Assembly (NCBI RefSeq): GCF_018613935.1
Contig: NZ_JAGGPF010000013.1
Coordinates: 1-64,000, forward strand
DNA length: 64,000 nt
Direction: 5' to 3'
Source: Agromyces sp. ISL-38
GTDB taxonomy: Bacteria; Actinomycetota; Actinomycetes; Actinomycetales; Microbacteriaceae
The position numbers and the translations under genes were made by a program. The notes under the pieces are model-generated. The model worked only from the letters and a program-made list of their open reading frames with translations. It searched no databases and had not been told where the DNA came from. Positions 1 to 64,000 of this stretch are shown in pieces (position 1 is the stretch's first letter; each line of letters begins with the position of its first letter).

Positions 1-332
1 TTTGACCTGACCAAAGAACTGTCAATCACTGACAATCCATCAATCTCAAAGAAATCCCAAACACCAACCAAAGTTGATGCCCGAGGTTATTTGGCATTGA
101 ACATAGTGCACGCTGTTGAGTTCTCAAGAAACGGACGCACCCGGTTCAGCGCCGATCTCGGCGCCTCTTCCGAGGCAGTTTCGTTCATCTCATCCGGTCA
201 TCCCGAGGGACGCGTCCGAATGCATCAAGCTCCGGAGATTTCTCTCTTCGAGGCTTGGAATGTTCCCGCTTGAGGCCGATGAGCCAAGGTCTTCATGGAC
301 CCTGTCGCTCTTTCGTTCCTTTGGGGCAACGA
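1..332 (-). promoter_or_regulatory. rRNA operon leader with boxA-like antitermination element
   Basis: On the minus strand this AT-rich stretch carries TTGAGAACTCAACAG inside positions 130-106. This is the conserved boxA-like element of actinobacterial rRNA leaders and spacers. It is preceded by a perfect hairpin, GCGCCGATCTCGGCGC, at 149-164, in the place of a boxB-type stem. A short inverted repeat (TGTCA/TGACA) lies at 20-34. The 16S gene itself is not in the window; from the leader design I infer that it starts just beyond position 1 on the minus strand, co-directional with tyrS. No protein-coding gene is supported here. Confidence 0.7.
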
Positions 333-338
333 GTGATT

Positions 339-367
339 ACATTACGTGGAATCGGGGGTGCCTGCAA
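339..367 (-). promoter_or_regulatory. Candidate rRNA operon promoter
   Basis: On the minus strand a TTGCAG hexamer (367-362) is separated by 17 bp from TAATGT (344-339). This is a good match to a housekeeping promoter, predicting a start near 332. It lies between the tyrS stop codon and the boxA-like leader, where an rRNA promoter is expected. Further promoters may exist. Confidence 0.5.
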
Positions 368-424
368 CTCAGGCCCACATCCCGGGCGTGTCGCGCTTGG
401 ACCGCCCATTCCGGGTGGTCGCGC

Positions 425-1726
425 CTACTCCACGAAGACGCCCGCAAGCGTCTTCTTGCCCCTGCGCAGCACCGCCATGCCGCCCCGCGAGACGCGCCCT
501 TCGAGCGTGGCCGTCTCGTCGTTGACGCGCACGTTGTCGAGCGAGACGCCGCCTTGGGCGATCGCCCGCCGGCCCTCGCTCTGGCTCGAGACGAGACCTG
601 TGTCGACGAGGAGCTGGACGATGGGCGCATCGGGTGATGTCGTGGTGTTCGGCAACTCGCGAAGAGCAGCTTCGAGGGTGCCCGGATCGAGGGCCGCGAG
701 ATCGCCCTGCCCGAACAGCGCTTGCGATGCGGCGATGACGGCGGCCGTGGCATCCGCCCCGTGCACGAGTGTCGTGACCTCGGAGGCGAGCACCCGCTGC
801 GCCTCGCGCTTGAATGCCTCACGCTCGACCATCTCGGCGAGCCGTTCGATCTCAGCTCGGCTGAGGAAGGTGAAGACCTTCAGCCGGTCGATGACGTCGG
901 CATCATCGGTGTTGAGCCAGAACTGGTAGAAGGCGTAGGGACTGCACATCGCGGCATCCAGCCAGATGGCATTTCCCTCACTCTTGCCGAACTTCGTTCC
1001 GTCGGCGTTCGTGACGAGCGGGGTGCCGATGGCGTGCACGCTCGCCCCCTCGACCTTGTGGATGAGGTCGGTGCCGCTCGTGAGGTTGCCCCATTGGTCA
1101 CTGCCGCCTGTCTGCAGCACGCAGCCGTAGAGGCGGTGGAGCTCGAGGTAGTCGAAGCCCTGAAGGATCTGGTAGCTGAACTCGGTGTAACTGATGCCCG
1201 CCTCGGAGTTGAGCCGAGAGGCGACTGCATCTTTCTTCAGCATCGTGCCGACGCGGAAGTGCTTGCCGATCTCGCGCAGGAAGTCGATCGCGGACAGGCC
1301 CGCGGTCCAGTCGAGGTTGTTCACGAGCCGCACTGCGTTCTCGCCTTCGCCCGAGAGGAACCGGCTCACCTGGCCCTGCAGGTAGCCGACCCATTCGGCG
1401 ACGGTCTCACGTGTGTTGAGCGTGCGCTCGGCGGTCGGCCGCGGATCGCCGATCAGCCCGGTCGAGCCGCCGACGAGGCCGAGCGGCCGGTGGCCGGCGA
1501 GTTGGAGCCGGCGCATGACGATGAGCTGCACGAGATTGCCGAGGTGCAGGCTCGGCGCGGTCGGATCGAATCCGCAGTAGTACGTGATGGGCTCCCCCGC
1601 GAGCAGCTCCTTCAGCGCGGCCGGGTCTGTCGACACGTGCACATGACCGCGCCATACGAGCTCCTCCCAGACATCGTCGAACGAGGAGTCGTTCTCTTGG
1701 GAAGCGAGGATCACAGGGTCTGACAC
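425..1726 (-). CDS. tyrS: Tyrosyl-tRNA synthetase
   Basis: This cytoplasmic class I aminoacyl-tRNA synthetase of 433 aa charges tRNA(Tyr) with tyrosine for translation. The HIGH-type motif reads HLGN at residues 61-64, the KMSKS-type loop reads KFGKS at 245-249, and the C-terminal ~70 residues form an S4-like RNA-binding domain, so all parts of the bacterial enzyme are present at normal length. The start is GTG; no ATG precedes the conserved region and there is no spaced Shine-Dalgarno, but a GATAAT box lies 8 nt upstream, suggesting a nearly leaderless mRNA. It lies directly before the rRNA leader and after the arg cluster/mpg block in the same direction, a familiar actinobacterial order. 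Confidence 0.96.
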   Translation of the reverse strand: MSDPVILASQENDSSFDDVWEELVWRGHVHVSTDPAALKELLAGEPITYYCGFDPTAPSLHLGNLVQLIVMRRLQLAGHRPLGLVGGSTGLIGDPRPTAERTLNTRETVAEWVGYLQGQVSRFLSGEGENAVRLVNNLDWTAGLSAIDFLREIGKHFRVGTMLKKDAVASRLNSEAGISYTEFSYQILQGFDYLELHRLYGCVLQTGGSDQWGNLTSGTDLIHKVEGASVHAIGTPLVTNADGTKFGKSEGNAIWLDAAMCSPYAFYQFWLNTDDADVIDRLKVFTFLSRAEIERLAEMVEREAFKREAQRVLASEVTTLVHGADATAAVIAASQALFGQGDLAALDPGTLEAALRELPNTTTSPDAPIVQLLVDTGLVSSQSEGRRAIAQGGVSLDNVRVNDETATLEGRVSRGGMAVLRRGKKTLAGVFVE

Positions 1727-1734
1727 CCCGACAG

Positions 1735-1740
1735 ATTATC
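1735..1740 (-). promoter_or_regulatory. tyrS -10 element
   Basis: GATAAT on the minus strand ends 8 nt before the GTG start of tyrS, placing transcription initiation at or within 1-2 nt of the start codon. No convincing -35 hexamer is visible 17 bp upstream. Confidence 0.4.
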
Positions 1741-1772
1741 AGCGCGATTGGCTCGGATTGGATATAGCCCTC

Positions 1773-1855
1773 AGCATTGAGTTGGTTTGCATAAAGATGT
1801 AGCCTTGATCACCTGAAGCGTTAGGTTGCAAGTTTCACTACGTCACCTCAATGCT
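1773..1855 (+). promoter_or_regulatory. satD-like promoter flanked by a 9-bp inverted repeat
   Basis: TTGAGT (1777-1782), a 17-bp spacer and TAGCCT (1800-1805) form a plausible promoter reading toward the SatD-like gene. AGCATTGAG (1773-1781) overlaps the -35 and its exact reverse complement CTCAATGCT lies at 1847-1855 in the untranslated leader. Two separated arms like this could bind a dimeric regulator, perhaps the HTH-containing product of the gene itself; that is inference. Confidence 0.45.
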
Positions 1856-1879
1856 CTGGCCTTCAGCAGAGGAGAACCG

Positions 1880-2503
1880 ATGTTCGTCATCACCGCCGAC
1901 CAGGTCGGGAGCCGCCGCGAACCGGATCGCACCGGCGCACTTGTCGCCGACCTCACCGAGAAGTTCGGCAACGGACTCATGCTCCCGGTCGACCAGACCG
2001 CCGGTGATGAGGTGCAACTCGTGACCCGTTCAGCGGAGACCGCACTCGCGATCGTGCTCGACACCACGCGCACCGGGCGCTGGAGCGTCGGGCTCGGCGT
2101 CGGCGACATCCGCTATCCGGTGCCCGACGCGGCACGCAAGGCGAGCGGCAGCGCATTCATCGCCGCCCGCGACGCCGTGGGCGCCGCCAAGCGAGCCGAT
2201 GGGCGATTCGCGTTGCGAGCAGCACCGCTCACCACCCGCGTCACCGTGGCCGACGTCGAACCGCTCGTTCGGCTCCTCGTACTGCTTCGCGAGCGCAGGA
2301 CGGAGCCCGGCTGGGAGATCGTCGAGCTCGTCAGGTCCGGCCGACAGCAGAAGGAGGCCGCCGCCATGCTCGACATCAGCCCGGCCGCGGTCAGCGCACG
2401 CCTGAAGGCGGCGATGTGGCGAGCGGAACAGGAGGCTGTGCCTCCGCTCGTCCGACTGCTGCAGGAGCTCGACGGCGAGGCCACGCACACTCCCCCCGAG
2501 TGA
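1880..2503 (+). CDS. SatD-like protein with C-terminal helix-turn-helix
   Basis: A 207-aa soluble protein. The first ~125 residues look like the SatD family: an N-terminal 'ITADQVGSRR' strand-turn, a 'TAGDEVQLV' motif near residue 44 and a GLGVGDIRYPV segment. The last ~60 residues carry a helix-turn-helix ('QQKEAAAMLDISPAAVSARL'), so a DNA-binding role is likely. SatD was named from the streptococcal sat operon, but no biochemical activity is established for the family. The ATG at 1880 is preferred over upstream in-frame codons because AGAGGAGA lies 4-10 nt before it. The next gene, a membrane protein, follows after 78 nt, as SatD genes are often paired with a small membrane protein gene. 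Confidence 0.7.
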   Translation: MFVITADQVGSRREPDRTGALVADLTEKFGNGLMLPVDQTAGDEVQLVTRSAETALAIVLDTTRTGRWSVGLGVGDIRYPVPDAARKASGSAFIAARDAVGAAKRADGRFALRAAPLTTRVTVADVEPLVRLLVLLRERRTEPGWEIVELVRSGRQQKEAAAMLDISPAAVSARLKAAMWRAEQEAVPPLVRLLQELDGEATHTPPE

Positions 2504-2581
2504 CGAAGCGGCCGAGTCGACGGCCTCGCTATGCTGCTCGAAGGCCTCGGGCCGCACGGTCCCGGGTTCGGAAGGAGTTGC

Positions 2582-3184
2582 GTGAACCTCGTCGTCCTCG
2601 CCGACGTCATGACCTGGTCGGCACTGCTGCTCGCGCTTGCCGCGGCGACGGCGTTCTCGGTGCTCGCCTACCTGCGGCCGCGTCGCGCGTACGTGTGGTT
2701 CGCGGCCGGCACCCTCGGCATCGCCCTTCTCGCAGCAGCAACCGCGAGCGCGCCGGCGCAGTTCGGGCTCGCACCGCTCATCACCATCCTGGGCCTGACG
2801 ATCGCCGTGTTCGGCGGCAGCCCGGCCGCAGCGACCGCGCTCGACCTCGCAATGGGCGGCACGGTCGATCCCGGACTGCACGGCGGCATCATCGTCGCCG
2901 AGAAGCCCTCCGCGAGTGAGGAACGCCAGGGAATCACCTCGACGAAGCGCCGTGAGGTGCTCCGCGGCGGGCTGACGATCGGCGTGCTGGAGCGCATCGC
3001 CACGGCCGGCGCCATCGTCGCCGGCTTCCCCGAAGCACTCGCCATCGTCGTGGCGGTGAAGGGCGTCGGCCGATTCACCGAGCTCGAGGCTCCCGAGGCG
3101 CGTGAGCGCTTCATCATCGGCACGTTCGCCAGCCTCATCTGGGCGAGCGCCGCAGCGCTCGTCGTGCATCTCGCGATCCGCTGA
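2582..3184 (+). CDS. Small integral membrane protein paired with SatD
   Basis: A 200-aa protein with about four hydrophobic segments: roughly residues 8-28, 33-52 and 58-80, and one at the extreme C-terminus. A polar cytoplasmic loop around 95-125 separates them. A GTG start is chosen because GGAAGGAG ends 3 nt before it. The C-terminal motif 'VGRFTELEAPEARERFIIGT' resembles a signature of membrane proteins that accompany SatD-like genes, so both are probably one expression unit. No enzymatic motif is visible and I cannot assign a function beyond 'SatD partner'. It converges on the phospholipase D-like gene 39 nt downstream. Confidence 0.6.
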   Translation: MNLVVLADVMTWSALLLALAAATAFSVLAYLRPRRAYVWFAAGTLGIALLAAATASAPAQFGLAPLITILGLTIAVFGGSPAAATALDLAMGGTVDPGLHGGIIVAEKPSASEERQGITSTKRREVLRGGLTIGVLERIATAGAIVAGFPEALAIVVAVKGVGRFTELEAPEARERFIIGTFASLIWASAAALVVHLAIR

Positions 3185-3223
3185 TCCCGTGCTGGCGAGG
3201 GAGTCAGCGACGCCCACCAGCCG

Positions 3224-4882
3224 CTACAACCCGGCGAAGTAGCGTCGACGCAGGAACCGGTCGGTGCCGGAGCGGAAGTACCCGGCATCCGCCCACGCCG
3301 TGGTCTCGACGAGGTGCTTGCGACGGAGGGCCTCGGCAGGGGTGGTGGCACCGCTGAACTTGAGCGACTCGCGGAACGCATAGTGCGAGAACAACCGCAT
3401 GTACTCGCCCAGGTAGACGTCGGCGACGGCGGAGTTGCCGCGAATGACCAGCATGTTCTCATCGTTGGTGTCGGTGGAGGCCTTCGAGAAGTTCGCCGAC
3501 CCCACGACCACGATGGGGTCGGCGCCCAGCGGGTCGATGAGCATGTACTTCGTGTGGATGTACAGCACGTGCGCTTCCGCAGTGGCGCGGTCGGTCTCGG
3601 CGAGCCACCGGTCGAAGGTGTTGATCTCCACTCGTGCGCCCACGGAGACGGTGGTGTTCGGGCGGCGACGGATGCGGTCGATCGTGGCCGCCTGCTGCGC
3701 GAAGGTCGACCCGTTCCCCTTCTTCTCCATGAGTGCGAAGCGCAGCACGTCATCGGTGCTGTCGTACACGTCCACGAATCGGTCGTCCATGCCGAAGGCG
3801 AAGGTCATGAAGAGTGCACGCGACGCATCGCCGGCGAGCTCGGCATACCAGTCGAGTGCCGCGAGATCGGTGCGGGGCGAGAAGACCACGGTGGTGTCCG
3901 TCGCGCCGACGGGTACGGGTGCCGGGGTCATCGCTGTGGCGTCGATCGCGGTCGGCTTGCGGGTGACGTCACGTTCGAGCAGGGCCCAGTAGCCGGCGAA
4001 TGTCGCCGCCACCGCGGGGTCGCGCACGAGGTGGGCGTTGTTGGAGTGGCCGAAGATGCCGTTCTGCGACAGGTTGGTCGAGCCCGTCCACACTTCAGCC
4101 GGGGCACCCGCGCGACTCAGGACGAAGAACTTGTTGTGGGCGAAACGCCCCGACCTCTCCCGCGCCGCGACGACGCCGGCGAGACCGCTTCCGACGAGGG
4201 CCGCTTCATTGCCGGCCTTCTGAGTGTCGCCGTCGTAGAGCACCTTCACCGTCGCACCGCGCGCACGGGCCGCAGCAAGCGCGGCGAACACGCGCGTGTT
4301 CTTGAACTCGAAGATCGCGCCGTGCAACACATCACCCGGGCCCGCTTGGCCGATGAACGCCTCGAGTCCCTCGATGAGGCCGCGAGAGAGCCAGTCGAAC
4401 GCGGCCTGGCCGACCTCATCGGGCGGCCGGTTCTGGAACCGTCGAGCGTACTCCTGCGATGCGATGGAGCCCCGGTTGAAGAAGACCGCGTGGCGGCCGA
4501 GGTCGACCGGTTCAGTGGTGACCTCGAGATCCACCGTGGCACCGGGCACGAGCGCTCCGGGAGTGCCCGTCATCGCCGAGACGCGATACGTGTAGTGCTC
4601 GTTCGGGCTGACCGAGTAGTCGGCCCACTGGAACGACTGGAACGGATGCTGCCGCGACGAGCGGCCCACACCCGGCGGCGGGTTCGGCTCGACGCTCGCG
4701 AACGTCTTCAGGCCCGTCATCCATCGCACGTCGCCATCGGAGTGTCGCGTGCGGCGCACGGCGAAACCGAGCACCTTCTCAATACGGATGTCGGAGCGCT
4801 CCATGTTGAAGCCGAGCAGCACCACGTGGTTGCCTGCGATCGCCTGCGCGGTGAGCCCGTCGCGGCTGTCTGAGTTGCGCAT
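3224..4882 (-). CDS. Phospholipase D-like protein with two HKD motifs
   Basis: A 552-aa protein of the PLD superfamily, whose members cleave phosphodiester bonds in lipids or nucleic acids. Two HxK motifs followed by the expected small-residue signature are seen: HNK near residue 247, followed by GSTNLS, and HTK near 443, followed by GSANFS. These supply the paired catalytic His/Lys residues. The ~130 N-terminal residues look like a beta-rich, fibronectin-type domain. There is no signal peptide or membrane segment, so the protein is probably cytoplasmic, which argues against a secreted toxin phospholipase. It stands alone between convergent and co-directional unrelated genes, with no obvious partner. 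The substrate (DNA, RNA or lipid) is unknown. Confidence 0.75.
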   Translation of the reverse strand: MRNSDSRDGLTAQAIAGNHVVLLGFNMERSDIRIEKVLGFAVRRTRHSDGDVRWMTGLKTFASVEPNPPPGVGRSSRQHPFQSFQWADYSVSPNEHYTYRVSAMTGTPGALVPGATVDLEVTTEPVDLGRHAVFFNRGSIASQEYARRFQNRPPDEVGQAAFDWLSRGLIEGLEAFIGQAGPGDVLHGAIFEFKNTRVFAALAAARARGATVKVLYDGDTQKAGNEAALVGSGLAGVVAARERSGRFAHNKFFVLSRAGAPAEVWTGSTNLSQNGIFGHSNNAHLVRDPAVAATFAGYWALLERDVTRKPTAIDATAMTPAPVPVGATDTTVVFSPRTDLAALDWYAELAGDASRALFMTFAFGMDDRFVDVYDSTDDVLRFALMEKKGNGSTFAQQAATIDRIRRRPNTTVSVGARVEINTFDRWLAETDRATAEAHVLYIHTKYMLIDPLGADPIVVVGSANFSKASTDTNDENMLVIRGNSAVADVYLGEYMRLFSHYAFRESLKFSGATTPAEALRRKHLVETTAWADAGYFRSGTDRFLRRRYFAGL

Positions 4883-4953
4883 GAGAGCAGCGTGGCGCAG
4901 CCGCTCTGGTTCCGCAACGGTGCAGGCCCGGAGTGCGTAGGCCGGCTACTCCG

Positions 4954-7942
<2,989 letters not shown>

Positions 7943-7971
7943 GCGGTTCCGTTCGGGGATCGGGGTCGAGG

Positions 7972-9162
7972 TCAGAGGGATACGGCGACGGCGTCGAGCG
8001 CGTGGCCGAGACGAGCGGCGAACTCGTCGATGTCGTCGTCGTCGATGATGAGCGGCGGCGCCATCCGGATGGTGGAGTCGTTCGCCGCGTTCACGATGAG
8101 GCCGCCGCGCATCGCCTCGGAGACGACTGCCGCGGCGACGGGCTCCGTGAGCGCGATGCCGATGAGGAGGCCGCGGCCGCGCACGCCGGCGACGAGTGGA
8201 GATTCGAGCGCCGCGACCCGCTCGCCGATCTGCCGGCCGCGTCGCGTCGCGTTCTCGAGCAGGCCGGCGCGTTCGATCTCGCCGAGCACCGCGTTCGCGA
8301 CCGCGGTCGCGAGCGGGTTGCCGCCGAAGGTCGAACCGTGCTGGCCCTTCGAGTAGAGGGAGGACGCGTGCCCGAACGTGACGAGTCCGCCGATCGGGAA
8401 GCCACCGCCGATACCCTTCGCGACGGTGATCGCGTCGGGCGTGATGCCGGCGTGCTGGAAGGCGAACCACTCGCCGGTGCGCCCTGCGCCGGTCTGGATC
8501 TCGTCGACGATGAGCAGCGCGCCGTGCCGATGCGTGAGCTCGCGCGCGGTCTCCAGGAAGCCGTCGGGCAGCTCCACGACGCCGGCTTCGCCCTGGATCG
8601 GCTCGACGAAGAGGGCAGCGACCGCATCGTCGATGTTCGCCTCGAGCGCCGCGATGGTCGCGGGGATGTGCTCGACGCCGCCGGGCAACGGCTCGAAGGC
8701 GTCGCGCATGTGCGCCTTGCCGGTGAGTGCGAGCGAGCCCATGGTGCGTCCGTGGAAGCCGTCGATGAGGGAGAGCACGCGGGTGCGTGCGCCACCGGAG
8801 TTGTTGAGGCGGGCGAGCTTGAACGCCGCCTCATTGGCTTCGGCGCCGGAGTTGCCGAACCACACGCGTCCGTGGTCGCCGGCCCCGGCGAGGCGGGTGA
8901 TTCGCTCGGCGAGCTCGAGCGCAGGCTCGGTGGTGAAGTAGTTCGACACGTGGGCGAGCTTCGCGGCTTGCGCCGACACCGCCTCGATGAACACGGGATG
9001 CGCGTGGCCGAGCGCGTTGACGGCGATGCCGGCGAGGAAGTCGAGGTACTCCTTGCCCGTGTCGTCCCACACGCGAGACCCTTGCCCGCGCTCGAGCTTC
9101 GCGAGCGGCATGGCCATCGAGCGCATGAGGCGCCGGTCGAATCGGTCCTGCCAGCCGCTCAT
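7972..9162 (-). CDS. argD: Acetylornithine aminotransferase
   Basis: A PLP enzyme of class III that transfers an amino group from glutamate to N-acetylglutamate semialdehyde to give N-acetylornithine. At 396 aa it matches the family length. The PLP lysine lies in '[12 protein letters not shown]', preceded by the '[14 protein letters not shown]' motif whose Asp contacts the cofactor. The [11 protein letters not shown] segment binds the phosphate. The ATG overlaps the argB stop as ATGA, indicating translational coupling. The same family also serves N-succinyl-diaminopimelate aminotransfer in some bacteria; the operon context argues for the arginine role. Confidence 0.96.
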
Positions 9163-10088
9163 GCGGGCACGACCTCCGTTCCGATGCCGGATTGCGTGAA
9201 CACCTCGAGCAGGATCGAGTGCGGGATCCGGCCGTCGATGATCGCCGCCTTCGCGACCCCGCCCTCGACGGCGTCGAGGCAGGCGCGCATCTTCGGGATC
9301 ATGCCGGATTCGAGACCCGGCAGCATCGTTTCGAGCTCGGGCACCTCGATGACCGACACGAGCGATTCGCGATTCGGCCAATCACGGTAGAGCCCCGCGA
9401 CGTCCGTGAGGATCACGAGCTTGGCCGCGCCGAGCGCCGCCGCGAGTGCGGCTGCGGCCGAGTCGGCGTTCACGTTGAGGGACTGGCCGGGCACGTCACC
9501 GTCGGGCGCGATCGAGGATACGACGGGGATGCGGCCCGCTGCGAGGTCGGCGAGCACCGCAGCAGGATCGACGGAGATCACGTCGCCGACGAGTCCGAGG
9601 TCGACTTCTTCGCCGTCGACGACCGCACCGCGGCGGCGACCGGTGAAGAGACCGGCGTCTTCTCCCGAGAGACCCGAGGCGAGCGGCCCGTGCTCGTTGA
9701 TGAGCGAGACGAGCTCGCGGTTCACCTGGCCCGAGAGCACCATCCGAACCACGTCCATGGTCTCGGGCGTGGTCACCCGGTAGCCGCCGCGGAACTCGCT
9801 CTCGATGCCGAGCCGCGCGAGCATGGCGGAGATCTGGGGCCCGCCGCCGTGCACGACGACGGGCTTGATGCCCGCGTACCGCAGGTAGACCATGTCTTCC
9901 GCGAAGGCACGCTGCAGCTCGGGGCTGACCATCGCGTTGCCGCCGAACTTCACCACGATCGTCTCGCCGTGGAAGCGCTTGAGCCACGGCAGCGAGTCGA
10001 TGAGCACTTGGGCCTTGTCGGCCGCGGTGGCCTGAGCCGTGCCGATATGCTCGGCGGCCTCGATCTGGGTCACGTCGTTCCCGTTCAT
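9159..10088 (-). CDS. argB: Acetylglutamate kinase
   Basis: Phosphorylates N-acetylglutamate with ATP, the usual feedback-controlled step of the cyclic arginine pathway. The 309-aa product has the amino-acid kinase fold signatures: 'VVKFGGNAM' (phosphate loop), '[10 protein letters not shown]' (substrate binding) and '[13 protein letters not shown]'. An N-terminal helix of ~25 residues precedes the core, as in arginine-sensitive hexameric enzymes; sensitivity is inferred. The ATG at 10088 leaves 2 nt after the argJ stop. An alternative TTG at 10094 overlaps that stop as TTGA and would add two residues. Confidence 0.96.
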
Positions 10089-10090
10089 GC

Positions 10091-11242
10091 TCAACTCGCG
10101 TACGCGCTGTTCTCGTGCACGTAGTCGTGCGTGAGATCGTTCGTGCGAATGGTGGCGGATGCCTCACCGGCATGCAGCTCGATGAGCACGTGTGTGGCTC
10201 GTGGTGTGAGGTCGACCTGCTCGCGCGGCGCGTCGGGGCGGCCAGCGTGGCACACGCGGACCCCGTTCATCGAGACGTCGACGAGATACGGGTCGAAGGG
10301 CGCTGTGGTGGTGCCGATCGCGGCGAGCACACGGCCCCAGTTCGGGTCGTTGCCGAAGATCGCGGCCTTGAAGAGGTTGTTGCGCGCGACGGAACGGCCC
10401 ACCTCGACGGCGTCGTCTTCGGTCACGGCGCCGCGCACCTCGATCGCGATGTCGTGGCTCGCGCCCTCGGCATCCGACTGCAGTTGCAGCGCGAGTGACG
10501 CGCATGCGTCGGTGAGCGCGGCCGTGAACGCCTCGAGTGAAGGAGCGACACCCGATGCACCCGAGGCCATGAGGGTGACCTGGTCGTTCGTCGACATGCA
10601 GCCGTCTGAGTCGAGGCGGTCGAACGTGACCCTCGTCGCGGCGCGCAGCGCGGCATCGAGGTCGGTGGCCGCAAGAGCGGCATCGGTCGTGAGCACGACG
10701 AGCATCGTGGCGAGCCCCGGAGCGAGCATGCCGGCGCCCTTCGCGATGCCGCCGATGCGCCATCCGTCGCCCTCGATCGCGATCGTCTTCGGCACGGAGT
10801 CCGTGGTCATGATCGCCCTCGCCGCATCGTCGCCGCCGGTCGCCGAGAGGCGGGCGGCTGCTGAGAGCACACCCTCTTCGACCACCTCGCCGTCGAGCTG
10901 GTCGCCGATGAGCCCCGTCGAGCAGACGAGCACGTCGCCGGCGGCGATGGCGAGGGCGGATGCCGCGGCCTCGGCAGTGCGGTGGGTCACCTGGAATCCC
11001 TCGGGGCCGGTGAAGCAGTTCGCGCCGCCCGAGTTCAGCACGATCGCCGAGACCTGCCCGTCGTCGATCACCTGCTCCGACCAGAGGATCGGGTTCGCCT
11101 TCGCGCGGTTCGACGTGAAGACCGCGGCCGCCGCTTGCGAGGGGCCGCGGTTCACGATCAACGCGAGGTCGAGCGCGCCCGAGCGTTTGATGCCGGCGGC
11201 GATGCCGGCCGCCTCGAATCCGGCGGGAGTGGTGACGGTCAC
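10091..11242 (-). CDS. argJ: Bifunctional ornithine acetyltransferase/N-acetylglutamate synthase
   Basis: Recycles the acetyl group from N-acetylornithine to glutamate and, in bifunctional forms, also makes N-acetylglutamate from acetyl-CoA. The 383-aa precursor contains the autocleavage motif '[14 protein letters not shown]'. By family precedent, cleavage between Ala178 and Thr179 yields alpha and beta chains with Thr179 as N-terminal nucleophile. The GTG start overlaps the argC stop as GTGA. Whether the protein is mono- or bifunctional cannot be told from sequence alone; no separate argA is in the window. Confidence 0.96.
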
Positions 11243-12282
11243 GGGGCGACTCCGTTCACGGGCAATCCGGTGGACTCGACGAGGCCGAGCGCGATGTTCG
11301 CGGACTGGAGGGCGGCGCCGGCAGTGCCCTTCACGAGGTTGTCGACCGCGGCGACGACCACGACCCGGCCGGCCGCCTCATCGATCGCGAGGCCGAGCAG
11401 CGCTGTGTTCGCACCGAGCACGTCGGCGGTGCGCGGGAACTGCCCGGCCGGCAGGAGCTGCACGAAGCGCTCGCCCGCATAGGCGTCTTCCCAGGCGGCG
11501 CGAACCGTAGCGGCATCCGTGCCGGGCACGATGCGCGCCGTCGACGTCGCGAGGATGCCCCGCGACATCGGCACGATGACCGGGGTGAACGAGATCGTCG
11601 GTGCAGCCGCGCCCGCCCAGCGCAGCGCCTGGGTGATCTCGGGGATGTGCCGGTGCACACCGCCCACGGAGTAGGGGTTCGCCGAACCGAGGATCTCGCT
11701 GCCGAGCAGGTGCGCCTTGAGGCTCTTGCCTGCGCCCGAGGGGCCGACGGCGAGCACCGAGACGAGGTCGCGGTCTTCGATGACGCCCGCACGGATGCCG
11801 GGTGCGAGCGAGAGCGCGACGGTCGACGCGTTGCAGCCGGGTGCGGCGATGCGGCGCGTCTTGGTGAGCCGGTCGCGCTGGGTGCCGTGCATCCGCGGCA
11901 GTTCGGGCACGCCGTACGCCCACGCGGGATGGAAGTCGCCGCCGTAGAACTCGGCCCACGCCGCCTCGCTCTCGAGGCGATGGTCGGCGCCGCAGTCGAT
12001 GACGAGCGTCTCGGGCGATAGTTGCGCGGCGATGCCTCCGGACGTGCCGTGCGGCAGTGCGAGGAAGACGACGTCGTGGCCGGCGAGTGTCTCGGCGGTC
12101 GTCTCCTGCAGCGTGAGGTGCGTGTACGTGCGCAAGTGCGGCTGCACCGATACGAGGGGTTGTCCGGCGTTCGAGTGCGCGGTGACCGTGCGCACCTCGA
12201 ACTCGGGATGATCGGCGATGAGGCGCAGGATTTCTCCTCCGGCATAGCCGGACGCGCCGGAAACAGCGACGGAGTACGTCAT
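11239..12282 (-). CDS. argC: N-acetyl-gamma-glutamyl-phosphate reductase
   Basis: NADPH-dependent reduction of N-acetylglutamyl phosphate to the semialdehyde. The 347-aa protein opens with the Rossmann motif '[11 protein letters not shown]', and the catalytic cysteine lies in '[12 protein letters not shown]'. It is the first structural gene of the argCJBDFH operon. AAGGTGG lies 6-12 nt before the ATG. Upstream, on the same strand, is a 35-codon Arg-rich ORF with its own promoter and mutually exclusive hairpins, so expression of the whole operon may be set by attenuation. Confidence 0.96.
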
Positions 12283-12319
12283 GAATCCACCTTAGGGTCT
12301 GAGCGGTCGAGGGATGATC

Positions 12320-12375
12320 CGGCGACGCCCGCGGCAGACGGTCTAGACCGCAGCAGGGGTCGCCGAGATTCGGCG
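12320..12375 (-). promoter_or_regulatory. Possible arginine attenuator structure
   Basis: Three complementary arms lie on the transcript. Arm 1 is CGCCGA (12375-12370), made of Arg codons 26-27 of the leader ORF. Arm 2 is CGGCGAC (12365-12359), which pairs either with arm 1 (together with the adjoining T; 6 bp, 3-nt loop) or with arm 3, GTCGCCG (12326-12320; 7 bp). The loop between arms 2 and 3 holds the palindrome CGGTCTAGACCG (12350-12339) that spans the leader stop codon. There is no U-tract, so control might be at translation or by Rho. GC-rich pairings of this length can also arise by chance. Confidence 0.4.
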
Positions 12376-12450
12376 CTCGCCCCGGCGTCGGCTGCGCACG
12401 AGTGCGGCACGCGAAGCGCGTGCGGCAGTGGCGAACCGAGCGGTGGACAT
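12343..12450 (-). CDS. Arg-rich leader peptide of the arg operon (putative)
   Basis: A 35-codon ORF directly upstream of argC, with nine Arg codons: positions 5, 11, 14, 19, 21, 22, 23, 26 and 27, including three consecutive ones. It is too small and basic to look like an enzyme. A promoter (TTGCGA, 17 bp, TAAGGT) ends 6 nt before its ATG, so transcription should begin on the A of the start codon, giving a leaderless message. Stalling at Arg codons when charged tRNA(Arg) is scarce would free the downstream arms to refold; this mechanism is inferred by analogy with amino-acid leader peptides. Arg is common in random high-GC ORFs, which tempers confidence. Confidence 0.5.
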   Translation of the reverse strand: MSTARFATAARASRAALVRSRRRGERRISATPAAV

Positions 12451-12456
12451 GGAGCG

Positions 12457-12485
12457 ACCTTATCGGCCGTTGAGCAGCTTCGCAA
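12457..12485 (-). promoter_or_regulatory. arg operon promoter
   Basis: On the minus strand TTGCGA (12485-12480), exactly 17 bp, then TAAGGT (12462-12457). The predicted start site coincides with the first base of the Arg-rich leader ORF at 12450. No perfect ARG-box palindrome was recognised around it. Confidence 0.55.
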
Positions 12486-12592
12486 AACCGGGGGTTCTCC
12501 CGACGCCCCTCCACATCACCTGAGCGAACGGCGGCGGATGCCGCAGGCATAGGCTCGGATGAGCGCCCACCATCGTCGTTCGAGGAGGATCC

Positions 12593-13579
12593 ATGGCTCT
12601 GCGTGTGCTGTTCATCGGCGGCAACGGCATCATCAGTTCCGCATCGAGTGCGCTCGCCGTCGAGCGCGGGCACGAGCTCACCCTCCTGAACCGCGGGCGG
12701 AGCACGCTTCGCCCGCGGATCGACGGCGTACGGCACCTCGTCGGGGATGCCGGCGATGCGGCATCCGTCGCCGCTGCGATCGGCGACGAGACCTGCGACG
12801 TGGTCGCGAACTTCCGGTCGTTCTCACCCGCCCAGGTCGCACGCGACCTCGAGCTGTTCGAGGGGCGCTGCCGTCAGTACGTGTACATCTCGTCGGCATC
12901 CGCCTACCAGAAGCCCGTCTCGCGGTTGCCCATCACCGAGTCGACGCCGCTGCGCAACCCCTACTGGCAGTACTCGCGCGACAAGATCGCGAGCGAAGAC
13001 CTTCTCGTCGCGGCCTACCGCGAACGCGGGTTCCCGGCGACGATCATCCGCCCGTCGCACACCTACGACGGCACGAGCGTTCCACTCCTCGGCGGGTGGA
13101 CGGCGATCGAGCGGATGCGTCGTGGTGCACCGGTCGTCGTGCAGGGCGACGGCACGAGCCTCTGGACCATGACGCACACGCGGGACTTCGCCGTCGCCTT
13201 CGTCGGACTGCTCGGCAACGATCGGGCGATCGGCGAAGCGTTCCACATCACGTCCGACGAGGTGCTGACCTGGAACCAGATCACCGATCTGCTCGCCCAC
13301 GCAGCCGGCACGACCGCCCAGGTCGTGCACATCGCGAGCGAGTCGATCGCCCGCGAGTTGCCCGAGCACGGGCCCGGCCTGCTCGGCGACAAGGCGCACT
13401 CGGTAATCTTCGACAACAGCAAGGTGAAGTCGCTCGTGCCCGAGTATCGCGCGACTACCCCGTTCTGGCAGGGTGCGCGCGAGATCATCGAGTGGCACGA
13501 TGCCGACGCCTCGAGGCCAGTCGTCGACCCGCAGCTGGATGCCGCGTTCGACCGGCTCGTCGCGCGCTTCGGCGGGTAA
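12593..13579 (+). CDS. NAD-dependent epimerase/dehydratase family protein
   Basis: A 328-aa extended short-chain dehydrogenase/reductase. The nucleotide-binding glycine motif 'FIGGNGIIS' is at residues 7-15. The active-site region shows YISSASAYQKP followed, about 25 residues on, by a YSRDKIASED segment, the Tyr-x3-Lys-like pair of the family. GAGGAGG precedes the ATG by 5 nt. Sequence style resembles actinobacterial sugar-nucleotide or reductase-type epimerases, but the substrate cannot be deduced. The gene stands alone, divergent from the arg operon and convergent with pheT, between two otherwise conserved blocks. Confidence 0.8.
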   Translation: MALRVLFIGGNGIISSASSALAVERGHELTLLNRGRSTLRPRIDGVRHLVGDAGDAASVAAAIGDETCDVVANFRSFSPAQVARDLELFEGRCRQYVYISSASAYQKPVSRLPITESTPLRNPYWQYSRDKIASEDLLVAAYRERGFPATIIRPSHTYDGTSVPLLGGWTAIERMRRGAPVVVQGDGTSLWTMTHTRDFAVAFVGLLGNDRAIGEAFHITSDEVLTWNQITDLLAHAAGTTAQVVHIASESIARELPEHGPGLLGDKAHSVIFDNSKVKSLVPEYRATTPFWQGAREIIEWHDADASRPVVDPQLDAAFDRLVARFGG

Positions 13580-13613
13580 CGACTGGCAGCTGGCCGGCGT
13601 GTGGCTGCCGGCA

Positions 13614-16139
13614 CTACTCCCGGATCGCCGCGCCCGCGCGCTCGGCGGCGAGGGCGGCACCCGCGAGCTTCGCATCGCTCGCCTCGGCCGCCGTCAGCGT
13701 GCGGTCGGGCGCCCGGAAGCGCAGCGCGAAGGTGAGGCTCTTCGACCCCTCGGGAACACCAGGTCCGCGATAGTCGTCGACGAGCCGCAGGTCTTCGAGC
13801 AGCTCACCAGCGCCCTCGCGGACGGCGTCGGCCAGGGCCGCGGCCGGCACCTCGAGCCCGACGACGAGCGACAGGTCTTGCGTCGCGGCCGGGAAGGTGC
13901 CGATCTGGTGGGCCTCGAGGCCGGGCTCCGTGAGTTCGATGACCGCGTCGAGATCGAGCTCGACGACCGCCACCACGCGAGGCAGGTCGGCCGCCGCAGC
14001 GAGTGCCGGCAGCAGCTCCCCCGCGTAGCCCACGTTGCGGCCTGCGACGCGCAATTCGGCGGTGCGGCCCGGGTGCAGCGCCTGGTGCGATCCCTGCACG
14101 ACCTCGATCTCGGCGCCGGTGGCGAGCGCGATCTGCCGCACGGCGTCGAGTGCGTCGACGATGCCCGCGGGAACGGCGGGCTGGCCGGGCTGCTTGGCCA
14201 CGGCATCGCCGAGGAGCAGTACGCCCACGTGGCGCGGCTGCGCCGGGATGCCGGCCTGCAGGGCGTCGAGCTCATCGTCGCTCGGCTTCGCGTTGCCGAC
14301 GGGTAACTCGGCGGAGCCGTACTCCCGGCCCGGCTCGGGCAGGAAGACGAGCCCGAGCTCGAAGAGCGAGAGGTCGGTGAGGCCGCGCGAGAGGTTGCGC
14401 CGGGCCGCCCCGATGAGTCCGGGCAGCAGCGAGCGGCGCATGAGGGGTGCTCCCGCGTCGAGCGCATTCGCCAGGCGAACGGATGCCACGGGCCCACCGT
14501 CGGCGCTGCTGTAGGTGGCGTTCTCGTGCTCGGTCGCGAACGGGAAGGCGAGCACCTCGGTGGAACCGGCCGACGCGAGCGCGTCGGCGACCCGGCGGCG
14601 CAGGCGCTGCGAACGCGTGAGTCCGCGACCGGGGGGCGCGACGGGAAGCACCGACGGGATGCGGTGGTACCCCGCGAGCCGGGCGACCTCCTCGGCGAGT
14701 TCGGCCTTCCCGGTGAGGTCGGGTCGCCATGACGGCGGCACGACCTCGAATCCGTCGTCGGTCGCCGTGATGATGCCGCCGACCTCGGCGAGTGCGTCGT
14801 GCACCTCCTGGTCGGTGTACTCCACCCCGATGAGCTCGGAGACGAAGCCCCTCGGCAGCGTGATCGCCTCGCGCGCGGCGACCTCGCTGATGAGGGAACC
14901 GCCGAGGTCGGCGGTGCCGCCGGCGAGGTCGACCATGAGCTGGGCGACTCGCGACACCGCAGCGGGCGGAATCTCGGGGTCCACGCCGCGCTCGTACCGC
15001 TTCGCGGCCTCGCTCGGAAGCTTGTGCCGCCGGGCTGTGCGGGCGATCGAGACGGGATCCCAATTCGCCGCCTCGATGAGCACGTTGTGCGTCGACTCGC
15101 CCATCTCGGTCTCGCCGCCGCCCATGACGCCGCCGAGGCCGATCGGGCCGCGGTCGTCGGTGACGACGAGGTCCTCGATGTGGAGCGTGCGCTCCTTGCC
15201 GTCGAGCGTCGTGAGCTTCTCGCCCGGCAGGGCGCGACGCACCCGGATTCCGCCGCGCAGCGCGTCGAGGTCGTAGCCGTGGATCGGCTGGCCGAACTCG
15301 AGCATCACGTAGTTCGTGATGTCGACGAGGAGCGAGAGCGAGCGGATGCCGGCGAGCTTCAGCCGCGCGACCATCCATGCCGGCGTCGGGCGTGCGGGGT
15401 CGACGCCGCGAACGATGCGCGTCGCGAACACCGCGGAGCCGGCCCTGCCGCGGATCGGCGCGTCATCGTCGATGACGACCGGGAAGCCGTCGGCCGCGGC
15501 ATCCGTCGCCGTGACCTGCTCGACGGGGTCCCGGAACCGCGCACCCGTGGCGTGCGCATACTCGCGCGCGACGCCGCGGATCGAGAACGCGTAGCCGCGA
15601 TCGGGCGTGACGTTGATCTCGACGGCGGCGTCGTCGAGCCCGAGCAGCGCGATGGCGTCGGTACCGACGGGCGCGTCGATGCCGAGCGTCGAGAGCCGGA
15701 GTATGCCCTCGTGGTCGTCGCCGAGACCGAGCTCGCGGGCCGAGGCGATCATGCCGTCGGACACGTGCCCGTACGTCGTGCGCGCGGCAATCGGGAACGG
15801 GCCGGGCAGCACTGCGCCCGGCAGCGTCACGACGACCTTGTCGCCGGGGAAGAAGTTGCGGGCGCCGCACACGACGCCGTGCACCGCGTCGCCGCCGTCG
15901 GCGGCCGTCTCGCCCTCGGGCGCCACGCGCACCTGGCACCAGCGGATGGTCTTGCCGTTGGATTGCGGCTCCTCGACGAACTCGAGCACCTCGCCGACGA
16001 CGATCGGGCCCTCGAGCTCGAACGTGTGCACGTCCTCCTCTTCGAGGCCCACCTTCACGAGGGCGGCATGCACGTCTTCGGGCGTCGTGCCCGGCACGAG
16101 TTCGACGTACTCCGCGAGCCAGCTGAGCGGCACTCGCAT
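13614..16139 (-). CDS. pheT: Phenylalanyl-tRNA synthetase beta subunit
   Basis: Large subunit (841 aa) of the alpha2-beta2 enzyme that charges tRNA(Phe). Domains in order: an N-terminal EMAP-like tRNA-binding domain (about residues 40-160), the B3/B4 editing module in the middle, a B5 domain near 400-470, the catalytic-like core, and a C-terminal anticodon-binding FDX-ACB domain (last ~95 residues, beginning near 'GTFPAATQDLSLVV'). The ATG lies 3 nt after the pheS stop, so the two subunits are co-translated. It faces the epimerase gene, 34 nt apart. Confidence 0.97.
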   Translation of the reverse strand: MRVPLSWLAEYVELVPGTTPEDVHAALVKVGLEEEDVHTFELEGPIVVGEVLEFVEEPQSNGKTIRWCQVRVAPEGETAADGGDAVHGVVCGARNFFPGDKVVVTLPGAVLPGPFPIAARTTYGHVSDGMIASARELGLGDDHEGILRLSTLGIDAPVGTDAIALLGLDDAAVEINVTPDRGYAFSIRGVAREYAHATGARFRDPVEQVTATDAAADGFPVVIDDDAPIRGRAGSAVFATRIVRGVDPARPTPAWMVARLKLAGIRSLSLLVDITNYVMLEFGQPIHGYDLDALRGGIRVRRALPGEKLTTLDGKERTLHIEDLVVTDDRGPIGLGGVMGGGETEMGESTHNVLIEAANWDPVSIARTARRHKLPSEAAKRYERGVDPEIPPAAVSRVAQLMVDLAGGTADLGGSLISEVAAREAITLPRGFVSELIGVEYTDQEVHDALAEVGGIITATDDGFEVVPPSWRPDLTGKAELAEEVARLAGYHRIPSVLPVAPPGRGLTRSQRLRRRVADALASAGSTEVLAFPFATEHENATYSSADGGPVASVRLANALDAGAPLMRRSLLPGLIGAARRNLSRGLTDLSLFELGLVFLPEPGREYGSAELPVGNAKPSDDELDALQAGIPAQPRHVGVLLLGDAVAKQPGQPAVPAGIVDALDAVRQIALATGAEIEVVQGSHQALHPGRTAELRVAGRNVGYAGELLPALAAAADLPRVVAVVELDLDAVIELTEPGLEAHQIGTFPAATQDLSLVVGLEVPAAALADAVREGAGELLEDLRLVDDYRGPGVPEGSKSLTFALRFRAPDRTLTAAEASDAKLAGAALAAERAGAAIRE

Positions 16140-16142
16140 GCT

Positions 16143-17183
16143 TTAGACCACCATTCCGAACTGCTGGGAGAAACGGATGTCTCCCTCGACCATTTCGCGC
16201 ATATCCTGCACGTCGTTGCGGAGCATCAGGCCGCGTTCGATGCCCATGCCGAAGGCGAACCCGGTGTAGACCTCTGGGTCGATGCCGGCGGCCTTCAGCA
16301 CGTTCGGGTGCATCATGCCGCAGCCGCCCCACTCGATCCAGCGCGCGCCGCCCTTGAAGGTCGGGTGCCAGAAGTCGAGCTCGGCCGAGGGCTCGGTGAA
16401 CGGGAAGAAGCTCGGCCGCAGGCGGATCTTCGCCTCGTCGCCGAAGATCGCCTTCACGAAGTGGTCGAGCGTGCCCTTCAGGTGGGCCATGGTGAGGCCC
16501 TTGTCGACCGCGACGCCCTCGAACTGCATGAACACGGGCAAGTGGGTCGCGTCGAATTCGTCGGTGCGATACACACGACCCGGCGCGAGCACGTAGAGCG
16601 GCAGCTCTCGTTCGAGCATCGAGCGGATCTGCACGGGGCTCGTGTGGGTGCGCAGCACGAGGTGCGCCTCGGGGGGGTCCACGAAGAAGGTGTCCTGCAT
16701 CGCGCGCGCCGGGTGGTCGGCGTCGAAGTTCAGCGCGTCGAAGTTGAACCACTCGCTCTCGACCTCTGGGCCTTCGGCGATCTCCCAGCCCATGCCGGTG
16801 AACACGTCGCACACGCGGTCTTGCAAGAGGGAGAGCGGATGCCGCGCGCCGGGCGTGTACCGCGACGGCAACGCCGTGACATCCACCGCCTCGGCCTCGA
16901 GCTGCGCGGCCGCCTCGGCCTCGACGATCTCGGCCTCACGCGCGGCGAATGCCTGGTTCACTCGCCCGCGCGCACCGCCGACGAGCTTGCCGAGTGCGGC
17001 CTTCTGGTCGTTCGGCACGTTGCGGAGCTCGGCGTTCAGGCGCGCGAGGGTCGACTTCTCCCCGGCGTGCTCGGTGCGGACAGACTTCAGCGCGGCGGAA
17101 TCGCCGGCCGACGCGATCGCCTGGAGGGCGGCATCGACGGCCGATTCGGCGGAGTGCTCGGTGATTTCGAGGGGCTCGGACAC
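16143..17183 (-). CDS. pheS: Phenylalanyl-tRNA synthetase alpha subunit
   Basis: Catalytic subunit (346 aa) of phenylalanyl-tRNA synthetase. An N-terminal coiled-coil of ~90 residues is followed by the class II core: motif 1 around 'GARHPLSLL', motif 2 in 'PGRVYRTDEFDATHLPVFMQFEG' and the C-terminal motif 3 'GFAFGMGIERGLMLR'. The GTG start has no Shine-Dalgarno; instead TAGACT ends 8 nt upstream, pointing to a leaderless mRNA. The order pheS-pheT and position between the rplT block and the arg operon match the actinobacterial backbone. Confidence 0.97.
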   Translation of the reverse strand: MSEPLEITEHSAESAVDAALQAIASAGDSAALKSVRTEHAGEKSTLARLNAELRNVPNDQKAALGKLVGGARGRVNQAFAAREAEIVEAEAAAQLEAEAVDVTALPSRYTPGARHPLSLLQDRVCDVFTGMGWEIAEGPEVESEWFNFDALNFDADHPARAMQDTFFVDPPEAHLVLRTHTSPVQIRSMLERELPLYVLAPGRVYRTDEFDATHLPVFMQFEGVAVDKGLTMAHLKGTLDHFVKAIFGDEAKIRLRPSFFPFTEPSAELDFWHPTFKGGARWIEWGGCGMMHPNVLKAAGIDPEVYTGFAFGMGIERGLMLRNDVQDMREMVEGDIRFSQQFGMVV

Positions 17184-17191
17184 GAAGAACG

Positions 17192-17197
17192 AGTCTA
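17192..17197 (-). promoter_or_regulatory. pheS -10 element (leaderless start)
   Basis: TAGACT on the minus strand ends 8 nt before the GTG of pheS. The predicted transcription start falls on or beside the start codon. No consensus -35 is visible. Confidence 0.45.
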
Positions 17198-17258
17198 GCG
17201 GGCGGGGTCGGGAGTTCCGTGCCGCAGGCCCCGCTCGGCCAAGACCGGCGGAGTCGCG

Positions 17259-18167
17259 TCAGGGTGCCGCCGACTGCCGCGCCGCGGCAGCCGCCTCGAG
17301 CATCGCCTGGCCGGGATCGGTTGGATCGAGTCGCTTGCCGCTCGACTTGGACGCGGTGCGCTTCGAGAGCCAGCGCGCGAACCACGACAGCGAAAGGTTC
17401 ATGGTGAGGTACAGCGCGAGCGTGATCACGAACAGGGAGAACAGGTATCGGTTGCCGTAGAAGCTCCCGAGGTTGTTCATGTCCACGCGCAGCAACTCGG
17501 TGTACCCGACGATGAAGCCGAGCGAGGTGTCCTTCAACAGCACGACCAGTTGCGCGACGATGATCGGCAACATCTGTCGGAACGCCTGCGGGAACTCGAC
17601 GAGCATCTTGGACTGAAGCGGGCGCATGCCGAGGCTGAGACCGGCTTCGCGTTGCCCTCGTGGCAGCGAAGCGAGTCCGGCGCGAAGCGCCTCACCGATG
17701 AGCGCTCCGTTGTAGAGCGAGAGGGCCGCAACGACGGCCCAGAATGCCCCGGTGTTCAGTACCAGCAGGATGAAGAGCATCATGAGCAGCACCGGCATGC
17801 CGCGTACGAACTCGAGCACGACGGCGATCGGCACTCGGATCCACGCGGTCTCCGAGCTGCGCAGCAGAGACAGGACAACGCCGAGGATGAGCGCGAAGAC
17901 CGACGCCGTGAGCGCCGCGCTGAGCGTGCCGACGACACCCTGGAAGACGATGAACGACCACACCTGGGGGTCGGCGAAGATGTTCCATCGAGTCGGGTCG
18001 AAGAACCCCGGTAGCGTGATCCCGCCGCTTTGCCGCGGGGCGGCGAGCGTGAGCGCGATCCAGCCGAGTCCGGCGAGGATCAGCAGCCCTGCGACGATCG
18101 AGGAGATCAATGAGGTGCGACGGGCCTTGGGACCCGGCACATCGAACAGGACACTCGGGCCGCTCAT
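17259..18167 (-). CDS. gluD: Glutamate-type amino acid ABC transporter permease
   Basis: Inner-membrane permease (302 aa) of a polar amino acid importer. It has about five to six hydrophobic segments and the HisM/GltK-type motif 'EALRAGLASLPRGQREAGLSLG', the EAA loop that contacts the ATPase. The ATG overlaps the stop of the upstream permease as ATGA; a GTG five codons upstream is possible but less likely. It is the distal gene of a four-gene operon in corynebacterial gluABCD order. The symbol follows that order; specificity for glutamate is not proven. Confidence 0.85.
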   Translation of the reverse strand: MSGPSVLFDVPGPKARRTSLISSIVAGLLILAGLGWIALTLAAPRQSGGITLPGFFDPTRWNIFADPQVWSFIVFQGVVGTLSAALTASVFALILGVVLSLLRSSETAWIRVPIAVVLEFVRGMPVLLMMLFILLVLNTGAFWAVVAALSLYNGALIGEALRAGLASLPRGQREAGLSLGMRPLQSKMLVEFPQAFRQMLPIIVAQLVVLLKDTSLGFIVGYTELLRVDMNNLGSFYGNRYLFSLFVITLALYLTMNLSLSWFARWLSKRTASKSSGKRLDPTDPGQAMLEAAAAARQSAAP

Positions 18168-18811
18168 CGCTGCACCACCCACTTGCGCTCGAGTTGCCCG
18201 GCGATCACGCCGAGCGGGACGGTTATCACGAGATAGAGCGTCGCGACGCCGAGGAGGATGGCGATGACGGCGTCACCGTTCGCGTTTGCGAGCTCGCGGC
18301 CTGCCGCGAACAGCTCGAAGACGAAGAAGCCGCCGGCGACCGACGTGTTCTTCGTGAGGGCGATGAAGACGTTGATGAGCGGCGGGATCGTCATGCGGAA
18401 CGCCTGCGGAAGCACGATCATGCCAACGGTCTGGCCGAACCCGAGCCCGACACTGCGCGCCGCTTCGGCCTGGCCGACCGGCACTCCGTTGATGCCCGAT
18501 CGGAGTGCCTCTGCGACGAACGGCGAGGTGTACACGGAGAGCCCGATCATCGCGGCGACCTGGTACTCGAGCCTGGAGCCGAGGTACGGCAGGATGATCG
18601 CGCAGAAGAGCAGCACGAGCGTGAGCGGGGTATTCCGCACGAGCTCGGTATAGACCGTGGCGAACGCCCGCAGCGACGCAACCGGCGAGATACGCATGGC
18701 GGCGATGATCGTGCCGATCACGAGCGCCGAGATGCCGCTCACCCCGAGCAGCAGCAACGTCATGCTGAAGCCGCGCCAGTACGTCGGCAGATTCTCGATG
18801 ACCGCGTCCAC
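18164..18811 (-). CDS. gluC: Glutamate-type amino acid ABC transporter permease
   Basis: Second membrane permease (215 aa) of the importer, with five predicted membrane spans and an EAA loop 'EALRSGINGVPVGQAEAARSVG' near residues 100-121. It begins with GTG 70 nt after the binding-protein stop. A perfect 12-bp hairpin lies in that gap and probably lowers expression of the permeases relative to the binding protein. It would form the heterodimeric channel with GluD and be driven by GluA. Confidence 0.86.
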   Translation of the reverse strand: MDAVIENLPTYWRGFSMTLLLLGVSGISALVIGTIIAAMRISPVASLRAFATVYTELVRNTPLTLVLLFCAIILPYLGSRLEYQVAAMIGLSVYTSPFVAEALRSGINGVPVGQAEAARSVGLGFGQTVGMIVLPQAFRMTIPPLINVFIALTKNTSVAGGFFVFELFAAGRELANANGDAVIAILLGVATLYLVITVPLGVIAGQLERKWVVQR

Positions 18812-18844
18812 GAGTCTCCGTTTCCTGTCAGATGTGGGTGGGAT

Positions 18845-18873
18845 GCGGCCCGGGCCGAGATGGCCCGGGCCGC
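18845..18873 (-). terminator. Intercistronic hairpin between gluB and gluC
   Basis: GCGGCCCGGGCC and its exact complement form a 12-bp GC stem with a 5-nt loop, placed 7 nt after the gluB stop and 33 nt before gluC. There is no U-run. It may act as a partial terminator or as a 3' stabiliser of gluB mRNA, giving excess binding protein, as seen in other ABC operons. Confidence 0.6.
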
Positions 18874-18880
18874 AAGCCGA

Positions 18881-19747
18881 TCAGTAGCGGTCGACTGCCG
18901 GCGGTTCCACGTACGGCAGCACCGTGCCGGCCGTGGAGTTCCACGCCTCTTCGTAACGACCGTCTTCGTAGGCTTCCTCGAGCACGTCGTTGATCCAGTC
19001 ACGGAACTCGGTGTCGTCCTTGGCGAGGCCGATGCCGTAGGGCTCCTCGGTGAACGGCTCTCCGACGACCTTGAACTCGCCCTCGTTCTGGGCTGCAAGG
19101 CCCGCGAGGATGACGTTGTCAGTCGACACGGCGACCACCTGACCGCTGCGCAGCGGCTCGAGGCAGTTCGTGTACGTGTCGGTGAGCACCGGCTCTGCGC
19201 CGATCTCCGCGAGCTTCGCGGCGGGAGTCGAGCCCGTCACCGAGCACACCGGCTGGCCGACGAGGTCGTCTTCGCTCTTGATGTCGTCGTTGTCGGCGAG
19301 CACCAGGATCGACTGACCGGCCATGTAGTACGGACCGGCGAAGGAGATGACTTCCTTGCGCTTGTCGTTGATGGTGTACGTCGCCACGACGAAGTCGACC
19401 TGGCCGTTCTCAATGAACGGCTCGCGGTTCGCCGAGACGGTCTCGACCCACTCGATGTTCTCTTCGTCGATGCCGAGTTCGCTGGCGATGATCTTCGCGA
19501 TCTCCACGTCGAAGCCCTCGGGCACGCCCGACGGGCCCATGAGGCCGAACAGGGGCTGATCGAACTTCGTGCCGATCGTGACCTTGCCCGCCTCGGCGAG
19601 CTTCGCCATGGTCGTGCCGGCCTCGAACGTGGGCGCCGGCTCGGCCGTCGGCTCCTCAGCCGCGTCGTTGCCGCCTCCAGCGCAACCGGCGAGCGCGAGC
19701 GCCGACACCGCGGCGGCCGCGACGAGTGCGATTCTCATGCGTTTCAT
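18881..19747 (-). CDS. gluB: Glutamate-type ABC transporter substrate-binding lipoprotein
   Basis: Extracytoplasmic solute-binding protein (288 aa) of family 3. A lipoprotein signal peptide ends in LAGC with the modified Cys at residue 22, followed by an acidic linker. The mature part has the SBP_bac_3 pattern 'GTKFDQPLFGLMG...GFDVEIAKIIA' and 'DFVVATYTINDKRKEVISFAGPYY'. It should capture glutamate or a related polar amino acid at the outer face of the membrane. A pair of cysteines near residues 168 and 193 could form a disulfide, as in other actinobacterial GluB-like proteins. Translation start is one of two nearby ATGs (19747 or 19738). Confidence 0.88.
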   Translation of the reverse strand: MKRMRIALVAAAAVSALALAGCAGGGNDAAEEPTAEPAPTFEAGTTMAKLAEAGKVTIGTKFDQPLFGLMGPSGVPEGFDVEIAKIIASELGIDEENIEWVETVSANREPFIENGQVDFVVATYTINDKRKEVISFAGPYYMAGQSILVLADNDDIKSEDDLVGQPVCSVTGSTPAAKLAEIGAEPVLTDTYTNCLEPLRSGQVVAVSTDNVILAGLAAQNEGEFKVVGEPFTEEPYGIGLAKDDTEFRDWINDVLEEAYEDGRYEEAWNSTAGTVLPYVEPPAVDRY

Positions 19748-19801
19748 GTCTCTGCCTCTTCTTCCTGTGGGTGTTTCCCCGCCGCTCGTGGCAGCGCAGG
19801 T

Positions 19802-20590
19802 CTAGTGCTCGAGGATCTTCGAGAGGAAGTCCTTCGCGCGGTCGGACTTCGGGTTGTCGAAGAACTCCGCGGGGGTCGCCTCCTCGACGATGCGGCCGCC
19901 GTCCATGAAGAGCACCCGGTCGGCCGCCTTGCGGGCGAAGCCCATCTCGTGCGTGACGACGATCATGGTCATGCCGTCTTTCGCGAGGCCGACCATGACA
20001 TCGAGCACCTCGTTGATCATCTCGGGGTCGAGCGCGCTCGTGGGCTCGTCCATGAGGATGAGCTTCGGGTTCATCGCGAGCGATCGGGCGATCGCGACGC
20101 GCTGCTGCTGGCCGCCCGAGAGCTGCGCGGGCATCTTCTTCGCCTGGTTGGCGACACCGACCCGGTCGAGGATCTCCATTCCCCTCGCGTCGGCGTCTTT
20201 GCGCGACATCCGCTTCACGCGGATCGGCGCGAGCGTGACATTCTCGAGCACAGTCTTGTGCGCGAACAGATTGAACGACTGGAAGACCATGCCGACGTCG
20301 GCCCGGAGCTTCGCGAGCTCCGCTCCCTCTTCGGGCAGGCGCACGCCGTCGATCGTGATGGTGCCCGAATCGATCGTCTCGAGCCGGTTGATGGCGCGGC
20401 AGAGCGTGGACTTGCCCGAGCCGCTCGGTCCGATGACGACGACGACCTCGCCGCGATTCACCACCGTGTTGATGTCGTTCAGCACGTGCAGATCGCCGTA
20501 GTGCTTGTCGACCTGGTCGACCACGACAAGGGGTTCGCCGCGACGAACGGAGATGTTCGAGGTCGCGGGCGCCGGTTGGGTTGGCTCCAT
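19802..20590 (-). CDS. gluA: Glutamate-type amino acid ABC transporter ATP-binding protein
   Basis: ATPase (262 aa) powering the importer. Walker A is GPSGSGKS at residues 54-61, the signature LSGGQQQR lies near 155, and Walker B with the following Asp loop is [13 protein letters not shown]; the H-loop reads VVTHEMGFA. All residues for ATP hydrolysis are present. The ATG at 20590 is preferred because GGGGG precedes it; a longer frame upstream adds low-quality sequence. It is the first gene of the gluABCD unit, 53 nt after the lipoprotein gene. Confidence 0.92.
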
Positions 20591-20643
20591 ACCCCCAAAA
20601 CTAGTGGTCCCGCGGAGCCCGCGGCCAAGCAACCGGGCGGAGG

Positions 20644-21681
20644 TTACCTATTCGTAATGCTGGACTGCGGAATGCGGTGGATCGAGGACACGTCGTGCGC
20701 CGTCAGCCAGACTGCCCCTCCACCTACGGCGATGCTGCCACTCCCCTCAGCCGGGCCGAGGCGTGCAACCACGGCATCGGCGGCGGGATCGACCAGTACC
20801 GCGAGTTCCTCGGTCGTTCGGACCCACACCTCCGAGTCCGTGGCGATGATGTCCCCGCCGGCGATGTGACCGGTCGACGCAGGGATCGTCGCAAGGACCG
20901 CCCCGTCGGCGGGATCGACGCGACTCACCGTTCCGTCGCCCTGGTTCATCACCCAGAGCGACCCGGCACCACTGGCGATGAACGCCGGTTGCGGACCGAC
21001 GGCGACGCGGAGGGTCTCCTCGCCGGAGACGGGGTCGAGTCTGACGAGCTCACCCGTCGCCGGCGACGAAGCCCACAATGCGTCCCCGGCGAAGCGGAGC
21101 CCCTGCAGCCCTGCCGTGACCTCGAAGGTCCGCACGATCGCCCCGGTCGACTGCTCGAGACCGAGCAGTGTCAGTGGGCCACCGACGAACAGCCAGACCA
21201 GCGTCCCGTCGGAGGTGATGGAGGACTCGACCCTTGGGGCGAGTGGCAGGGGGATGTGCACCGCAGCAGCTGGATCGTCGAGCGGCACGCGAACGACCTC
21301 GGGCGTCGGGGCAGGGGTCGCAGCCCACAGCGCTCCGCCGGCGATCTCGAGCGCGAGCGGAATCTCGCCGACCGCGACCTCAGCCGTCTCCGTGCCGTCC
21401 ATGAGGTCCATGCGCACGAGTCCGCTGTCGACGTTCGCGACCCACATCCCGTGCTGCTCGCCGATGAGCCAGTCGGCGAATGGTTCGGCGTGGATCGTCG
21501 CCGCGCCGAGCTCCGCAATGTCGATGAGGTCGTCGGTGCCCCCCGAATCGGTCGCCGACGACGACGGCGTCGGTTCCGCCGTCGTCACGACCGGTTGCGC
21601 CGAGCACGCAGCCAAGAGCGGCAGCGACATGAGGACCATGGTCGTCGCGCGCGCACTCCTCTGCGGATTGCTCACGCGCAC
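20644..21681 (-). CDS. Beta-propeller (YncE-like) lipoprotein
   Basis: A 345-aa predicted lipoprotein with signal peptide ending in LAAC (Cys26) and a Ser/Thr-rich linker. The rest is built of repeated ~45-residue units with patterns such as '[21 protein letters not shown]' and '[21 protein letters not shown]', typical of seven-bladed YVTN/NHL-type propellers. No catalytic motif is seen; such proteins usually bind ligands or partners at the cell surface. It starts with GTG 3 nt after the stop of the rRNA methyltransferase, so they are probably co-transcribed, though their functions look unrelated. The function is unknown. Confidence 0.7.
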
Positions 21682-21684
21682 AGG

Positions 21685-22512
21685 CTACTCCGCGCGGGTG
21701 CCGTTCACGAGTGCCGAGCGCTGTGCGAAGGCACTCTCATAGAGGCAGACGGATGCCGCGGTCGCGAGGTTCATCGACTCGGCATGCCCGTAGATCGGCA
21801 CCGTGACGACGCGATCGGCGAGCGCGAGCTTCTCGTCGGGCAACCCGTGCGCCTCATTGCCGAAGAGCCACGCCGTCGGTTCGGCGAGCACACCCTCGTT
21901 GCGCGCAGCGAGCAGGTCTTCGCCCTTGACGTCGGCGGCGATCACCACGAGTCCGGCTGCACGGGCCCGCTGCAGCACGTCTTCGAGTTCGGCGCCGACG
22001 GCGACCGGGAGGTGGAATATCGAGCCCGTCGACGCCCGAACAACCTTGGGGTTGTAGAGGTCGACGGCGCGGCCGGTGAACACCACGGCGTCGGCGCCGG
22101 CGGCATCCGCTGCCCTGACGATCGTGCCGGCGTTGCCGGGGTCGCGCACCTCTTCGAGGATGGCCACGAGTTTCGGGCTGCTCGCGAACACGTCTTTCAC
22201 CGCGGTCGGGAACTGGTGGCACACGGCGACGAATCCCTGCGGCGTGACCGTGTCGGCCATCGAGTCGAGCACCTCTTCGGTGACGAACTCGAGGTCGACG
22301 CCTGCGTCGACCGCCGTCTCGGCGATGTCGGTATAGCGCTCGAGCGCACTCGGGGTGGCATAGAGCTCCACGACGAGCTGCGGGCGGAACGTCAGCGCCT
22401 CGGCGACGGCCTGCGGACCCTCGAGCAGGAAGAGCCCGCTCTCGGCTCGCGCGGTCTTCTTCGCGAGCTTCGCAACGGCCCGCACGCGCGGCGATCTGGG
22501 GTTCTCGAGCAT
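21685..22512 (-). CDS. TrmH/SpoU-family RNA 2'-O-methyltransferase
   Basis: A SAM-dependent SPOUT (trefoil-knot) methyltransferase of 275 aa, probably acting on 23S rRNA or tRNA ribose. The three family motifs are present: 'DPGNAGTIVRAADAAG' (motif 1), 'WLFGNEAHGL' (motif 2) and 'VPIYGHAESMNLATAASV' (motif 3). An N-terminal ~100-residue L30e-like domain is typical of the TsnR-like branch. Its place just after rplT is a conserved actinobacterial arrangement (tsnR after infC-rpmI-rplT). The exact target nucleotide cannot be read from sequence. Confidence 0.88.
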   Translation of the reverse strand: MLENPRSPRVRAVAKLAKKTARAESGLFLLEGPQAVAEALTFRPQLVVELYATPSALERYTDIAETAVDAGVDLEFVTEEVLDSMADTVTPQGFVAVCHQFPTAVKDVFASSPKLVAILEEVRDPGNAGTIVRAADAAGADAVVFTGRAVDLYNPKVVRASTGSIFHLPVAVGAELEDVLQRARAAGLVVIAADVKGEDLLAARNEGVLAEPTAWLFGNEAHGLPDEKLALADRVVTVPIYGHAESMNLATAASVCLYESAFAQRSALVNGTRAE

Positions 22513-22539
22513 GGCACCCAGTCTAGGGTCGAGACGCCG

Positions 22540-22572
22540 AACGGCCCGGCACCCCGAGGGTGCCGGGCCGTT
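22540..22572 (-). terminator. Terminator hairpin after rplT
   Basis: AACGGCCCGGCACCC and its exact complement form a 15-bp stem with a 3-nt loop, 14 nt past the rplT stop. There is only a short T run, as is common for actinobacterial terminators. It separates the infC operon from the methyltransferase gene. Confidence 0.85.
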
Positions 22573-22586
22573 CTGAACAGACGTGC

Positions 22587-22973
22587 CTACGCGGCGGTCT
22601 TCGGGGCCGAGGTGTCGGCCGGGAGTGCCTGCTTGGCGCTCTCGACGAGTGCCGCGAACGTCGCGGGCTCGTTGACGGCGAGCTCCGCGAGGATGCGGCG
22701 GTCGACCTCGATGCCCGCAAGGCCGAGACCCTGGATCAGGCGGTTGTACGTCAGGCCGTTCGCGCGCGACGCGGCGTTGATGCGCTGGATCCAGAGGCGA
22801 CGGAAGTCGCCCTTCTTCTGGCGACGGTCACGGTACGAGTAGACGAGGGAGTGGGTGACCTGCTCCTTCGCCTTGCGGTACAGGCGCGACCGCTGCCCGC
22901 GGTAACCTTCGGCGCGCTCGAGAATGACCCTGCGCTTCTTGTGGGCGTTGACCGCCCTCTTCACTCTTGCCAT
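22587..22973 (-). CDS. rplT: 50S ribosomal protein L20
   Basis: A 128-aa ribosomal protein that binds 23S rRNA and is needed for early 50S assembly. The basic N-terminus '[26 protein letters not shown]' and the segment '[20 protein letters not shown]' are diagnostic. It has an Ala-rich C-terminal tail slightly longer than in E. coli. It ends the infC-rpmI-rplT operon and is followed by a strong hairpin. In several bacteria L20 represses its own operon; nothing in this sequence proves that here. Confidence 0.98.
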
Positions 22974-23001
22974 GACTCTGTTTCTTCCTTAATCCGACGG
23001 C

Positions 23002-23196
23002 TCAGCGGCCGAGAAGCTTCTTGATGACCTTGGCGTCGGGAGCCGACACGACCTTGTCCTGGTTCAGTCGGGCCTTGCGCTTCGAGGCCTTGACCTCGAG
23101 GTGGTGGCGCATCCCGGCCTGCTGCTTCTTGATCTTGCCGCTGCCGGTGATCTTGAAGCGCTTCTTGGCCCCGGAATGGGTCTTCTGCTTCGGCAT
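23002..23196 (-). CDS. rpmI: 50S ribosomal protein L35
   Basis: A small (64 aa), very basic ribosomal protein of the large subunit. The start '[21 protein letters not shown]' and the HHLEVKAS segment are typical. AAGGAG lies 9 nt before the ATG. It sits between infC and rplT, the universal order. Longer in-frame starts upstream would add non-homologous sequence. Confidence 0.98.
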
Positions 23197-23251
23197 CTCG
23201 TCTTTCTCCTTGATTCTGCCGCCACGCGAGTGGCGGACGGGGGGTGCTGGC

Positions 23252-23869
23252 CTAGCCCTCGGCGGGCTCTGCCGTCTGCGGCTCTGCGTCGGCCGGGGCA
23301 TCCGCCGGTCGCGCCTTCGCCGCAGCGCGCTGTGCGTTCGCCTCGGCCTTGGCCTCGGACTTGTTCTTGAGGGGCCCGATCACCATGACCATGTTGCGGC
23401 CATCGATCGTGGGGTTGTGCTCGACGGTGCCGTACTCCGCGACGTCTTCTGCGAAGCGCTGCAGGAGGCGCACGCCCATCTCGGGGCGCGACTGCTCGCG
23501 GCCTCGGAAGAGGATCATGGCCTTGACCTTGTCGCCGGTCTTCAAGAAGCCGATCGCGCGCTTCATCTTGGTCTCGTAGTCGTGCTTGTCGATCTTGAGA
23601 CGGAACCGAACTTCTTTGAGGATCGTGTTCGCCTGGTTGCGCCGGGCCTCTTTCGCCTTCTGCGCAGCCTCGTACTTGTACTTGCCGTAGTCCATGATCT
23701 TGGCGACCGGCGGCTTCGAGTTCGGCGCGACCTCGACGAGATCGAGATCGGCCTCCTGCGCGAGCCGCAGGGCCACCTCGATCTTCACGACGCCGACCTG
23801 CTCTCCACCAGGACCCACGAGGCGGACCTCGGGGACGCGGATACGGTCGTTTGTACGGGGATCGCTGAT
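23252..23869 (-). CDS. infC: Translation initiation factor IF-3 (AUC start)
   Basis: IF-3 binds the 30S subunit, prevents premature 50S joining and proofreads the start codon. The encoded protein (205 aa from ATC) begins [19 protein letters not shown], the conserved IF-3 N-terminus, continues to '[14 protein letters not shown]' and the C-domain with '[20 protein letters not shown]', and ends in an Ala/Glu-rich tail. No ATG, GTG or TTG exists in frame between the upstream stop and residue 18. GGAG lies 7 nt before ATC at 23869. IF-3 rejects non-AUG starts, so an AUC codon gives negative feedback, as known for the AUU start of E. coli infC. Confidence 0.95.
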
Positions 23870-23879
23870 GCGTGTACTC

Positions 23880-24115
23880 CTCTACTCAAGCTGTTTCGCT
23901 CGACGGGAGGCGGATGCCGCCCGTCGACGAGAGCGGAAGATCCACGCAAACCTGCACGGATTCACACCATGCGGAACTGCGGCACCCTGTCTACTTCCAC
24001 GCCTTGCGACGCGGAAGCGGAGTGCAATCGACCCGGTAACCTTGATGAAGCGGTATGCGCGGGTGGGAGAATCTCCACTTTCGTACCGGGGACTGGCCCC
24101 GGGCCCGCAGTAGTC
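23880..24115 (-). promoter_or_regulatory. infC operon promoter and structured leader
   Basis: TAGACT on the minus strand (24116-24111) is a likely -10, giving a leader of over 200 nt. It contains stems at 24102-24086 (CCGGGG/CCCCGG), a second at about 24078-24064, and a third, larger one at 23927-23900 (TCGACGGG/CCCGTCGA with inner GCGG/CCGC) just before the ribosome-binding site. Such leaders in other phyla mediate L20 or IF-3 autoregulation. I recognise no known Rfam class by eye. Confidence 0.45.
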
Positions 24116-24124
24116 TAACAGAGG

Positions 24125-24481
24125 ATGTCCGTGAGCGACAGTTCAGACGAGTCCACCGTCGTGGGGGCCACCCGTGACATCGCCGAGGTCGCCGCGGTCG
24201 AGATCATCACGACCGCCGCCGTGCACCTCATGAGCGCGGCCGCGGTCAAGGTGGGCCTCGCCGACGATCCCGGCGAACAGGTCGATCTCGACGAGGCGCG
24301 CAAGCTCATCAACGCCCTCGCGGGCCTCATCACGGCCGGGGCGCCGGAGATCAGCGACATGCATGCCCGGAGCCTCCGCGACGGCTTGCGCTCGTTGCAG
24401 CTCGCGTTCCGCGAGGCATCCGTGATCCCCGACCCGATCGGGCAGGGCCCGGGCGAGAAGTGGACCGGGCCCGTCACCTGA
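24125..24481 (+). CDS. DUF1844 family protein
   Basis: A 118-aa acidic protein recognised as DUF1844 by the central stretch 'VEIITTAAVHLMSAAAVKVGL' followed by a helical 'DLDEARKLINALAGLITAG' segment. The function is unknown; no catalytic motif is seen. It is divergent from infC, an arrangement I recall as common in actinobacteria. A TAGTCT box about 9 nt before the ATG overlaps the infC -10 on the other strand, so the two promoters may compete. Confidence 0.85.
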   Translation: MSVSDSSDESTVVGATRDIAEVAAVEIITTAAVHLMSAAAVKVGLADDPGEQVDLDEARKLINALAGLITAGAPEISDMHARSLRDGLRSLQLAFREASVIPDPIGQGPGEKWTGPVT

Positions 24482-24541
24482 GCGCGCCCGTCGGCTGAGC
24501 CGGCGCTCTGCTCGAATACTCGAGCGCTCGAGCGGCCGCGC

Positions 24542-25318
24542 TCAGGTCTGGCAGCTGGGGCACCACCAGATCTCGCGTCGTTCGACGTCGATACGACCGA
24601 GGCGACCGTGCTCGATGCGCGTGCCGCAGCGCCGGCACGCCTCGCCGCCGCGCCCGTAGACCCAAAGCCGCGCCCCGCGTCGGAGATCGCCGGTGGTCGT
24701 GCGCTCGAGGCGCTCGCGATTGGCGCGCATGACGCGGCTCGCGAGGTCGACGAGCGGCTCGAGCGCCACCTCGCCCGCCGGCCGCGTGGGCAGGATGCCC
24801 CGCAGGAAGCACAGCTCGTTCACGTAGACGTTGCCGAGTCCGGCGAGGTTGCGCTGGTCGGCGAGCGCGACCGCGACCGGAGTGTCGGGCGCGAGCGCGA
24901 GCCGGCGCACCGCTTCTGCGGCATCCCAGTCGTCGCCGAGGAGATCGGGGCCGAGGTAGCCGAGCCGCTCGGCCTCTTCGGCGGCTGGGAACACCTCGAG
25001 GAGGCCGAGGTCGAAGCCGACGGCCAGCACCTCGGGCGTCTCGATCACCGCTCGCGCGTGCCATGCCGGCCGGCGCCACCGCTCACCCGGGCGGTAGACC
25101 CACCACTCCCCCTCCATCTTCAGGTGCGAGTGCACGACGTAATCGCCGATGCGCATGAGCAGGTGCTTGCCACGGCTGCCGACCGATCGCACGGGATCAC
25201 CCGAGAGGTCGACGGTCGCGAACGCGGGCACGCGGAAGTCGGAGCGGGTCACGAGCTGACCCGCGAGCACGTCGTCGAGGAGTCGTGCGGACCGGAACAC
25301 CGTGTCACCTTCTGGCAT
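24542..25318 (-). CDS. nei: Fpg/Nei-family DNA glycosylase/AP lyase
   Basis: Base-excision repair enzyme (258 aa) that removes oxidised bases and cleaves the abasic strand. The N-terminus MPEGDT supplies the catalytic Pro2-Glu3 of the Nei branch. A conserved lysine lies in 'GSRGKHLLMRI', the helix-two-turn-helix includes 'NLAGLGNVYVNELCF', and a zinc finger at the C-terminus shows CRRCG and CPSC pairs. Its start overlaps the end of the Lhr helicase gene by 14 bp, implying coupled translation and a shared repair role. It is closest in style to actinobacterial Nei2-type proteins; the substrate range is not predictable. Confidence 0.92.
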   Translation of the reverse strand: MPEGDTVFRSARLLDDVLAGQLVTRSDFRVPAFATVDLSGDPVRSVGSRGKHLLMRIGDYVVHSHLKMEGEWWVYRPGERWRRPAWHARAVIETPEVLAVGFDLGLLEVFPAAEEAERLGYLGPDLLGDDWDAAEAVRRLALAPDTPVAVALADQRNLAGLGNVYVNELCFLRGILPTRPAGEVALEPLVDLASRVMRANRERLERTTTGDLRRGARLWVYGRGGEACRRCGTRIEHGRLGRIDVERREIWWCPSCQT

Positions 25319-28300
25319 CGAAGCGCAGCCCCCTCGGCGTCTCGCGGAATCCGGCCGCGCGCAGCGGCTGGTCGAGTACAGATCCGTAGACGCCGGCACC
25401 GTTGACCGTCTCCACCCGGAGTCGCGGCACGCGCGCTCGTGCAAGAGCTTCGGCGAGCGCGGATGCCGCGGCGACGAGCACCTCGTCATCGCTCGAGAAG
25501 ACGAGCGCCGTGCGCCCGCCCCGCTCGAGGTAGAAGGCCGCCTCGCCGTCGACCATCGCGACGAACGCTCCGGCCTTGCGCGCCGGCCGATGGCCCTCGG
25601 CGGCGAGCTCGGGCCAGTCGAGGGCTGCCCCGAAGGGATTCGCGGGATCGGTTGCGGCGAGGGCGATGGCTGCGCCACGGGGCGCGCTCCGCAGCCGGTC
25701 GACGGCCGCTCCCGTGGCGAACTGCGCGCCGCCCTGGCCGTCGATGAAGTAGCCCCGGCGCACGCGCCCGGACTCCTCGAATCCAGAGAGGGTGCGGTAC
25801 GCGAGAGCGAACCCGCCGACGACGCCCTCTGCCATGACGGAACCTCGCGTGACGATGCCGTAGCGCTCGAGGAGGGTCTCGCCGAGCGCATGGGCGCGCG
25901 GCGTCGCCGCCGAGCTCGCGAGCGGGAGCACCGACCACCTGCCCGCGGCGCGCGGCGGGTTGGCCCGCGCCGTCGCGGCCCGGCTCGAGCTCACGCTCGC
26001 CGCGAGAGCCCGGCGAGAGAGCGACCCGCCTCGCAGCCTGGCCCTCGGTGTGGGCGGAGCGGTCTTGTGCGCGCCGCCCACCGCCAGCAGCCCGCGCACG
26101 GGGGCGAAGGTGTCGTTCGTCACCAGGCCGGCCCAGACGAGCCGCCAGAGAGCGTCGATCACCGGTTGTTCGTCGGTCGCGCCGATCGACTCGACGAGCT
26201 GACGGAAGAAGTAGCCGCCGCCGGTGCCGAGCACCGCCAGCAGCTCGGTCTCGATGGGGTCGAGCGGTGCGGATGCCGGCAAGGGCAGCGTGAGTTCCGC
26301 CGTCTCGGCGAGATGCAGGCTCAGCCAGCCGTCATCGCCCGCGAGCGAGCCCGCGCCGGCCCAGACGACCTCGCCGGAGGCGGTGAGTTCATCGAGCATG
26401 TCGGGCCGGTAGTCGGAGACCCGTGCAGGGAGCACGAACGCCTCCCAGGCGGAGGCGGGAATGCGGGCACCCTCGAGCTGCTCGATCACCGCCGCCACCC
26501 CGTCGACGCCGCGGAGCTTGCCGCCCACATGCTGCCACTCGGGAAGGAACCTCGCATACTCGCGGGGCACGACCGGCTCGATCTCGTTGCGCAACACCGC
26601 GAGCGACCGGCGCCGCAACCTCCGGAGCACCTCGCTGTCGCACCACTCCGTGCCGGTTCCCCGTGGTGAGAACTCGCCCTCGACAACGCGGCGTTCGGCG
26701 GCGAGGCGCCCGAGCGCAGACGCCGCGACGGCGGCCCCGATGCCGAATCGCTCGGCCACGGCGTGGACGGTGAACGGCCCGTGCGTGCGAGCGAACCGGC
26801 TGACGAGGTCGCCGAGCGGATCGCGAACGGGCTCACCGAACACCTCGGGCAGGCCCGGTGGGATCGGCACGCCGAGCGCATCGCGCAGCCGGCTCAGGTC
26901 TTCTACGGCCGCGAACCACGGGTTGCCCGCGAATCGCACGACGGCGACGCGCCGAGCGTCGACGAGCGCGTGGAGCGCCGCCGCCGCATCCGTCTCGCCG
27001 TCGACACGCTCGGCGACCTCATCGGCCGTGAGCGGTCCGAGTTCGCGGAGGAGATCGACGACGCCCTCGTCGCCGCGCGCGGCGCGTTCGCGGGCGAGGC
27101 GCTGCAGCATCCGCTCGACCTCGTCGACGACCTCGGGATCGAGCAGTTCGCGCAGCTCGATCGTGCCGAGCAGGTCGGCGAGGAGTGCGGGATCGAGCGA
27201 GAGCGCGGCGGCGCGTCGCTCGGCGAGTGGCGCATCACCCTCGTACATGAACGCACCGACGTAGCCGAAGAGGAGGCTCGAGGCGAATGGGCTCGCCACC
27301 TCGGTCGTGACCTCCACGAAGCGGATCTCGCGAGCGGTGATGCGCTCGGCCAGCCGAGTGAGCGCCGGGAGGTCGTAGACGTCTTGGAGGCACTCTCGCA
27401 CGGCCTCGAGCACGATCGGAAAGTCGGGGAAGTCGCGAGCGACCTCGAGGAGCTGCGAGGCGCGCTGGCGCTGCTGCCACAGTGGCGAGCGTTTGCCGGG
27501 GTTCACCCGCGGCAGGAGCAGCGCTCGCGCCGCGCACTCGCGGAACCGCGACGCGAAGAGGGCGGACCCGCCGACGTGGAGCGTCACGAGCTCGCCGAGC
27601 TCGGCCGCCTCGAAGGCGAACAGCTCGGCGCCGGGCGGCTCGTCGGCGGTGTCGGGCATGCGCAGCAAGATGCCGTCGTCGCTCGCCACCGCGTTCGCGT
27701 CGACGCCGAACCGCTCCTGCACTCGAGCGCCCGCGGCGAGCGCCCACGGTGCGTGCACCCGCATGCCGTACGGCGAGTGCAGCACGATGCGCCAGTCGCC
27801 GAGCTCGTCGCGGAAGCGTTCGATCACGAGGTTCGTCGCGTCGGGCACGACGCGCGTGGCGCCCCGCTGGTCGTCGATGAATGCGAGCAGGTTCCGCGCG
27901 GCGCGCTCATCGAGGCCCGCAGCGCGCGACCTCGCCACGCCCACCTCGGCGGGCGAGTTCGCGAGGTCGGCGATGAATCCCCCGATCGCCTCGCCGAGCT
28001 CGGCCGGCCGGCCGATTCCGTCGCCCTTCCAGAACGGAAGGCGGCCGGGCTCACCGAACGCAGGCGATACCAGCACGCGGTCGTGCGTGATCTCCTGGAT
28101 GCGCCAGCTCGTGGCCCCGAGTGCGAAGACGTCGCCGACTCGCGACTCGTACACCATCTCCTCGTCGAGTTCGCCGACGCGTCGCCCGGGGCCGGCCTCG
28201 CCGACCATGAAGACACCGAAGAGACCGCGATCGGGAATGGTGCCGCCGCTCGTGACGGCGAGCCGCTGCGCGCCGCGCCGGCCGACGAACGTGCCGGCAT

Positions 28301-29864
28301 CGCGATCCCACACGATACGGGGGCGGAGCTCGCCGAATCGGTCGGATGGGTAGCGCCCGGCGAGGAGGTCGAGGGTCGCATCGAACGCCGATCGGGGCAG
28401 GGTGGCGAACGGCGCTGCACGACGCACGAGGTCGAACCACTCCTCGACGTCCCACTCGTCGACCGCCGAGGCGGCGATCGTCTGCTGCGCGAGCACATCG
28501 AGGGGATTCGTCGGCACGCGCATCGCCTCGATGGAGCCGGCGGCCATGCGCTCGACGACGACCGCCGAATGCAACAGGTCGGCGCGATGCTTCGGGAAGA
28601 TCACGCCCTTCGAGACCTGACCCACCTGGTGCCCGGCTCGCCCGATGCGCTGCAGGCCGCTCGCGACCGATGGCGGCGACTCGACCTGCATGACAAGGTC
28701 GACGGCGCCCATGTCGATGCCGAGCTCGAGGCTCGACGTCGCGACGACGCACCGCAGCCGGCCGGACTTCAGGTCTTCCTCGACGAGGGCCCGCTCCTCC
28801 TTGCTCACGGAGCCGTGATGGGATCGGGCGAGCACCGGCGCGGCGCCGCCGGTGATGCCCGACGCTCCCACCGCTTCCGCCGGCGGTCGCGTGGGTGACG
28901 GCGGTGTCGCCTCTGAGGGAACCAGGACCGGGGCGTCGACCTCCGATACCGCCGCGCCGACGGGCACCGGTATGCGCTCGGCCCACAGTTCGTTGAGCCG
29001 CGCCGTCAGCCGCTCGGCGAGGCGCCGTGAATTCGCGAACACGATGGTGGAACGGTGCGCGAGCACTTCCTCGAGGATGGCCGCCTCGACATGCGGCCAG
29101 ACCGAGCCCGAGCTCGACTCGCCGGCGAGATCGGACAGGTCGTCGACCGGCACCGTGACGCTCAGATCGAACCGCTTGCCGCTCGGCGGGGCGACGATCG
29201 ACACCGGGCGCGTGCCGGCCAGGAAGCGAGCGACCTCCTCGTGCGGCCTGACCGTGGCCGAGAGCCCGATGCGCTGCACCGGTCGCGACGCCAGTGCGTC
29301 GAGGCGCTCGAGCGAGAGCGCGAGATGAGCGCCGCGCTTCGAACCGGCCAGTGCGTGGATCTCGTCGACGATGACGGTGTCGACCCCCGCGAGCGTCTCA
29401 CGGGCCGAGGAGGTGAGCATGAGGTACAGCGACTCTGGGGTCGTGATGAGAATCTCGGGCGGATGCTTCACGAGCGTGCGCCGCTCGGCGGGCGGCGTGT
29501 CGCCCGAGCGCACGCCGACCGTCACCTCGGGCACCGACAGGCCATGCGCCGCCGCCGTGCGGGCGATGCCCACGATGGGCGCGCGGAGGTTGCGCTCGAC
29601 GTCGACGCCGAGGGCCTTGAGCGGCGAGATGTACAGCACCCGGGTGCCCGCGGCCACCGCCTCTGCGCCGCCCGCGATCATGCGATCGATGGCCCAGAGG
29701 AATGCCGCGAGCGTCTTGCCCGAGCCCGTGGGCGCCACCACGAGCGCGTGATCGCCACGCGCGATTGCCTGCCACGCGCCGTGCTGCACCGAGGTGGGCG
29801 CGGCGAACGACTCCGTGAACCACGCCCGCGTCGCGGGCGAGAACGAGTCGAGCGCCTCAGGCAT
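25305..29864 (-). CDS. lhr: Lhr-like superfamily 2 DNA helicase
   Basis: A very large (1519 aa) ATP-dependent helicase of the Lhr family, associated with DNA repair in mycobacteria. Motif I APTGSGKT is at residues 44-51 and motif II DEIH at 167-170. Motif III is GLSATVRP, motif IV-V 'SSLELGIDMGAVD' and motif VI QRIGRAGH. A winged-helix and the Lhr-specific core follow, then ~600 residues of the bacterial C-terminal extension (Lhr-CTD). The ATG at 29864 has GGAG 3 nt upstream. The gene overlaps nei, and helicase-glycosylase pairing suggests joint action on damaged strands. Length and motifs are intact. Confidence 0.93.
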   Translation of the reverse strand: MPEALDSFSPATRAWFTESFAAPTSVQHGAWQAIARGDHALVVAPTGSGKTLAAFLWAIDRMIAGGAEAVAAGTRVLYISPLKALGVDVERNLRAPIVGIARTAAAHGLSVPEVTVGVRSGDTPPAERRTLVKHPPEILITTPESLYLMLTSSARETLAGVDTVIVDEIHALAGSKRGAHLALSLERLDALASRPVQRIGLSATVRPHEEVARFLAGTRPVSIVAPPSGKRFDLSVTVPVDDLSDLAGESSSGSVWPHVEAAILEEVLAHRSTIVFANSRRLAERLTARLNELWAERIPVPVGAAVSEVDAPVLVPSEATPPSPTRPPAEAVGASGITGGAAPVLARSHHGSVSKEERALVEEDLKSGRLRCVVATSSLELGIDMGAVDLVMQVESPPSVASGLQRIGRAGHQVGQVSKGVIFPKHRADLLHSAVVVERMAAGSIEAMRVPTNPLDVLAQQTIAASAVDEWDVEEWFDLVRRAAPFATLPRSAFDATLDLLAGRYPSDRFGELRPRIVWDRDAGTFVGRRGAQRLAVTSGGTIPDRGLFGVFMVGEAGPGRRVGELDEEMVYESRVGDVFALGATSWRIQEITHDRVLVSPAFGEPGRLPFWKGDGIGRPAELGEAIGGFIADLANSPAEVGVARSRAAGLDERAARNLLAFIDDQRGATRVVPDATNLVIERFRDELGDWRIVLHSPYGMRVHAPWALAAGARVQERFGVDANAVASDDGILLRMPDTADEPPGAELFAFEAAELGELVTLHVGGSALFASRFRECAARALLLPRVNPGKRSPLWQQRQRASQLLEVARDFPDFPIVLEAVRECLQDVYDLPALTRLAERITAREIRFVEVTTEVASPFASSLLFGYVGAFMYEGDAPLAERRAAALSLDPALLADLLGTIELRELLDPEVVDEVERMLQRLARERAARGDEGVVDLLRELGPLTADEVAERVDGETDAAAALHALVDARRVAVVRFAGNPWFAAVEDLSRLRDALGVPIPPGLPEVFGEPVRDPLGDLVSRFARTHGPFTVHAVAERFGIGAAVAASALGRLAAERRVVEGEFSPRGTGTEWCDSEVLRRLRRRSLAVLRNEIEPVVPREYARFLPEWQHVGGKLRGVDGVAAVIEQLEGARIPASAWEAFVLPARVSDYRPDMLDELTASGEVVWAGAGSLAGDDGWLSLHLAETAELTLPLPASAPLDPIETELLAVLGTGGGYFFRQLVESIGATDEQPVIDALWRLVWAGLVTNDTFAPVRGLLAVGGAHKTAPPTPRARLRGGSLSRRALAASVSSSRAATARANPPRAAGRWSVLPLASSAATPRAHALGETLLERYGIVTRGSVMAEGVVGGFALAYRTLSGFEESGRVRRGYFIDGQGGAQFATGAAVDRLRSAPRGAAIALAATDPANPFGAALDWPELAAEGHRPARKAGAFVAMVDGEAAFYLERGGRTALVFSSDDEVLVAAASALAEALARARVPRLRVETVNGAGVYGSVLDQPLRAAGFRETPRGLRFDARR

Positions 29865-29912
29865 GACTCCATTCAACCCGATGCCGCCGACTCCGCCGCC
29901 GGGGCCGGCATC

Positions 29913-31322
29913 TCAGGCTTCCGCCAGCGCGCGCCGGACCGCGTCGACCGTGCGAGCGACCTGCGCGGCATCCGTCGCCCAATTGCTCACCGAGAAGCGC
30001 ACGACGGTGCGACCTCGCCACTGCGACGTCATGGCGAGCACCTCGCCGTCGGCCCAGAGCCGGTCGCTGAGCGCCGCCGTCCCCGCGTCACCGGGCAGCG
30101 CGATGCAGACCTGCGTGAAGACGACCTCGTTCAGCACTTCGATGCCCGGCAGTTCGGCCACGCCGTCGGCGATGCCGCGCGCCGCCGCGGCGAGACCGTC
30201 GACGAGGCCGGCGACGCCGTCACGACCGAGCGCACGCAGGACCGCCCACGTGGGGATGCCGCGCGCCCTACGGGAGAGCTCAGGCACCTTCTCGTGCGGA
30301 TCGGCCCCGACCTCGGTCGCCTGCAGGTAGCTCGCGTGCATGCTGAGCGCCCGATGCATGGCGTCGGGGTGAGCGACGATCGCGATACCGCAGTCGTAGG
30401 GCACGCTCAGCGTCTTGTGCGCGTCGGTCGCCCATGAATCCGCCCGTTCGTACCCGGCGACGAGATGTCGCAATGACGGCGACGCCCCGGCCCACAAGCC
30501 GAACGCGCCATCGATGTGCACCCAGGCGCCGGCCTCGCGTGCGGCGTCGATCGCCGAGGAGAAGTCGTCGAACGCGCCGGAGTGGACGTTGCCAGCTTGC
30601 AGCACGACGATCGTCGGCCCGCCACCGGCGGCGAGCGTCTCACGCAGTGCGCCGAGGTCGATGCGTCCCTGTTCGTCGGCCGGCACGGCGACCGGTGAGC
30701 CGAGCCCGAGATACCGGGCGGCGAGGTCGACGGTGCCGTGGCGCTCCTCCCCCACGATGAAGCGCACGCGCGGCCCGCCGGCGAGGCCGTCGCGTTCGAC
30801 GTCCCACCCCGCGTCACCCAGCACTTGGTCGCGAGCGGCTGCGAGGCAGGTGAAGTTGCCCATGGTCGCGCCGGTCGTGAACCCGACTTCGCTCTGCGGC
30901 GGCAGGCCGAGCAGGTCGACGATCCATTCACCGGCGAGCTCCTCCGCAGCGGCCGCCCCAGGCGCGATGAAGCGAAGGCTGGTGTTCTGGTCCCATGCGC
31001 CCACGAGCCAGTCCGCCGCGAGCGCCACGGGCTGGATGCCGCCCATCACCCACCCGAAGAAGCGCGGCGAGCCGATCGCGATGAGTCCCGGCTCGGCGTT
31101 CACGGCGAGACGCGAGATCACCGAGACGGGATCGTCGCCCCCGTCGGGCAATGCGCGGCCGAGGGCGTCTTTCAGGTCGTCGATCGTGGCGCTCGCGGGG
31201 ATCTTCCGCTCGAAGACCGTCGACAACCATGCCCGCGCTTGGTCATTCGCTGCGTCGAGCGCCGCCTCGTATCGGCCATCACCGGCTGCCGCAGCCTTCG
31301 TCTCGCTCGTCTGAACGCTCAT
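29913..31322 (-). CDS. PLP-dependent (aromatic-L-amino-acid/glutamate-type) decarboxylase family protein
   Basis: A 469-aa group II PLP decarboxylase-fold protein. The PLP lysine lies in 'WATDAHKTLSVPYDCG', the aspartate that contacts the ring nitrogen in 'WVHIDGAFGLWA', and phosphate contacts in 'GFTTGATMGNFTCL'. Members decarboxylate aromatic amino acids, glutamate, aspartate or diaminobutyrate, and some are transaminase-like. The residues visible do not decide the substrate. It is monocistronic in appearance, 133 nt after sseB and 48 nt before lhr, with no pathway partner nearby. Confidence 0.82.
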   Translation of the reverse strand: MSVQTSETKAAAAGDGRYEAALDAANDQARAWLSTVFERKIPASATIDDLKDALGRALPDGGDDPVSVISRLAVNAEPGLIAIGSPRFFGWVMGGIQPVALAADWLVGAWDQNTSLRFIAPGAAAAEELAGEWIVDLLGLPPQSEVGFTTGATMGNFTCLAAARDQVLGDAGWDVERDGLAGGPRVRFIVGEERHGTVDLAARYLGLGSPVAVPADEQGRIDLGALRETLAAGGGPTIVVLQAGNVHSGAFDDFSSAIDAAREAGAWVHIDGAFGLWAGASPSLRHLVAGYERADSWATDAHKTLSVPYDCGIAIVAHPDAMHRALSMHASYLQATEVGADPHEKVPELSRRARGIPTWAVLRALGRDGVAGLVDGLAAAARGIADGVAELPGIEVLNEVVFTQVCIALPGDAGTAALSDRLWADGEVLAMTSQWRGRTVVRFSVSNWATDAAQVARTVDAVRRALAEA

Positions 31323-31455
31323 GGCGGACCTGGATTCTGCGCTCCAACGCGCGCTTCCTATCGTGCTCCCGGGTGCGCTCCGGGTCAATGCCCGGGTTGG
31401 GGCCACGGATGCCGCACGTGCTCGACCGGAGCGGAAACGCGGCGAATGCGGCCGG

Positions 31456-32304
31456 TCAGTCGCCGGCGCCGGTGAGTCGCACGGTGAGCGAATCGACGAG
31501 TGTCGCGATCGCGTCATCGGCGGCCCAGCGTGCCGCGAGCCGCTGCAGGACGGCGTCGAGCTCCTGCCGAGTGAGGCCGGCGACGAGTGTGAGCCGTACC
31601 ACCAGCTCAGGGCCACGGAGCCGGGCCGTCGGGTCGCCCGGAGAGAGCGAGACGCCGAGCACCGCGAGTTCGGTGCGGATGGACCGCTCGAACGCGGCGT
31701 GCACGTCGGCTGAATCGAACGGGGGTCGCCACGGCAGCGATTGCGCCACCGACCAGACCGCGGGTCGGCGCAGCGCGAACTCCGTCTCCGAGCCGGGGTC
31801 GAGGACGATGAGGTCGGTACCGTCGTCGGCGGCCGCGAGCGCGACGCGCACGCCGTCGGCGGGAACTGGCCGGGCAGCGGGATTCCAGCGCGACATCGCC
31901 GCGACCGAGGAGAACACCGGCAGCACCTTGCGGCCGTCGGGGCCCTCGACGGTCACGATCGAGAGCTCCTGGCTCTTGTCGACCGCGAGCCCGTGCGCGC
32001 CGACCTCCGCCCCGCCGTCGCCGAGCTCGGCGAGGAGCGGGATCAGCAGGCGCGAGCGGCCGAACACGTCGACGACCGCCGCCTGGTCGGCCTCGCCGGC
32101 GTGGAACCTGCGGAGCGCCTCGGCGAGCTCGGCCGGCGCGCTGCCGTCGTCGGCGGCGTGCGGGTTCGAGTCGAACGAACGCCCTGCCCAGGGCACACCC
32201 GCCGAGTCGGCGGCGGCATCCGTCGGGCCGCCGTCGTGCTCAGGCGTGGGCACGGGCACGGGCACGGGCTCGGGCTCGGGCTCTCGCTCAGTGCGAGGCG
32301 ACAT
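31456..32304 (-). CDS. SseB-family protein
   Basis: A 282-aa protein with an SseB N-terminal-type domain: '[17 protein letters not shown]' and '[16 protein letters not shown]' are the recognisable parts. The name comes from an E. coli enhancer of serine sensitivity; the molecular function is not established. The start ATG lies inside the 3' end of hisA/priA, a 17-bp overlap, so it is translated with the his genes. Residues 6-18 are an EP/VP/TP repeat encoded by six hexamer repeats. The N-terminal linker is therefore low-complexity and could vary between strains. Confidence 0.75.
32248..32283. repeat. Hexamer tandem repeat (GGGCAC)x3(GGGCTC)x3
   Basis: Six uninterrupted 6-bp units on the plus strand, encoding Glu-Pro and Val-Pro dipeptides in the SseB-like protein on the minus strand. 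A change of copy number would keep the reading frame. Confidence 0.9.
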
Positions 32305-33034
32305 CCAGCGCCTCGGGCAGCGTGAACGCGCCGGCGTAGAGCGCCTTTCCGATGATCGCGCCTTCGAGGCCGAGCGGAACGAGCTCACGGAGCGCGACAA
32401 TGTCGTCGAGGCTCGAGACACCGCCGGATGCGACCACGGGGCGGTGCGTGCGGTCCATGACCTGGCGGAGCAGCTCGAGGTTCGGCCCCTGCAGGGTGCC
32501 GTCCTTCGTGACGTCGGTGACGACGTAGCGCGCCGCGCCGGCCTCCTCGAGGCGGTCCATGACCTGCCAGAGGTCGCCGCCGTCCTGAGTCCACCCGCGC
32601 GCAGCGAGCGTCGTGCCGCGCACGTCGAGGCCCACGGCGATCGCGTCGCCGTACTGGGCGATGACGGATGACGCCCACTCGGGGTTCTCGAGGGCCGCCG
32701 TGCCGAGGTTGATTCGCTTGGCACCGATGGCGAGGGCGTGCTCGAGCGACGCGTCGTCGCGGATGCCGCCGGAGAGCTCGACGTTGACGCCGCGCACCTG
32801 CCGGATCACCTTCTTCAGGATTCCTGCGTTGCTCCCGCGGCCGAATGCCGCGTCGAGGTCGACGAGGTGGATCCACTCGGCGCCCTGCTCCGCCCAGTCG
32901 ACGGCCGCATCGACGGGGTCGCCGTAGCTCGTCTCGGTGCCGGCTTCACCCTTGGTGAGACGCACGGCCTTGCCACCCGCGACGTCGACTGCCGGTAGCA
33001 GCACGAGGGCCGGGGTCTTGTTGAACTCGCTCAT
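32288..33034 (-). CDS. hisA: Phosphoribosyl isomerase (HisA/PriA)
   Basis: A TIM-barrel isomerase of 248 aa that converts ProFAR to PRFAR in histidine synthesis. In many actinobacteria the same enzyme (PriA) also replaces TrpF in tryptophan synthesis. The '[15 protein letters not shown]' start carries the N-terminal catalytic Asp, and '[15 protein letters not shown]' holds the second Asp and the phosphate site; '[12 protein letters not shown]' completes the phosphate grip. Actinobacterial origin makes dual function likely, but I cannot confirm the absence of trpF from this window. It starts 100 nt after hisH, with a TAGGAT box in that gap. Confidence 0.95.
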
Positions 33035-33086
33035 TCACTGTCCTCGATTCCGAGCCGCGATGCGCGGCGATCGGCACAGTCACAGC

Positions 33087-33092
33087 ATCCTA
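33087..33092 (-). promoter_or_regulatory. Possible internal promoter before hisA
   Basis: TAGGAT on the minus strand in the 100-nt hisH-hisA gap is a good -10 match, but no -35 is evident. Confidence 0.3.
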
Positions 33093-33134
33093 GTCCGATT
33101 GGATCGGAGCGGCGCGAACTGCGCCATGTGGGCA

Positions 33135-33773
33135 TCAGCCGAGCGTGCCGAGCCAATTTCCGAGCAGTCGGATGCCGGCATCCGACGACTTCTCGGGGTG
33201 GAACTGCGTCGCCGACAGCGGGCCGTTCTCGACGGCCGCGAGGAAGCGCCCGCCGTGCTCCGACCAGGTCAGCTTCGGCTGCGGGTATGGCGGCTGGACG
33301 TCGAGCAACCACTCCTGCGCGGCGAACGAGTGCACGAAGTAGAACCGCTCGCCCTCGAGGCCCGCGAAGAGCGCCGATCCCTCATCGGGCTCGACGGTGT
33401 TCCAGCCCATGTGCGGGAGCACCGGCGCCGGCAGCTCGGTGACGATTCCCGGCCACTCGCCGAGGCCCTCGGTGTCGACGCCGCGCTCGACGCCGCGCTC
33501 GAAGAGCACCTGCATTCCCACGCAGATGCCGAGCACCGGGCGCCCCCCAGCGAGGCGGCGGTCGATGATCTCGTCACCGCGCACAGCTCGCAGGGCGTTC
33601 ATCACGGCGCTGAACGCGCCGACGCCCGGCACCACGAGTCCGTCGGCCTCGAGCGCCGCGGCGCGATCGGCCGTGAGCTCGACTTCGGCTCCGGCGCGCT
33701 CGAGCGCCTTCGCGGCGGAGTGGACGTTGCCCGACCCGTAGTCGAGCACCACGACGCGTGGGGTGCGGGTCAC
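33135..33773 (-). CDS. hisH: Imidazole glycerol phosphate synthase, glutaminase subunit
   Basis: A class I glutamine amidotransferase (212 aa) that supplies ammonia to HisF for imidazole ring formation. The catalytic triad is visible: Cys in '[13 protein letters not shown]', and His and Glu in 'ATQFHPEKS'. The oxyanion strand 'VPGVGAF' is also present. The GTG start overlaps the hisB stop as GTGA. HisF, the partner synthase, is not in the window. Confidence 0.96.
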
Positions 33774-34384
33774 AACGCGCCCTTCGTCGATGGGATGCCG
33801 TCGACGAGCGGATCGAGCGCCTTCGCCTGCCGGAACGCACGCGCGAACGCCTTGAACTCCGCCTCGGCGATGTGGTGGGGATCGCGGCCGCCCAGCACCG
33901 TCACATGCACCGTGAGCGCGGCGTTGAATGCGATGGCCTCGAAGACGTGGCGCACCATCGAACCCGTGAAGTGGCCTCCGATGAGGTGGAACTCGAAGCC
34001 CGCGGGCTCGCCCGTGTGCACGAGGTACGGTCGCCCCGAGATGTCGACGACGGCTTGCGCGAGCGCCTCGTCGAGCGGCACGAGCGCGTCGCCGTAGCGC
34101 GAGATGCCGCGCTTGTCACCGAGCGCCTGCCGAATGGCCTGGCCGAGCACGATGCCGACGTCTTCGACCGTGTGGTGCACGTCGATCTCGATGTCGCCCC
34201 GGGCACGCACAGTGAGGTCGGTGAGCGAGTGCTTCGCGAAGGCGGTGAGCAGGTGGTCGAAGAACGGCACGCTCGTCTCGATGTCGCTCACCCCCGTGCC
34301 GTCGAGGTCGACCGACAGATCGATGCTCGATTCGCTGGTCTCGCGTTGCACACGGGCGGTGCGCGGTGCGCTCGCAGGGGTCAT
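33770..34384 (-). CDS. hisB: Imidazoleglycerol-phosphate dehydratase
   Basis: Removes water from imidazole glycerol phosphate to form imidazole acetol phosphate. The 204-aa monofunctional enzyme has the two manganese-binding motifs 'DVHHTVED' and '[16 protein letters not shown]', plus the '[14 protein letters not shown]' segment. The phosphatase domain found in enteric HisB is absent, as normal in actinobacteria. The ATG overlaps the hisC stop as ATGA. Confidence 0.97.
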
Positions 34385-35481
34385 ATCGCAATCCTATTCG
34401 GGCGTTCGGGCGCGAACAGCGCGATCGCCTCGAGGAACGCACTCGTCTCGGGCTCGGTGCCGGCGGTCACGCGCAAGTGCCCCGGGATGCCGATCTCCCG
34501 GATCAGGATGCCGCGGTCGAGCAGCGCCTCGAACACCGCGTGCGGCTCGTCGACGCCGCCGAAGAGCACGAAGTTCGAACCGCTGCGGTACGGGTGGAAG
34601 CCGAGGCGGGAGAGCTCGGTCGAGATGCGCTCGCGCTGGCCGCGGATCTCGTCGACCATCGCGAGCATCTCGCTCGAGTGCGCCAGTGCGCCGAGGGCGG
34701 CCGCCTGGGTGAGCGAGGAGAGGTGGTAGGGCAGGCGCACGAGCCGGAGCGCATCGATCGCGGCGGGGTCGCCGGCCAGGTAGCCGACGCGGGCGCCGGC
34801 GAACGCGAACGCCTTGCTCATGGTTCGAGACACGAGCAGGCGCGGTCGGCCGTCGAGCAGCGTGAGGGCGCTCGGCGTGCCGGGCTCTGCGAACTCGAAG
34901 TACGCCTCGTCGACGACGACGACGCCCCGTGCCGCGTCGGCCACGGCTCGGATCGTGTCGAGTGCGAGCGGCGTGCCCGTCGGGTTGTTCGGAGCGCAGA
35001 GGAGCACGACATCGGGATCGTGCTCCTGCACGGCCCTGACCGCCGTCTCGGTGCTCACCTCGAACTCGTCGTCGCGCGGCGCCGTGATCCAGCCCGTGCC
35101 GGTACCGGACGCGAGGAGCCCGTACATCGAATACGTCGGGGCGAAGCCGAGCGCCACGCGCCCAGGCCCGCCGTAGGCCTGGAGGACGTGCTGCAGGACC
35201 TCGTTCGAACCGTTCGCCGCCCAGATCTGCTCCGCTTCGAGTCCGTGACCGAGGTACTCGGCCAGCGACCGGCGGAGGTCGGTGAACTCACGATCGGGAT
35301 ACCGGTTCAAGCGCAGGATCGCCGCCGCGACGCGGGCGATGATGTCGTGGGCGACATCTTCAGGGATCGGATGCGTGTTCTCGTTCACGTTGAGCGCGAC
35401 CGGCACGGTCTGCTGCGGAGCGCCGTACGGCGACTTGCCGCGGAGGTCGTCACGGATGGGGAGCTCGTCGAGACTCGTCAC
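34381..35481 (-). CDS. hisC: Histidinol-phosphate aminotransferase
   Basis: A fold-type I PLP aminotransferase (366 aa) making histidinol phosphate from imidazole acetol phosphate. Key features: '[11 protein letters not shown]' at the N-terminus, 'ANGSNEVLQ' (phosphate binding), 'NNPTGTPL', '[10 protein letters not shown]' and the Schiff-base lysine in '[17 protein letters not shown]'. Usually hisD precedes hisC in actinobacteria; here a LysM gene does, so hisC may be the first his gene of this unit. No strong ribosome-binding site is seen before the ATG at 35481. Confidence 0.95.
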
Positions 35482-35528
35482 CGTTCCATGCTAGCTACGC
35501 GGCACGGACCATTTTCACCGCCCAGCGG

Positions 35529-35918
35529 TCACCGCACGATGGGGAGGGCGAGGCGCTGGCCCGGCTCGACGACCGCGCCGTCGAGCCCGTTGAGCCTGAT
35601 GATCTCGTCGATGACGACGCGCGGGTCGCCGTTGGGAGCGATCGACTCGGCGATGGCCCACAACGAGTCGCCCTGGTCGATCGTGACGTATTCGAACATC
35701 GCTCCGGCGCCGTCGACTTCGGCGGCTGCACCACCGGCGCCGAGAATCGTCGCCAATGCCCAGACGACGACGGGAACGGCAGCGAGGGTGGTGAACACGA
35801 TGCGCCCACGGCGAGTGAGCCGAAGTCGCGCGTGCGCTTGCCCGCCGGCAGGCGACGGGGCGCCCTGCCGCGGCAATGCCGCCGTGCTGAATCCGGTCGT
35901 CACGATCGTTGCACTCAT
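35529..35918 (-). CDS. LysM-domain membrane protein, probable SOS cell-division inhibitor
   Basis: A 129-aa protein with a basic N-terminus of ~45 residues, one membrane span (about 50-70) and a C-terminal LysM domain ('YVTIDQGDSLWAIAESI...IIRLNGLDGAVVEPGQRLALP') that should bind peptidoglycan outside the membrane. It lies next to and divergent from lexA. This is the position of YneA in Bacillus, DivS in Corynebacterium and the LysM protein Rv2719c in mycobacteria, all DNA-damage-induced division suppressors or wall-active proteins. That role is inferred from context and architecture. A perfect AGGAGG precedes the ATG by 6 nt, so translation would be strong once transcribed. A 13-bp leader hairpin may temper it. 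Confidence 0.75.
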   Translation of the reverse strand: MSATIVTTGFSTAALPRQGAPSPAGGQAHARLRLTRRGRIVFTTLAAVPVVVWALATILGAGGAAAEVDGAGAMFEYVTIDQGDSLWAIAESIAPNGDPRVVIDEIIRLNGLDGAVVEPGQRLALPIVR

Positions 35919-35938
35919 CTCACACCTCCTGTGGGAGA

Positions 35939-35972
35939 CGCATCCGGCCCTCGGCCGGGAGGGCCGGATGCG
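35939..35972 (-). promoter_or_regulatory. 13-bp hairpin in the LysM gene leader
   Basis: CGCATCCGGCCCT and its exact reverse complement flank an 8-nt loop. The structure fills most of the ~60-nt untranslated leader, ending 8 nt before the AGGAGG. It could block ribosome access, act as an attenuator or stabilise the mRNA. Confidence 0.6.
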
Positions 35973-35985
35973 AATCTCTGTTCCG

Positions 35986-36014
35986 AATGTATCTTCGAAT
36001 GTCGGATGCCGCAA
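35986..36014 (-). promoter_or_regulatory. Promoter of the LysM gene
   Basis: On the minus strand TTGCGG (36014-36009), 17 bp, TACATT (35991-35986), predicting a start near 35979. A degenerate LexA-like element, GCGAATCTCTGTTCCG, at 35970-35985 overlaps the start region; it matches only 8 of 12 conserved positions. Confidence 0.5.
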
Positions 36015-36059
36015 GCACCCACGCGGGAGAAATAATCGCCCGCGAATACCGCGACACAC

Positions 36060-36100
36060 TCGAACGAATGTTTGCCGCACCCGCGTAAGGCGGATACAGT
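36060..36100 (+). promoter_or_regulatory. LexA box and lexA promoter
   Basis: TCGAACGAATGTTTGC at 36060-36075 matches the actinobacterial SOS box TCGAACRNNYGTTYGA at all but the last base. It overlaps the -35 of a promoter made of TTGCCG (36072-36077), 17 bp and TACAGT (36095-36100). A half site, GTTCGA, at 36108-36113 covers the predicted start. LexA autorepression is therefore expected. Confidence 0.7.
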
Positions 36101-36176
36101 TTCGAATGTTCGACCACAGTCGATCAGGTACCACCGACATCCGGTCGCTGCGCGGCCGCAACGAGGGGCGGAGACG

Positions 36177-36866
36177 TTGAGCACCGACATCGACGACGTG
36201 CGCGATTCCGGAAGGGCGCGCCGCCGCAAGAGCTTGAGCGCGAAGCAGGTCGCCATCCTCGAGATGATCCAGCGATCCGTATCGAGCCGCGGCTATCCGC
36301 CGAGCATGCGCGAGATCGGCGATGCCGTCGGCCTCTCCTCGCTCTCGAGTGTCACCCACCAGCTCAACCAGCTCGAGCTCGCCGGCTACCTGCGTCGCGA
36401 TCCCAATCGTCCGCGCGCCCTCGAGGTGCTCATCGAGGTGCCCGACTCCGAGTCGCGAGCGCCGTCCGAATATGAGCCGGCGCCCGTCGGGGATGCCGCC
36501 ATGGTGCCGCTCGTCGGCCGCATCGCGGCTGGTGTACCGATCATGGCCGAGCAGCAGATCGACGAGATCTTCCCGCTCCCCCGCCAACTCGTCGGCAAGG
36601 GCGAGCTCTTCATCCTCAAGGTCGTCGGCGACTCGATGATCGACGCGGCCATCTGCGACGGCGACTGGGTGGTGGTGCGTTCGCAGCGCACCGCCGAGAA
36701 CGGCGAGATCGTCGCTGCGATGCTCGACGGCGAGGCCACGGTGAAGGTTTTCCGCCAGCGCGACGGCCACACGTGGCTGCTCCCTCGCAACAGCGCGTTC
36801 GAGCCGATCGTCGGAGACCACGCCGAAGTGCTCGGCAAGATCGTGGCCGTGCTCCGCGCGGTCTGA
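36177..36866 (+). CDS. lexA: LexA repressor
   Basis: SOS repressor and self-cleaving protease of 229 aa. An N-terminal winged helix-turn-helix (about residues 18-82, '[20 protein letters not shown]') binds the SOS box. The cleavage site is Ala118-Gly119 in 'GRIAAGVPI', with catalytic Ser153 in VVGDSM and Lys190 in EATVK. A TTG start at 36177 preceded by GGGGCGGAG is preferred; the longer in-frame extension would begin inside the operator region. Activated RecA, encoded 12 kb away, triggers cleavage. It is divergent from the LysM division-inhibitor candidate. Confidence 0.95.
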
Positions 36867-36881
36867 GCCGAGTCGAGCGCG

Positions 36882-37655
36882 CTAGGCCTCGGCGCACACC
36901 AAGGCGACCTCGTTCACCGCACGCGGCGCGAGCGGCGCGATGCCCCGCAACCAGGCGACGACCGCGTCCATGAACCCGCCGTGATCGTCGCGGAAGACCG
37001 TGTGGCCGGTGCCGCGCAGTGTCTTCACGGTCATGCCCTGGTGCCGCAACTGCGCGGCGACCTTCGCGGTGATGAGCAGGCTCTTCTCTGCGAGCACCAC
37101 GAGCGTCGGGGCGACGAGCCGCACCGGCGGCACGAGTGGCCGAGTGTCGGCGAAGCCGAGGATCGTGCGCTTGTCCCAATCGCGCAGCGTCGCGAGCTCG
37201 ATGTCCACGTCCACCGCGCTCCACTTCGGGTTCATCCGTACCAGCGCCGAGCGCGGCGGCCTCGGCGCGATCGCGAAGGCGAGCTTGTAGGCGACGCCGC
37301 GGATGCCGCGCGGGAACGAGAAGGCGGGGTCGACGTAGACGGCGGCGCGCGGTGCCAGCTCGTCGGCGACGAGACTCGCGACGAGCGCGCCGAGCGAGTG
37401 TCCCATGACGAGATCGGGCGGCCCATCGAGCAGCGGCGCGAGCGTCTCGACCACGTCGTCCGCCCACGCGGCGGGCGAATAGCGACGTGCCCGGGGGCTA
37501 CGGCCGTGCCCGGCGAGGTCGACCGCGAGAACTCGGAAGTCGTGCGACTCGAGTTCGGCGGTGACGCGGTGCCACGCCCGCGAGTCCGACATGATGCCGT
37601 GGATGAGGACCGCGGTCCGGGCGCCGCCGCCTGATTCCCGAACCGCCAGTTGCAT
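36882..37655 (-). CDS. Alpha/beta-fold hydrolase
   Basis: A 257-aa serine hydrolase. The nucleophile elbow is 'LVMGHSLGALVASLVA'. The oxyanion-hole region is 'VLIHGIMSDSRAWHRV', and the catalytic His is in 'LRGTGHTVFRDD'; the acid is probably in the strand before 'LVVLAEKSLLI'. The overall style is that of esterases, lipases or haloperoxidase-like enzymes, and the substrate is unknown. The ATG at 37655 begins the conserved domain; the upstream extension reads across a terminator. It converges on lexA 16 bp away. Confidence 0.78.
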   Translation of the reverse strand: MQLAVRESGGGARTAVLIHGIMSDSRAWHRVTAELESHDFRVLAVDLAGHGRSPRARRYSPAAWADDVVETLAPLLDGPPDLVMGHSLGALVASLVADELAPRAAVYVDPAFSFPRGIRGVAYKLAFAIAPRPPRSALVRMNPKWSAVDVDIELATLRDWDKRTILGFADTRPLVPPVRLVAPTLVVLAEKSLLITAKVAAQLRHQGMTVKTLRGTGHTVFRDDHGGFMDAVVAWLRGIAPLAPRAVNEVALVCAEA

Positions 37656-37752
37656 GGGCCGACCATAGGCGGCGCTCCTGTACGCCCGCCCTGCATCGGA
37701 TGGGGAACCGCCGAGTGCGACGCGGAATCGTGGGCAGGGCGGCACAGGCGAA

Positions 37753-37786
37753 CAGGGCGGGTGCCGGTCTCGCGGCATCCGCCCTG
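37753..37786 (-). terminator. Terminator after metE
   Basis: A 14-bp stem (one G-U pair) with a 6-nt loop, 20 nt past the metE stop, followed by TTCG on the minus strand. It separates metFE from the hydrolase gene. Confidence 0.7.
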
Positions 37787-37805
37787 CCCTGCCTGCGCTG
37801 CAGTG

Positions 37806-40151
37806 CTATTCGACGAGCGCCGGAGCCGCGAGGCGAGCCCGAACGGCGCGGGTCGCTTCGAGGATGTGCTCGAGCGACTCGACCGTCTCGGCGTAGCCAC
37901 GGGTCTTCAGGCCGCAGTCGGGGTTCACCCAGAGTCGCGACGCCGGGATCTCGGCGACCGCCCGCTCGAGGAGCGTCTGCACCTCGGCGGCGCTCGGCAC
38001 TCGCGGTGAGTGGATGTCGTAGACGCCCGGGCCGATGCCGTGGTCGAACCCGCTCGTCGCGAGGTCGTCGACCACCTCCATGCGGCTGCGGGCCGCCTCG
38101 ATGCTCGTGACATCCGCGTCGAGGTTGCGGATCGCATCGATCACGACGCCGAACTCCGAGTAGCAGAGGTGCGTGTGCACCTGGGTCGCGGATGCCGCGC
38201 CGCCCGTTGCGAGCCGGAACGAGCCCACCGACCAGTCGAGGTAGGTCGTCTGGTCACGACGCTTCAGCGGAAGCAGTTCGCGCAGCGCGGGCTCGTCGAC
38301 CTGGATGACGCGGATGCCCGCGCCCTCGAGGTCGGCGATCTCATCGCGAAGGGCGAGTGCGACCTGCCTGGCGGTGTCGCCGAGCGGCTGGTCGTCGCGC
38401 ACGAACGACCACGCGAGGATCGTCACCGGACCGGTGAGCATGCCCTTCACGGGCTTCTCGGTGAGCGACTGCGCATAAGTCGACCACTCGACCGTCATGG
38501 GCGCAGGCCGCGACACGTCGCCCCAGAGGATCGACGGACGCGTGCACCGCGAGCCGTACGACTGCACCCAGCCGTGCTTCGTGACGGCGAAGCCGTCGAG
38601 CAGCTCGGCGAAGTACTGCACCATGTCGTTGCGCTCGGGCTCGCCGTGCACCAGCACATCGAGCCCGATCTCCTCCTGCAGGCGCACGACGCGTTCGATC
38701 TCCTCGCGCATGAGCGCGCGGTACTCGTCGTCGGAGAGCGAGCCGTTCAGGAGGCCTGCGCGGGCGCGACGGATGTCGGTCGTCTGCGGGAATGAGCCGA
38801 TCGTCGTGGTCGGCAGCTCGGGAAGCGCGAGCGCCTCCTGGGCGGCGACGCGCTCGGCGTAGGCGGCGCGGGAGAAGTCCCCGTCGGCGAGTGCCGCGAG
38901 ACGGTCGCGCACGGTCGGCACGCGCACGCCCGGTGCCGTGCTGCGATCGGCGAGGGCCGCGGATGCCGCTGCAAGCTCCTCCTCGATCGCCGCGCGACCC
39001 TCGACGAGCCCGCGCGCGAGCACGGCGACCTGCGCCACCTTCTGGTCGGCGAACGCGAGCCAGCCGACGAGACGCGCATCGAGCTCGGTCTCGTCGTCGA
39101 CATCGTGGGGCACGTGCAGGAGCGAGGTCGAGCTCGAGACGGCGACGGCACCGGAGAAGGCGCGCAGCGCCTCGGCACGTTCGAATGCCGCTGCGAGGTC
39201 GCCGCGCCAGATGTTGTGCCCGTCGATGACGCCAGCCACGAGCGTCTTCGCGGCGAGCGACTCGCTCGTGGCCGGGTCGAGCTGCTCGGGCAGCGAGCCG
39301 CGCACGAGGTCGAATCCGATCGCCTCGACCGGCGTCGCCGCGAGGGCCGGCAGCGCCTCGTCGAGAGCGCCGTAGGGCGCGGCCACGAAGATCGCGGGGC
39401 GAGGTCCGGCGGCGCCGAGCGCGTCGTAGGCGGCGCCGATCGCGTCGATCACTCGATCGCGCGGCTCGTCGATGCTCTCGCTCACGAGCGCCGGCTCGTC
39501 GAACTGCACCCACTCGGCCCCCGCCTCGGCGAGTTCCTCGAGGAGCTCGGCGTATACCGGCACGAGGTCGCCGAGCCGGTCGATCGGCCGGAAGCCGTCG
39601 GGCGCGCCATCGGCGGGCTTCGCGAGGAGGAGGAAGGTGACCGGGCCGACGACGACGGGCCGCGTGAGGAATCCGGCCGCCCGCGCCTCGGCGAACTCGC
39701 CCAGGATGCGCTCGGCGTGCAGGGCGAAATCGGTGTCGGGCCCGACCTCGGGCACGAGGTAGTGGTAGTTCGAGTCGAACCACTTCGTCATCTCGAGCGG
39801 TGCGTCATCGCCCACACCACGAGCGATCGTGAAGTAGGTGGCGAGATCGACGCTGCCGTCGGCGGCCAGCAGGTGGCGGAACCGCTCGGGAACCGCGCCG
39901 ACCGCGACCGCGGCGTCGAGCACCTGGTCGTAGTAGGAGAACGACTCGGGGATCGAGGAGTCGTCGCGGCCGAGTCCGAGTGCGGCGAGGCGCTCGCGAG
40001 TGGCCGCGCGGAGTTCGAACGAGCGCTGCTCGAGTTCGTCGGCGTGGATCGAGCCGGCCCAGAAGGCCTCGACGGCGCGCTTCAGCTCGCGGCGCCGCCC
40101 GATTCGCGGATATCCGAGGATGGTTCCCGTGGGGAAGGCGTATGCAGTCAT
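37806..40151 (-). CDS. metE: Cobalamin-independent methionine synthase
   Basis: Transfers a methyl group from 5-methyltetrahydropteroyl-polyglutamate to homocysteine, the last step of methionine synthesis, without B12. The 781-aa protein has the duplicated TIM-barrel layout. Zinc ligands are visible in the C-terminal half: His and Cys in '[10 protein letters not shown]', a Glu about 20 residues on and Cys in '[10 protein letters not shown]'. The homocysteine-binding '[10 protein letters not shown]' segment is near residue 455. The ATG overlaps the metF stop as ATGA, so methyl donor production and use are encoded together. Confidence 0.97.
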
Positions 40152-41146
40152 CGTTGCGTGGTGTTCCTCTCGTTGACGAGCTGGTCGGGATTGCGAAGGT
40201 CGAGCCGGTCGAGCACGTCGAGCACGACCTCGTGGCGGTTGTAGGTGTACAGGTGAAGGCCGGGTGCGCCGCCCTCGAGCACTGCAGCGGCGAGCCGGGC
40301 GGCGAAGGTGATGCCGAGCTCGGCTTGCGCCGCGGCATCCGGTTCGATCTCGAGGTCGATGGCGAGTTCGGCCGGCGGCTCGACTCCCGTGAGTTCGGTG
40401 AGTCGCGCGAGCCGGGCCGGCGTGGTGACGGGCATGATGCCCGGGACGATCGGAATCGTGACGCCGCCCGCGCGAGCACGGTCGACGAACGTGAGGTAGT
40501 CGTCGGCACGCCAGAAGAGCTGGGTGATCGCGAGATTCGCCCCCGAGATCTCTTTCGAAAGCAGAACGTCGACGTCGTGGGCGATACCCCGGGATCGCGG
40601 ATGCCCCGTCGGGAACGCCGCCACCGCGACTCGCTCGGGGCGGGCACGCTCCCGGATGCGAGAAGCGCCCGGCATGCCGGGCATGCCGACCTGCGTGAAA
40701 GGCTCACGCTCTTCCTGCACGCGGTGGATGAGTTGCACGAGTTCGGCAGCGCTCGCGAGATCACCGATTCCGGCGTCGGGGTCGGCGTCGGCGCCGACCG
40801 GCGGATCGCCGCGGAGCGCGAGAAAGCTCGTGACCCCTGCATCGAGGAACTCGCGCACCAGCCGGTTCGCCTCGGCGTGCGAGGAACCGACGCACGTGAG
40901 GTGCGCCATCGGCTCGACGTTCGTGTGCGCGAGCAGGTAGCGGAGCACCGTGAGCGAGCGGTCGCGAGAGGTGCCGCCCGCGCCGAAGGTCACGGAGATG
41001 AACGCGGGATCAGCCTCGGCGAGGCGGTCGATCGTGCGACCGAGGGCGAGCGCCGCAGCATCCGTTCGGGGTGGGAACAGCTCGAACGAGATCGGCGGTC
41101 GAGGCCGACAGTCCGCGCCCTCGGGGGCGGATCCGGTCTCTGCCAT
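40148..41146 (-). CDS. metF: Methylenetetrahydrofolate reductase
   Basis: FAD-dependent reduction of 5,10-methylene-THF to 5-methyl-THF, the donor used by MetE. The 332-aa TIM barrel shows '[11 protein letters not shown]' (catalytic Glu), '[10 protein letters not shown]', 'HLTCVG' and 'LALRGDPP'. An unusual insert '[20 protein letters not shown]' lies near residue 155. The ATG has AGGAG 6 nt upstream. It is first in a metF-metE operon with a ~200-nt region upstream that I could not match to a known riboswitch. Confidence 0.95.
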
Positions 41147-41348
41147 GGTGCTCCTGCGTGGCATGCCTCGACGGCGGAGGCACGGCATGCCGCGCTCCCC
41201 CGGCCGAACGGCGGGTGGGTCTCGCGGGCGGGTGCCGGGCTCGGCGGTCGCTCCAGGCGAGGCGGCATCCGGCCGCTCGCCGACGATCAAGAGCGACGAT
41301 ACGCCTCCGCGGCGATGCCCGCGCGTAAATGACGTGACGTGACGCGAA
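41147..41348 (-). promoter_or_regulatory. metF upstream region
   Basis: On the minus strand there is a TGCCTC/GAGGCA hairpin (41182-41164) just before the metF ribosome-binding site. TATCGT (41301-41296) is a weak -10. Three tandem TGACG units lie at 41330-41344 (plus-strand reading). No B12, SAM or SAH riboswitch core was recognised. Confidence 0.3.
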
Positions 41349-42875
41349 TCAGGCGACGACGGGCGCTGCAGTGAACTCGGTGAGCTGGGCCGCCTGCTCA
41401 GGCGATGCGAGCGCGCGGATGCGCGTGCCCTCCTCGTTGTACTCGACCGAGAGCACACGACCGGTCTCGTGCAGGGTCGACACGATGTCGCCGCGGTCGT
41501 ACGGCACAAGCAGGTCGATCTCCACCGCAGGGTCGGGCAACATCCGCGCGATCGCCGCGAGCACATCGCGCACGCCCTCGCCCGTGCGGGCGGAGGCGAA
41601 GATCGCATCGGGCTCGAGGCCGCGAAGCACCAGTCGATCTTCAGGCGACACGAGGTCGGCCTTGTTGAAGACGATGAGTTCACGGATGTCGCGAGCGCCG
41701 AGTTCACCGATGACTTCGCGCACCGTGGTGATCTGGCCGGCCGGGTCGGGGTGAGCCGCATCGACGACATGCACGATCAGGTCGGCGGCGGCGACCTCTT
41801 CGAGCGTCGAACGGAACGCCTCCACGAGCTGGTGCGGGAGGTTGCGCACGAATCCGACGGTGTCGGCGATCGTGTAGACCCGCCCATCAGCCGTCGTGTT
41901 GCGGCGCACCGTGGCATCGAGCGTGGCGAAGAGGGCGTTCTCGACGAGCACGCCCGCGCCCGTGATGCGGTTGAGCAGGCTCGACTTGCCGGCGTTCGTG
42001 TATCCGGCGATCGCCACGGACGGCACCGCGTTGCGCTTGCGGTTCGCGCGCTTGGCCTCGCGTGCGGGCTTCATGGCCACGATCTGCTTGCGGAGGCGAG
42101 ACATGCGCGTGTGGATGCGACGCCGATCGAGCTCGATCTTCGTCTCACCGGGGCCACGTGAGCCCATGCCCGCGCCGGCGCCGCCGACCTGGCCACCGGC
42201 CTGGCGCGACATCGACTCGCCCCAGCCGCGCAGGCGGGGAAGCAGGTATTCGAGCTGCGCGAGCTCGACTTGCGCCTTGCCCTCGCGGCTCTTCGCGTGC
42301 TGGCTGAAGATGTCGAGGATGACGGCGGTGCGGTCGATGACCTTGACCTTCACCACGTCTTCGAGTGCACGCCGCTGGCTGGGCGCGAGCTCGGTGTCGG
42401 CGATGACCGTGTCTGCGCCGAGGGCGGCGACGACGTGTCGCAGCTCTTCGGCCTTGCCGCTGCCGAGGTACGTGCTCGGGTCGGGATTCGGACGGCGTTG
42501 CAGCAGCCCGTCGAGTACCCGGGCGCCGGCCGTCTCGGCCAGGGCGGCGAGCTCTCGCATGGAGTTCTCGGCATCGTCTTGTGCACCTTGCGCGTACACG
42601 CCGATGAGCACGACGTTCTCGAGCCGCAACTGCCGGTACTCGACCTCGGTGACGTCTTCGAGCTCGGTGGAGAGGCCGCTGACGCGGCGAAGGGCGGCGC
42701 GCTCTTCGCGCTCGTACTGCTCGCCGTCGGTCGAGCCGGCGGCTGGGTCATCCGACCCGGGAGCCATCAGCGCTTCGGCTGGTGCGCCGAAGCGCGTGAC
42801 GCCGGCCTTGGAAGCTGCGCCTCTCAGCACACGCTCGACGGCGTCGTCGACGGTGTCGTGTTCGGCTTCATTCAT
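41349..42875 (-). CDS. hflX: HflX GTPase
   Basis: A ribosome-associated GTPase (508 aa) that rescues or splits stalled ribosomes under stress. An ~85-residue acidic N-terminal extension precedes the HflX N-domain ('VVLIGVYAQG...PSTYLGSGKAEEL'). A coiled-coil linker ('GPGETKIELDRRRIHTRM') follows, then the G domain with G1 GYTNAGKSS, G2/G3 'TIADTVGF' and G4 FNKADL. The ATG at 42875 has no Shine-Dalgarno, but TAGGGT ends 7 nt upstream, indicating a leaderless mRNA. It is divergent from the RsmC-like gene. Confidence 0.95.
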   Translation of the reverse strand: MNEAEHDTVDDAVERVLRGAASKAGVTRFGAPAEALMAPGSDDPAAGSTDGEQYEREERAALRRVSGLSTELEDVTEVEYRQLRLENVVLIGVYAQGAQDDAENSMRELAALAETAGARVLDGLLQRRPNPDPSTYLGSGKAEELRHVVAALGADTVIADTELAPSQRRALEDVVKVKVIDRTAVILDIFSQHAKSREGKAQVELAQLEYLLPRLRGWGESMSRQAGGQVGGAGAGMGSRGPGETKIELDRRRIHTRMSRLRKQIVAMKPAREAKRANRKRNAVPSVAIAGYTNAGKSSLLNRITGAGVLVENALFATLDATVRRNTTADGRVYTIADTVGFVRNLPHQLVEAFRSTLEEVAAADLIVHVVDAAHPDPAGQITTVREVIGELGARDIRELIVFNKADLVSPEDRLVLRGLEPDAIFASARTGEGVRDVLAAIARMLPDPAVEIDLLVPYDRGDIVSTLHETGRVLSVEYNEEGTRIRALASPEQAAQLTEFTAAPVVA

Positions 42876-42882
42876 TGTGTTA

Positions 42883-42910
42883 ACCCTAGTTCCAATCGCT
42901 GCGATAGGTT
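42883..42910. promoter_or_regulatory. Divergent leaderless promoters of hflX and the RsmC-like gene
   Basis: On the minus strand TAGGGT (42888-42883) ends 7 nt before the hflX ATG. On the plus strand TAGGTT (42905-42910) ends 7 nt before the methyltransferase ATG. Both predict transcription from the start codon. The 42-bp gap means both polymerases would use overlapping DNA. Confidence 0.5.
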
Positions 42911-42917
42911 CCCCTGT

Positions 42918-43574
42918 ATGCCCTCGGACCACTATTTCTCCTCGAATCCGCGGAGCGGCCGCGCTCCCCGCACGATCCGGGTGCAACTCGCGGGGCGAGA
43001 GGTCGAACTCGAGACCGCGGGCGGTGTCTTCAGCCCCGAGCGCATCGACGCCGGCACCCGGGTGCTGCTCGGAACCGTACCCGAGCCCCCGCAGCACGGG
43101 CACCTGCTCGATCTCGGGTGCGGTTGGGGTCCGATTGCGCTGACGCTTGCCCTCACGGCGCCTGAGGCGACCGTCTGGGCGGTCGACGTGAATGAGCGGG
43201 CGCTCGATCTCGTGCGACGCAACGCTCGTCGCCTCGGCCTCCACAATGTCAACGCCGCGCTGCCCGACGATGTTCCCGACGCGATTCGCTTCGGCACGAT
43301 CTGGTCGAATCCACCGATCCGCGTCGGCAAGACAGAGCTGCACGCGCTCCTGCTCCGCTGGCTGCCACGACTCGACGCCGACGCGATCGCGTGGCTCGTC
43401 GTGCAACGCAACCTCGGCTCGGACTCGCTGCAGCGCTGGCTCGACGAGGCGCTGCCCGCAGGCTTCGAGGTCGATCGCGCCGAGCTCTCGAAGGGATACC
43501 GGGTGCTCACGGTCAGCGCGCCGGGCGGCCCGGCGCCGGGTCAGGGCACGAGCCCGAAACTCACGCGAGGCTGA
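42918..43574 (+). CDS. RsmC-like class I SAM methyltransferase
   Basis: A 218-aa methyltransferase. Motif I is '[13 protein letters not shown]' (SAM binding), motif II ends in '[11 protein letters not shown]', and the NPP motif '[10 protein letters not shown]' is that of N-methyltransferases acting on guanine, as in 16S rRNA RsmC. The start '[15 protein letters not shown]' is the actinobacterial short form lacking the N-terminal pseudo-domain. The likely product is m2G in 16S rRNA; the exact site is unproven. Its 3' end overlaps dapF by 14 bp, tail to tail. Confidence 0.85.
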
Positions 43575-44442
43575 GCACGCCGTCGAACACGAGCTCGGCC
43601 GGGCCCGACAAGGCGACGTGCTCGCCGTCGTCGCCCGCGAACATGCGCACGCCGAGCACACCGCCCGGCACCTGCACGCGCCATTCGTCGGGTGCGCCGG
43701 CACCGGCCCAATGCCGCACCGCGAGTGCCGCAGCCACCGCACCGGTGCCGCACGAGAGCGTCTCACCCGATCCACGTTCGTGCACCCGCATTCGGATGCG
43801 TCCGACGCCGTCTTCGACGAGCGGTTCGGCCGGCACGACGAACTCGATGTTGGCCCCCGCTTCGGGCACCGGTTCGAGGATCGGCTGGTAGGCGAGATCG
43901 AGCCCGTCGAGCTCGGCGTCGTCGGCGAGCGCCACGACGACGTGCGGATTGCCGACGTCGATGCCGATGCCGGGCCGAGCGACGGGAAGATGCCTCGCGC
44001 GAACGAGTGGCTCACCGCCCGCGAGTCGCCAGCGACCGAGGTCGGCCTCGAATCCGGCGCGGTTCGGCGTGACGGTGCGCACTCCCGCCCTCGTGCCGAT
44101 CGCGATGGACGCTCCGGGGTGCAGCTCCGCGAGGCCCTGGTCGAGGAGGTACTTCGTGAAGACCCGGATGCCGTTGCCGCACATCTCGGACACGCTGCCG
44201 TCGGCGTTCCAGTAGTCCATGAACCAGGTCGCGTCGGAGTCGGCGGCAAGCGCCGAGGCGCCGTCGTCGAGGTTGCGGGAGCGCACGGCTCGGATGACCC
44301 CGTCGGCGCCCACGCCGAAACGACGGTCGCAGACCGCGGCGATCTGGGTCGGGGTGAGCTCGGTGTCGCCCTCAGGATCGCTGAAGAGCACGAAGTCGTT
44401 GCCCGTGCCCTGTCCCTTGGTGAACCGCAGATCGAACGACAT
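43561..44442 (-). CDS. dapF: Diaminopimelate epimerase
   Basis: Interconverts LL- and meso-diaminopimelate for lysine and peptidoglycan. The 293-aa cofactor-free racemase has its two catalytic cysteines at Cys88 (EMCGNGIR) and Cys231 (LSCGTGAVA), plus the 'GTGNDFVLF' N-terminal motif. It starts 5 nt after the miaA stop, so it is the last gene of the recA-recX-miaB-miaA-dapF run. It supplies the same pathway as dapA at 62.2 kb. Confidence 0.96.
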
Positions 44443-44446
44443 GACG

Positions 44447-45367
44447 TCAGTCTATGGCCGCCTGGCGGGCCAGTTCCGCGCCTCGGGCCACGACGTCGTC
44501 GGCGTCGATCGTCTCTGCGTGCCGGTACCGCTTGAACCAGGAGACCTGGCGACGGGCGTAGGTGCGGGTGAGTTGCCGCGTCTCGTCGATCGCCTCCTCA
44601 CGAGTGAGGCGCCCGCCCAGCTCGCCGAGGGCTTGCGCGTAGCCAATGGCCTGGCGCGCGGTCACACCCCGCTCGATGCCCTGCGGGATGAGCCCGCGTA
44701 CCTCGTCGAGGAGGCCGTCTTCCCACATGGCGGCCGTGCGGGCGTCGAGACGCTGCACGAGGCGCGCCCGGTCGCTGCGCAGATGCACGATGCGGTGCTG
44801 TCGCCACGGGACCGGCTCGTCGGGCAGCCGCGCCGCCTTGGGCTCCCCCGTGAGCTCGATCACCTCGAGCGCGCGCACGATGCGGCGGCCGTTCTGCGCG
44901 TCGACGCTCGCGGCGGTCTCGGCATCGATGGCACGCAAGCGGGCGTGCAGGAGACCCGGCCCGTGATCGGCGAGCTCCTGCTCGAGCCGGGCTCGCAGCG
45001 CGGCATCCGTGCCCGGAAACCGGAAGTCGTGGATCACCGACGACACGTAGAGTCCGGAGCCGCCCACGAGCAGCGCAACGCCCTCACGCGCGAGGATCTC
45101 GTCGATGACGGTGCGAGCGCTCGATTGGTAGGCCGCGACGGATGCCTCCTCGGTGACGTCGAGCACGTCGAGGAGGTGGTGCGGCACGCCTCGTCGCTGG
45201 GCTTCGGTCAGCTTGGCGGTGCCGATGTCCATGCCGCGATAGAGCTGCATCGCGTCGGCGTTCACGACTTCGGCTGTGCGGCCGACCCGGCCGAACGCCT
45301 CGGCGAGGTCGAGCGCGAAGTCGGACTTGCCGGTGCCCGTGGCGCCGACGATCGCGATGAGGGTCAC
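44447..45367 (-). CDS. miaA: tRNA dimethylallyltransferase
   Basis: Adds the isopentenyl group to A37 of tRNAs reading UNN codons, the substrate step for MiaB. The 306-aa P-loop enzyme has '[18 protein letters not shown]', '[19 protein letters not shown]', '[13 protein letters not shown]' and '[14 protein letters not shown]', all diagnostic. The GTG start follows the miaB stop after 1 nt (TGACGTG). A longer frame upstream would lie within miaB. Confidence 0.96.
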
Positions 45368-45368
45368 G

Positions 45369-46964
45369 TCAGCGTTCGGCGTCGGTGGGGTCGTAGATGG
45401 GCATGGTGCCGACACCGGGAGCCACGAGCGGCTCGGTGCCACGGGCGCGCAACATCGGCAGACCGAGCGAGACACGGCCGGCAGCGGATGCCGCGAGGCT
45501 CGCCGGAACGCCACAGCTCTCGGCTTGCGCGAGATCCCACGCGTCGCCGGCTCGTGTGCGGCGGATGCGGAGCGGGGCGTCGTCGAAGGAGTCGGCGAGG
45601 AGGTGGAACGGCGCCGCTTGCGTCACCGTGACCGAGACCACGTCGCCGGGACGCGGGAGCTCGGAACCAGATGGCACTTCGAAGTGCACGAGCCGGCTGT
45701 CTTCGGCGCGGCCGCTCAAGCGATGCGTCTCGGCGTCTTTCTTGCCTTCGCCGTTGGCGACGAGCACCTCGACGGGGCGACCGACGACACGCAGGTTCTC
45801 GTCCCAGGAGATGCGCTCCTGCAGCGCGATGAGTCGCTCGTAGCGCTCTTGGACGACCGCCTTCGGCACCTGGTCGGGCATCGTCGCGGCGGGGGTGCCC
45901 GGCCGGATGGAGTACTGGAAGGTGAACGCGGAGGCGAATCGCGCTGCTTCGACGACGCGCAGCGTCTCTTGGAAGTCCTCCTCGGTCTCACCGGGGAAGC
46001 CGACGATGATGTCGGTGGAGATAGCGGCGTTCGGGATACGGGCGCGAACGCGGTCGAGGATGCCGAGGAACTTCTCGGAGCGGTAGGAGCGACGCATTGC
46101 CTTGAGCATGCGATCAGAACCCGACTGCAGCGGCATGTGAAGCTGGGGCATGACGGCCGGAGTGTCGGCCATCGCGTCGATGACGTCGTCGGTGAATGCG
46201 GCCGGGTGCGGGCTCGTGAAGCGGATGCGCTCGAGCCCGTCGATCTCGCCGGCCGCGCGGAGCAGCTTGCCGAACGCCTGCCGGTCGCCGAACTCGACGC
46301 CGTAGGAGTTGACGTTCTGCCCGAGGAGCGTGACCTCGATCGCGCCGTCGTCGACGAGGGCCTGGATTTCGGCGAGGATGTCGCCGGGCCGCCGGTCTTT
46401 CTCCTTGCCCCGCAGCGCCGGGACGATGCAGAAGGTGCACGTGTTGTTGCAGCCGACGGAGATGGACACCCATCCGCTGTAGGTGGAGTCGCGCTTCGTC
46501 GGCAGCGTGGAGGGGAAGACCTCGAGCGAGTCGAGGATCTCGAGCTGCGCCTCATCGTTGTGGCGTGCACGCTCGAGCAGGCTCGGCAGCGATCCCATGT
46601 TGTGCGTGCCGAAGACGACGTCGACCCACGGCGCCTTCTCGAGGATGACGTTCTTGTCCTTCTGCGCGAGGCAGCCGCCCACCGCGATCTGCATGCCGGC
46701 GTGGCGGCGCTTGACGCTCGCGAGATGGCCCAGGTTGCCGTAGAGCTTGTTGTCGGCGTTCTCGCGGACGGCGCACGTGTTGATGACCACGATGTCGGCC
46801 TCGGCGCCGTTGGCGGGCACATAGCCTGCGGCTTCAAGCGAGCCGCTGAGTCGCTCGGAGTCGTGCACGTTCATCTGGCATCCGAACGTGCGAACCTCAT
46901 AGGTTCGCGGCGTGGGTGCCGGCTCGGTGGCCTCGGCGGGCGAGACCTCGTGAAGGGTGCTCAT
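45369..46964 (-). CDS. miaB: tRNA-2-methylthio-N6-dimethylallyladenosine synthase
   Basis: A radical-SAM methylthiotransferase of 531 aa that completes ms2i6A37 on tRNA. The N-terminal MTTase domain has cluster cysteines at 29, 64 and 98; the radical SAM cluster is CNNTCTFC with Cys172, 176 and 179. The TRAM-like domain follows near residue 390. A C-terminal extension of about 60 residues ('[16 protein letters not shown]...') exceeds the E. coli enzyme and is probably lineage-specific. It lies between recX and miaA in the same direction, 12 nt from recX. Confidence 0.96.
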
Positions 46965-46976
46965 GATCGCACCAGT

Positions 46977-47702
46977 TTACGAGCCTGCGGCTGCGAGCGC
47001 GGACGACACCGCCTCACGCACGACGTCGCCGGGGTAACCCCGCCGCTGCAGGAACGCGGAGAGGCGGCGCTCGGCCGTCTTGCGATCGAGTCCGGTGAGC
47101 TGACGAGCGCGCCGCTCGGCGACCGCGTGGGCGTTCTCGCGCTCCACCTCGGGATCGAGCTCATCGACGGCGGCGCGCGCCGCGGACGGATCGACGCCGC
47201 GTCGGCCGAGTTCTTGCATGATGGCGCCGCTCCCCTTGCCCCGACGCGCTCCATGACTGTGCACGACCTGCTCGGCGAGCCGGGCATCATCGAGATAGCC
47301 GAGCCGCTCGTACCGCTCGATCCACTCCTCGACCTCTGTTTCGTCGAGGCCGTGCTCGATGAGCACCGATCGCACTTCGGCGATCGAGAGCGCGGACCGC
47401 CTGAGTCGCGACACGACGAGCCGGTCGATGCGCTCATCGCGCTCGGCACCGGACTCTGTGGCTTCGACCTCGTCGCCGACGACGGCAAGACGTGATCGCC
47501 GACTGAGTCGACTCTGCCCTCCGAACTCCCGGCGCTTGGGACGCTCCGCCAGCACTTCGGTCGCCGGCGACTCCTCGGGCTCAGCTCGGGACTCCTCCGG
47601 CTCAGCTCGGGATTCGGGCGATGCTCGCGGAGTCTCCCCCGCCGGCGTCGCCCATGGCAGGTACGAGACCGGGGCGAGGTGCTCCGATGACTCATCACTC
47701 AT
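46977..47702 (-). CDS. recX: RecX regulator of RecA
   Basis: A small helical protein that caps RecA filaments and limits recombinase activity. The 241-aa product has an acidic, disordered N-terminal ~80 residues with a doubled ESRAEPE unit, then three RecX three-helix repeats ('[21 protein letters not shown]', 'YLDDARLAEQVVHSHGARRGKG', 'RQLTGLDRKTAERRLSAFLQRRGY'). GAGAGGAG precedes the ATG. It follows recA by 37 nt and shares its SOS-regulated transcript. Confidence 0.92.
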   Translation of the reverse strand: MSDESSEHLAPVSYLPWATPAGETPRASPESRAEPEESRAEPEESPATEVLAERPKRREFGGQSRLSRRSRLAVVGDEVEATESGAERDERIDRLVVSRLRRSALSIAEVRSVLIEHGLDETEVEEWIERYERLGYLDDARLAEQVVHSHGARRGKGSGAIMQELGRRGVDPSAARAAVDELDPEVERENAHAVAERRARQLTGLDRKTAERRLSAFLQRRGYPGDVVREAVSSALAAAGS

Positions 47703-47739
47703 GTGTCGCTCCTCTCCCCGGTCTTCGTACAGAACAGCG

Positions 47740-48816
<1,077 letters not shown>

Positions 48817-49008
48817 TGCTGGCTCCTTTGATGCTCGACGTTGCTGCCTCTAGGCTGTCGTTCCACGTTGCGGGCCGTGACCCGCGGCGTCTCGCGACAA
48901 GGCGGTTGCGGTGTGTTCCGACGCTTCGACCGTATGGCCGACCACCGACATCCGACGCCCTGTTCGACGGGAATGTGGAGGGAAACGCCGTTCCTCCTGC
49001 TGTTGAGG

Positions 49009-49070
49009 AGCCTAACGCAGGAACCGAACGGATGTTCGAAGGATCATCCGCGTGTCGAACACGTCTTCGG
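49009..49070 (-). promoter_or_regulatory. recA promoter with two LexA boxes
   Basis: TAGGCT on the minus strand (49014-49009) is the best -10. CCGAACGGATGTTCGA (49024-49039) matches the SOS consensus at 11 of 12 fixed positions and covers the spacer and -35 region. A second, weaker site, TCGAACACGTCTTCGG (49055-49070), matches 10 of 12. The stretch 48817-49119 otherwise holds only the ~185-nt untranslated leader. Confidence 0.65.
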
Positions 49071-49119
49071 GACGATCTGCAGCAGCAGGGACGATCTGCA
49101 TCCAGCGATCAGGCGAGCG

Positions 49120-49368
49120 TCAGCCGGCGTCGCGAGCGTGGTGCGAGCCCGGCTGGCGCCGCCGGCCGACGCCGTGTCGCCGAGCAGGCGGCACGTCGGC
49201 TGCATCGCAGAGGGCGAGCCACACCGAGCGCGGGTCGACGCCGTCGGCGAGCGCCTCGCGGGCCGTGCGGCCGTCGAGCGGCGCGAGCACCAGGTCGTTC
49301 ACGAGCACGCCGGCATAGCCCGGCCCGAACTCCTCGTCGACGGCGATCTGGAACTCGCTCAGCTTCAT
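49120..49368 (-). CDS. DUF3046 family protein
   Basis: An 82-aa protein matching DUF3046, a short actinobacterial family encoded next to recA. 'MKLSEFQIAVDEEFGPGYAGVLVNDLVL' followed by 'LDGRTAREALADGVDPRSVWLALCDA' is the conserved core; the last ~20 residues are basic and variable. The function is unknown. GGAGG lies 7 nt before the ATG. It lies between the clgR-type gene and the recA promoter, whose upstream LexA box it approaches within 50 bp. Confidence 0.85.
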   Translation of the reverse strand: MKLSEFQIAVDEEFGPGYAGVLVNDLVLAPLDGRTAREALADGVDPRSVWLALCDAADVPPARRHGVGRRRQPGSHHARDAG

Positions 49369-49432
49369 CGGACGCCTCCGGACATGCAATCGGCCGGTCC
49401 GAGGACCGGCCGATGCGTGGGAACGAAATGGG

Positions 49433-49741
49433 TCAGCGGACCATCATGTCTGCGTCGAACTCGGCAACGAGCTCGTCGGGCAGGCTGTCAGGCACCACCG
49501 AGAGGCCTTCGAGAACCGCAATGCGGTCTCCGACCTCGTGCATGATCACGGAGATGGGCGTGTCGAGGGCATCGGCAACCGAAGCGAGGATCTCGGAGGA
49601 GGCCTCTTTCTGACCGCGCTCCACCTCGCTCAGATACCCGAGCGCAACGCTTGCCTTGCTCGCCACCTGCCGAAGGGTGCGACCCTTCTGCAGACGGAAG
49701 TCCCTCAGCACATCGCCGATCTCTTGTCGAACCAGAACCAT
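49433..49741 (-). CDS. clgR: ClgR-type helix-turn-helix regulator
   Basis: A 102-aa XRE-family DNA-binding protein. The helix-turn-helix 'TLRQVASKASVALGYLSEVERGQKEASSEIL' is the signature of ClgR, the activator of clp protease and other stress genes in actinobacteria. Its C-terminus is rich in acidic and hydrophobic residues, ending MMVR; ClgR is itself a Clp substrate in relatives. AAGGAGG precedes the ATG at 49741 by 5 nt; a longer frame is unlikely. In most actinobacteria cinA lies directly upstream; here a tct/cit block intervenes. A TAGATT box at 49827-49822 may be its own -10. Confidence 0.87.
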   Translation of the reverse strand: MVLVRQEIGDVLRDFRLQKGRTLRQVASKASVALGYLSEVERGQKEASSEILASVADALDTPISVIMHEVGDRIAVLEGLSVVPDSLPDELVAEFDADMMVR

Positions 49742-49850
49742 CGGAACCTCCTTCTCTCCGCCTTGCGACTCCGCCGGTACCAGAACGGGAAGCTCAGGCA
49801 CTTCTGACTTCCCGTGTCTCTAATCTAGCGTCGCACACTGGGCCTTCCGT

Positions 49851-49881
49851 GTGAACCTGCCACATGTAACAGGGTGTTCAC
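49851..49881. promoter_or_regulatory. Inverted repeat between tctA and clgR
   Basis: GTGAACCTG and CAGG-GT-GTTCAC face each other around a 10-nt centre. This could be the end-of-transcript hairpin of tctA or an operator upstream of the clgR promoter. Arms are interrupted by a 2-nt bulge. Confidence 0.4.
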
Positions 49882-49917
49882 GAAGACTATTCCTCGGGCC
49901 CGCGGTCTCTGTTCGGC

Positions 49918-51486
49918 TCAGGATTTCTCGGGCTCGCGCTCATCGACGGCGGCGATCGCGCCGGTGGGCACGAGCGTCGGGGCCGCCTCGTACCGCGCCT
50001 TGCGCCGCTTCAGCCACACGCCGAGCGCGACGATCACGGCGAGCGTGACGTACGCCGTGATCGCGAACGGACTGTGCACGAGATAGAGGAGGTCGCCCTG
50101 GCTGATGGCCATGGACTTGCGCAACTGCTCTTCGGCCATCGGCCCCAGGATGCCGCCGACGACCATCGGCGCGACCGGATAGCCGTACTGCCGCATGAGG
50201 AAACCCGCGAGCCCGACGACGAGCAGCGTCAGCGTGTCGAACACATTGAAGTGCAGCGCGTAGGCGCCGAGCCCCGCGAACGAGAGGATGCCTGCATACA
50301 GGTAGGGCCGCGGAATCCGGAGCACCTTCACCCACATCCCCACGAGCGGGAGGTTCAGCACGAGCAGCATGACGTTGCCGATGTAGAGGCTCGCGATGAG
50401 CGCCCAGACGAGTCCGGACTGGTTCTCGAAGAGCATCGGCCCCGGCCGGATCCCGTACGACTGGAACGCGGAGATGATGATCGCCGCGGTCGCCGTCGTC
50501 GGCAGCCCCAGGGTGAGCAGCGGCACGAGCACGCCCGCCGCCGCCGCATTGTTCGCGGCCTCGGGCCCGGCGACGCCCTCGATGGCGCCCCGACCGAACT
50601 CGGCCTTGGCGCCGCCGCGGGCGAGCTTGCGCTCGGCCGCGTAGGAGAGGAACGTCGCGACATCCGCTCCGCCGGCGGGGATCGTGCCGATCGGGAAGCC
50701 GATCGCGGTGCCGCGCAGCCACGGCCGCCACGAGCGCGCCCAGTCGCTGCGAGTCATCCAGGTGCGCCAGCCACCGCCGACCGGGATGATGCGCACCGGA
50801 CCGTGACGAAGTCGGGATGCGACGTAGAGCGTCTCGCCGAGCGCGAAGAGGCCCACTGCGATGATGACGACGTCGATGCCGTCGGCGAGGCTCGGGATGC
50901 CGAAGGTGTAGCGCTGCTGGCCCGAGAGCACCTCGGTGCCGACGAGGCCGAGCAGCAGTCCGAGCCCCAGCGAGACGAGGCCACGTGGCACGCTCGAGCC
51001 GAGGAGCGCGCCGACGGTGAGGAACGCGACGACGATGAGGGCGAAGTAGTCGGCGGGGCCGAGTTGCACCGCGAGCTTCGCGATGCCCGGCGCGAGGAAC
51101 GTGAGGGCGAGCGTCGCGGCGGTGCCGGCGACGAATGAACCGATCGCCGCGGTCGCGAGCGCCGCGGCGCCCCTCCCGGCCTTCGCCATCCGGTTCCCTT
51201 CGAGGGCCGTCACGATCGACGAGGACTCCCCCGGCGTGTTCAAGAGGATCGAGGTCGTCGAGCCGCCGTACATGCCGCCGTAGTAGATGCCGGCGAACAC
51301 GATGAGCGCGCCCGTCGGATCGAGCGAGTAGGTGAGCGGGAGCAGGAGCGCCACGGTCATCGCGGGGCCGATGCCGGGCAGCACGCCGACGGCGGTGCCG
51401 ATGAAGACGCCGAAGAGCGCGTAGAGGAGGTACTGGGGCTGCAGCGCTGTCGCGAAGCCCTCGAGCAGTGCGGTGAGACTATCCAT
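49918..51486 (-). CDS. tctA: Tripartite tricarboxylate transporter, large membrane subunit
   Basis: A 522-aa integral membrane protein with about 11-12 spans, the transport subunit of a TctABC system that imports citrate or related carboxylates using ion gradients. Family motifs are visible: '[21 protein letters not shown]' near the N-terminus and '[22 protein letters not shown]'. Further on are '[28 protein letters not shown]' and '[16 protein letters not shown]'. The ATG lies inside the last codons of tctB (8-bp overlap). Transcription runs tctC-tctB-tctA. The substrate is unknown; similar systems also take tartrate, terephthalate or other acids. Confidence 0.92.
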
Positions 51487-52045
51487 GGAAGATCGAGATC
51501 CAGTCGAGGAGCGGGCCGGCGGGCAGCGAGAGCCCGAGCCAGACACCGAAGACGAGTTGCGTCACGAGCCCGAGGCCGAGGCCGACGCCGAGCGCGACCC
51601 ACCAGCGCTTCGCGCCGAGCGACCAGGCGGCCCCGGCGAAGAGCACGGCGACCGCGATGGGCCAGCCGGCGAGCTCGATGAGCACGAGTTGCGAGAGGAA
51701 GCACACGATGAGCTTCCCGACGGTGAGCCAGTCGGTCGGGGCATCCGGATCGATGTCCTCGCCGTCATCCGGCACGCCGCGACGACCGCGGGCGACCTGC
51801 ACGATGACGGCGATGGATGCCGCGACGAGCAGCACCCCGACGGCATACGGGAAGACGCGGGGCCCGAGCACGCTCGCCGAGCCCGGCGGCACGCGGATGA
51901 ACCCGGCGCCGACGATCGCGTACACGCCGAGCGCCGCGCACACCGCGGCGAACGCGAACTCGCCGATCGGGGCGCGCGGCCGGCGGGTGGAGGGGGCCTC
52001 CCCCGGCGCGGTCGCGCCGAGGGAGGCCTGAGCGGCGTCGGTCAC
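51479..52045 (-). CDS. tctB: Tripartite tricarboxylate transporter, small membrane subunit
   Basis: A 188-aa membrane protein with four predicted spans (about 28-48, 62-84, 105-135 and 140-170) and a charged loop between the second and third, the usual TctB layout. The first two spans are joined by '[21 protein letters not shown]', a recognisable TctB stretch with conserved GP and FP. The GTG start overlaps the tctC stop as GTGA. Its role in the complex is poorly understood; it probably assists TctA. Confidence 0.88.
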
Positions 52046-53109
52046 GGTGCGACCAGGCCGATCGTCTGCAGGGTTTGCGTCACCTCGGCGATGTTGCCGT
52101 CGAGGAACGACTGGAACTCGTCGCCGACGAGGAAGGCGTCGGCCCAGCCCTTCTCCTCGAGCGTCGCCTTCCAGCCCGCCGAGTCGTGCAGGTCGGTGAC
52201 GAGTGCGCGCAGCGCCTCGGCCTCCGCCTCGTCGATGCCGCCGGGTGCCACGAGGCCGCGCCAGTTCGTGAGTTGGACGTCGTATCCCTCGTCGATGAGC
52301 GTCGGTGTGTCGGGCAGGAGCTCGACGGGCTCGGGCGAGGAGACCGCGAGGGCTCGCAGCTCGCCGGCCTCGATCTGCTCGACGAACTCGCCGACACCTG
52401 AGATGCCGGCCTGCACGGTGTTGCCGAGGAGCATCGTGACGGCCTCGCCACCACCGGAGTTCGGGATGTAATTGAGCGTCGACGGGATGTCGGCCGGGTC
52501 GACGCCCGCCTCGGTGAGCAGCATGCCCGCGAGGATGTGGTCGGCGCCGCCCGCTGAACCGCCGGTGACCGAGATGGCCGCGCCGTCCTCGACGATCGCG
52601 TCGACGAGGTCCTCGGCGCTCTTGTACGGCGACGACGCCGGCACGACGAGCACGAGTGCCTCCTCGGTGAGCTTCGCGATCGGCGTCGTGTCCTCGATTC
52701 GCGCCTCGGAGGCGTTCGTCTCGACCGCGCCGACCATGACGAGTCCGGTGACCATCAAGGTGGCCGCGTTCTTCTCGTTCGCGAGCGCCGCGAGGCCGAC
52801 CGTGCCGCCCGCGCCGCCGATGTTCTCCACCGGCGCGGAGCCGACGATGTCCTCGTCGGTCAGCACCTGCGACATCGAACGGGCGGTCTGGTCCCAGCCG
52901 CCGCCCGGGTCGGCCGGAGCGATGAGGTTGACGGAGTCGAGGGTTACCGCTTCGCCCTCCGCCTCACTGCTGCCTGCGGCATCCGGTGCGGCGCAGGCGG
53001 CGAGGCCCAGCATCGTGACGACGCCGATCACTGCCAGCCCGCTGCGGGTGGCCCGCTTCCGCGGGTTCGAGATTTCGGCCGACGTGCGCGGCCAGCTGTG
53101 AGATCGCAA
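52042..53109 (-). CDS. tctC: Tripartite tricarboxylate transporter substrate-binding lipoprotein
   Basis: Extracytoplasmic binding protein (355 aa) of the Bug/TctC family. A signal peptide ends in LAAC (Cys39), then an acidic linker. 'NLIAPADPGGGWDQTARSMS' is the conserved ligand-loop region and 'NWRGLVAPGGIDEAEAEAL' the second Bug signature. AAGGAGG lies just upstream of TTG at 53109, the most plausible start; no ATG or GTG is better placed. It is first in the transporter operon and divergent from citA. The array of 9-bp repeats lies 91 bp upstream. Confidence 0.88.
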   Translation of the reverse strand: MRSHSWPRTSAEISNPRKRATRSGLAVIGVVTMLGLAACAAPDAAGSSEAEGEAVTLDSVNLIAPADPGGGWDQTARSMSQVLTDEDIVGSAPVENIGGAGGTVGLAALANEKNAATLMVTGLVMVGAVETNASEARIEDTTPIAKLTEEALVLVVPASSPYKSAEDLVDAIVEDGAAISVTGGSAGGADHILAGMLLTEAGVDPADIPSTLNYIPNSGGGEAVTMLLGNTVQAGISGVGEFVEQIEAGELRALAVSSPEPVELLPDTPTLIDEGYDVQLTNWRGLVAPGGIDEAEAEALRALVTDLHDSAGWKATLEEKGWADAFLVGDEFQSFLDGNIAEVTQTLQTIGLVAP

Positions 53110-53199
53110 TTCTCCTCCTTGAGCGCCCGGGTCCATTCCCGGGCATGACGATCGATGTGCGCATGACGCTAGGCGGGTCTCACGCAAGCCGGAATGCTG

Positions 53200-53253
53200 C
53201 GGTCGTAACGGTCGTACTGGTCGTTTCGGTCGATTCGGTCGTATTGGTCACGC
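53200..53253. repeat. Six tandem 9-bp repeats in the tctC/citA divergent region
   Basis: Units read CGGTCGTAA, CGGTCGTAC, TGGTCGTTT, CGGTCGATT, CGGTCGTAT and TGGTCACGC, sharing the core (C/T)GGTCGT. They are head to tail without gaps between two divergent genes. A regulator that binds direct repeats, most simply the CitB-type response regulator encoded next door, is the likely reader; this is inference. Confidence 0.75.
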
Positions 53254-53277
53254 TCCGGATGCTGCACACGGGCGCGC

Positions 53278-54924
53278 GTGAGCGAAACTGTACGGGTGGG
53301 CCGGTCGATGACGCTTGGCATGCAGCTGCTGCTGCTGCAGGTCGCCATCGTGCTCATCACCGTGGCCGGCACGGGCGTCACGGCGGTGTGGCTGCAGGAG
53401 CGACAGCTGCGCGAGGCCTACCAGGACCGCATGATCGCGGTCGCGCAGTCGGTCGCAGGACTGCCCGCGATCACCGAGGCGTTCGACGACGACGACCCGT
53501 CCTCGACCATCCAGCCGATCGCCGAGGTCATCCGGCGTGCCTCCAAGGTCACCTATGTCGTCGTCGCGAACGACCGCGGCATCCGCTACTCGCACCCGAA
53601 CCCGGATCGCATCGGAGAGCGGGTGTCGACCGACCCCGCGATCCCGCTGTCGGGCGAGATCTACGTCGGCACGCAGACGGGCACCCTCGGCGAGTCCTGG
53701 CGCGTGAAGGTGCCGATCTTCGACGACGACGGCAAGGTGATGGGACAGGTGTCGGTCGGCATCCTCGAGTCCGACCTGCGCGAGGACTTCCTCGGGGGCC
53801 TCAGCGGGCTCCTCATCGTGCTCGTGATCGCGGCAGTGGTCGGCGTCGTGGGCTCTGCATGGATCGGCCGCCTCATCCGGCGCCGCATCTACGGGCTCGA
53901 GCCCGAGGAGATCCGCGCGATGCTCGAGACCCGTGAGGCGATGCTGCACGGGATCCGCGAGGGCCTCATCGCCGTCGACGATGCCGGCCGGATCGTCCTC
54001 GTGAACGACGCCGCCGCGCGGTTGCTCGACATCGAGGATCCCGCCGCCGTGCTCGGCGAACACGTGGAGTCGGCGCTCGATCGAGAGCTCGCCCGGTTCA
54101 TCGCGTCGGGCGAGGACCGGGAGACGCCGGTGCTCTCCGGAGAACGCGTCCTGCTCGTGCACGGCGACCGGGTGCGGGTCGACGGCCGCGAGGTCGGGTC
54201 GATCGCGATCCTCCGCGACCGCACGGAACTCGAGACGATGCTACGGGAGCTCGAGGGCGCCCAGGGCCTCGCCGAAGGACTGCGCGCCCAGTCGCACGAG
54301 TTCTCGAACAAGCTGCACGTCGTGAGCGGCCTGCTCGAGCTCGGCCACGTCGAAGCCGCCGTCGCGTTCATCGAACGGGTCGGCAGCGGCGGGGCGCTCT
54401 CCGCGCTCGATGAGCACGACGGCATCGGCGACGTCGAGACCGCGGCGCTCGTGCTCGCCAAACGCAGCCGGGCGCAGGAGCTCGGACTCGGCCTCGAGCT
54501 CGATCCCGAGTCGCACCTCGACGCCGCGGGCGGCGACATGCCGCGCACCGAGCTCTTGACCGTCGTCGGCAATCTGCTCGACAACGCGATCGAGGCGTGT
54601 GCGCTCGGCGGATCCATCACCCTCTCGATCCGCGACGACCTCGAGCCCGGCGTGCTCGTGGTGCGTGTCGACGACGATGGACCCGGCGTGCCCGCCGGCC
54701 TCCGCGACCAGATCTTCGAACCCGACGTGAGCGACAAGGCCGCGACGCCCGGCAAGGCACGTCGCGGCATCGGGCTCACCATCGTGAAGCGCGTCGCCGC
54801 TCGCCTCCGCGGCTCGGCAGCCGTTCAGGACTCCCCCAGCGGAGGCGCACGGTTCATCGTCCGCCTCCCGTGGACCCCGGCCACCCCCACGTCGACGAGC
54901 GAGCAGATCGGATCACGGCGATGA
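53278..54924 (+). CDS. CitA/DcuS-type sensor histidine kinase
   Basis: A 548-aa membrane sensor kinase. The first span is at about residues 15-37 and the second near 180-202. Between them is an extracytoplasmic PDC domain with 'YSHPNPDRIG', the carboxylate-binding pattern of CitA. A cytoplasmic PAS domain (about 222-320) follows. The phosphoacceptor His near residue 340 is in SHEFSNKLH, the CitA-type H box, followed by a HATPase domain with 'NLLDNAIEACALGG' and 'DDGPGVP'. It should sense citrate or a similar acid and signal to the adjoining regulator. GTG at 53278 is taken; ATG at 53308 is an alternative. Confidence 0.9.
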   Translation: MSETVRVGRSMTLGMQLLLLQVAIVLITVAGTGVTAVWLQERQLREAYQDRMIAVAQSVAGLPAITEAFDDDDPSSTIQPIAEVIRRASKVTYVVVANDRGIRYSHPNPDRIGERVSTDPAIPLSGEIYVGTQTGTLGESWRVKVPIFDDDGKVMGQVSVGILESDLREDFLGGLSGLLIVLVIAAVVGVVGSAWIGRLIRRRIYGLEPEEIRAMLETREAMLHGIREGLIAVDDAGRIVLVNDAAARLLDIEDPAAVLGEHVESALDRELARFIASGEDRETPVLSGERVLLVHGDRVRVDGREVGSIAILRDRTELETMLRELEGAQGLAEGLRAQSHEFSNKLHVVSGLLELGHVEAAVAFIERVGSGGALSALDEHDGIGDVETAALVLAKRSRAQELGLGLELDPESHLDAAGGDMPRTELLTVVGNLLDNAIEACALGGSITLSIRDDLEPGVLVVRVDDDGPGVPAGLRDQIFEPDVSDKAATPGKARRGIGLTIVKRVAARLRGSAAVQDSPSGGARFIVRLPWTPATPTSTSEQIGSRR

Positions 54925-55616
54925 GCGACATCCGGGCCGTCATCGTCGACGACGACTTCGCCGTCGCGCATGTGAACCGTGCCTTCGTCGACGCCCAGCC
55001 GGGGTTCGTCGTCGTCGCCGAGGCGCACACCGGCGCGGAGGCCATCGCCGCGATCGAACTGCATCGACCGCAGCTCGTGCTGCTCGACGTCTACCTCCCC
55101 GATCTCGGCGGCCTCGACGTGCTGCGCCGGGTCCGTGCCACGGGCGACGATGTCGAGGTCATCGCCGTGACCGCAGCCCGCGACCTCGACACCGTGCGGA
55201 AGGCCCGGCTCCTCGGCGTGCGCCACTATCTCGTGAAGCCGTTCTCGGGTGCGAGCCTCGCCGAACGACTCGAGGAGGTGCGGCGCGGGATCGCCGCCGA
55301 CCGGGCGGCCGCACCCAGCGTCACCCTCGACCAGCGCGGGGTCGACCAGTTCCTCGGCGCGGCATCCCGCCGCCACGCCGCCTTGCCGAAGGGACTCTCG
55401 CCCGTGAGCCTCGCGCGCGTCGCCGAGGGGCTCGCGGAGCGCGACGCAGATGTCTCGGCCGCCGAGCTCGCCGAATCGCTCGGCATGTCTCGCGTCAGTG
55501 CCCGGCGCTACCTCGAGCATCTCGTCGCGACCGGCGCAGCGGAGGTTGCGCCGCGGTACGGGTCGGCCGGACGGCCCGAGCACCGGTATCGGGTGCCGAC
55601 GTCGAAGGCCCGCTGA
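54921..55616 (+). CDS. CitB/DcuR-type response regulator
   Basis: A 231-aa two-component regulator. The receiver domain (1-120) has acidic residues at 10-11, the phosphoacceptor Asp56 in 'LVLLDVYLP' and Lys106 in 'HYLVKPF'. The C-terminal part holds a helix-turn-helix with 'VSAAELAESLGMSRVSARRYLEHL', as in CitB. The ATG overlaps the kinase stop as ATGA. It probably controls the divergent tctCBA operon through the 9-bp repeats; no direct evidence exists in the sequence beyond position. Confidence 0.9.
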   Translation: MSDIRAVIVDDDFAVAHVNRAFVDAQPGFVVVAEAHTGAEAIAAIELHRPQLVLLDVYLPDLGGLDVLRRVRATGDDVEVIAVTAARDLDTVRKARLLGVRHYLVKPFSGASLAERLEEVRRGIAADRAAAPSVTLDQRGVDQFLGAASRRHAALPKGLSPVSLARVAEGLAERDADVSAAELAESLGMSRVSARRYLEHLVATGAAEVAPRYGSAGRPEHRYRVPTSKAR

Positions 55617-55653
55617 GTCCACCGAATCCTCGGCATCCCCCAGCGGGAGCCGC

Positions 55654-55669
55654 GGCGACGCCGGTCGCC
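55654..55669. terminator. Weak hairpin between convergent genes
   Basis: GGCGAC and GTCGCC form a 6-bp stem with a 4-nt loop in the 70-nt gap between the response regulator and cinA. It might serve both transcripts, but it has no T-run and is short. Confidence 0.3.
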
Positions 55670-55686
55670 TGCCCGACGAGCCGGAC

Positions 55687-56214
55687 TCAGCTGCCCTCGA
55701 GCCTCGACAGCACGCAATCGATCGCGGCTCGCACCGTCGCCGTGCGGATCTCGGCGCGATCGCCGGGGAGCTCGAGCGCGATCGATTCGACCTCGTCGCC
55801 GAGCGCGATGCCGAGGTACACCGTGCCGGCGCGCTTGCCGTCTTGCTCGGTCGGGCCCGCGACCCCTGTGGTCGCGACGCCGATGTCGGCGGCGCGGCCG
55901 TCGACGGCGAGGGCCGTGCGGACGCCGGTCGCCATCTGCCGGGCGACGTCGGGATGCACGGCACCCTCTCGGGCGAGGAGCTCAGCCGAGACCCCGAGGA
56001 GCGAGCGCTTGATCGCGGTGTCGTAGGCGACGACGCCTCCGCTCACCACGAGCGAGGCGCCGGGGATGCGAGTGAGCTCGGCGACCACGAGACCGCCCGT
56101 GAGCGACTCGGCGACGGCGATGCGCAACTGCCGTCGGGTGAGTTCGGCGATAAGGCGAGCGGTGGGATCGGACGGGCTCGCCGCCACCTGCGGCATCCGC
56201 TCGCCAGCCCTCAT
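55687..56214 (-). CDS. cinA: CinA-family protein (nicotinamide-nucleotide amidase domain)
   Basis: A 175-aa stand-alone CinA C-terminal domain. 'LRIAVAESLTGGLVVAELT' with the catalytic-type Ser, 'VVAYDTAIKRSLLGV' and 'GVATTGVAGPTEQDGKRAGTVYLG' are the family hallmarks. The domain deamidates NMN in pyridine nucleotide salvage (PncC activity). The N-terminal MoeA-like half of full-length CinA is absent, which is common in actinobacteria. The ATG overlaps the pgsA stop as ATGA. Normally clgR and recA follow closely; here the Tct block is in between. Confidence 0.9.
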   Translation of the reverse strand: MRAGERMPQVAASPSDPTARLIAELTRRQLRIAVAESLTGGLVVAELTRIPGASLVVSGGVVAYDTAIKRSLLGVSAELLAREGAVHPDVARQMATGVRTALAVDGRAADIGVATTGVAGPTEQDGKRAGTVYLGIALGDEVESIALELPGDRAEIRTATVRAAIDCVLSRLEGS

Positions 56215-56813
56215 CGCCCTGGGCGCGGCGAGCGAGCGAGCACGACGGCGTCGCGCACGTAGAGCAGGCCCGACCACACGGTGAGCACGAGCGCGAGCGC
56301 CATGGCCGACCAGTTCAGCCAGTACACCCAATCGCCCACCAGCGTCCACAGCGGCACGAGCGCGAGCGAGATGGCGACCGACTGCACGACGGTCTTGAGC
56401 TTGCCGCCGGATGACGCGGGCACGACGTTGCCGCGGCGCAGCTCGACGAGGCGCCACACCGTGATGCCCACCTCGCGCGCGATGATCACGATCGTGACCC
56501 ACCACCACAGCTCGCCGAGGATCGAGAGGCACACGAGTGCGCCGCTCGTGAGGAGCTTGTCGGCGATCGGGTCGAGGATCTTTCCGAGGTCGGTGACGAG
56601 GCCGCGGGAGCGCGCGATGTGCCCGTCGATGCCGTCGGTCGCGATCGCGGCGATGAAGAGCACGGCCGCGGCCCATCGGAGCCAGCCGTCTGCGCCGTTG
56701 TCGGCGAGCAGCATCCAGAAGAACACCGGGGCCGCGAGGATGCGCACGAACGTGATGGCGTTCGGAAGGTTCCAGTTCGCCGATCGCTCACTGCTTCCGG
56801 CGGGAGAGGTCAT
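56211..56813 (-). CDS. pgsA: CDP-diacylglycerol-glycerol-3-phosphate 3-phosphatidyltransferase
   Basis: A membrane enzyme of phospholipid synthesis that makes phosphatidylglycerol phosphate. At 200 aa it has about five spans and the CDP-alcohol phosphatidyltransferase motif from 'DGIDGHIARSRG' through 'DLGKILDPIADK', with the expected Asp residues. It follows ftsK by 77 nt. The ATG at 56813 has no good ribosome-binding site, but TATCCT ends 6 nt upstream, consistent with leaderless transcription; an ATG at 56837 is an alternative. Actinobacterial PgsA paralogues can make other lipids; the ftsK-pgsA-cinA setting supports this call. Confidence 0.9.
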   Translation of the reverse strand: MTSPAGSSERSANWNLPNAITFVRILAAPVFFWMLLADNGADGWLRWAAAVLFIAAIATDGIDGHIARSRGLVTDLGKILDPIADKLLTSGALVCLSILGELWWWVTIVIIAREVGITVWRLVELRRGNVVPASSGGKLKTVVQSVAISLALVPLWTLVGDWVYWLNWSAMALALVLTVWSGLLYVRDAVVLARSPRPGR

Positions 56814-56819
56814 AGGCCA

Positions 56820-56825
56820 AGGATA
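56820..56825 (-). promoter_or_regulatory. pgsA -10 element (leaderless start)
   Basis: TATCCT on the minus strand ends 6 nt before the ATG of pgsA, placing the transcription start on the start codon. No -35 is evident. Confidence 0.35.
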
Positions 56826-56890
56826 GCGGTCGGCCATCGGCCGGCCTCGGGCGACCACGGCCCTGTGGAGAGCCTGCGGACGGCGATCGG

Positions 56891-59758
56891 TCAATCGCGA
56901 CCGGTGAGTCCCCAGGCGTCATCGTCGGACTCGCCCTCGACCTCGGCCATGCCCTCGGCCGACCGGGCCACGGCATTGTCGTAGCGATCGTCTGGGGCGC
57001 CGTAGGCCTCTTCGTGATATCCGCCCCCACCGGCAGGCCCTGCACCCTGGGACGAGGGGACTGGAGCCGCCGCCGGCTCCTCGCCGCGAAGTCGCGCGAG
57101 CACGTCGGGCAGCTGTTCGACCGTCACGAGCACGTCGCGAGCCTTCGAGCCCTCGGAGGGGCCCACGATCTCGCGCGACTCCAGCAGGTCCATGAGCCGA
57201 CCGGCCTTCGCGAAGCCCACGCGGAGCTTGCGCTGCAGCATCGACGTCGACCCGAACTGCGTCGAGACCACGAGCTCGGCTGCCGCGAGCAGGAGCTCGA
57301 GGTCGTCGCCGATGTCGGAGTCGATCTCCTTGCGCGCGGCGACGGCTGCGACATCGGGCCGGTAGTCGGGCCGCGCCTGCCGCGTGACGTGCTTGACGAC
57401 CTTCTCGATCTCGGCCTCGGTCACCCAGGCGCCCTGCACGCGGATGGGCTTCGACGCACCCATCGGCAGGAACAGCCCGTCGCCCTGGCCGATGAGCTTG
57501 TCGGCGCCCGGCTGGTCGAGGATGACGCGGGAGTCGGTGACGCTCGTGACGGCGAACGCGAGTCGCGACGGCACGTTCGCCTTGATGAGGCCGGTGACCA
57601 CGTCGACCGACGGCCGCTGCGTGGCGAGCACGAGGTGGATGCCCGAGGCGCGCGCGAGCTGGGTGATGCGCACGATCGAGTCCTCGACGTCGCGTGGGGC
57701 GACCATCATGAGGTCGGCGAGCTCGTCGACGACCACGAGGAGGTACGGGTAGGGCTTGAGCTTGCGCTCGCTGCCGGCCGGCAGCACGATCTCGTCGTTG
57801 ACGACGGCCTTGTTGAAGTCGTCGATGTGACGGAACCCGAACGACGCGAGGTCGTCGTAGCGCATGTCCATCTCTTTCACGACCCACTGCAGCGCTTCGG
57901 CCGCCTTCTTCGGGTTCGTGATGATGGGCGTGATGAGGTGCGGCACCCCGCCATAGGGCGCGAGCTCGACGCGCTTCGGGTCGATGAGCACCATCCGCAC
58001 GTCGGCGGGCGTGGCGCGCATGAGCAGGCTCGTGATCATCGAGTTGACGAAGCTCGACTTTCCGGAACCGGTGGAGCCTGCGACGAGGAGGTGCGGCATC
58101 TTCGCGAGGTTGGCGACGACGTAGCCGCCGCCCACGTCTTTGCCGACGCCGATCGTCATCGGATGCTTGGCATTCGCCGCCGCACCGGAACGCAGCACGT
58201 CGCCGAGGGTGACGATCTCACGGTCGGCGTTCGGGATCTCGACGCCGATCGCGCTCTTGCCGGGGATCGGCGAGAGGATGCGAACCTCGTTCGATGCCAC
58301 CGAGTAGGCGAGGTTCTTCGAGAGCGCCGTGACACGCTCGACCTTGACGCCGGGGCCGAGCTCGATCTCGTATTGCGTGACCGTGGGACCGCGTGAGAAC
58401 CCGGTGACCTTGGCGTCGACCTGGAACTGGTCGAGCACTCCCGTGATCGAGCGCACGACGTCGTCGTTGGCGGCCGACCGTGACTTCGCCGGTGCACCGG
58501 CGCCGAGGGTCGAGGCGGCGGGCAGGTGGTAGGGACGATCGGGCTCGGATGCCGCGACGGGCGTGACGTCTGCGAGTGCGCCGCCCCCGGCGTCGGCCGA
58601 GCCCGTGCCGCCCGCTTCGGTCTCGTCGAACACGGCGAGCACCGAGGTCGCGCCGCCGTCGTCGCCGCGGAGACCGGTGCCGCCTCGCGGAACGTCGCCG
58701 GTGAAGTGCTGCAGGGCGGATTCCGCGCGTTCGAGGTCGCCGAGCACCTCTGAGCCGTAGGACGCCGGGCCGCCCTCGCCCTCGAGCGGCGACTCGAAGC
58801 TTCCGGCGGCCGAGCCCGCGCCGAACACCTCGGTGAGCTGGTCGATGGCGGGGGCCGCGAACGCGGGGTCTTCTTCCCGATTGGAGTCGTTGCGACGCCA
58901 CCACGGCAGGAGGCCGGCGGGTTCGGCATCGTCGGCGGATGCGTCGATGCCGTCGAGCTCGAGCTGCGCCGACTCCTTGCGCTTGCGCCGCGACGGCCGC
59001 TCGGCGGTCTCGGCCTCGCCGGGCTCGGCGACGGGAGCCCCGAAGAGCCACGCGTAGAGCTCGCGGAAGCGCGCGGGAATGCGGTTCGGCGGAGTCTTCG
59101 TGATGATGAGGAGCGCGAGCACGAGCAGCACGATGACGACGATCGTCGCGCCGATCGCGGTGATGAGGAGCGTGAGCGGCGCTGCGAGCATCCAGCCGAG
59201 GATGCCGCCGGCACGCGCGAGCACGGTCATGCCGTCGCGGGGTTCGGGCGCACCGCCGAAGAGGTGGCAGAGCGCCGAGACGGTGAGCAGCAGCAACCCG
59301 AGCCCGATGCCGATGCGCGTGTTGTCGTGCACCGAGCTCGGGTGACGGAACAGCCACACGGCGAAGAGCAGCATGATGACGGGCAGCGCGAAGGCCACTC
59401 GGCCGAAGAGCCCGCCGAAGGTCCAGGAGTCGAGTGCCTGTGCCACGGGATCGTTGATGAAGAACCACTCGACGACGGCGCCCGCGATGGCGAGCACGAT
59501 GATGAAGAACGGCAGGCCGTCGCGGCGCTCCTCTTTCTGGAGGGTCTCAGGGCCGAGCGCACGGGCTGCGCCGCCGGCGACGTGCGCGAGGCCCATCCAG
59601 GCGCGAACGAGGATGCTCGGGCGCTCGGGAGTCGACGACGCCTTCGTCGCCGCCCGCGCGCGAGTCGCGGGCAGCTTCTTCGTGGGCGCGGTGCGCGAGG
59701 CCGAGCCGCGGCCGGACGTGCCCGAAGCACGACCGTTCGACTTGGTGCTCGTAGCCAT
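56891..59758 (-). CDS. ftsK: DNA translocase FtsK
   Basis: A septum-located DNA pump (955 aa) that clears chromosomes from the division site and activates XerCD recombination. An N-terminal basic stretch is followed by four membrane spans between about residues 80 and 225, then a ~200-residue Ala/Gly/Glu-rich linker. The RecA-like motor has Walker [10 protein letters not shown] near residue 560 and Walker B '[13 protein letters not shown]'. The C-terminal gamma winged helix is visible in '[23 protein letters not shown]'. The acidic tail after it is variable. Start and length suit actinobacterial FtsK. Confidence 0.96.
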
Positions 59759-59889
59759 TCCCCCACGTTAAGGCCGACCGCCGACTCGCGTCGACAGGAT
59801 GCCGCGAGTGTCTGCGATCGGAGTTCGGAACCCGATCGCGTCGATGACCCGCGGGCGTGGTGTGCGTGGGCCGTCGACGACTGCTGGAA

Positions 59890-60381
59890 TCACGCCAGCG
59901 AGCGCACCATCGTGTCCCTGCCGTTACCGGATGCCACGACGATGAACCCCTCCGAGCGATAGAGCAGGTGCGCGAAGTTGCCGTGCTCGACGCTCAGGGT
60001 GAGCCGGGCGAACCCGGCCGAGCGCGCGGCATCCGTGAGCCCGCGGATGAGTGCGCGACCGATGCCCTGCGCCCTCCAAAGCGGCCGGACGCCGATGATG
60101 AGCTCGGGCACGCCGGATGCCACGAAGCCGTACGCCCGGTCGGGCGCCGCGAAGAGGCGGTACCAGGCGGCGCCGATCGGGCGCTGGTCGGCGTCGAGCG
60201 CGACGACGCCCGCGTCGGCCGGCCGCTGCCAGCCCGCGATGTACCCGCGGTAGACAGGATCGGCGAGCACGGTCGGCCTCGGCCGGGGAACCCCCGTCCG
60301 CCAGTTCGCCGCCTCGACCACCATGTCGGCGAGGAAGGTGCCGTCGCTCGAGGTGGCCGGGCGGATCGAGAACTCCGCCAT
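59890..60381 (-). CDS. GNAT-family N-acetyltransferase
   Basis: A 163-aa acetyltransferase. The acetyl-CoA motif A is 'IGVRPLWRAQGIGRALIRGL' (Q/R-x-x-G-x-G/A pattern) and motif B includes 'LTLSVEHGNFAHLLYRSEGF'. The substrate cannot be deduced: small amines, antibiotics or protein N-termini are all possible. It sits between RNase J and ftsK, which are often adjacent in actinobacteria, so it may be a local insertion. The 94 nt to the RNase J stop show no clear terminator. Confidence 0.85.
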   Translation of the reverse strand: MAEFSIRPATSSDGTFLADMVVEAANWRTGVPRPRPTVLADPVYRGYIAGWQRPADAGVVALDADQRPIGAAWYRLFAAPDRAYGFVASGVPELIIGVRPLWRAQGIGRALIRGLTDAARSAGFARLTLSVEHGNFAHLLYRSEGFIVVASGNGRDTMVRSLA

Positions 60382-60475
60382 GCGCGGAGGCTACGCCCCG
60401 AGTGTTTCGGCAGCGTTTCGAGATGCAACGCCGACCCGGCCGACTGGCGCCGAACCGCGCCGACCAGCCCCGCTG

Positions 60476-62152
60476 CTACGCCTCGATGACGAGCGGCACG
60501 AGCATCGGGCGACGACGCAAGCGCCGGTTCACCCAGCCGCCGAGCACTCGGCGCACGACCTGCGAGAGGGCATGCGAGTCGCGCACGCCGCTGTGTGCGG
60601 CATCGGCGAGGGCGGCGATGATCTTCGGCTTGACGTCATCGAACACGGCGTCGTCTTCGGCGAAGCCGCGCGCGTGGATCTCGGGGCCGGTGATGACCCG
60701 GCCGGTCGACGCGTCGACGACGACGATGACTGAGATGAATCCCTCTTCGGCGAGGATGCGGCGGTCTTTCAGGTCGGCGTCGGTGATCTCGCCGACCGTC
60801 GAGCCGTCGACGTAGACGAATCCGAGGTCGAGCTGGCCGGCCACCTTCACGACACCGTCGCGGAGGTCGTAGACCGAGCCGTTCTCACCGATGAAGGTGT
60901 TCGCCGCCGGGATGCCCGTGTCGCGAGCGAGCTTCGCGTTCGCGAAGAGGTGCCGGAACTCGCCGTGGATCGGCAGCACGTTCTTGGGCTTCAGGATGTT
61001 GTAGCAGTAGAGCAGCTCGCCGGCCGCGGCGTGGCCCGAGACGTGCACCTTGGCGTTGCCCTTGTGCACGACGTTCGCGCCGAGCTTCGTGAGCCCGTCG
61101 ATCACGCGGTATACCGCGTTCTCGTTTCCGGGGATGAGGCTCGAGGCGAGGATGACCGTGTCGCCCTCACCGACCTCGATCTGATGTTCGCGGTTCGCCA
61201 TGCGGGAGAGCACGGCCATCGGCTCGCCCTGCGATCCGGTCGACATGTAGACGATCTCGTCGTCGGGGACGTCGCCGGCCTTCTTGTAGTCGATGAGCAC
61301 GCCCGGCGGCACCTTGAGGTAGCCGAGCTCGGCGGCGATCGTCATGTTGCGCACCATGCTGCGGCCGAGGAGCGCGACGCGACGGTCGTTCTCCCACGCG
61401 GCGTCGAGTACTTGCTGCACGCGGTGCACGTGGCTCGAGAAGCTCGCCACGATGACCCGGCGCGGGGCCCTCGCGAAGACCTCGTCGAGCACGGGGCCGA
61501 TGGAGCGCTCGAGCGGGGTGAAGCCCGGGACATCCGCGTTCGTGGAATCGACCATGAAGAGGTCGACGCCCTCTTCGCCGAGCCGTGCGAACTCGCGAAG
61601 GTCGGTGAGCCGGCCGTCGAGCGGAAGCTGGTCCATCTTGAAGTCGCCCGTGGCGAGCACGGTGCCCGCAGTCGTCTTGATCGCCACGGCGAGCGCATCG
61701 GGGATCGAGTGGTTCACGGCGATGAACTCGAGGCGGAACGGGCCGATCTGCTCGTGCTGGCCCTCTTTGACGTTGAGGGTGTACGGCTGGATGCGGTGCT
61801 CCTTGAGCTTCGCCTCCACCAGCGCGAGGGTGAGCGTCGAACCGATGAGCGGGATGTCGGCGCGTGCCTTCAGCAGGTAGGGCACGGCGCCGATGTGGTC
61901 TTCGTGACCGTGCGTGAGCACGACGCCCACGACGTCGTCGAGTCGCTCCTTCATGAACCCGAAGTCGGGCAGGATCAGGTCGACACCCGGTTGGTGCTCT
62001 TCGGGGAAGAGCACACCGCAGTCGACGATGAGGATCTTGCCGTCGATCTCGTAGCTCGTCATGTTCCGGCCGATCTCGCCGAGGCCGCCGATGGGGATGA
62101 TGCGGAGCGTGCCGGATTCGATCGGGGCAGGTTCGATGACGACGTCGGGCAT
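60476..62152 (-). CDS. rnj: Ribonuclease J
   Basis: A metallo-beta-lactamase/beta-CASP ribonuclease (558 aa) with endo- and 5'-3' exonuclease activity in mRNA turnover and rRNA maturation. The zinc-binding HGHEDH motif is at residues 81-86, with 'TGDFKMDQ' (Asp ligand) and 'VHVSGHAAAGEL' further on. The 'VASFSSHVHRVQQ' segment belongs to the beta-CASP insert. AAGGAGG precedes the ATG. It is 65 nt downstream of dapA, a conserved actinobacterial order (dapA-rnj-ftsK). Confidence 0.96.
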   Translation of the reverse strand: MPDVVIEPAPIESGTLRIIPIGGLGEIGRNMTSYEIDGKILIVDCGVLFPEEHQPGVDLILPDFGFMKERLDDVVGVVLTHGHEDHIGAVPYLLKARADIPLIGSTLTLALVEAKLKEHRIQPYTLNVKEGQHEQIGPFRLEFIAVNHSIPDALAVAIKTTAGTVLATGDFKMDQLPLDGRLTDLREFARLGEEGVDLFMVDSTNADVPGFTPLERSIGPVLDEVFARAPRRVIVASFSSHVHRVQQVLDAAWENDRRVALLGRSMVRNMTIAAELGYLKVPPGVLIDYKKAGDVPDDEIVYMSTGSQGEPMAVLSRMANREHQIEVGEGDTVILASSLIPGNENAVYRVIDGLTKLGANVVHKGNAKVHVSGHAAAGELLYCYNILKPKNVLPIHGEFRHLFANAKLARDTGIPAANTFIGENGSVYDLRDGVVKVAGQLDLGFVYVDGSTVGEITDADLKDRRILAEEGFISVIVVVDASTGRVITGPEIHARGFAEDDAVFDDVKPKIIAALADAAHSGVRDSHALSQVVRRVLGGWVNRRLRRRPMLVPLVIEA

Positions 62153-62217
62153 AAGCCCTCCTTACGTTGCGGTGTTCAGTTCAGTGCGGCCGTGCCGGCG
62201 GATGCCTCGGCTCGCGA

Positions 62218-63192
62218 TCAGCGTGTGGTGCCCGCGACCTTCGGCAACGCGCCGCCGGCGGCGGCGTTGCGGTCGGGGCGGAAGTTGTGGAAGTCGACGC
62301 CGGGGATGTCGCGGACGAGATCGATCTCGTCTTCGATCTGCGCGGCCTCCCACTCTTCGGGGCCGACGAGCGGAAGGCGCACGCGAGGACTGCCGATGCG
62401 GCCGAGTCCGTGCAGGATGTACTTGGTCGCGACCGTGCCCGGAACATGGGTCATCACGGCGCGCACGAGGGGCTCGAGCTTGCGGTGCGCTGCGGTCGCG
62501 GCGGCCAGGTCGCCGCGGTTCACGGCGTCGACGATCGTGCGGTACGGCCTCGCCGCGATGTTGGCGGTGACGCCGATGAGCCCGGTGGCGCCGATCGCGA
62601 GCTCGGGCAGCACGTTCGCGTCGTCGCCGCAGAAGTACAGGAGATCGGTCTGGTTCAGCACCCGACTGACCTCGGAGAAGTCGCCCTTCGCGTCTTTCAC
62701 GGCCAGGATGTTCGGATGCTTCGAGGCGCGCAGGATCGTCTCGTACTTGATCGGCACGCCGGTGCGCCCGGGAATGTCGTAGAGGATGACCGGCAGGTCG
62801 GTGGCGTCGGCGACCATGCGGAAGTGCGTGAGGATGCCGGCCTGCGTGGGCTTGTTGTAATAGGGCGTGACGATCATGATGCCGTCGGCACCGGCCTGCT
62901 CGCTGTGCTTGTAGAGCTCGATCGCGTGGGCGGTCTCGTTCGAGCCTCCGCCCGTGATGATCTTCGCGCGGCCGCCGGCGACCTCTTTGCCGACCTCGAC
63001 CAGCCGGATCTTCTCGGGGTCGGTGAGCGTGGAGGTCTCCCCGGTGGTGCCCGTGACGACGATGCCGTCGGCGCCGTCGTTGATCACGTCGTCGATGTGC
63101 TTCTCGACCCCGGGCCAATCGACCTCGCCGTCAGCCGTGAACGGCGTGACGAGCGCGACGAGCACTTGTCCGAAGGGGTTTTCTGAAGTCAC
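62218..63192 (-). CDS. dapA: 4-Hydroxy-tetrahydrodipicolinate synthase
   Basis: First committed step of the diaminopimelate/lysine pathway: condenses pyruvate with aspartate semialdehyde. The 324-aa TIM barrel has the 'GIVVTGTTGETSTL' loop, the proton-relay Tyr in 'IVTPYYNKPTQ' and the Schiff-base Lys in 'NILAVKDAKGD'. The GTG at 63192 is chosen; TACGCT ends 7 nt upstream, suggesting a leaderless transcript. It follows folA by 44 nt. Together with dapF it supplies meso-diaminopimelate or L-lysine for the cell wall. Confidence 0.96.
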   Translation of the reverse strand: MTSENPFGQVLVALVTPFTADGEVDWPGVEKHIDDVINDGADGIVVTGTTGETSTLTDPEKIRLVEVGKEVAGGRAKIITGGGSNETAHAIELYKHSEQAGADGIMIVTPYYNKPTQAGILTHFRMVADATDLPVILYDIPGRTGVPIKYETILRASKHPNILAVKDAKGDFSEVSRVLNQTDLLYFCGDDANVLPELAIGATGLIGVTANIAARPYRTIVDAVNRGDLAAATAAHRKLEPLVRAVMTHVPGTVATKYILHGLGRIGSPRVRLPLVGPEEWEAAQIEDEIDLVRDIPGVDFHNFRPDRNAAAGGALPKVAGTTR

Positions 63193-63199
63193 GCACTCA

Positions 63200-63205
63200 A
63201 GCGTA
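63200..63205 (-). promoter_or_regulatory. dapA -10 element (leaderless start)
   Basis: TACGCT on the minus strand ends 7 nt before the GTG of dapA, so the start site should coincide with the start codon. No consensus -35 is visible. Confidence 0.4.
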
Positions 63206-63236
63206 TCGGTTCGGGCGGACCCGACGAGGCACGCCG

Positions 63237-63749
63237 TCAGCGGCGCTCGTACGTGAGGAAGCGGTACTCGAGGCCTGACGCCGAGACATGCGCGCCATCG
63301 ACGGGGTCGGCGGCGGTGAGGCGCCACGAGGCGTCGACCTGGGGCGCGACCGTGTCGCCGGCGACCACGGCGTCGAGGCTGGTGACCTCGAGCCGGTCGG
63401 CGACGCCGATCGTCTGCCGATAGAGCTCAGCGCCGCCGATGATCCACACGAACTCGTCGTCGGCGCGGCCCTGCGCGGCGAGCTCGAGTGCCGCCGCTAC
63501 GGATGCCGCGACCTCGGCTCCCTCGAACACCGCGTCGGCCTGCCGCGTGACCACGAGATTGCGACGGCCCGGAAGCGGGCGGAATCGCGGCGGCAGTGAC
63601 TCCCACGTCTTGCGTCCCATCACCACTGGCGCGCCGATGGTCACGTCGCGGAAGTGGGCGAGGTCTTCAGGCAGATGCCAGGGCATGACGCCGCCCACGC
63701 CGATCACGCCGTCGTCGGCCTCGGCCCAGATGAGCCCGATGCGGGCCAC
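63237..63749 (-). CDS. folA: Dihydrofolate reductase
   Basis: NADPH-dependent reduction of dihydrofolate to tetrahydrofolate, regenerating the cofactor oxidised by thymidylate synthase. The 170-aa protein has 'GVIGVGGVMPWHLPEDLAHF' with the substrate-binding Asp29, 'PVVMGRKTWESLP' and 'VWIIGGAELYRQ'. The GTG start is 3 nt after the thyA stop, the classic thyA-folA pair. It is the usual trimethoprim target; no resistance feature is evident. Confidence 0.96.
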   Translation of the reverse strand: MARIGLIWAEADDGVIGVGGVMPWHLPEDLAHFRDVTIGAPVVMGRKTWESLPPRFRPLPGRRNLVVTRQADAVFEGAEVAASVAAALELAAQGRADDEFVWIIGGAELYRQTIGVADRLEVTSLDAVVAGDTVAPQVDASWRLTAADPVDGAHVSASGLEYRFLTYERR

Positions 63750-63752
63750 GGC

Positions 63753-64000
63753 TCAGACCGCCACGGCGGCGCGGATCGCCGGGTGGTGCTGGTATCCCTC
63801 GACGACGAAGTCCTCGTACTCGTAGTCGAAGATCGAGGCGGGCGTGCGCGCGAACCGCAGCGTGGGCGAGGGGAACGGTGTGCGAGTGAGCTGCTCGGTC
63901 ACCTGCTCGACGTGGTTGTCGTAGATGTGGCAGTCGCCGCCCGTCCACACGAAGTCGCCGACCTCGAGGCCGGTCTGCGCCGCAATCATGTGGGTGAGCA
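63753..64000 (-). CDS. thyA: Thymidylate synthase (3' part)
   Basis: Converts dUMP to dTMP using methylene-THF. Only the C-terminal ~82 codons are in the window; the frame is open to the right edge. The visible part, from '[20 protein letters not shown]' through '[11 protein letters not shown]' (dUMP-binding Asn/His/Tyr region) to the C-terminal Val, is typical of ThyA. It is upstream of folA and co-directional. The active-site Cys lies outside the window. Confidence 0.93.

Follow-up and report, generated by a model that had tools for sequence, protein, structure and literature searches.

The arg operon and the region upstream of argC

The window, by which we mean the whole stretch of 64,000 nucleotides from Agromyces sp. 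ISL-38 that was analysed, carries argC, argJ, argB, argD, argF and argH, in this order, on the minus strand between positions 5580 and 12282 (Table 1). The region upstream of argC stands back to back with a gene that encodes a protein of the epimerase family. The encoded ArgC shares 97% identity with its Agromyces albus counterpart, and every one of the 29 best named loci is from Agromyces. In many Actinobacteria argR and argG are located between argF and argH; in the window, neither gene is present at this position. No match to argG was found in the window's assembly (93% complete), while a search of the genus showed the gene in 20 of 21 genomes. The argG genes of Agromyces (L225-L235) are mostly leaderless-looking, with a TAGGCT-like -10 element approximately 7 nt before the ATG. 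An arginine leader shared with Agromyces argG was considered and rejected: no common Arg-rich leader was seen upstream of argG in 12 loci (one of which, L224, was read from the wrong start).

Table 1. Features of the argC locus (positions in the window)
Feature	Position	Strand	Basis
-35 element TTGCGA	12480..12485	-	Sequence
-10 element TAAGGT	12457..12462	-	Sequence; 17 nt from the -35, 6 nt before the leader ATG
Leader ORF, 35 codons, 9 Arg (ATG at 12450)	12343..12450	-	ORF listing; position and Arg core conserved
Arg triplet CGA CGC CGG, codons 21-23, proposed stall site	12382..12390	-	CGA-CGC or CGA-CGT there in most relatives' rows shown
Segment 1, CGC CGA (Arg codons 26-27), can pair with segment 2	12370..12375	-	Sequence; pattern across relatives
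Segment 2, GGCGACCCC (core GGCGAC), pairs with segment 1 or 3	12356..12364	-	Sequence, alignment, co-variation
Segment 3, GTCGCC	12321..12326	-	Sequence, alignment, co-variation
Hairpin 2:3, proposed ON structure	12321..12364	-	Fold energy; upper-stem co-variation
Hairpin 3:4, proposed OFF structure	12298..12338	-	Duplex -12.0 kcal/mol; co-variation; ends 4 nt before the Shine-Dalgarno
argC Shine-Dalgarno AAGG	12290..12293	-	SD-like in 43/44 leader rows
argC	11239..12282	-	Pfam semialdehyde dehydrogenase domains; matches in 60/60 genus genomes
argJ	10091..11242	-	PF01960
argB	9159..10094	-	PF00696, amino acid kinase; name from operon position
argD	7972..9381	-	PF00202, class-III aminotransferase; name from operon position; true start downstream of ORF start
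argF	inside ORF 7013..8470	-	PF00185, PF02729; true start downstream
argH	inside ORF 5580..7268	-	PF00206, PF14698; true start downstream

Leader promoter and reading frame

The initial annotation had proposed that ribosome stalling at the Arg codons of a leaderless leader ORF controls this operon. The promoter that it described (TTGCGA-17 bp-TAAGGT, ending 6 nt before the ATG) matches the sequence exactly, and the 35-codon ORF is present with its 9 Arg codons, the three consecutive ones being codons 21-23: a short leader ORF with clustered codons for the end product, as in a ribosome-mediated attenuator. Given the spacing between the -10 element and the ATG, transcription would start at or beside the leader ATG, producing a leaderless transcript. 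As far as the sequence goes, a -10 element at leaderless spacing before the leader start is what is seen here of a leaderless short-ORF attenuator.

Relatives were searched with a detector that calls a leader where an ATG or GTG lies 5-8 nt after TAnnnT and begins an ORF of 14-60 codons with at least 5 Arg codons and at least 2 Arg-Arg steps in the last 16 codons. The best 30 loci of 60 genus genomes (window included), together with 80 named relatives, gave 92 distinct argC upstream regions (last 150 nt); 85 of these were positive, the window among them, and 80 remained so when a TTG -35 element (at 15-19 nt spacing) was required as well. The detector called none of 4215 random 400-nt windows from the named related loci (argC upstream regions excluded). 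Among 4600 surrogates generated from the argC upstream regions with a first-order Markov model it called 5, or none with the TTG -35 requirement. Because the 92 regions are biased towards Agromyces and Microbacterium, we added 60 genomes from 58 other Microbacteriaceae genera, picked among the argC matches listed (argC is present in 235 of 249 Microbacteriaceae genomes). The detector was positive in 30 of these 60, only 15 of them with the TTG -35, and leaders were recognized by eye in 34. At the level of sequence, the observation is confirmed and extends well beyond the genus Agromyces. In the 115 leaders detected, the gap between -10 element and start, for which the detector allows only 5-8 nt, is 6 nt in 90, 7 nt in 24, and 8 nt in one.

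Arg codons and the use of CGA

The N-terminal residues of the leader vary between genera, and its C-terminal end keeps the Arg codons. A typical leader ends with CGA CGC or CGA CGT (sometimes with a further CGN), then 2-3 other codons, then CGC CGA. CGA accounts for 176 of 674 Arg codons in the leaders compared to 42 of 1614 in argC of the same loci; ahead of the leader core it makes up only 5 of 171 Arg codons, and in ten genes of the window 12 of 249.

Codons 2-20 of 33 Agromyces leaders carry no codon-position signature (p 0.96): positional entropy is 0.84, 0.75, and 0.55, such that the third position is not more variable. For this reason we do not claim a selected peptide, and this substitution pattern does not demonstrate translation. 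It is the RNA and the Arg codons that are conserved and not the peptide. Neither the window leader nor one Microbacterium leader matched Pfam at E-values up to 1, and membership of a known protein family was rejected.

Part of the codon choice in the leader may serve RNA pairing. The last CGA of the leader pairs in hairpin 1:2 where TCG follows, and in the window GGCGTCG at segment 3 is the complement of CGACGCC in the Arg triplet. Pairing between the triplet and the 5' flank of segment 3 gave a null result when tested, and pairing of the triplet with either this flank or region 4 was rejected for lack of co-variation.

RNA segments and alternative hairpins

The two hairpins of the initial annotation are both present. 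The 6-bp hairpin formed by two Arg codons is CGCCGA-ATC-TCGGCG (12375-12361, minus strand; hairpin 1:2), and the 7-bp alternative, CGGCGAC:GTCGCCG, proves to be part of a longer structure than was claimed: 12364-12321 folds into one hairpin with an energy of -26.4 kcal/mol (z -3.49), which none of 200 shuffles equals. Segment 4, beside the argC Shine-Dalgarno (SD) sequence, pairs with the 5' flank of segment 3, and the resulting hairpin 3:4 overlaps hairpin 2:3 at segment 3, so that the two are mutually exclusive. Two exclusive RNA structures downstream of the Arg codons, as expected for a ribosome-mediated attenuator, are thus predicted computationally.

A pattern for segments 1 and 2 (CGCCGA and GGCGAC, respectively, or close variants) is found at the leader end in 84 of the 92 regions; of the remainder, 5 were skipped as having no credible leader and 3 lack the pattern. 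Segment 3 (GTCGCC) follows segment 2 by approximately 32-54 nt across relatives. The leader ends either at a TAG immediately ahead of segment 2 (TAGGCGACC) or, if this TAG reads TCG or similar, at a stop some 4-7 codons later. Segment 2 is unchanged despite the moving stop codon: what is retained is the RNA, and not the point where the reading frame ends.

The palindrome CGGTCTAGACCG, which had been noted as spanning the leader stop, does exist at that position, but its role as a functional part did not hold: among the loci displayed it occurs in no others than the window and its two closest relatives (L001-L003), which makes it probably incidental, and it was rejected as a component of the attenuator.

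Some loci show additional copies of these segments. In certain Agromyces (L017, L024, L028, L045, and L055), the unit from segment 3 to the SD sequence is found in 2-3 tandem copies, as if copies of the switch had been added. In some Microbacterium loci (e.g., L078 and L089), the first codons of argC (GTCGCCGTCTCCGGC) are a near-exact repeat of segment 3 and its flank; this repeat may be chance, arising from codons for Val-Ala-Val-Ser-Gly, or a further competitor for segment 2.

Co-variation of the helices

Aligned across 45 sequences, the nine pairs of hairpin 2:3 are formed in 93.1% of cells, compared to 34-68% when the arms are slid against each other. Four of these pairs have changed on both sides, a number reached by 7 of 500 shuffles. 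An alignment-free test set the duplex energies of cognate arms against those of swapped arms in 5000 permutations; 102 sequences with located segments were dereplicated to 52, and 11 more (L164 included) were dropped when the pattern found no segment. Co-variation was strong for the upper 2:3 stem (z -6.2, 0 of 5000 permutations) and was also detected for 3:4 (z -3.7, 3 of 5000). For the 2:3 core it was weak (z -2.2, 69 of 5000), and this test is biased in its favour because duplex energy was used to pick segment 3. Seven control pairings were null (z between -0.9 and +1.4).

Perfect 3:4 runs of at least 6 pairs are not clearly enriched (10 of 52 [19%] cognate versus 10.9% swapped), with a mean longest run of 4.73 versus 4.30. 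Two loci outside the 52 provide examples: GAGTGGGCG with CGCCCACTC in L164, and GAGACG with CGTCTC in L184. The refuting conditions set by the initial annotation, to the extent that sequence can address them, did not apply: relatives keep the ORF, Arg codons, promoter-to-start spacing, and pairing, and the pairing co-varies.

Distribution in the family

A covariance model of the segments gave 30 best Microbacteriaceae hits that all lie beside argC. The next 11 (L141-L151) include 10 beside argC and one near a contig end, and none of 12 weak hits (L152-L163) is associated with argC. The two highest scores outside the family, 40.0 and 39.9 bits, have no argC nearby, and occurrence of the element beyond the family was rejected. 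A second arginine leader in the window's genome was likewise rejected, as none of the remaining hits of the model there rises above noise (34.7 bits at most).

In a tree built from 76 ArgC proteins, the 44 rows with a leader fall on both sides of the deepest split drawn, the tree being rooted at its midpoint only. Leader presence requires no fewer than 11 changes, 7 of which are imposed by branches with good support, versus 24.6 in shuffles. An old element lost several times would fit this pattern; repeated gain may be an alternative reading.

In rows without a leader, argC often looks leaderless. A -10 element at 5-9 nt without an SD sequence is found in 20 of 32 leader-less rows versus 1 of 44 rows with a leader, and an SD-like motif in 12 of 32 versus 43 of 44. 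When leader and SD motif were compared by independent pairs, differing pairs went the expected way but, at 7 pairs, did not reach significance (median p 0.25). L167 and L186, where no leader was detected, have a segment-3-like GTCGCCGCC together with TTAGGGT in the SD position; from these motifs it is possible that they are decayed attenuators whose SD sequence turned into a -10 box.

Searches for ArgR

Arginine synthesis is the textbook ArgR pathway. ArgR (PF01316, PF02863) was not found in the window's genome, whose assembly is 93% complete, and PF01316 was found in 0 of 249 Microbacteriaceae genomes. Among genomes of the order, ArgR was found in 268 of 297, and the misses listed, 20 of 29, are all Microbacteriaceae; in the search control, 8-9 of 14 control genomes gave a match. 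The earlier remark that this operon lacks a local argR therefore understates the case, in that no ArgR was detected genome-wide or in the 249 genomes of the family. An operon under ArgR control would have ArgR in the same genome, which was not what we found here. Family genomes that have no leader are likewise without detected ArgR; thus, a leader is not needed in order to lack ArgR, and the element is not a simple swap for it.

Output at argC

No terminator-like sites were found in the window region. Between segment 3 and argC, the 52 sequences have at most 5 T per 8 bases (4 or fewer in 49 of 52). The GC hairpin with U-tract of a classical transcription attenuator is therefore not seen, and an intrinsic terminator was rejected as the output. 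Masking segment 2 makes no difference to pairing of the SD sequence (p 0.98). Opening the whole ribosome site costs on average 1.1 kcal/mol more with segment 2 masked, the cost being higher in 24 of 36 sequences (p 0.009). The evidence on SD sequestration by local folding is mixed: SD pairing is the same in both states, and the difference in opening cost is weak. In short, computation finds the sensor and switch features of an attenuator, and not the classical terminator.

Proposed mechanism and alternative explanations

The ORF, its codons, and both helices are conserved, the helices co-vary, and ArgR was not found. These comparisons support the arginine attenuator of the initial annotation, and we consider it probable that the argCJBDFH operon is controlled by this element as a ribosome-mediated arginine attenuator, with a leaderless leader and with 3:4 as the OFF and 2:3 as the ON structure. 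The stall, the direction of the switch, and its output are those that we infer as follows. The transcript would begin at the leader ATG and be translated at once. When charged tRNA-Arg is scarce, the ribosome would halt at the Arg triplet, whose first codon is the poorly decoded CGA, and cover segment 1; segment 2 would then pair with segment 3, hairpin 3:4 would be blocked, and argC would be expressed. When arginine is plentiful, the ribosome would proceed across segment 2 and reach the stop codon (or, in other genera, stop right at segment 2); alternatively, segment 1 would pair with segment 2. Segment 3 would be freed in either case, hairpin 3:4 would form right before the argC SD sequence, and expression would fall. 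Candidate outputs of 3:4 are reduced ribosome loading, U-less or Rho-dependent termination, and RNA decay.

The same sensor could operate the opposite switch, with hairpin 2:3 forming after the ribosome has left and repressing argC, and a stall at the last CGC CGA preventing it by covering segment 2. Hairpin 2:3 is indeed the strongest and best conserved, and, counted on the sequence with an assumed footprint, most of segment 2 would be hidden under a ribosome whose A site holds the last CGA. However, this last pair is preceded by the Arg triplet with its own CGA, which the ribosome would reach first, hairpin 3:4 also co-varies and needs a role, and there is no U-tract after 2:3; we regard this arrangement as unlikely. 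We also think it rather improbable, despite being compatible with the attenuator, that argC has a second, leaderless promoter of its own and that the leader controls only part of its expression. The -10 element would be the TAAGGT that we take as the SD sequence, which in the window stands 6 nt before the argC ATG, a leaderless spacing. Such -10 elements are frequent at argC in leader-less rows (the 20 of 32 above), and L211, a row with a leader, has TAAGTT and no SD-like motif. The window nevertheless has no TTG -35 at 17 nt, and five rows that lose TA...T keep AAGG or GAGG (L066, L073, L176, L193, and L199).

There is little to commend a leader that is not a sensor at all, in which the ORF feeds ribosomes to argC by re-initiation, or the RNA has another ligand or partner, and the Arg codons follow from a need for CG-rich RNA. 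One paper proposes that leader ORFs near genes raise translation by re-initiation, including in Actinobacteria (PMC4833913). This reading would also agree with the missing third-position coding signature and with the complementarity between the window's Arg triplet and part of segment 3. Yet the triplet retains Arg and the rare CGA while lying outside the 2:3 and 3:4 helices, it does not co-vary with the 5' flank of segment 3 or region 4, most rows have 60-130 nt between the leader stop and the argC ATG (long for re-initiation), and the best RNA-model hits precede argC, an arginine gene. Finally, the inverted repeat GGCGAC...GTCGCC could be a DNA operator for an unknown repressor, as it is near-invariant and no ArgR was found; this is scarcely credible, since the spacing of the repeat varies from approximately 32 to 54 nt, the stem above it co-varies without its sequence being kept, and the Arg ORF is left unexplained.

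Relationship to known systems

In Salmonella, CGA pairs in the his leader lead to high de-attenuation (PMC4046918), and in the speF leader (orf34), a tested precedent, pausing at two Arg codons at low arginine allows a hairpin just after the leader stop to form (PMC6386406). The argC leader resembles speF in having consecutive Arg codons in a short leader ORF where a paused ribosome would permit a hairpin downstream of the stop; we also count as a likeness the alternative speF structure at high arginine, in which the ribosome site is inaccessible (PMC6386406). It differs in that speF controls ornithine decarboxylase and the argC leader precedes arginine synthesis. The speF leader, moreover, is SD-led, encodes a DUF2618 peptide, and acts via RNase G, Rho, and masking of the ribosome binding site; homology to orf34 was not found, the window leader and the one Microbacterium leader having no Pfam match.

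With the trp, his, and Mycobacterium tuberculosis ilvB1 attenuators, the argC leader shares a leader rich in end-product codons and mutually exclusive hairpins before a biosynthetic operon (PMC13236596). Unlike these, which end in a U-tract terminator, it has none. The leaderless polycysteine short ORFs of mycobacteria are reportedly amino-acid-responsive attenuators (work of Canestrari, 2020); they are likewise leaderless Actinobacterial short-ORF attenuators, but concern cysteine rather than arginine and other operons.

Other 5' leaders control genes in or next to the arginine pathway. Arginine T-boxes are named among RNA controls (PMC1262725), and carA leaders are described in Pseudomonas (PMC4997734) and as the carA motif of beta-proteobacteria (PMC8632094); the latter differ in concerning carbamoyl phosphate, which is shared with pyrimidine synthesis. 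A survey from 2005 reports that arginine operons of the Actinobacteria it covered are not preceded by conserved RNA structures (PMC1262725). Rfam gave a single match for the window at E-values up to 1, on the other strand and at 15.7 bits versus a gathering score of 49, and 0 matches for 5 relatives, so a T-box or other described RNA family was rejected. Repression by ArgR/AhrC is an end-product control of the same arg genes, from which the argC leader differs in that ArgR was not found in the window's genome or in any of the 249 family genomes. A full-text literature search, covering titles and abstract openings and few subscription papers, found no arginine attenuator of a bacterial arg operon and no Microbacteriaceae leaders.

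Implications for the Microbacteriaceae

Tentatively, and with slightly less than even confidence, we suggest that the whole family lost ArgR and that its ancestral arginine sensor is an attenuator translated from the first base of the mRNA, which some lineages retain and others, where argC became leaderless, have lost. In this scenario the switch would be U-tract-less, hairpin 3:4 would act on ribosome loading, Rho, or RNA decay, and the rare CGA would set where the ribosome stops.

The leaderless start sets the argC leader apart from the trp and his paradigms, and its CGA codon signature may mark the ribosome stop site. The leader is a candidate for an Rfam family, and its natural variants (moved stops, duplicated segments, and losses) would suit the study of U-tract-less attenuation in high-GC bacteria. 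For the Microbacteriaceae, the finding means that a family without detected ArgR carries a conserved, putatively ribosome-sensing leader at argC in many genera, in which the ribosome itself probably senses arginine.
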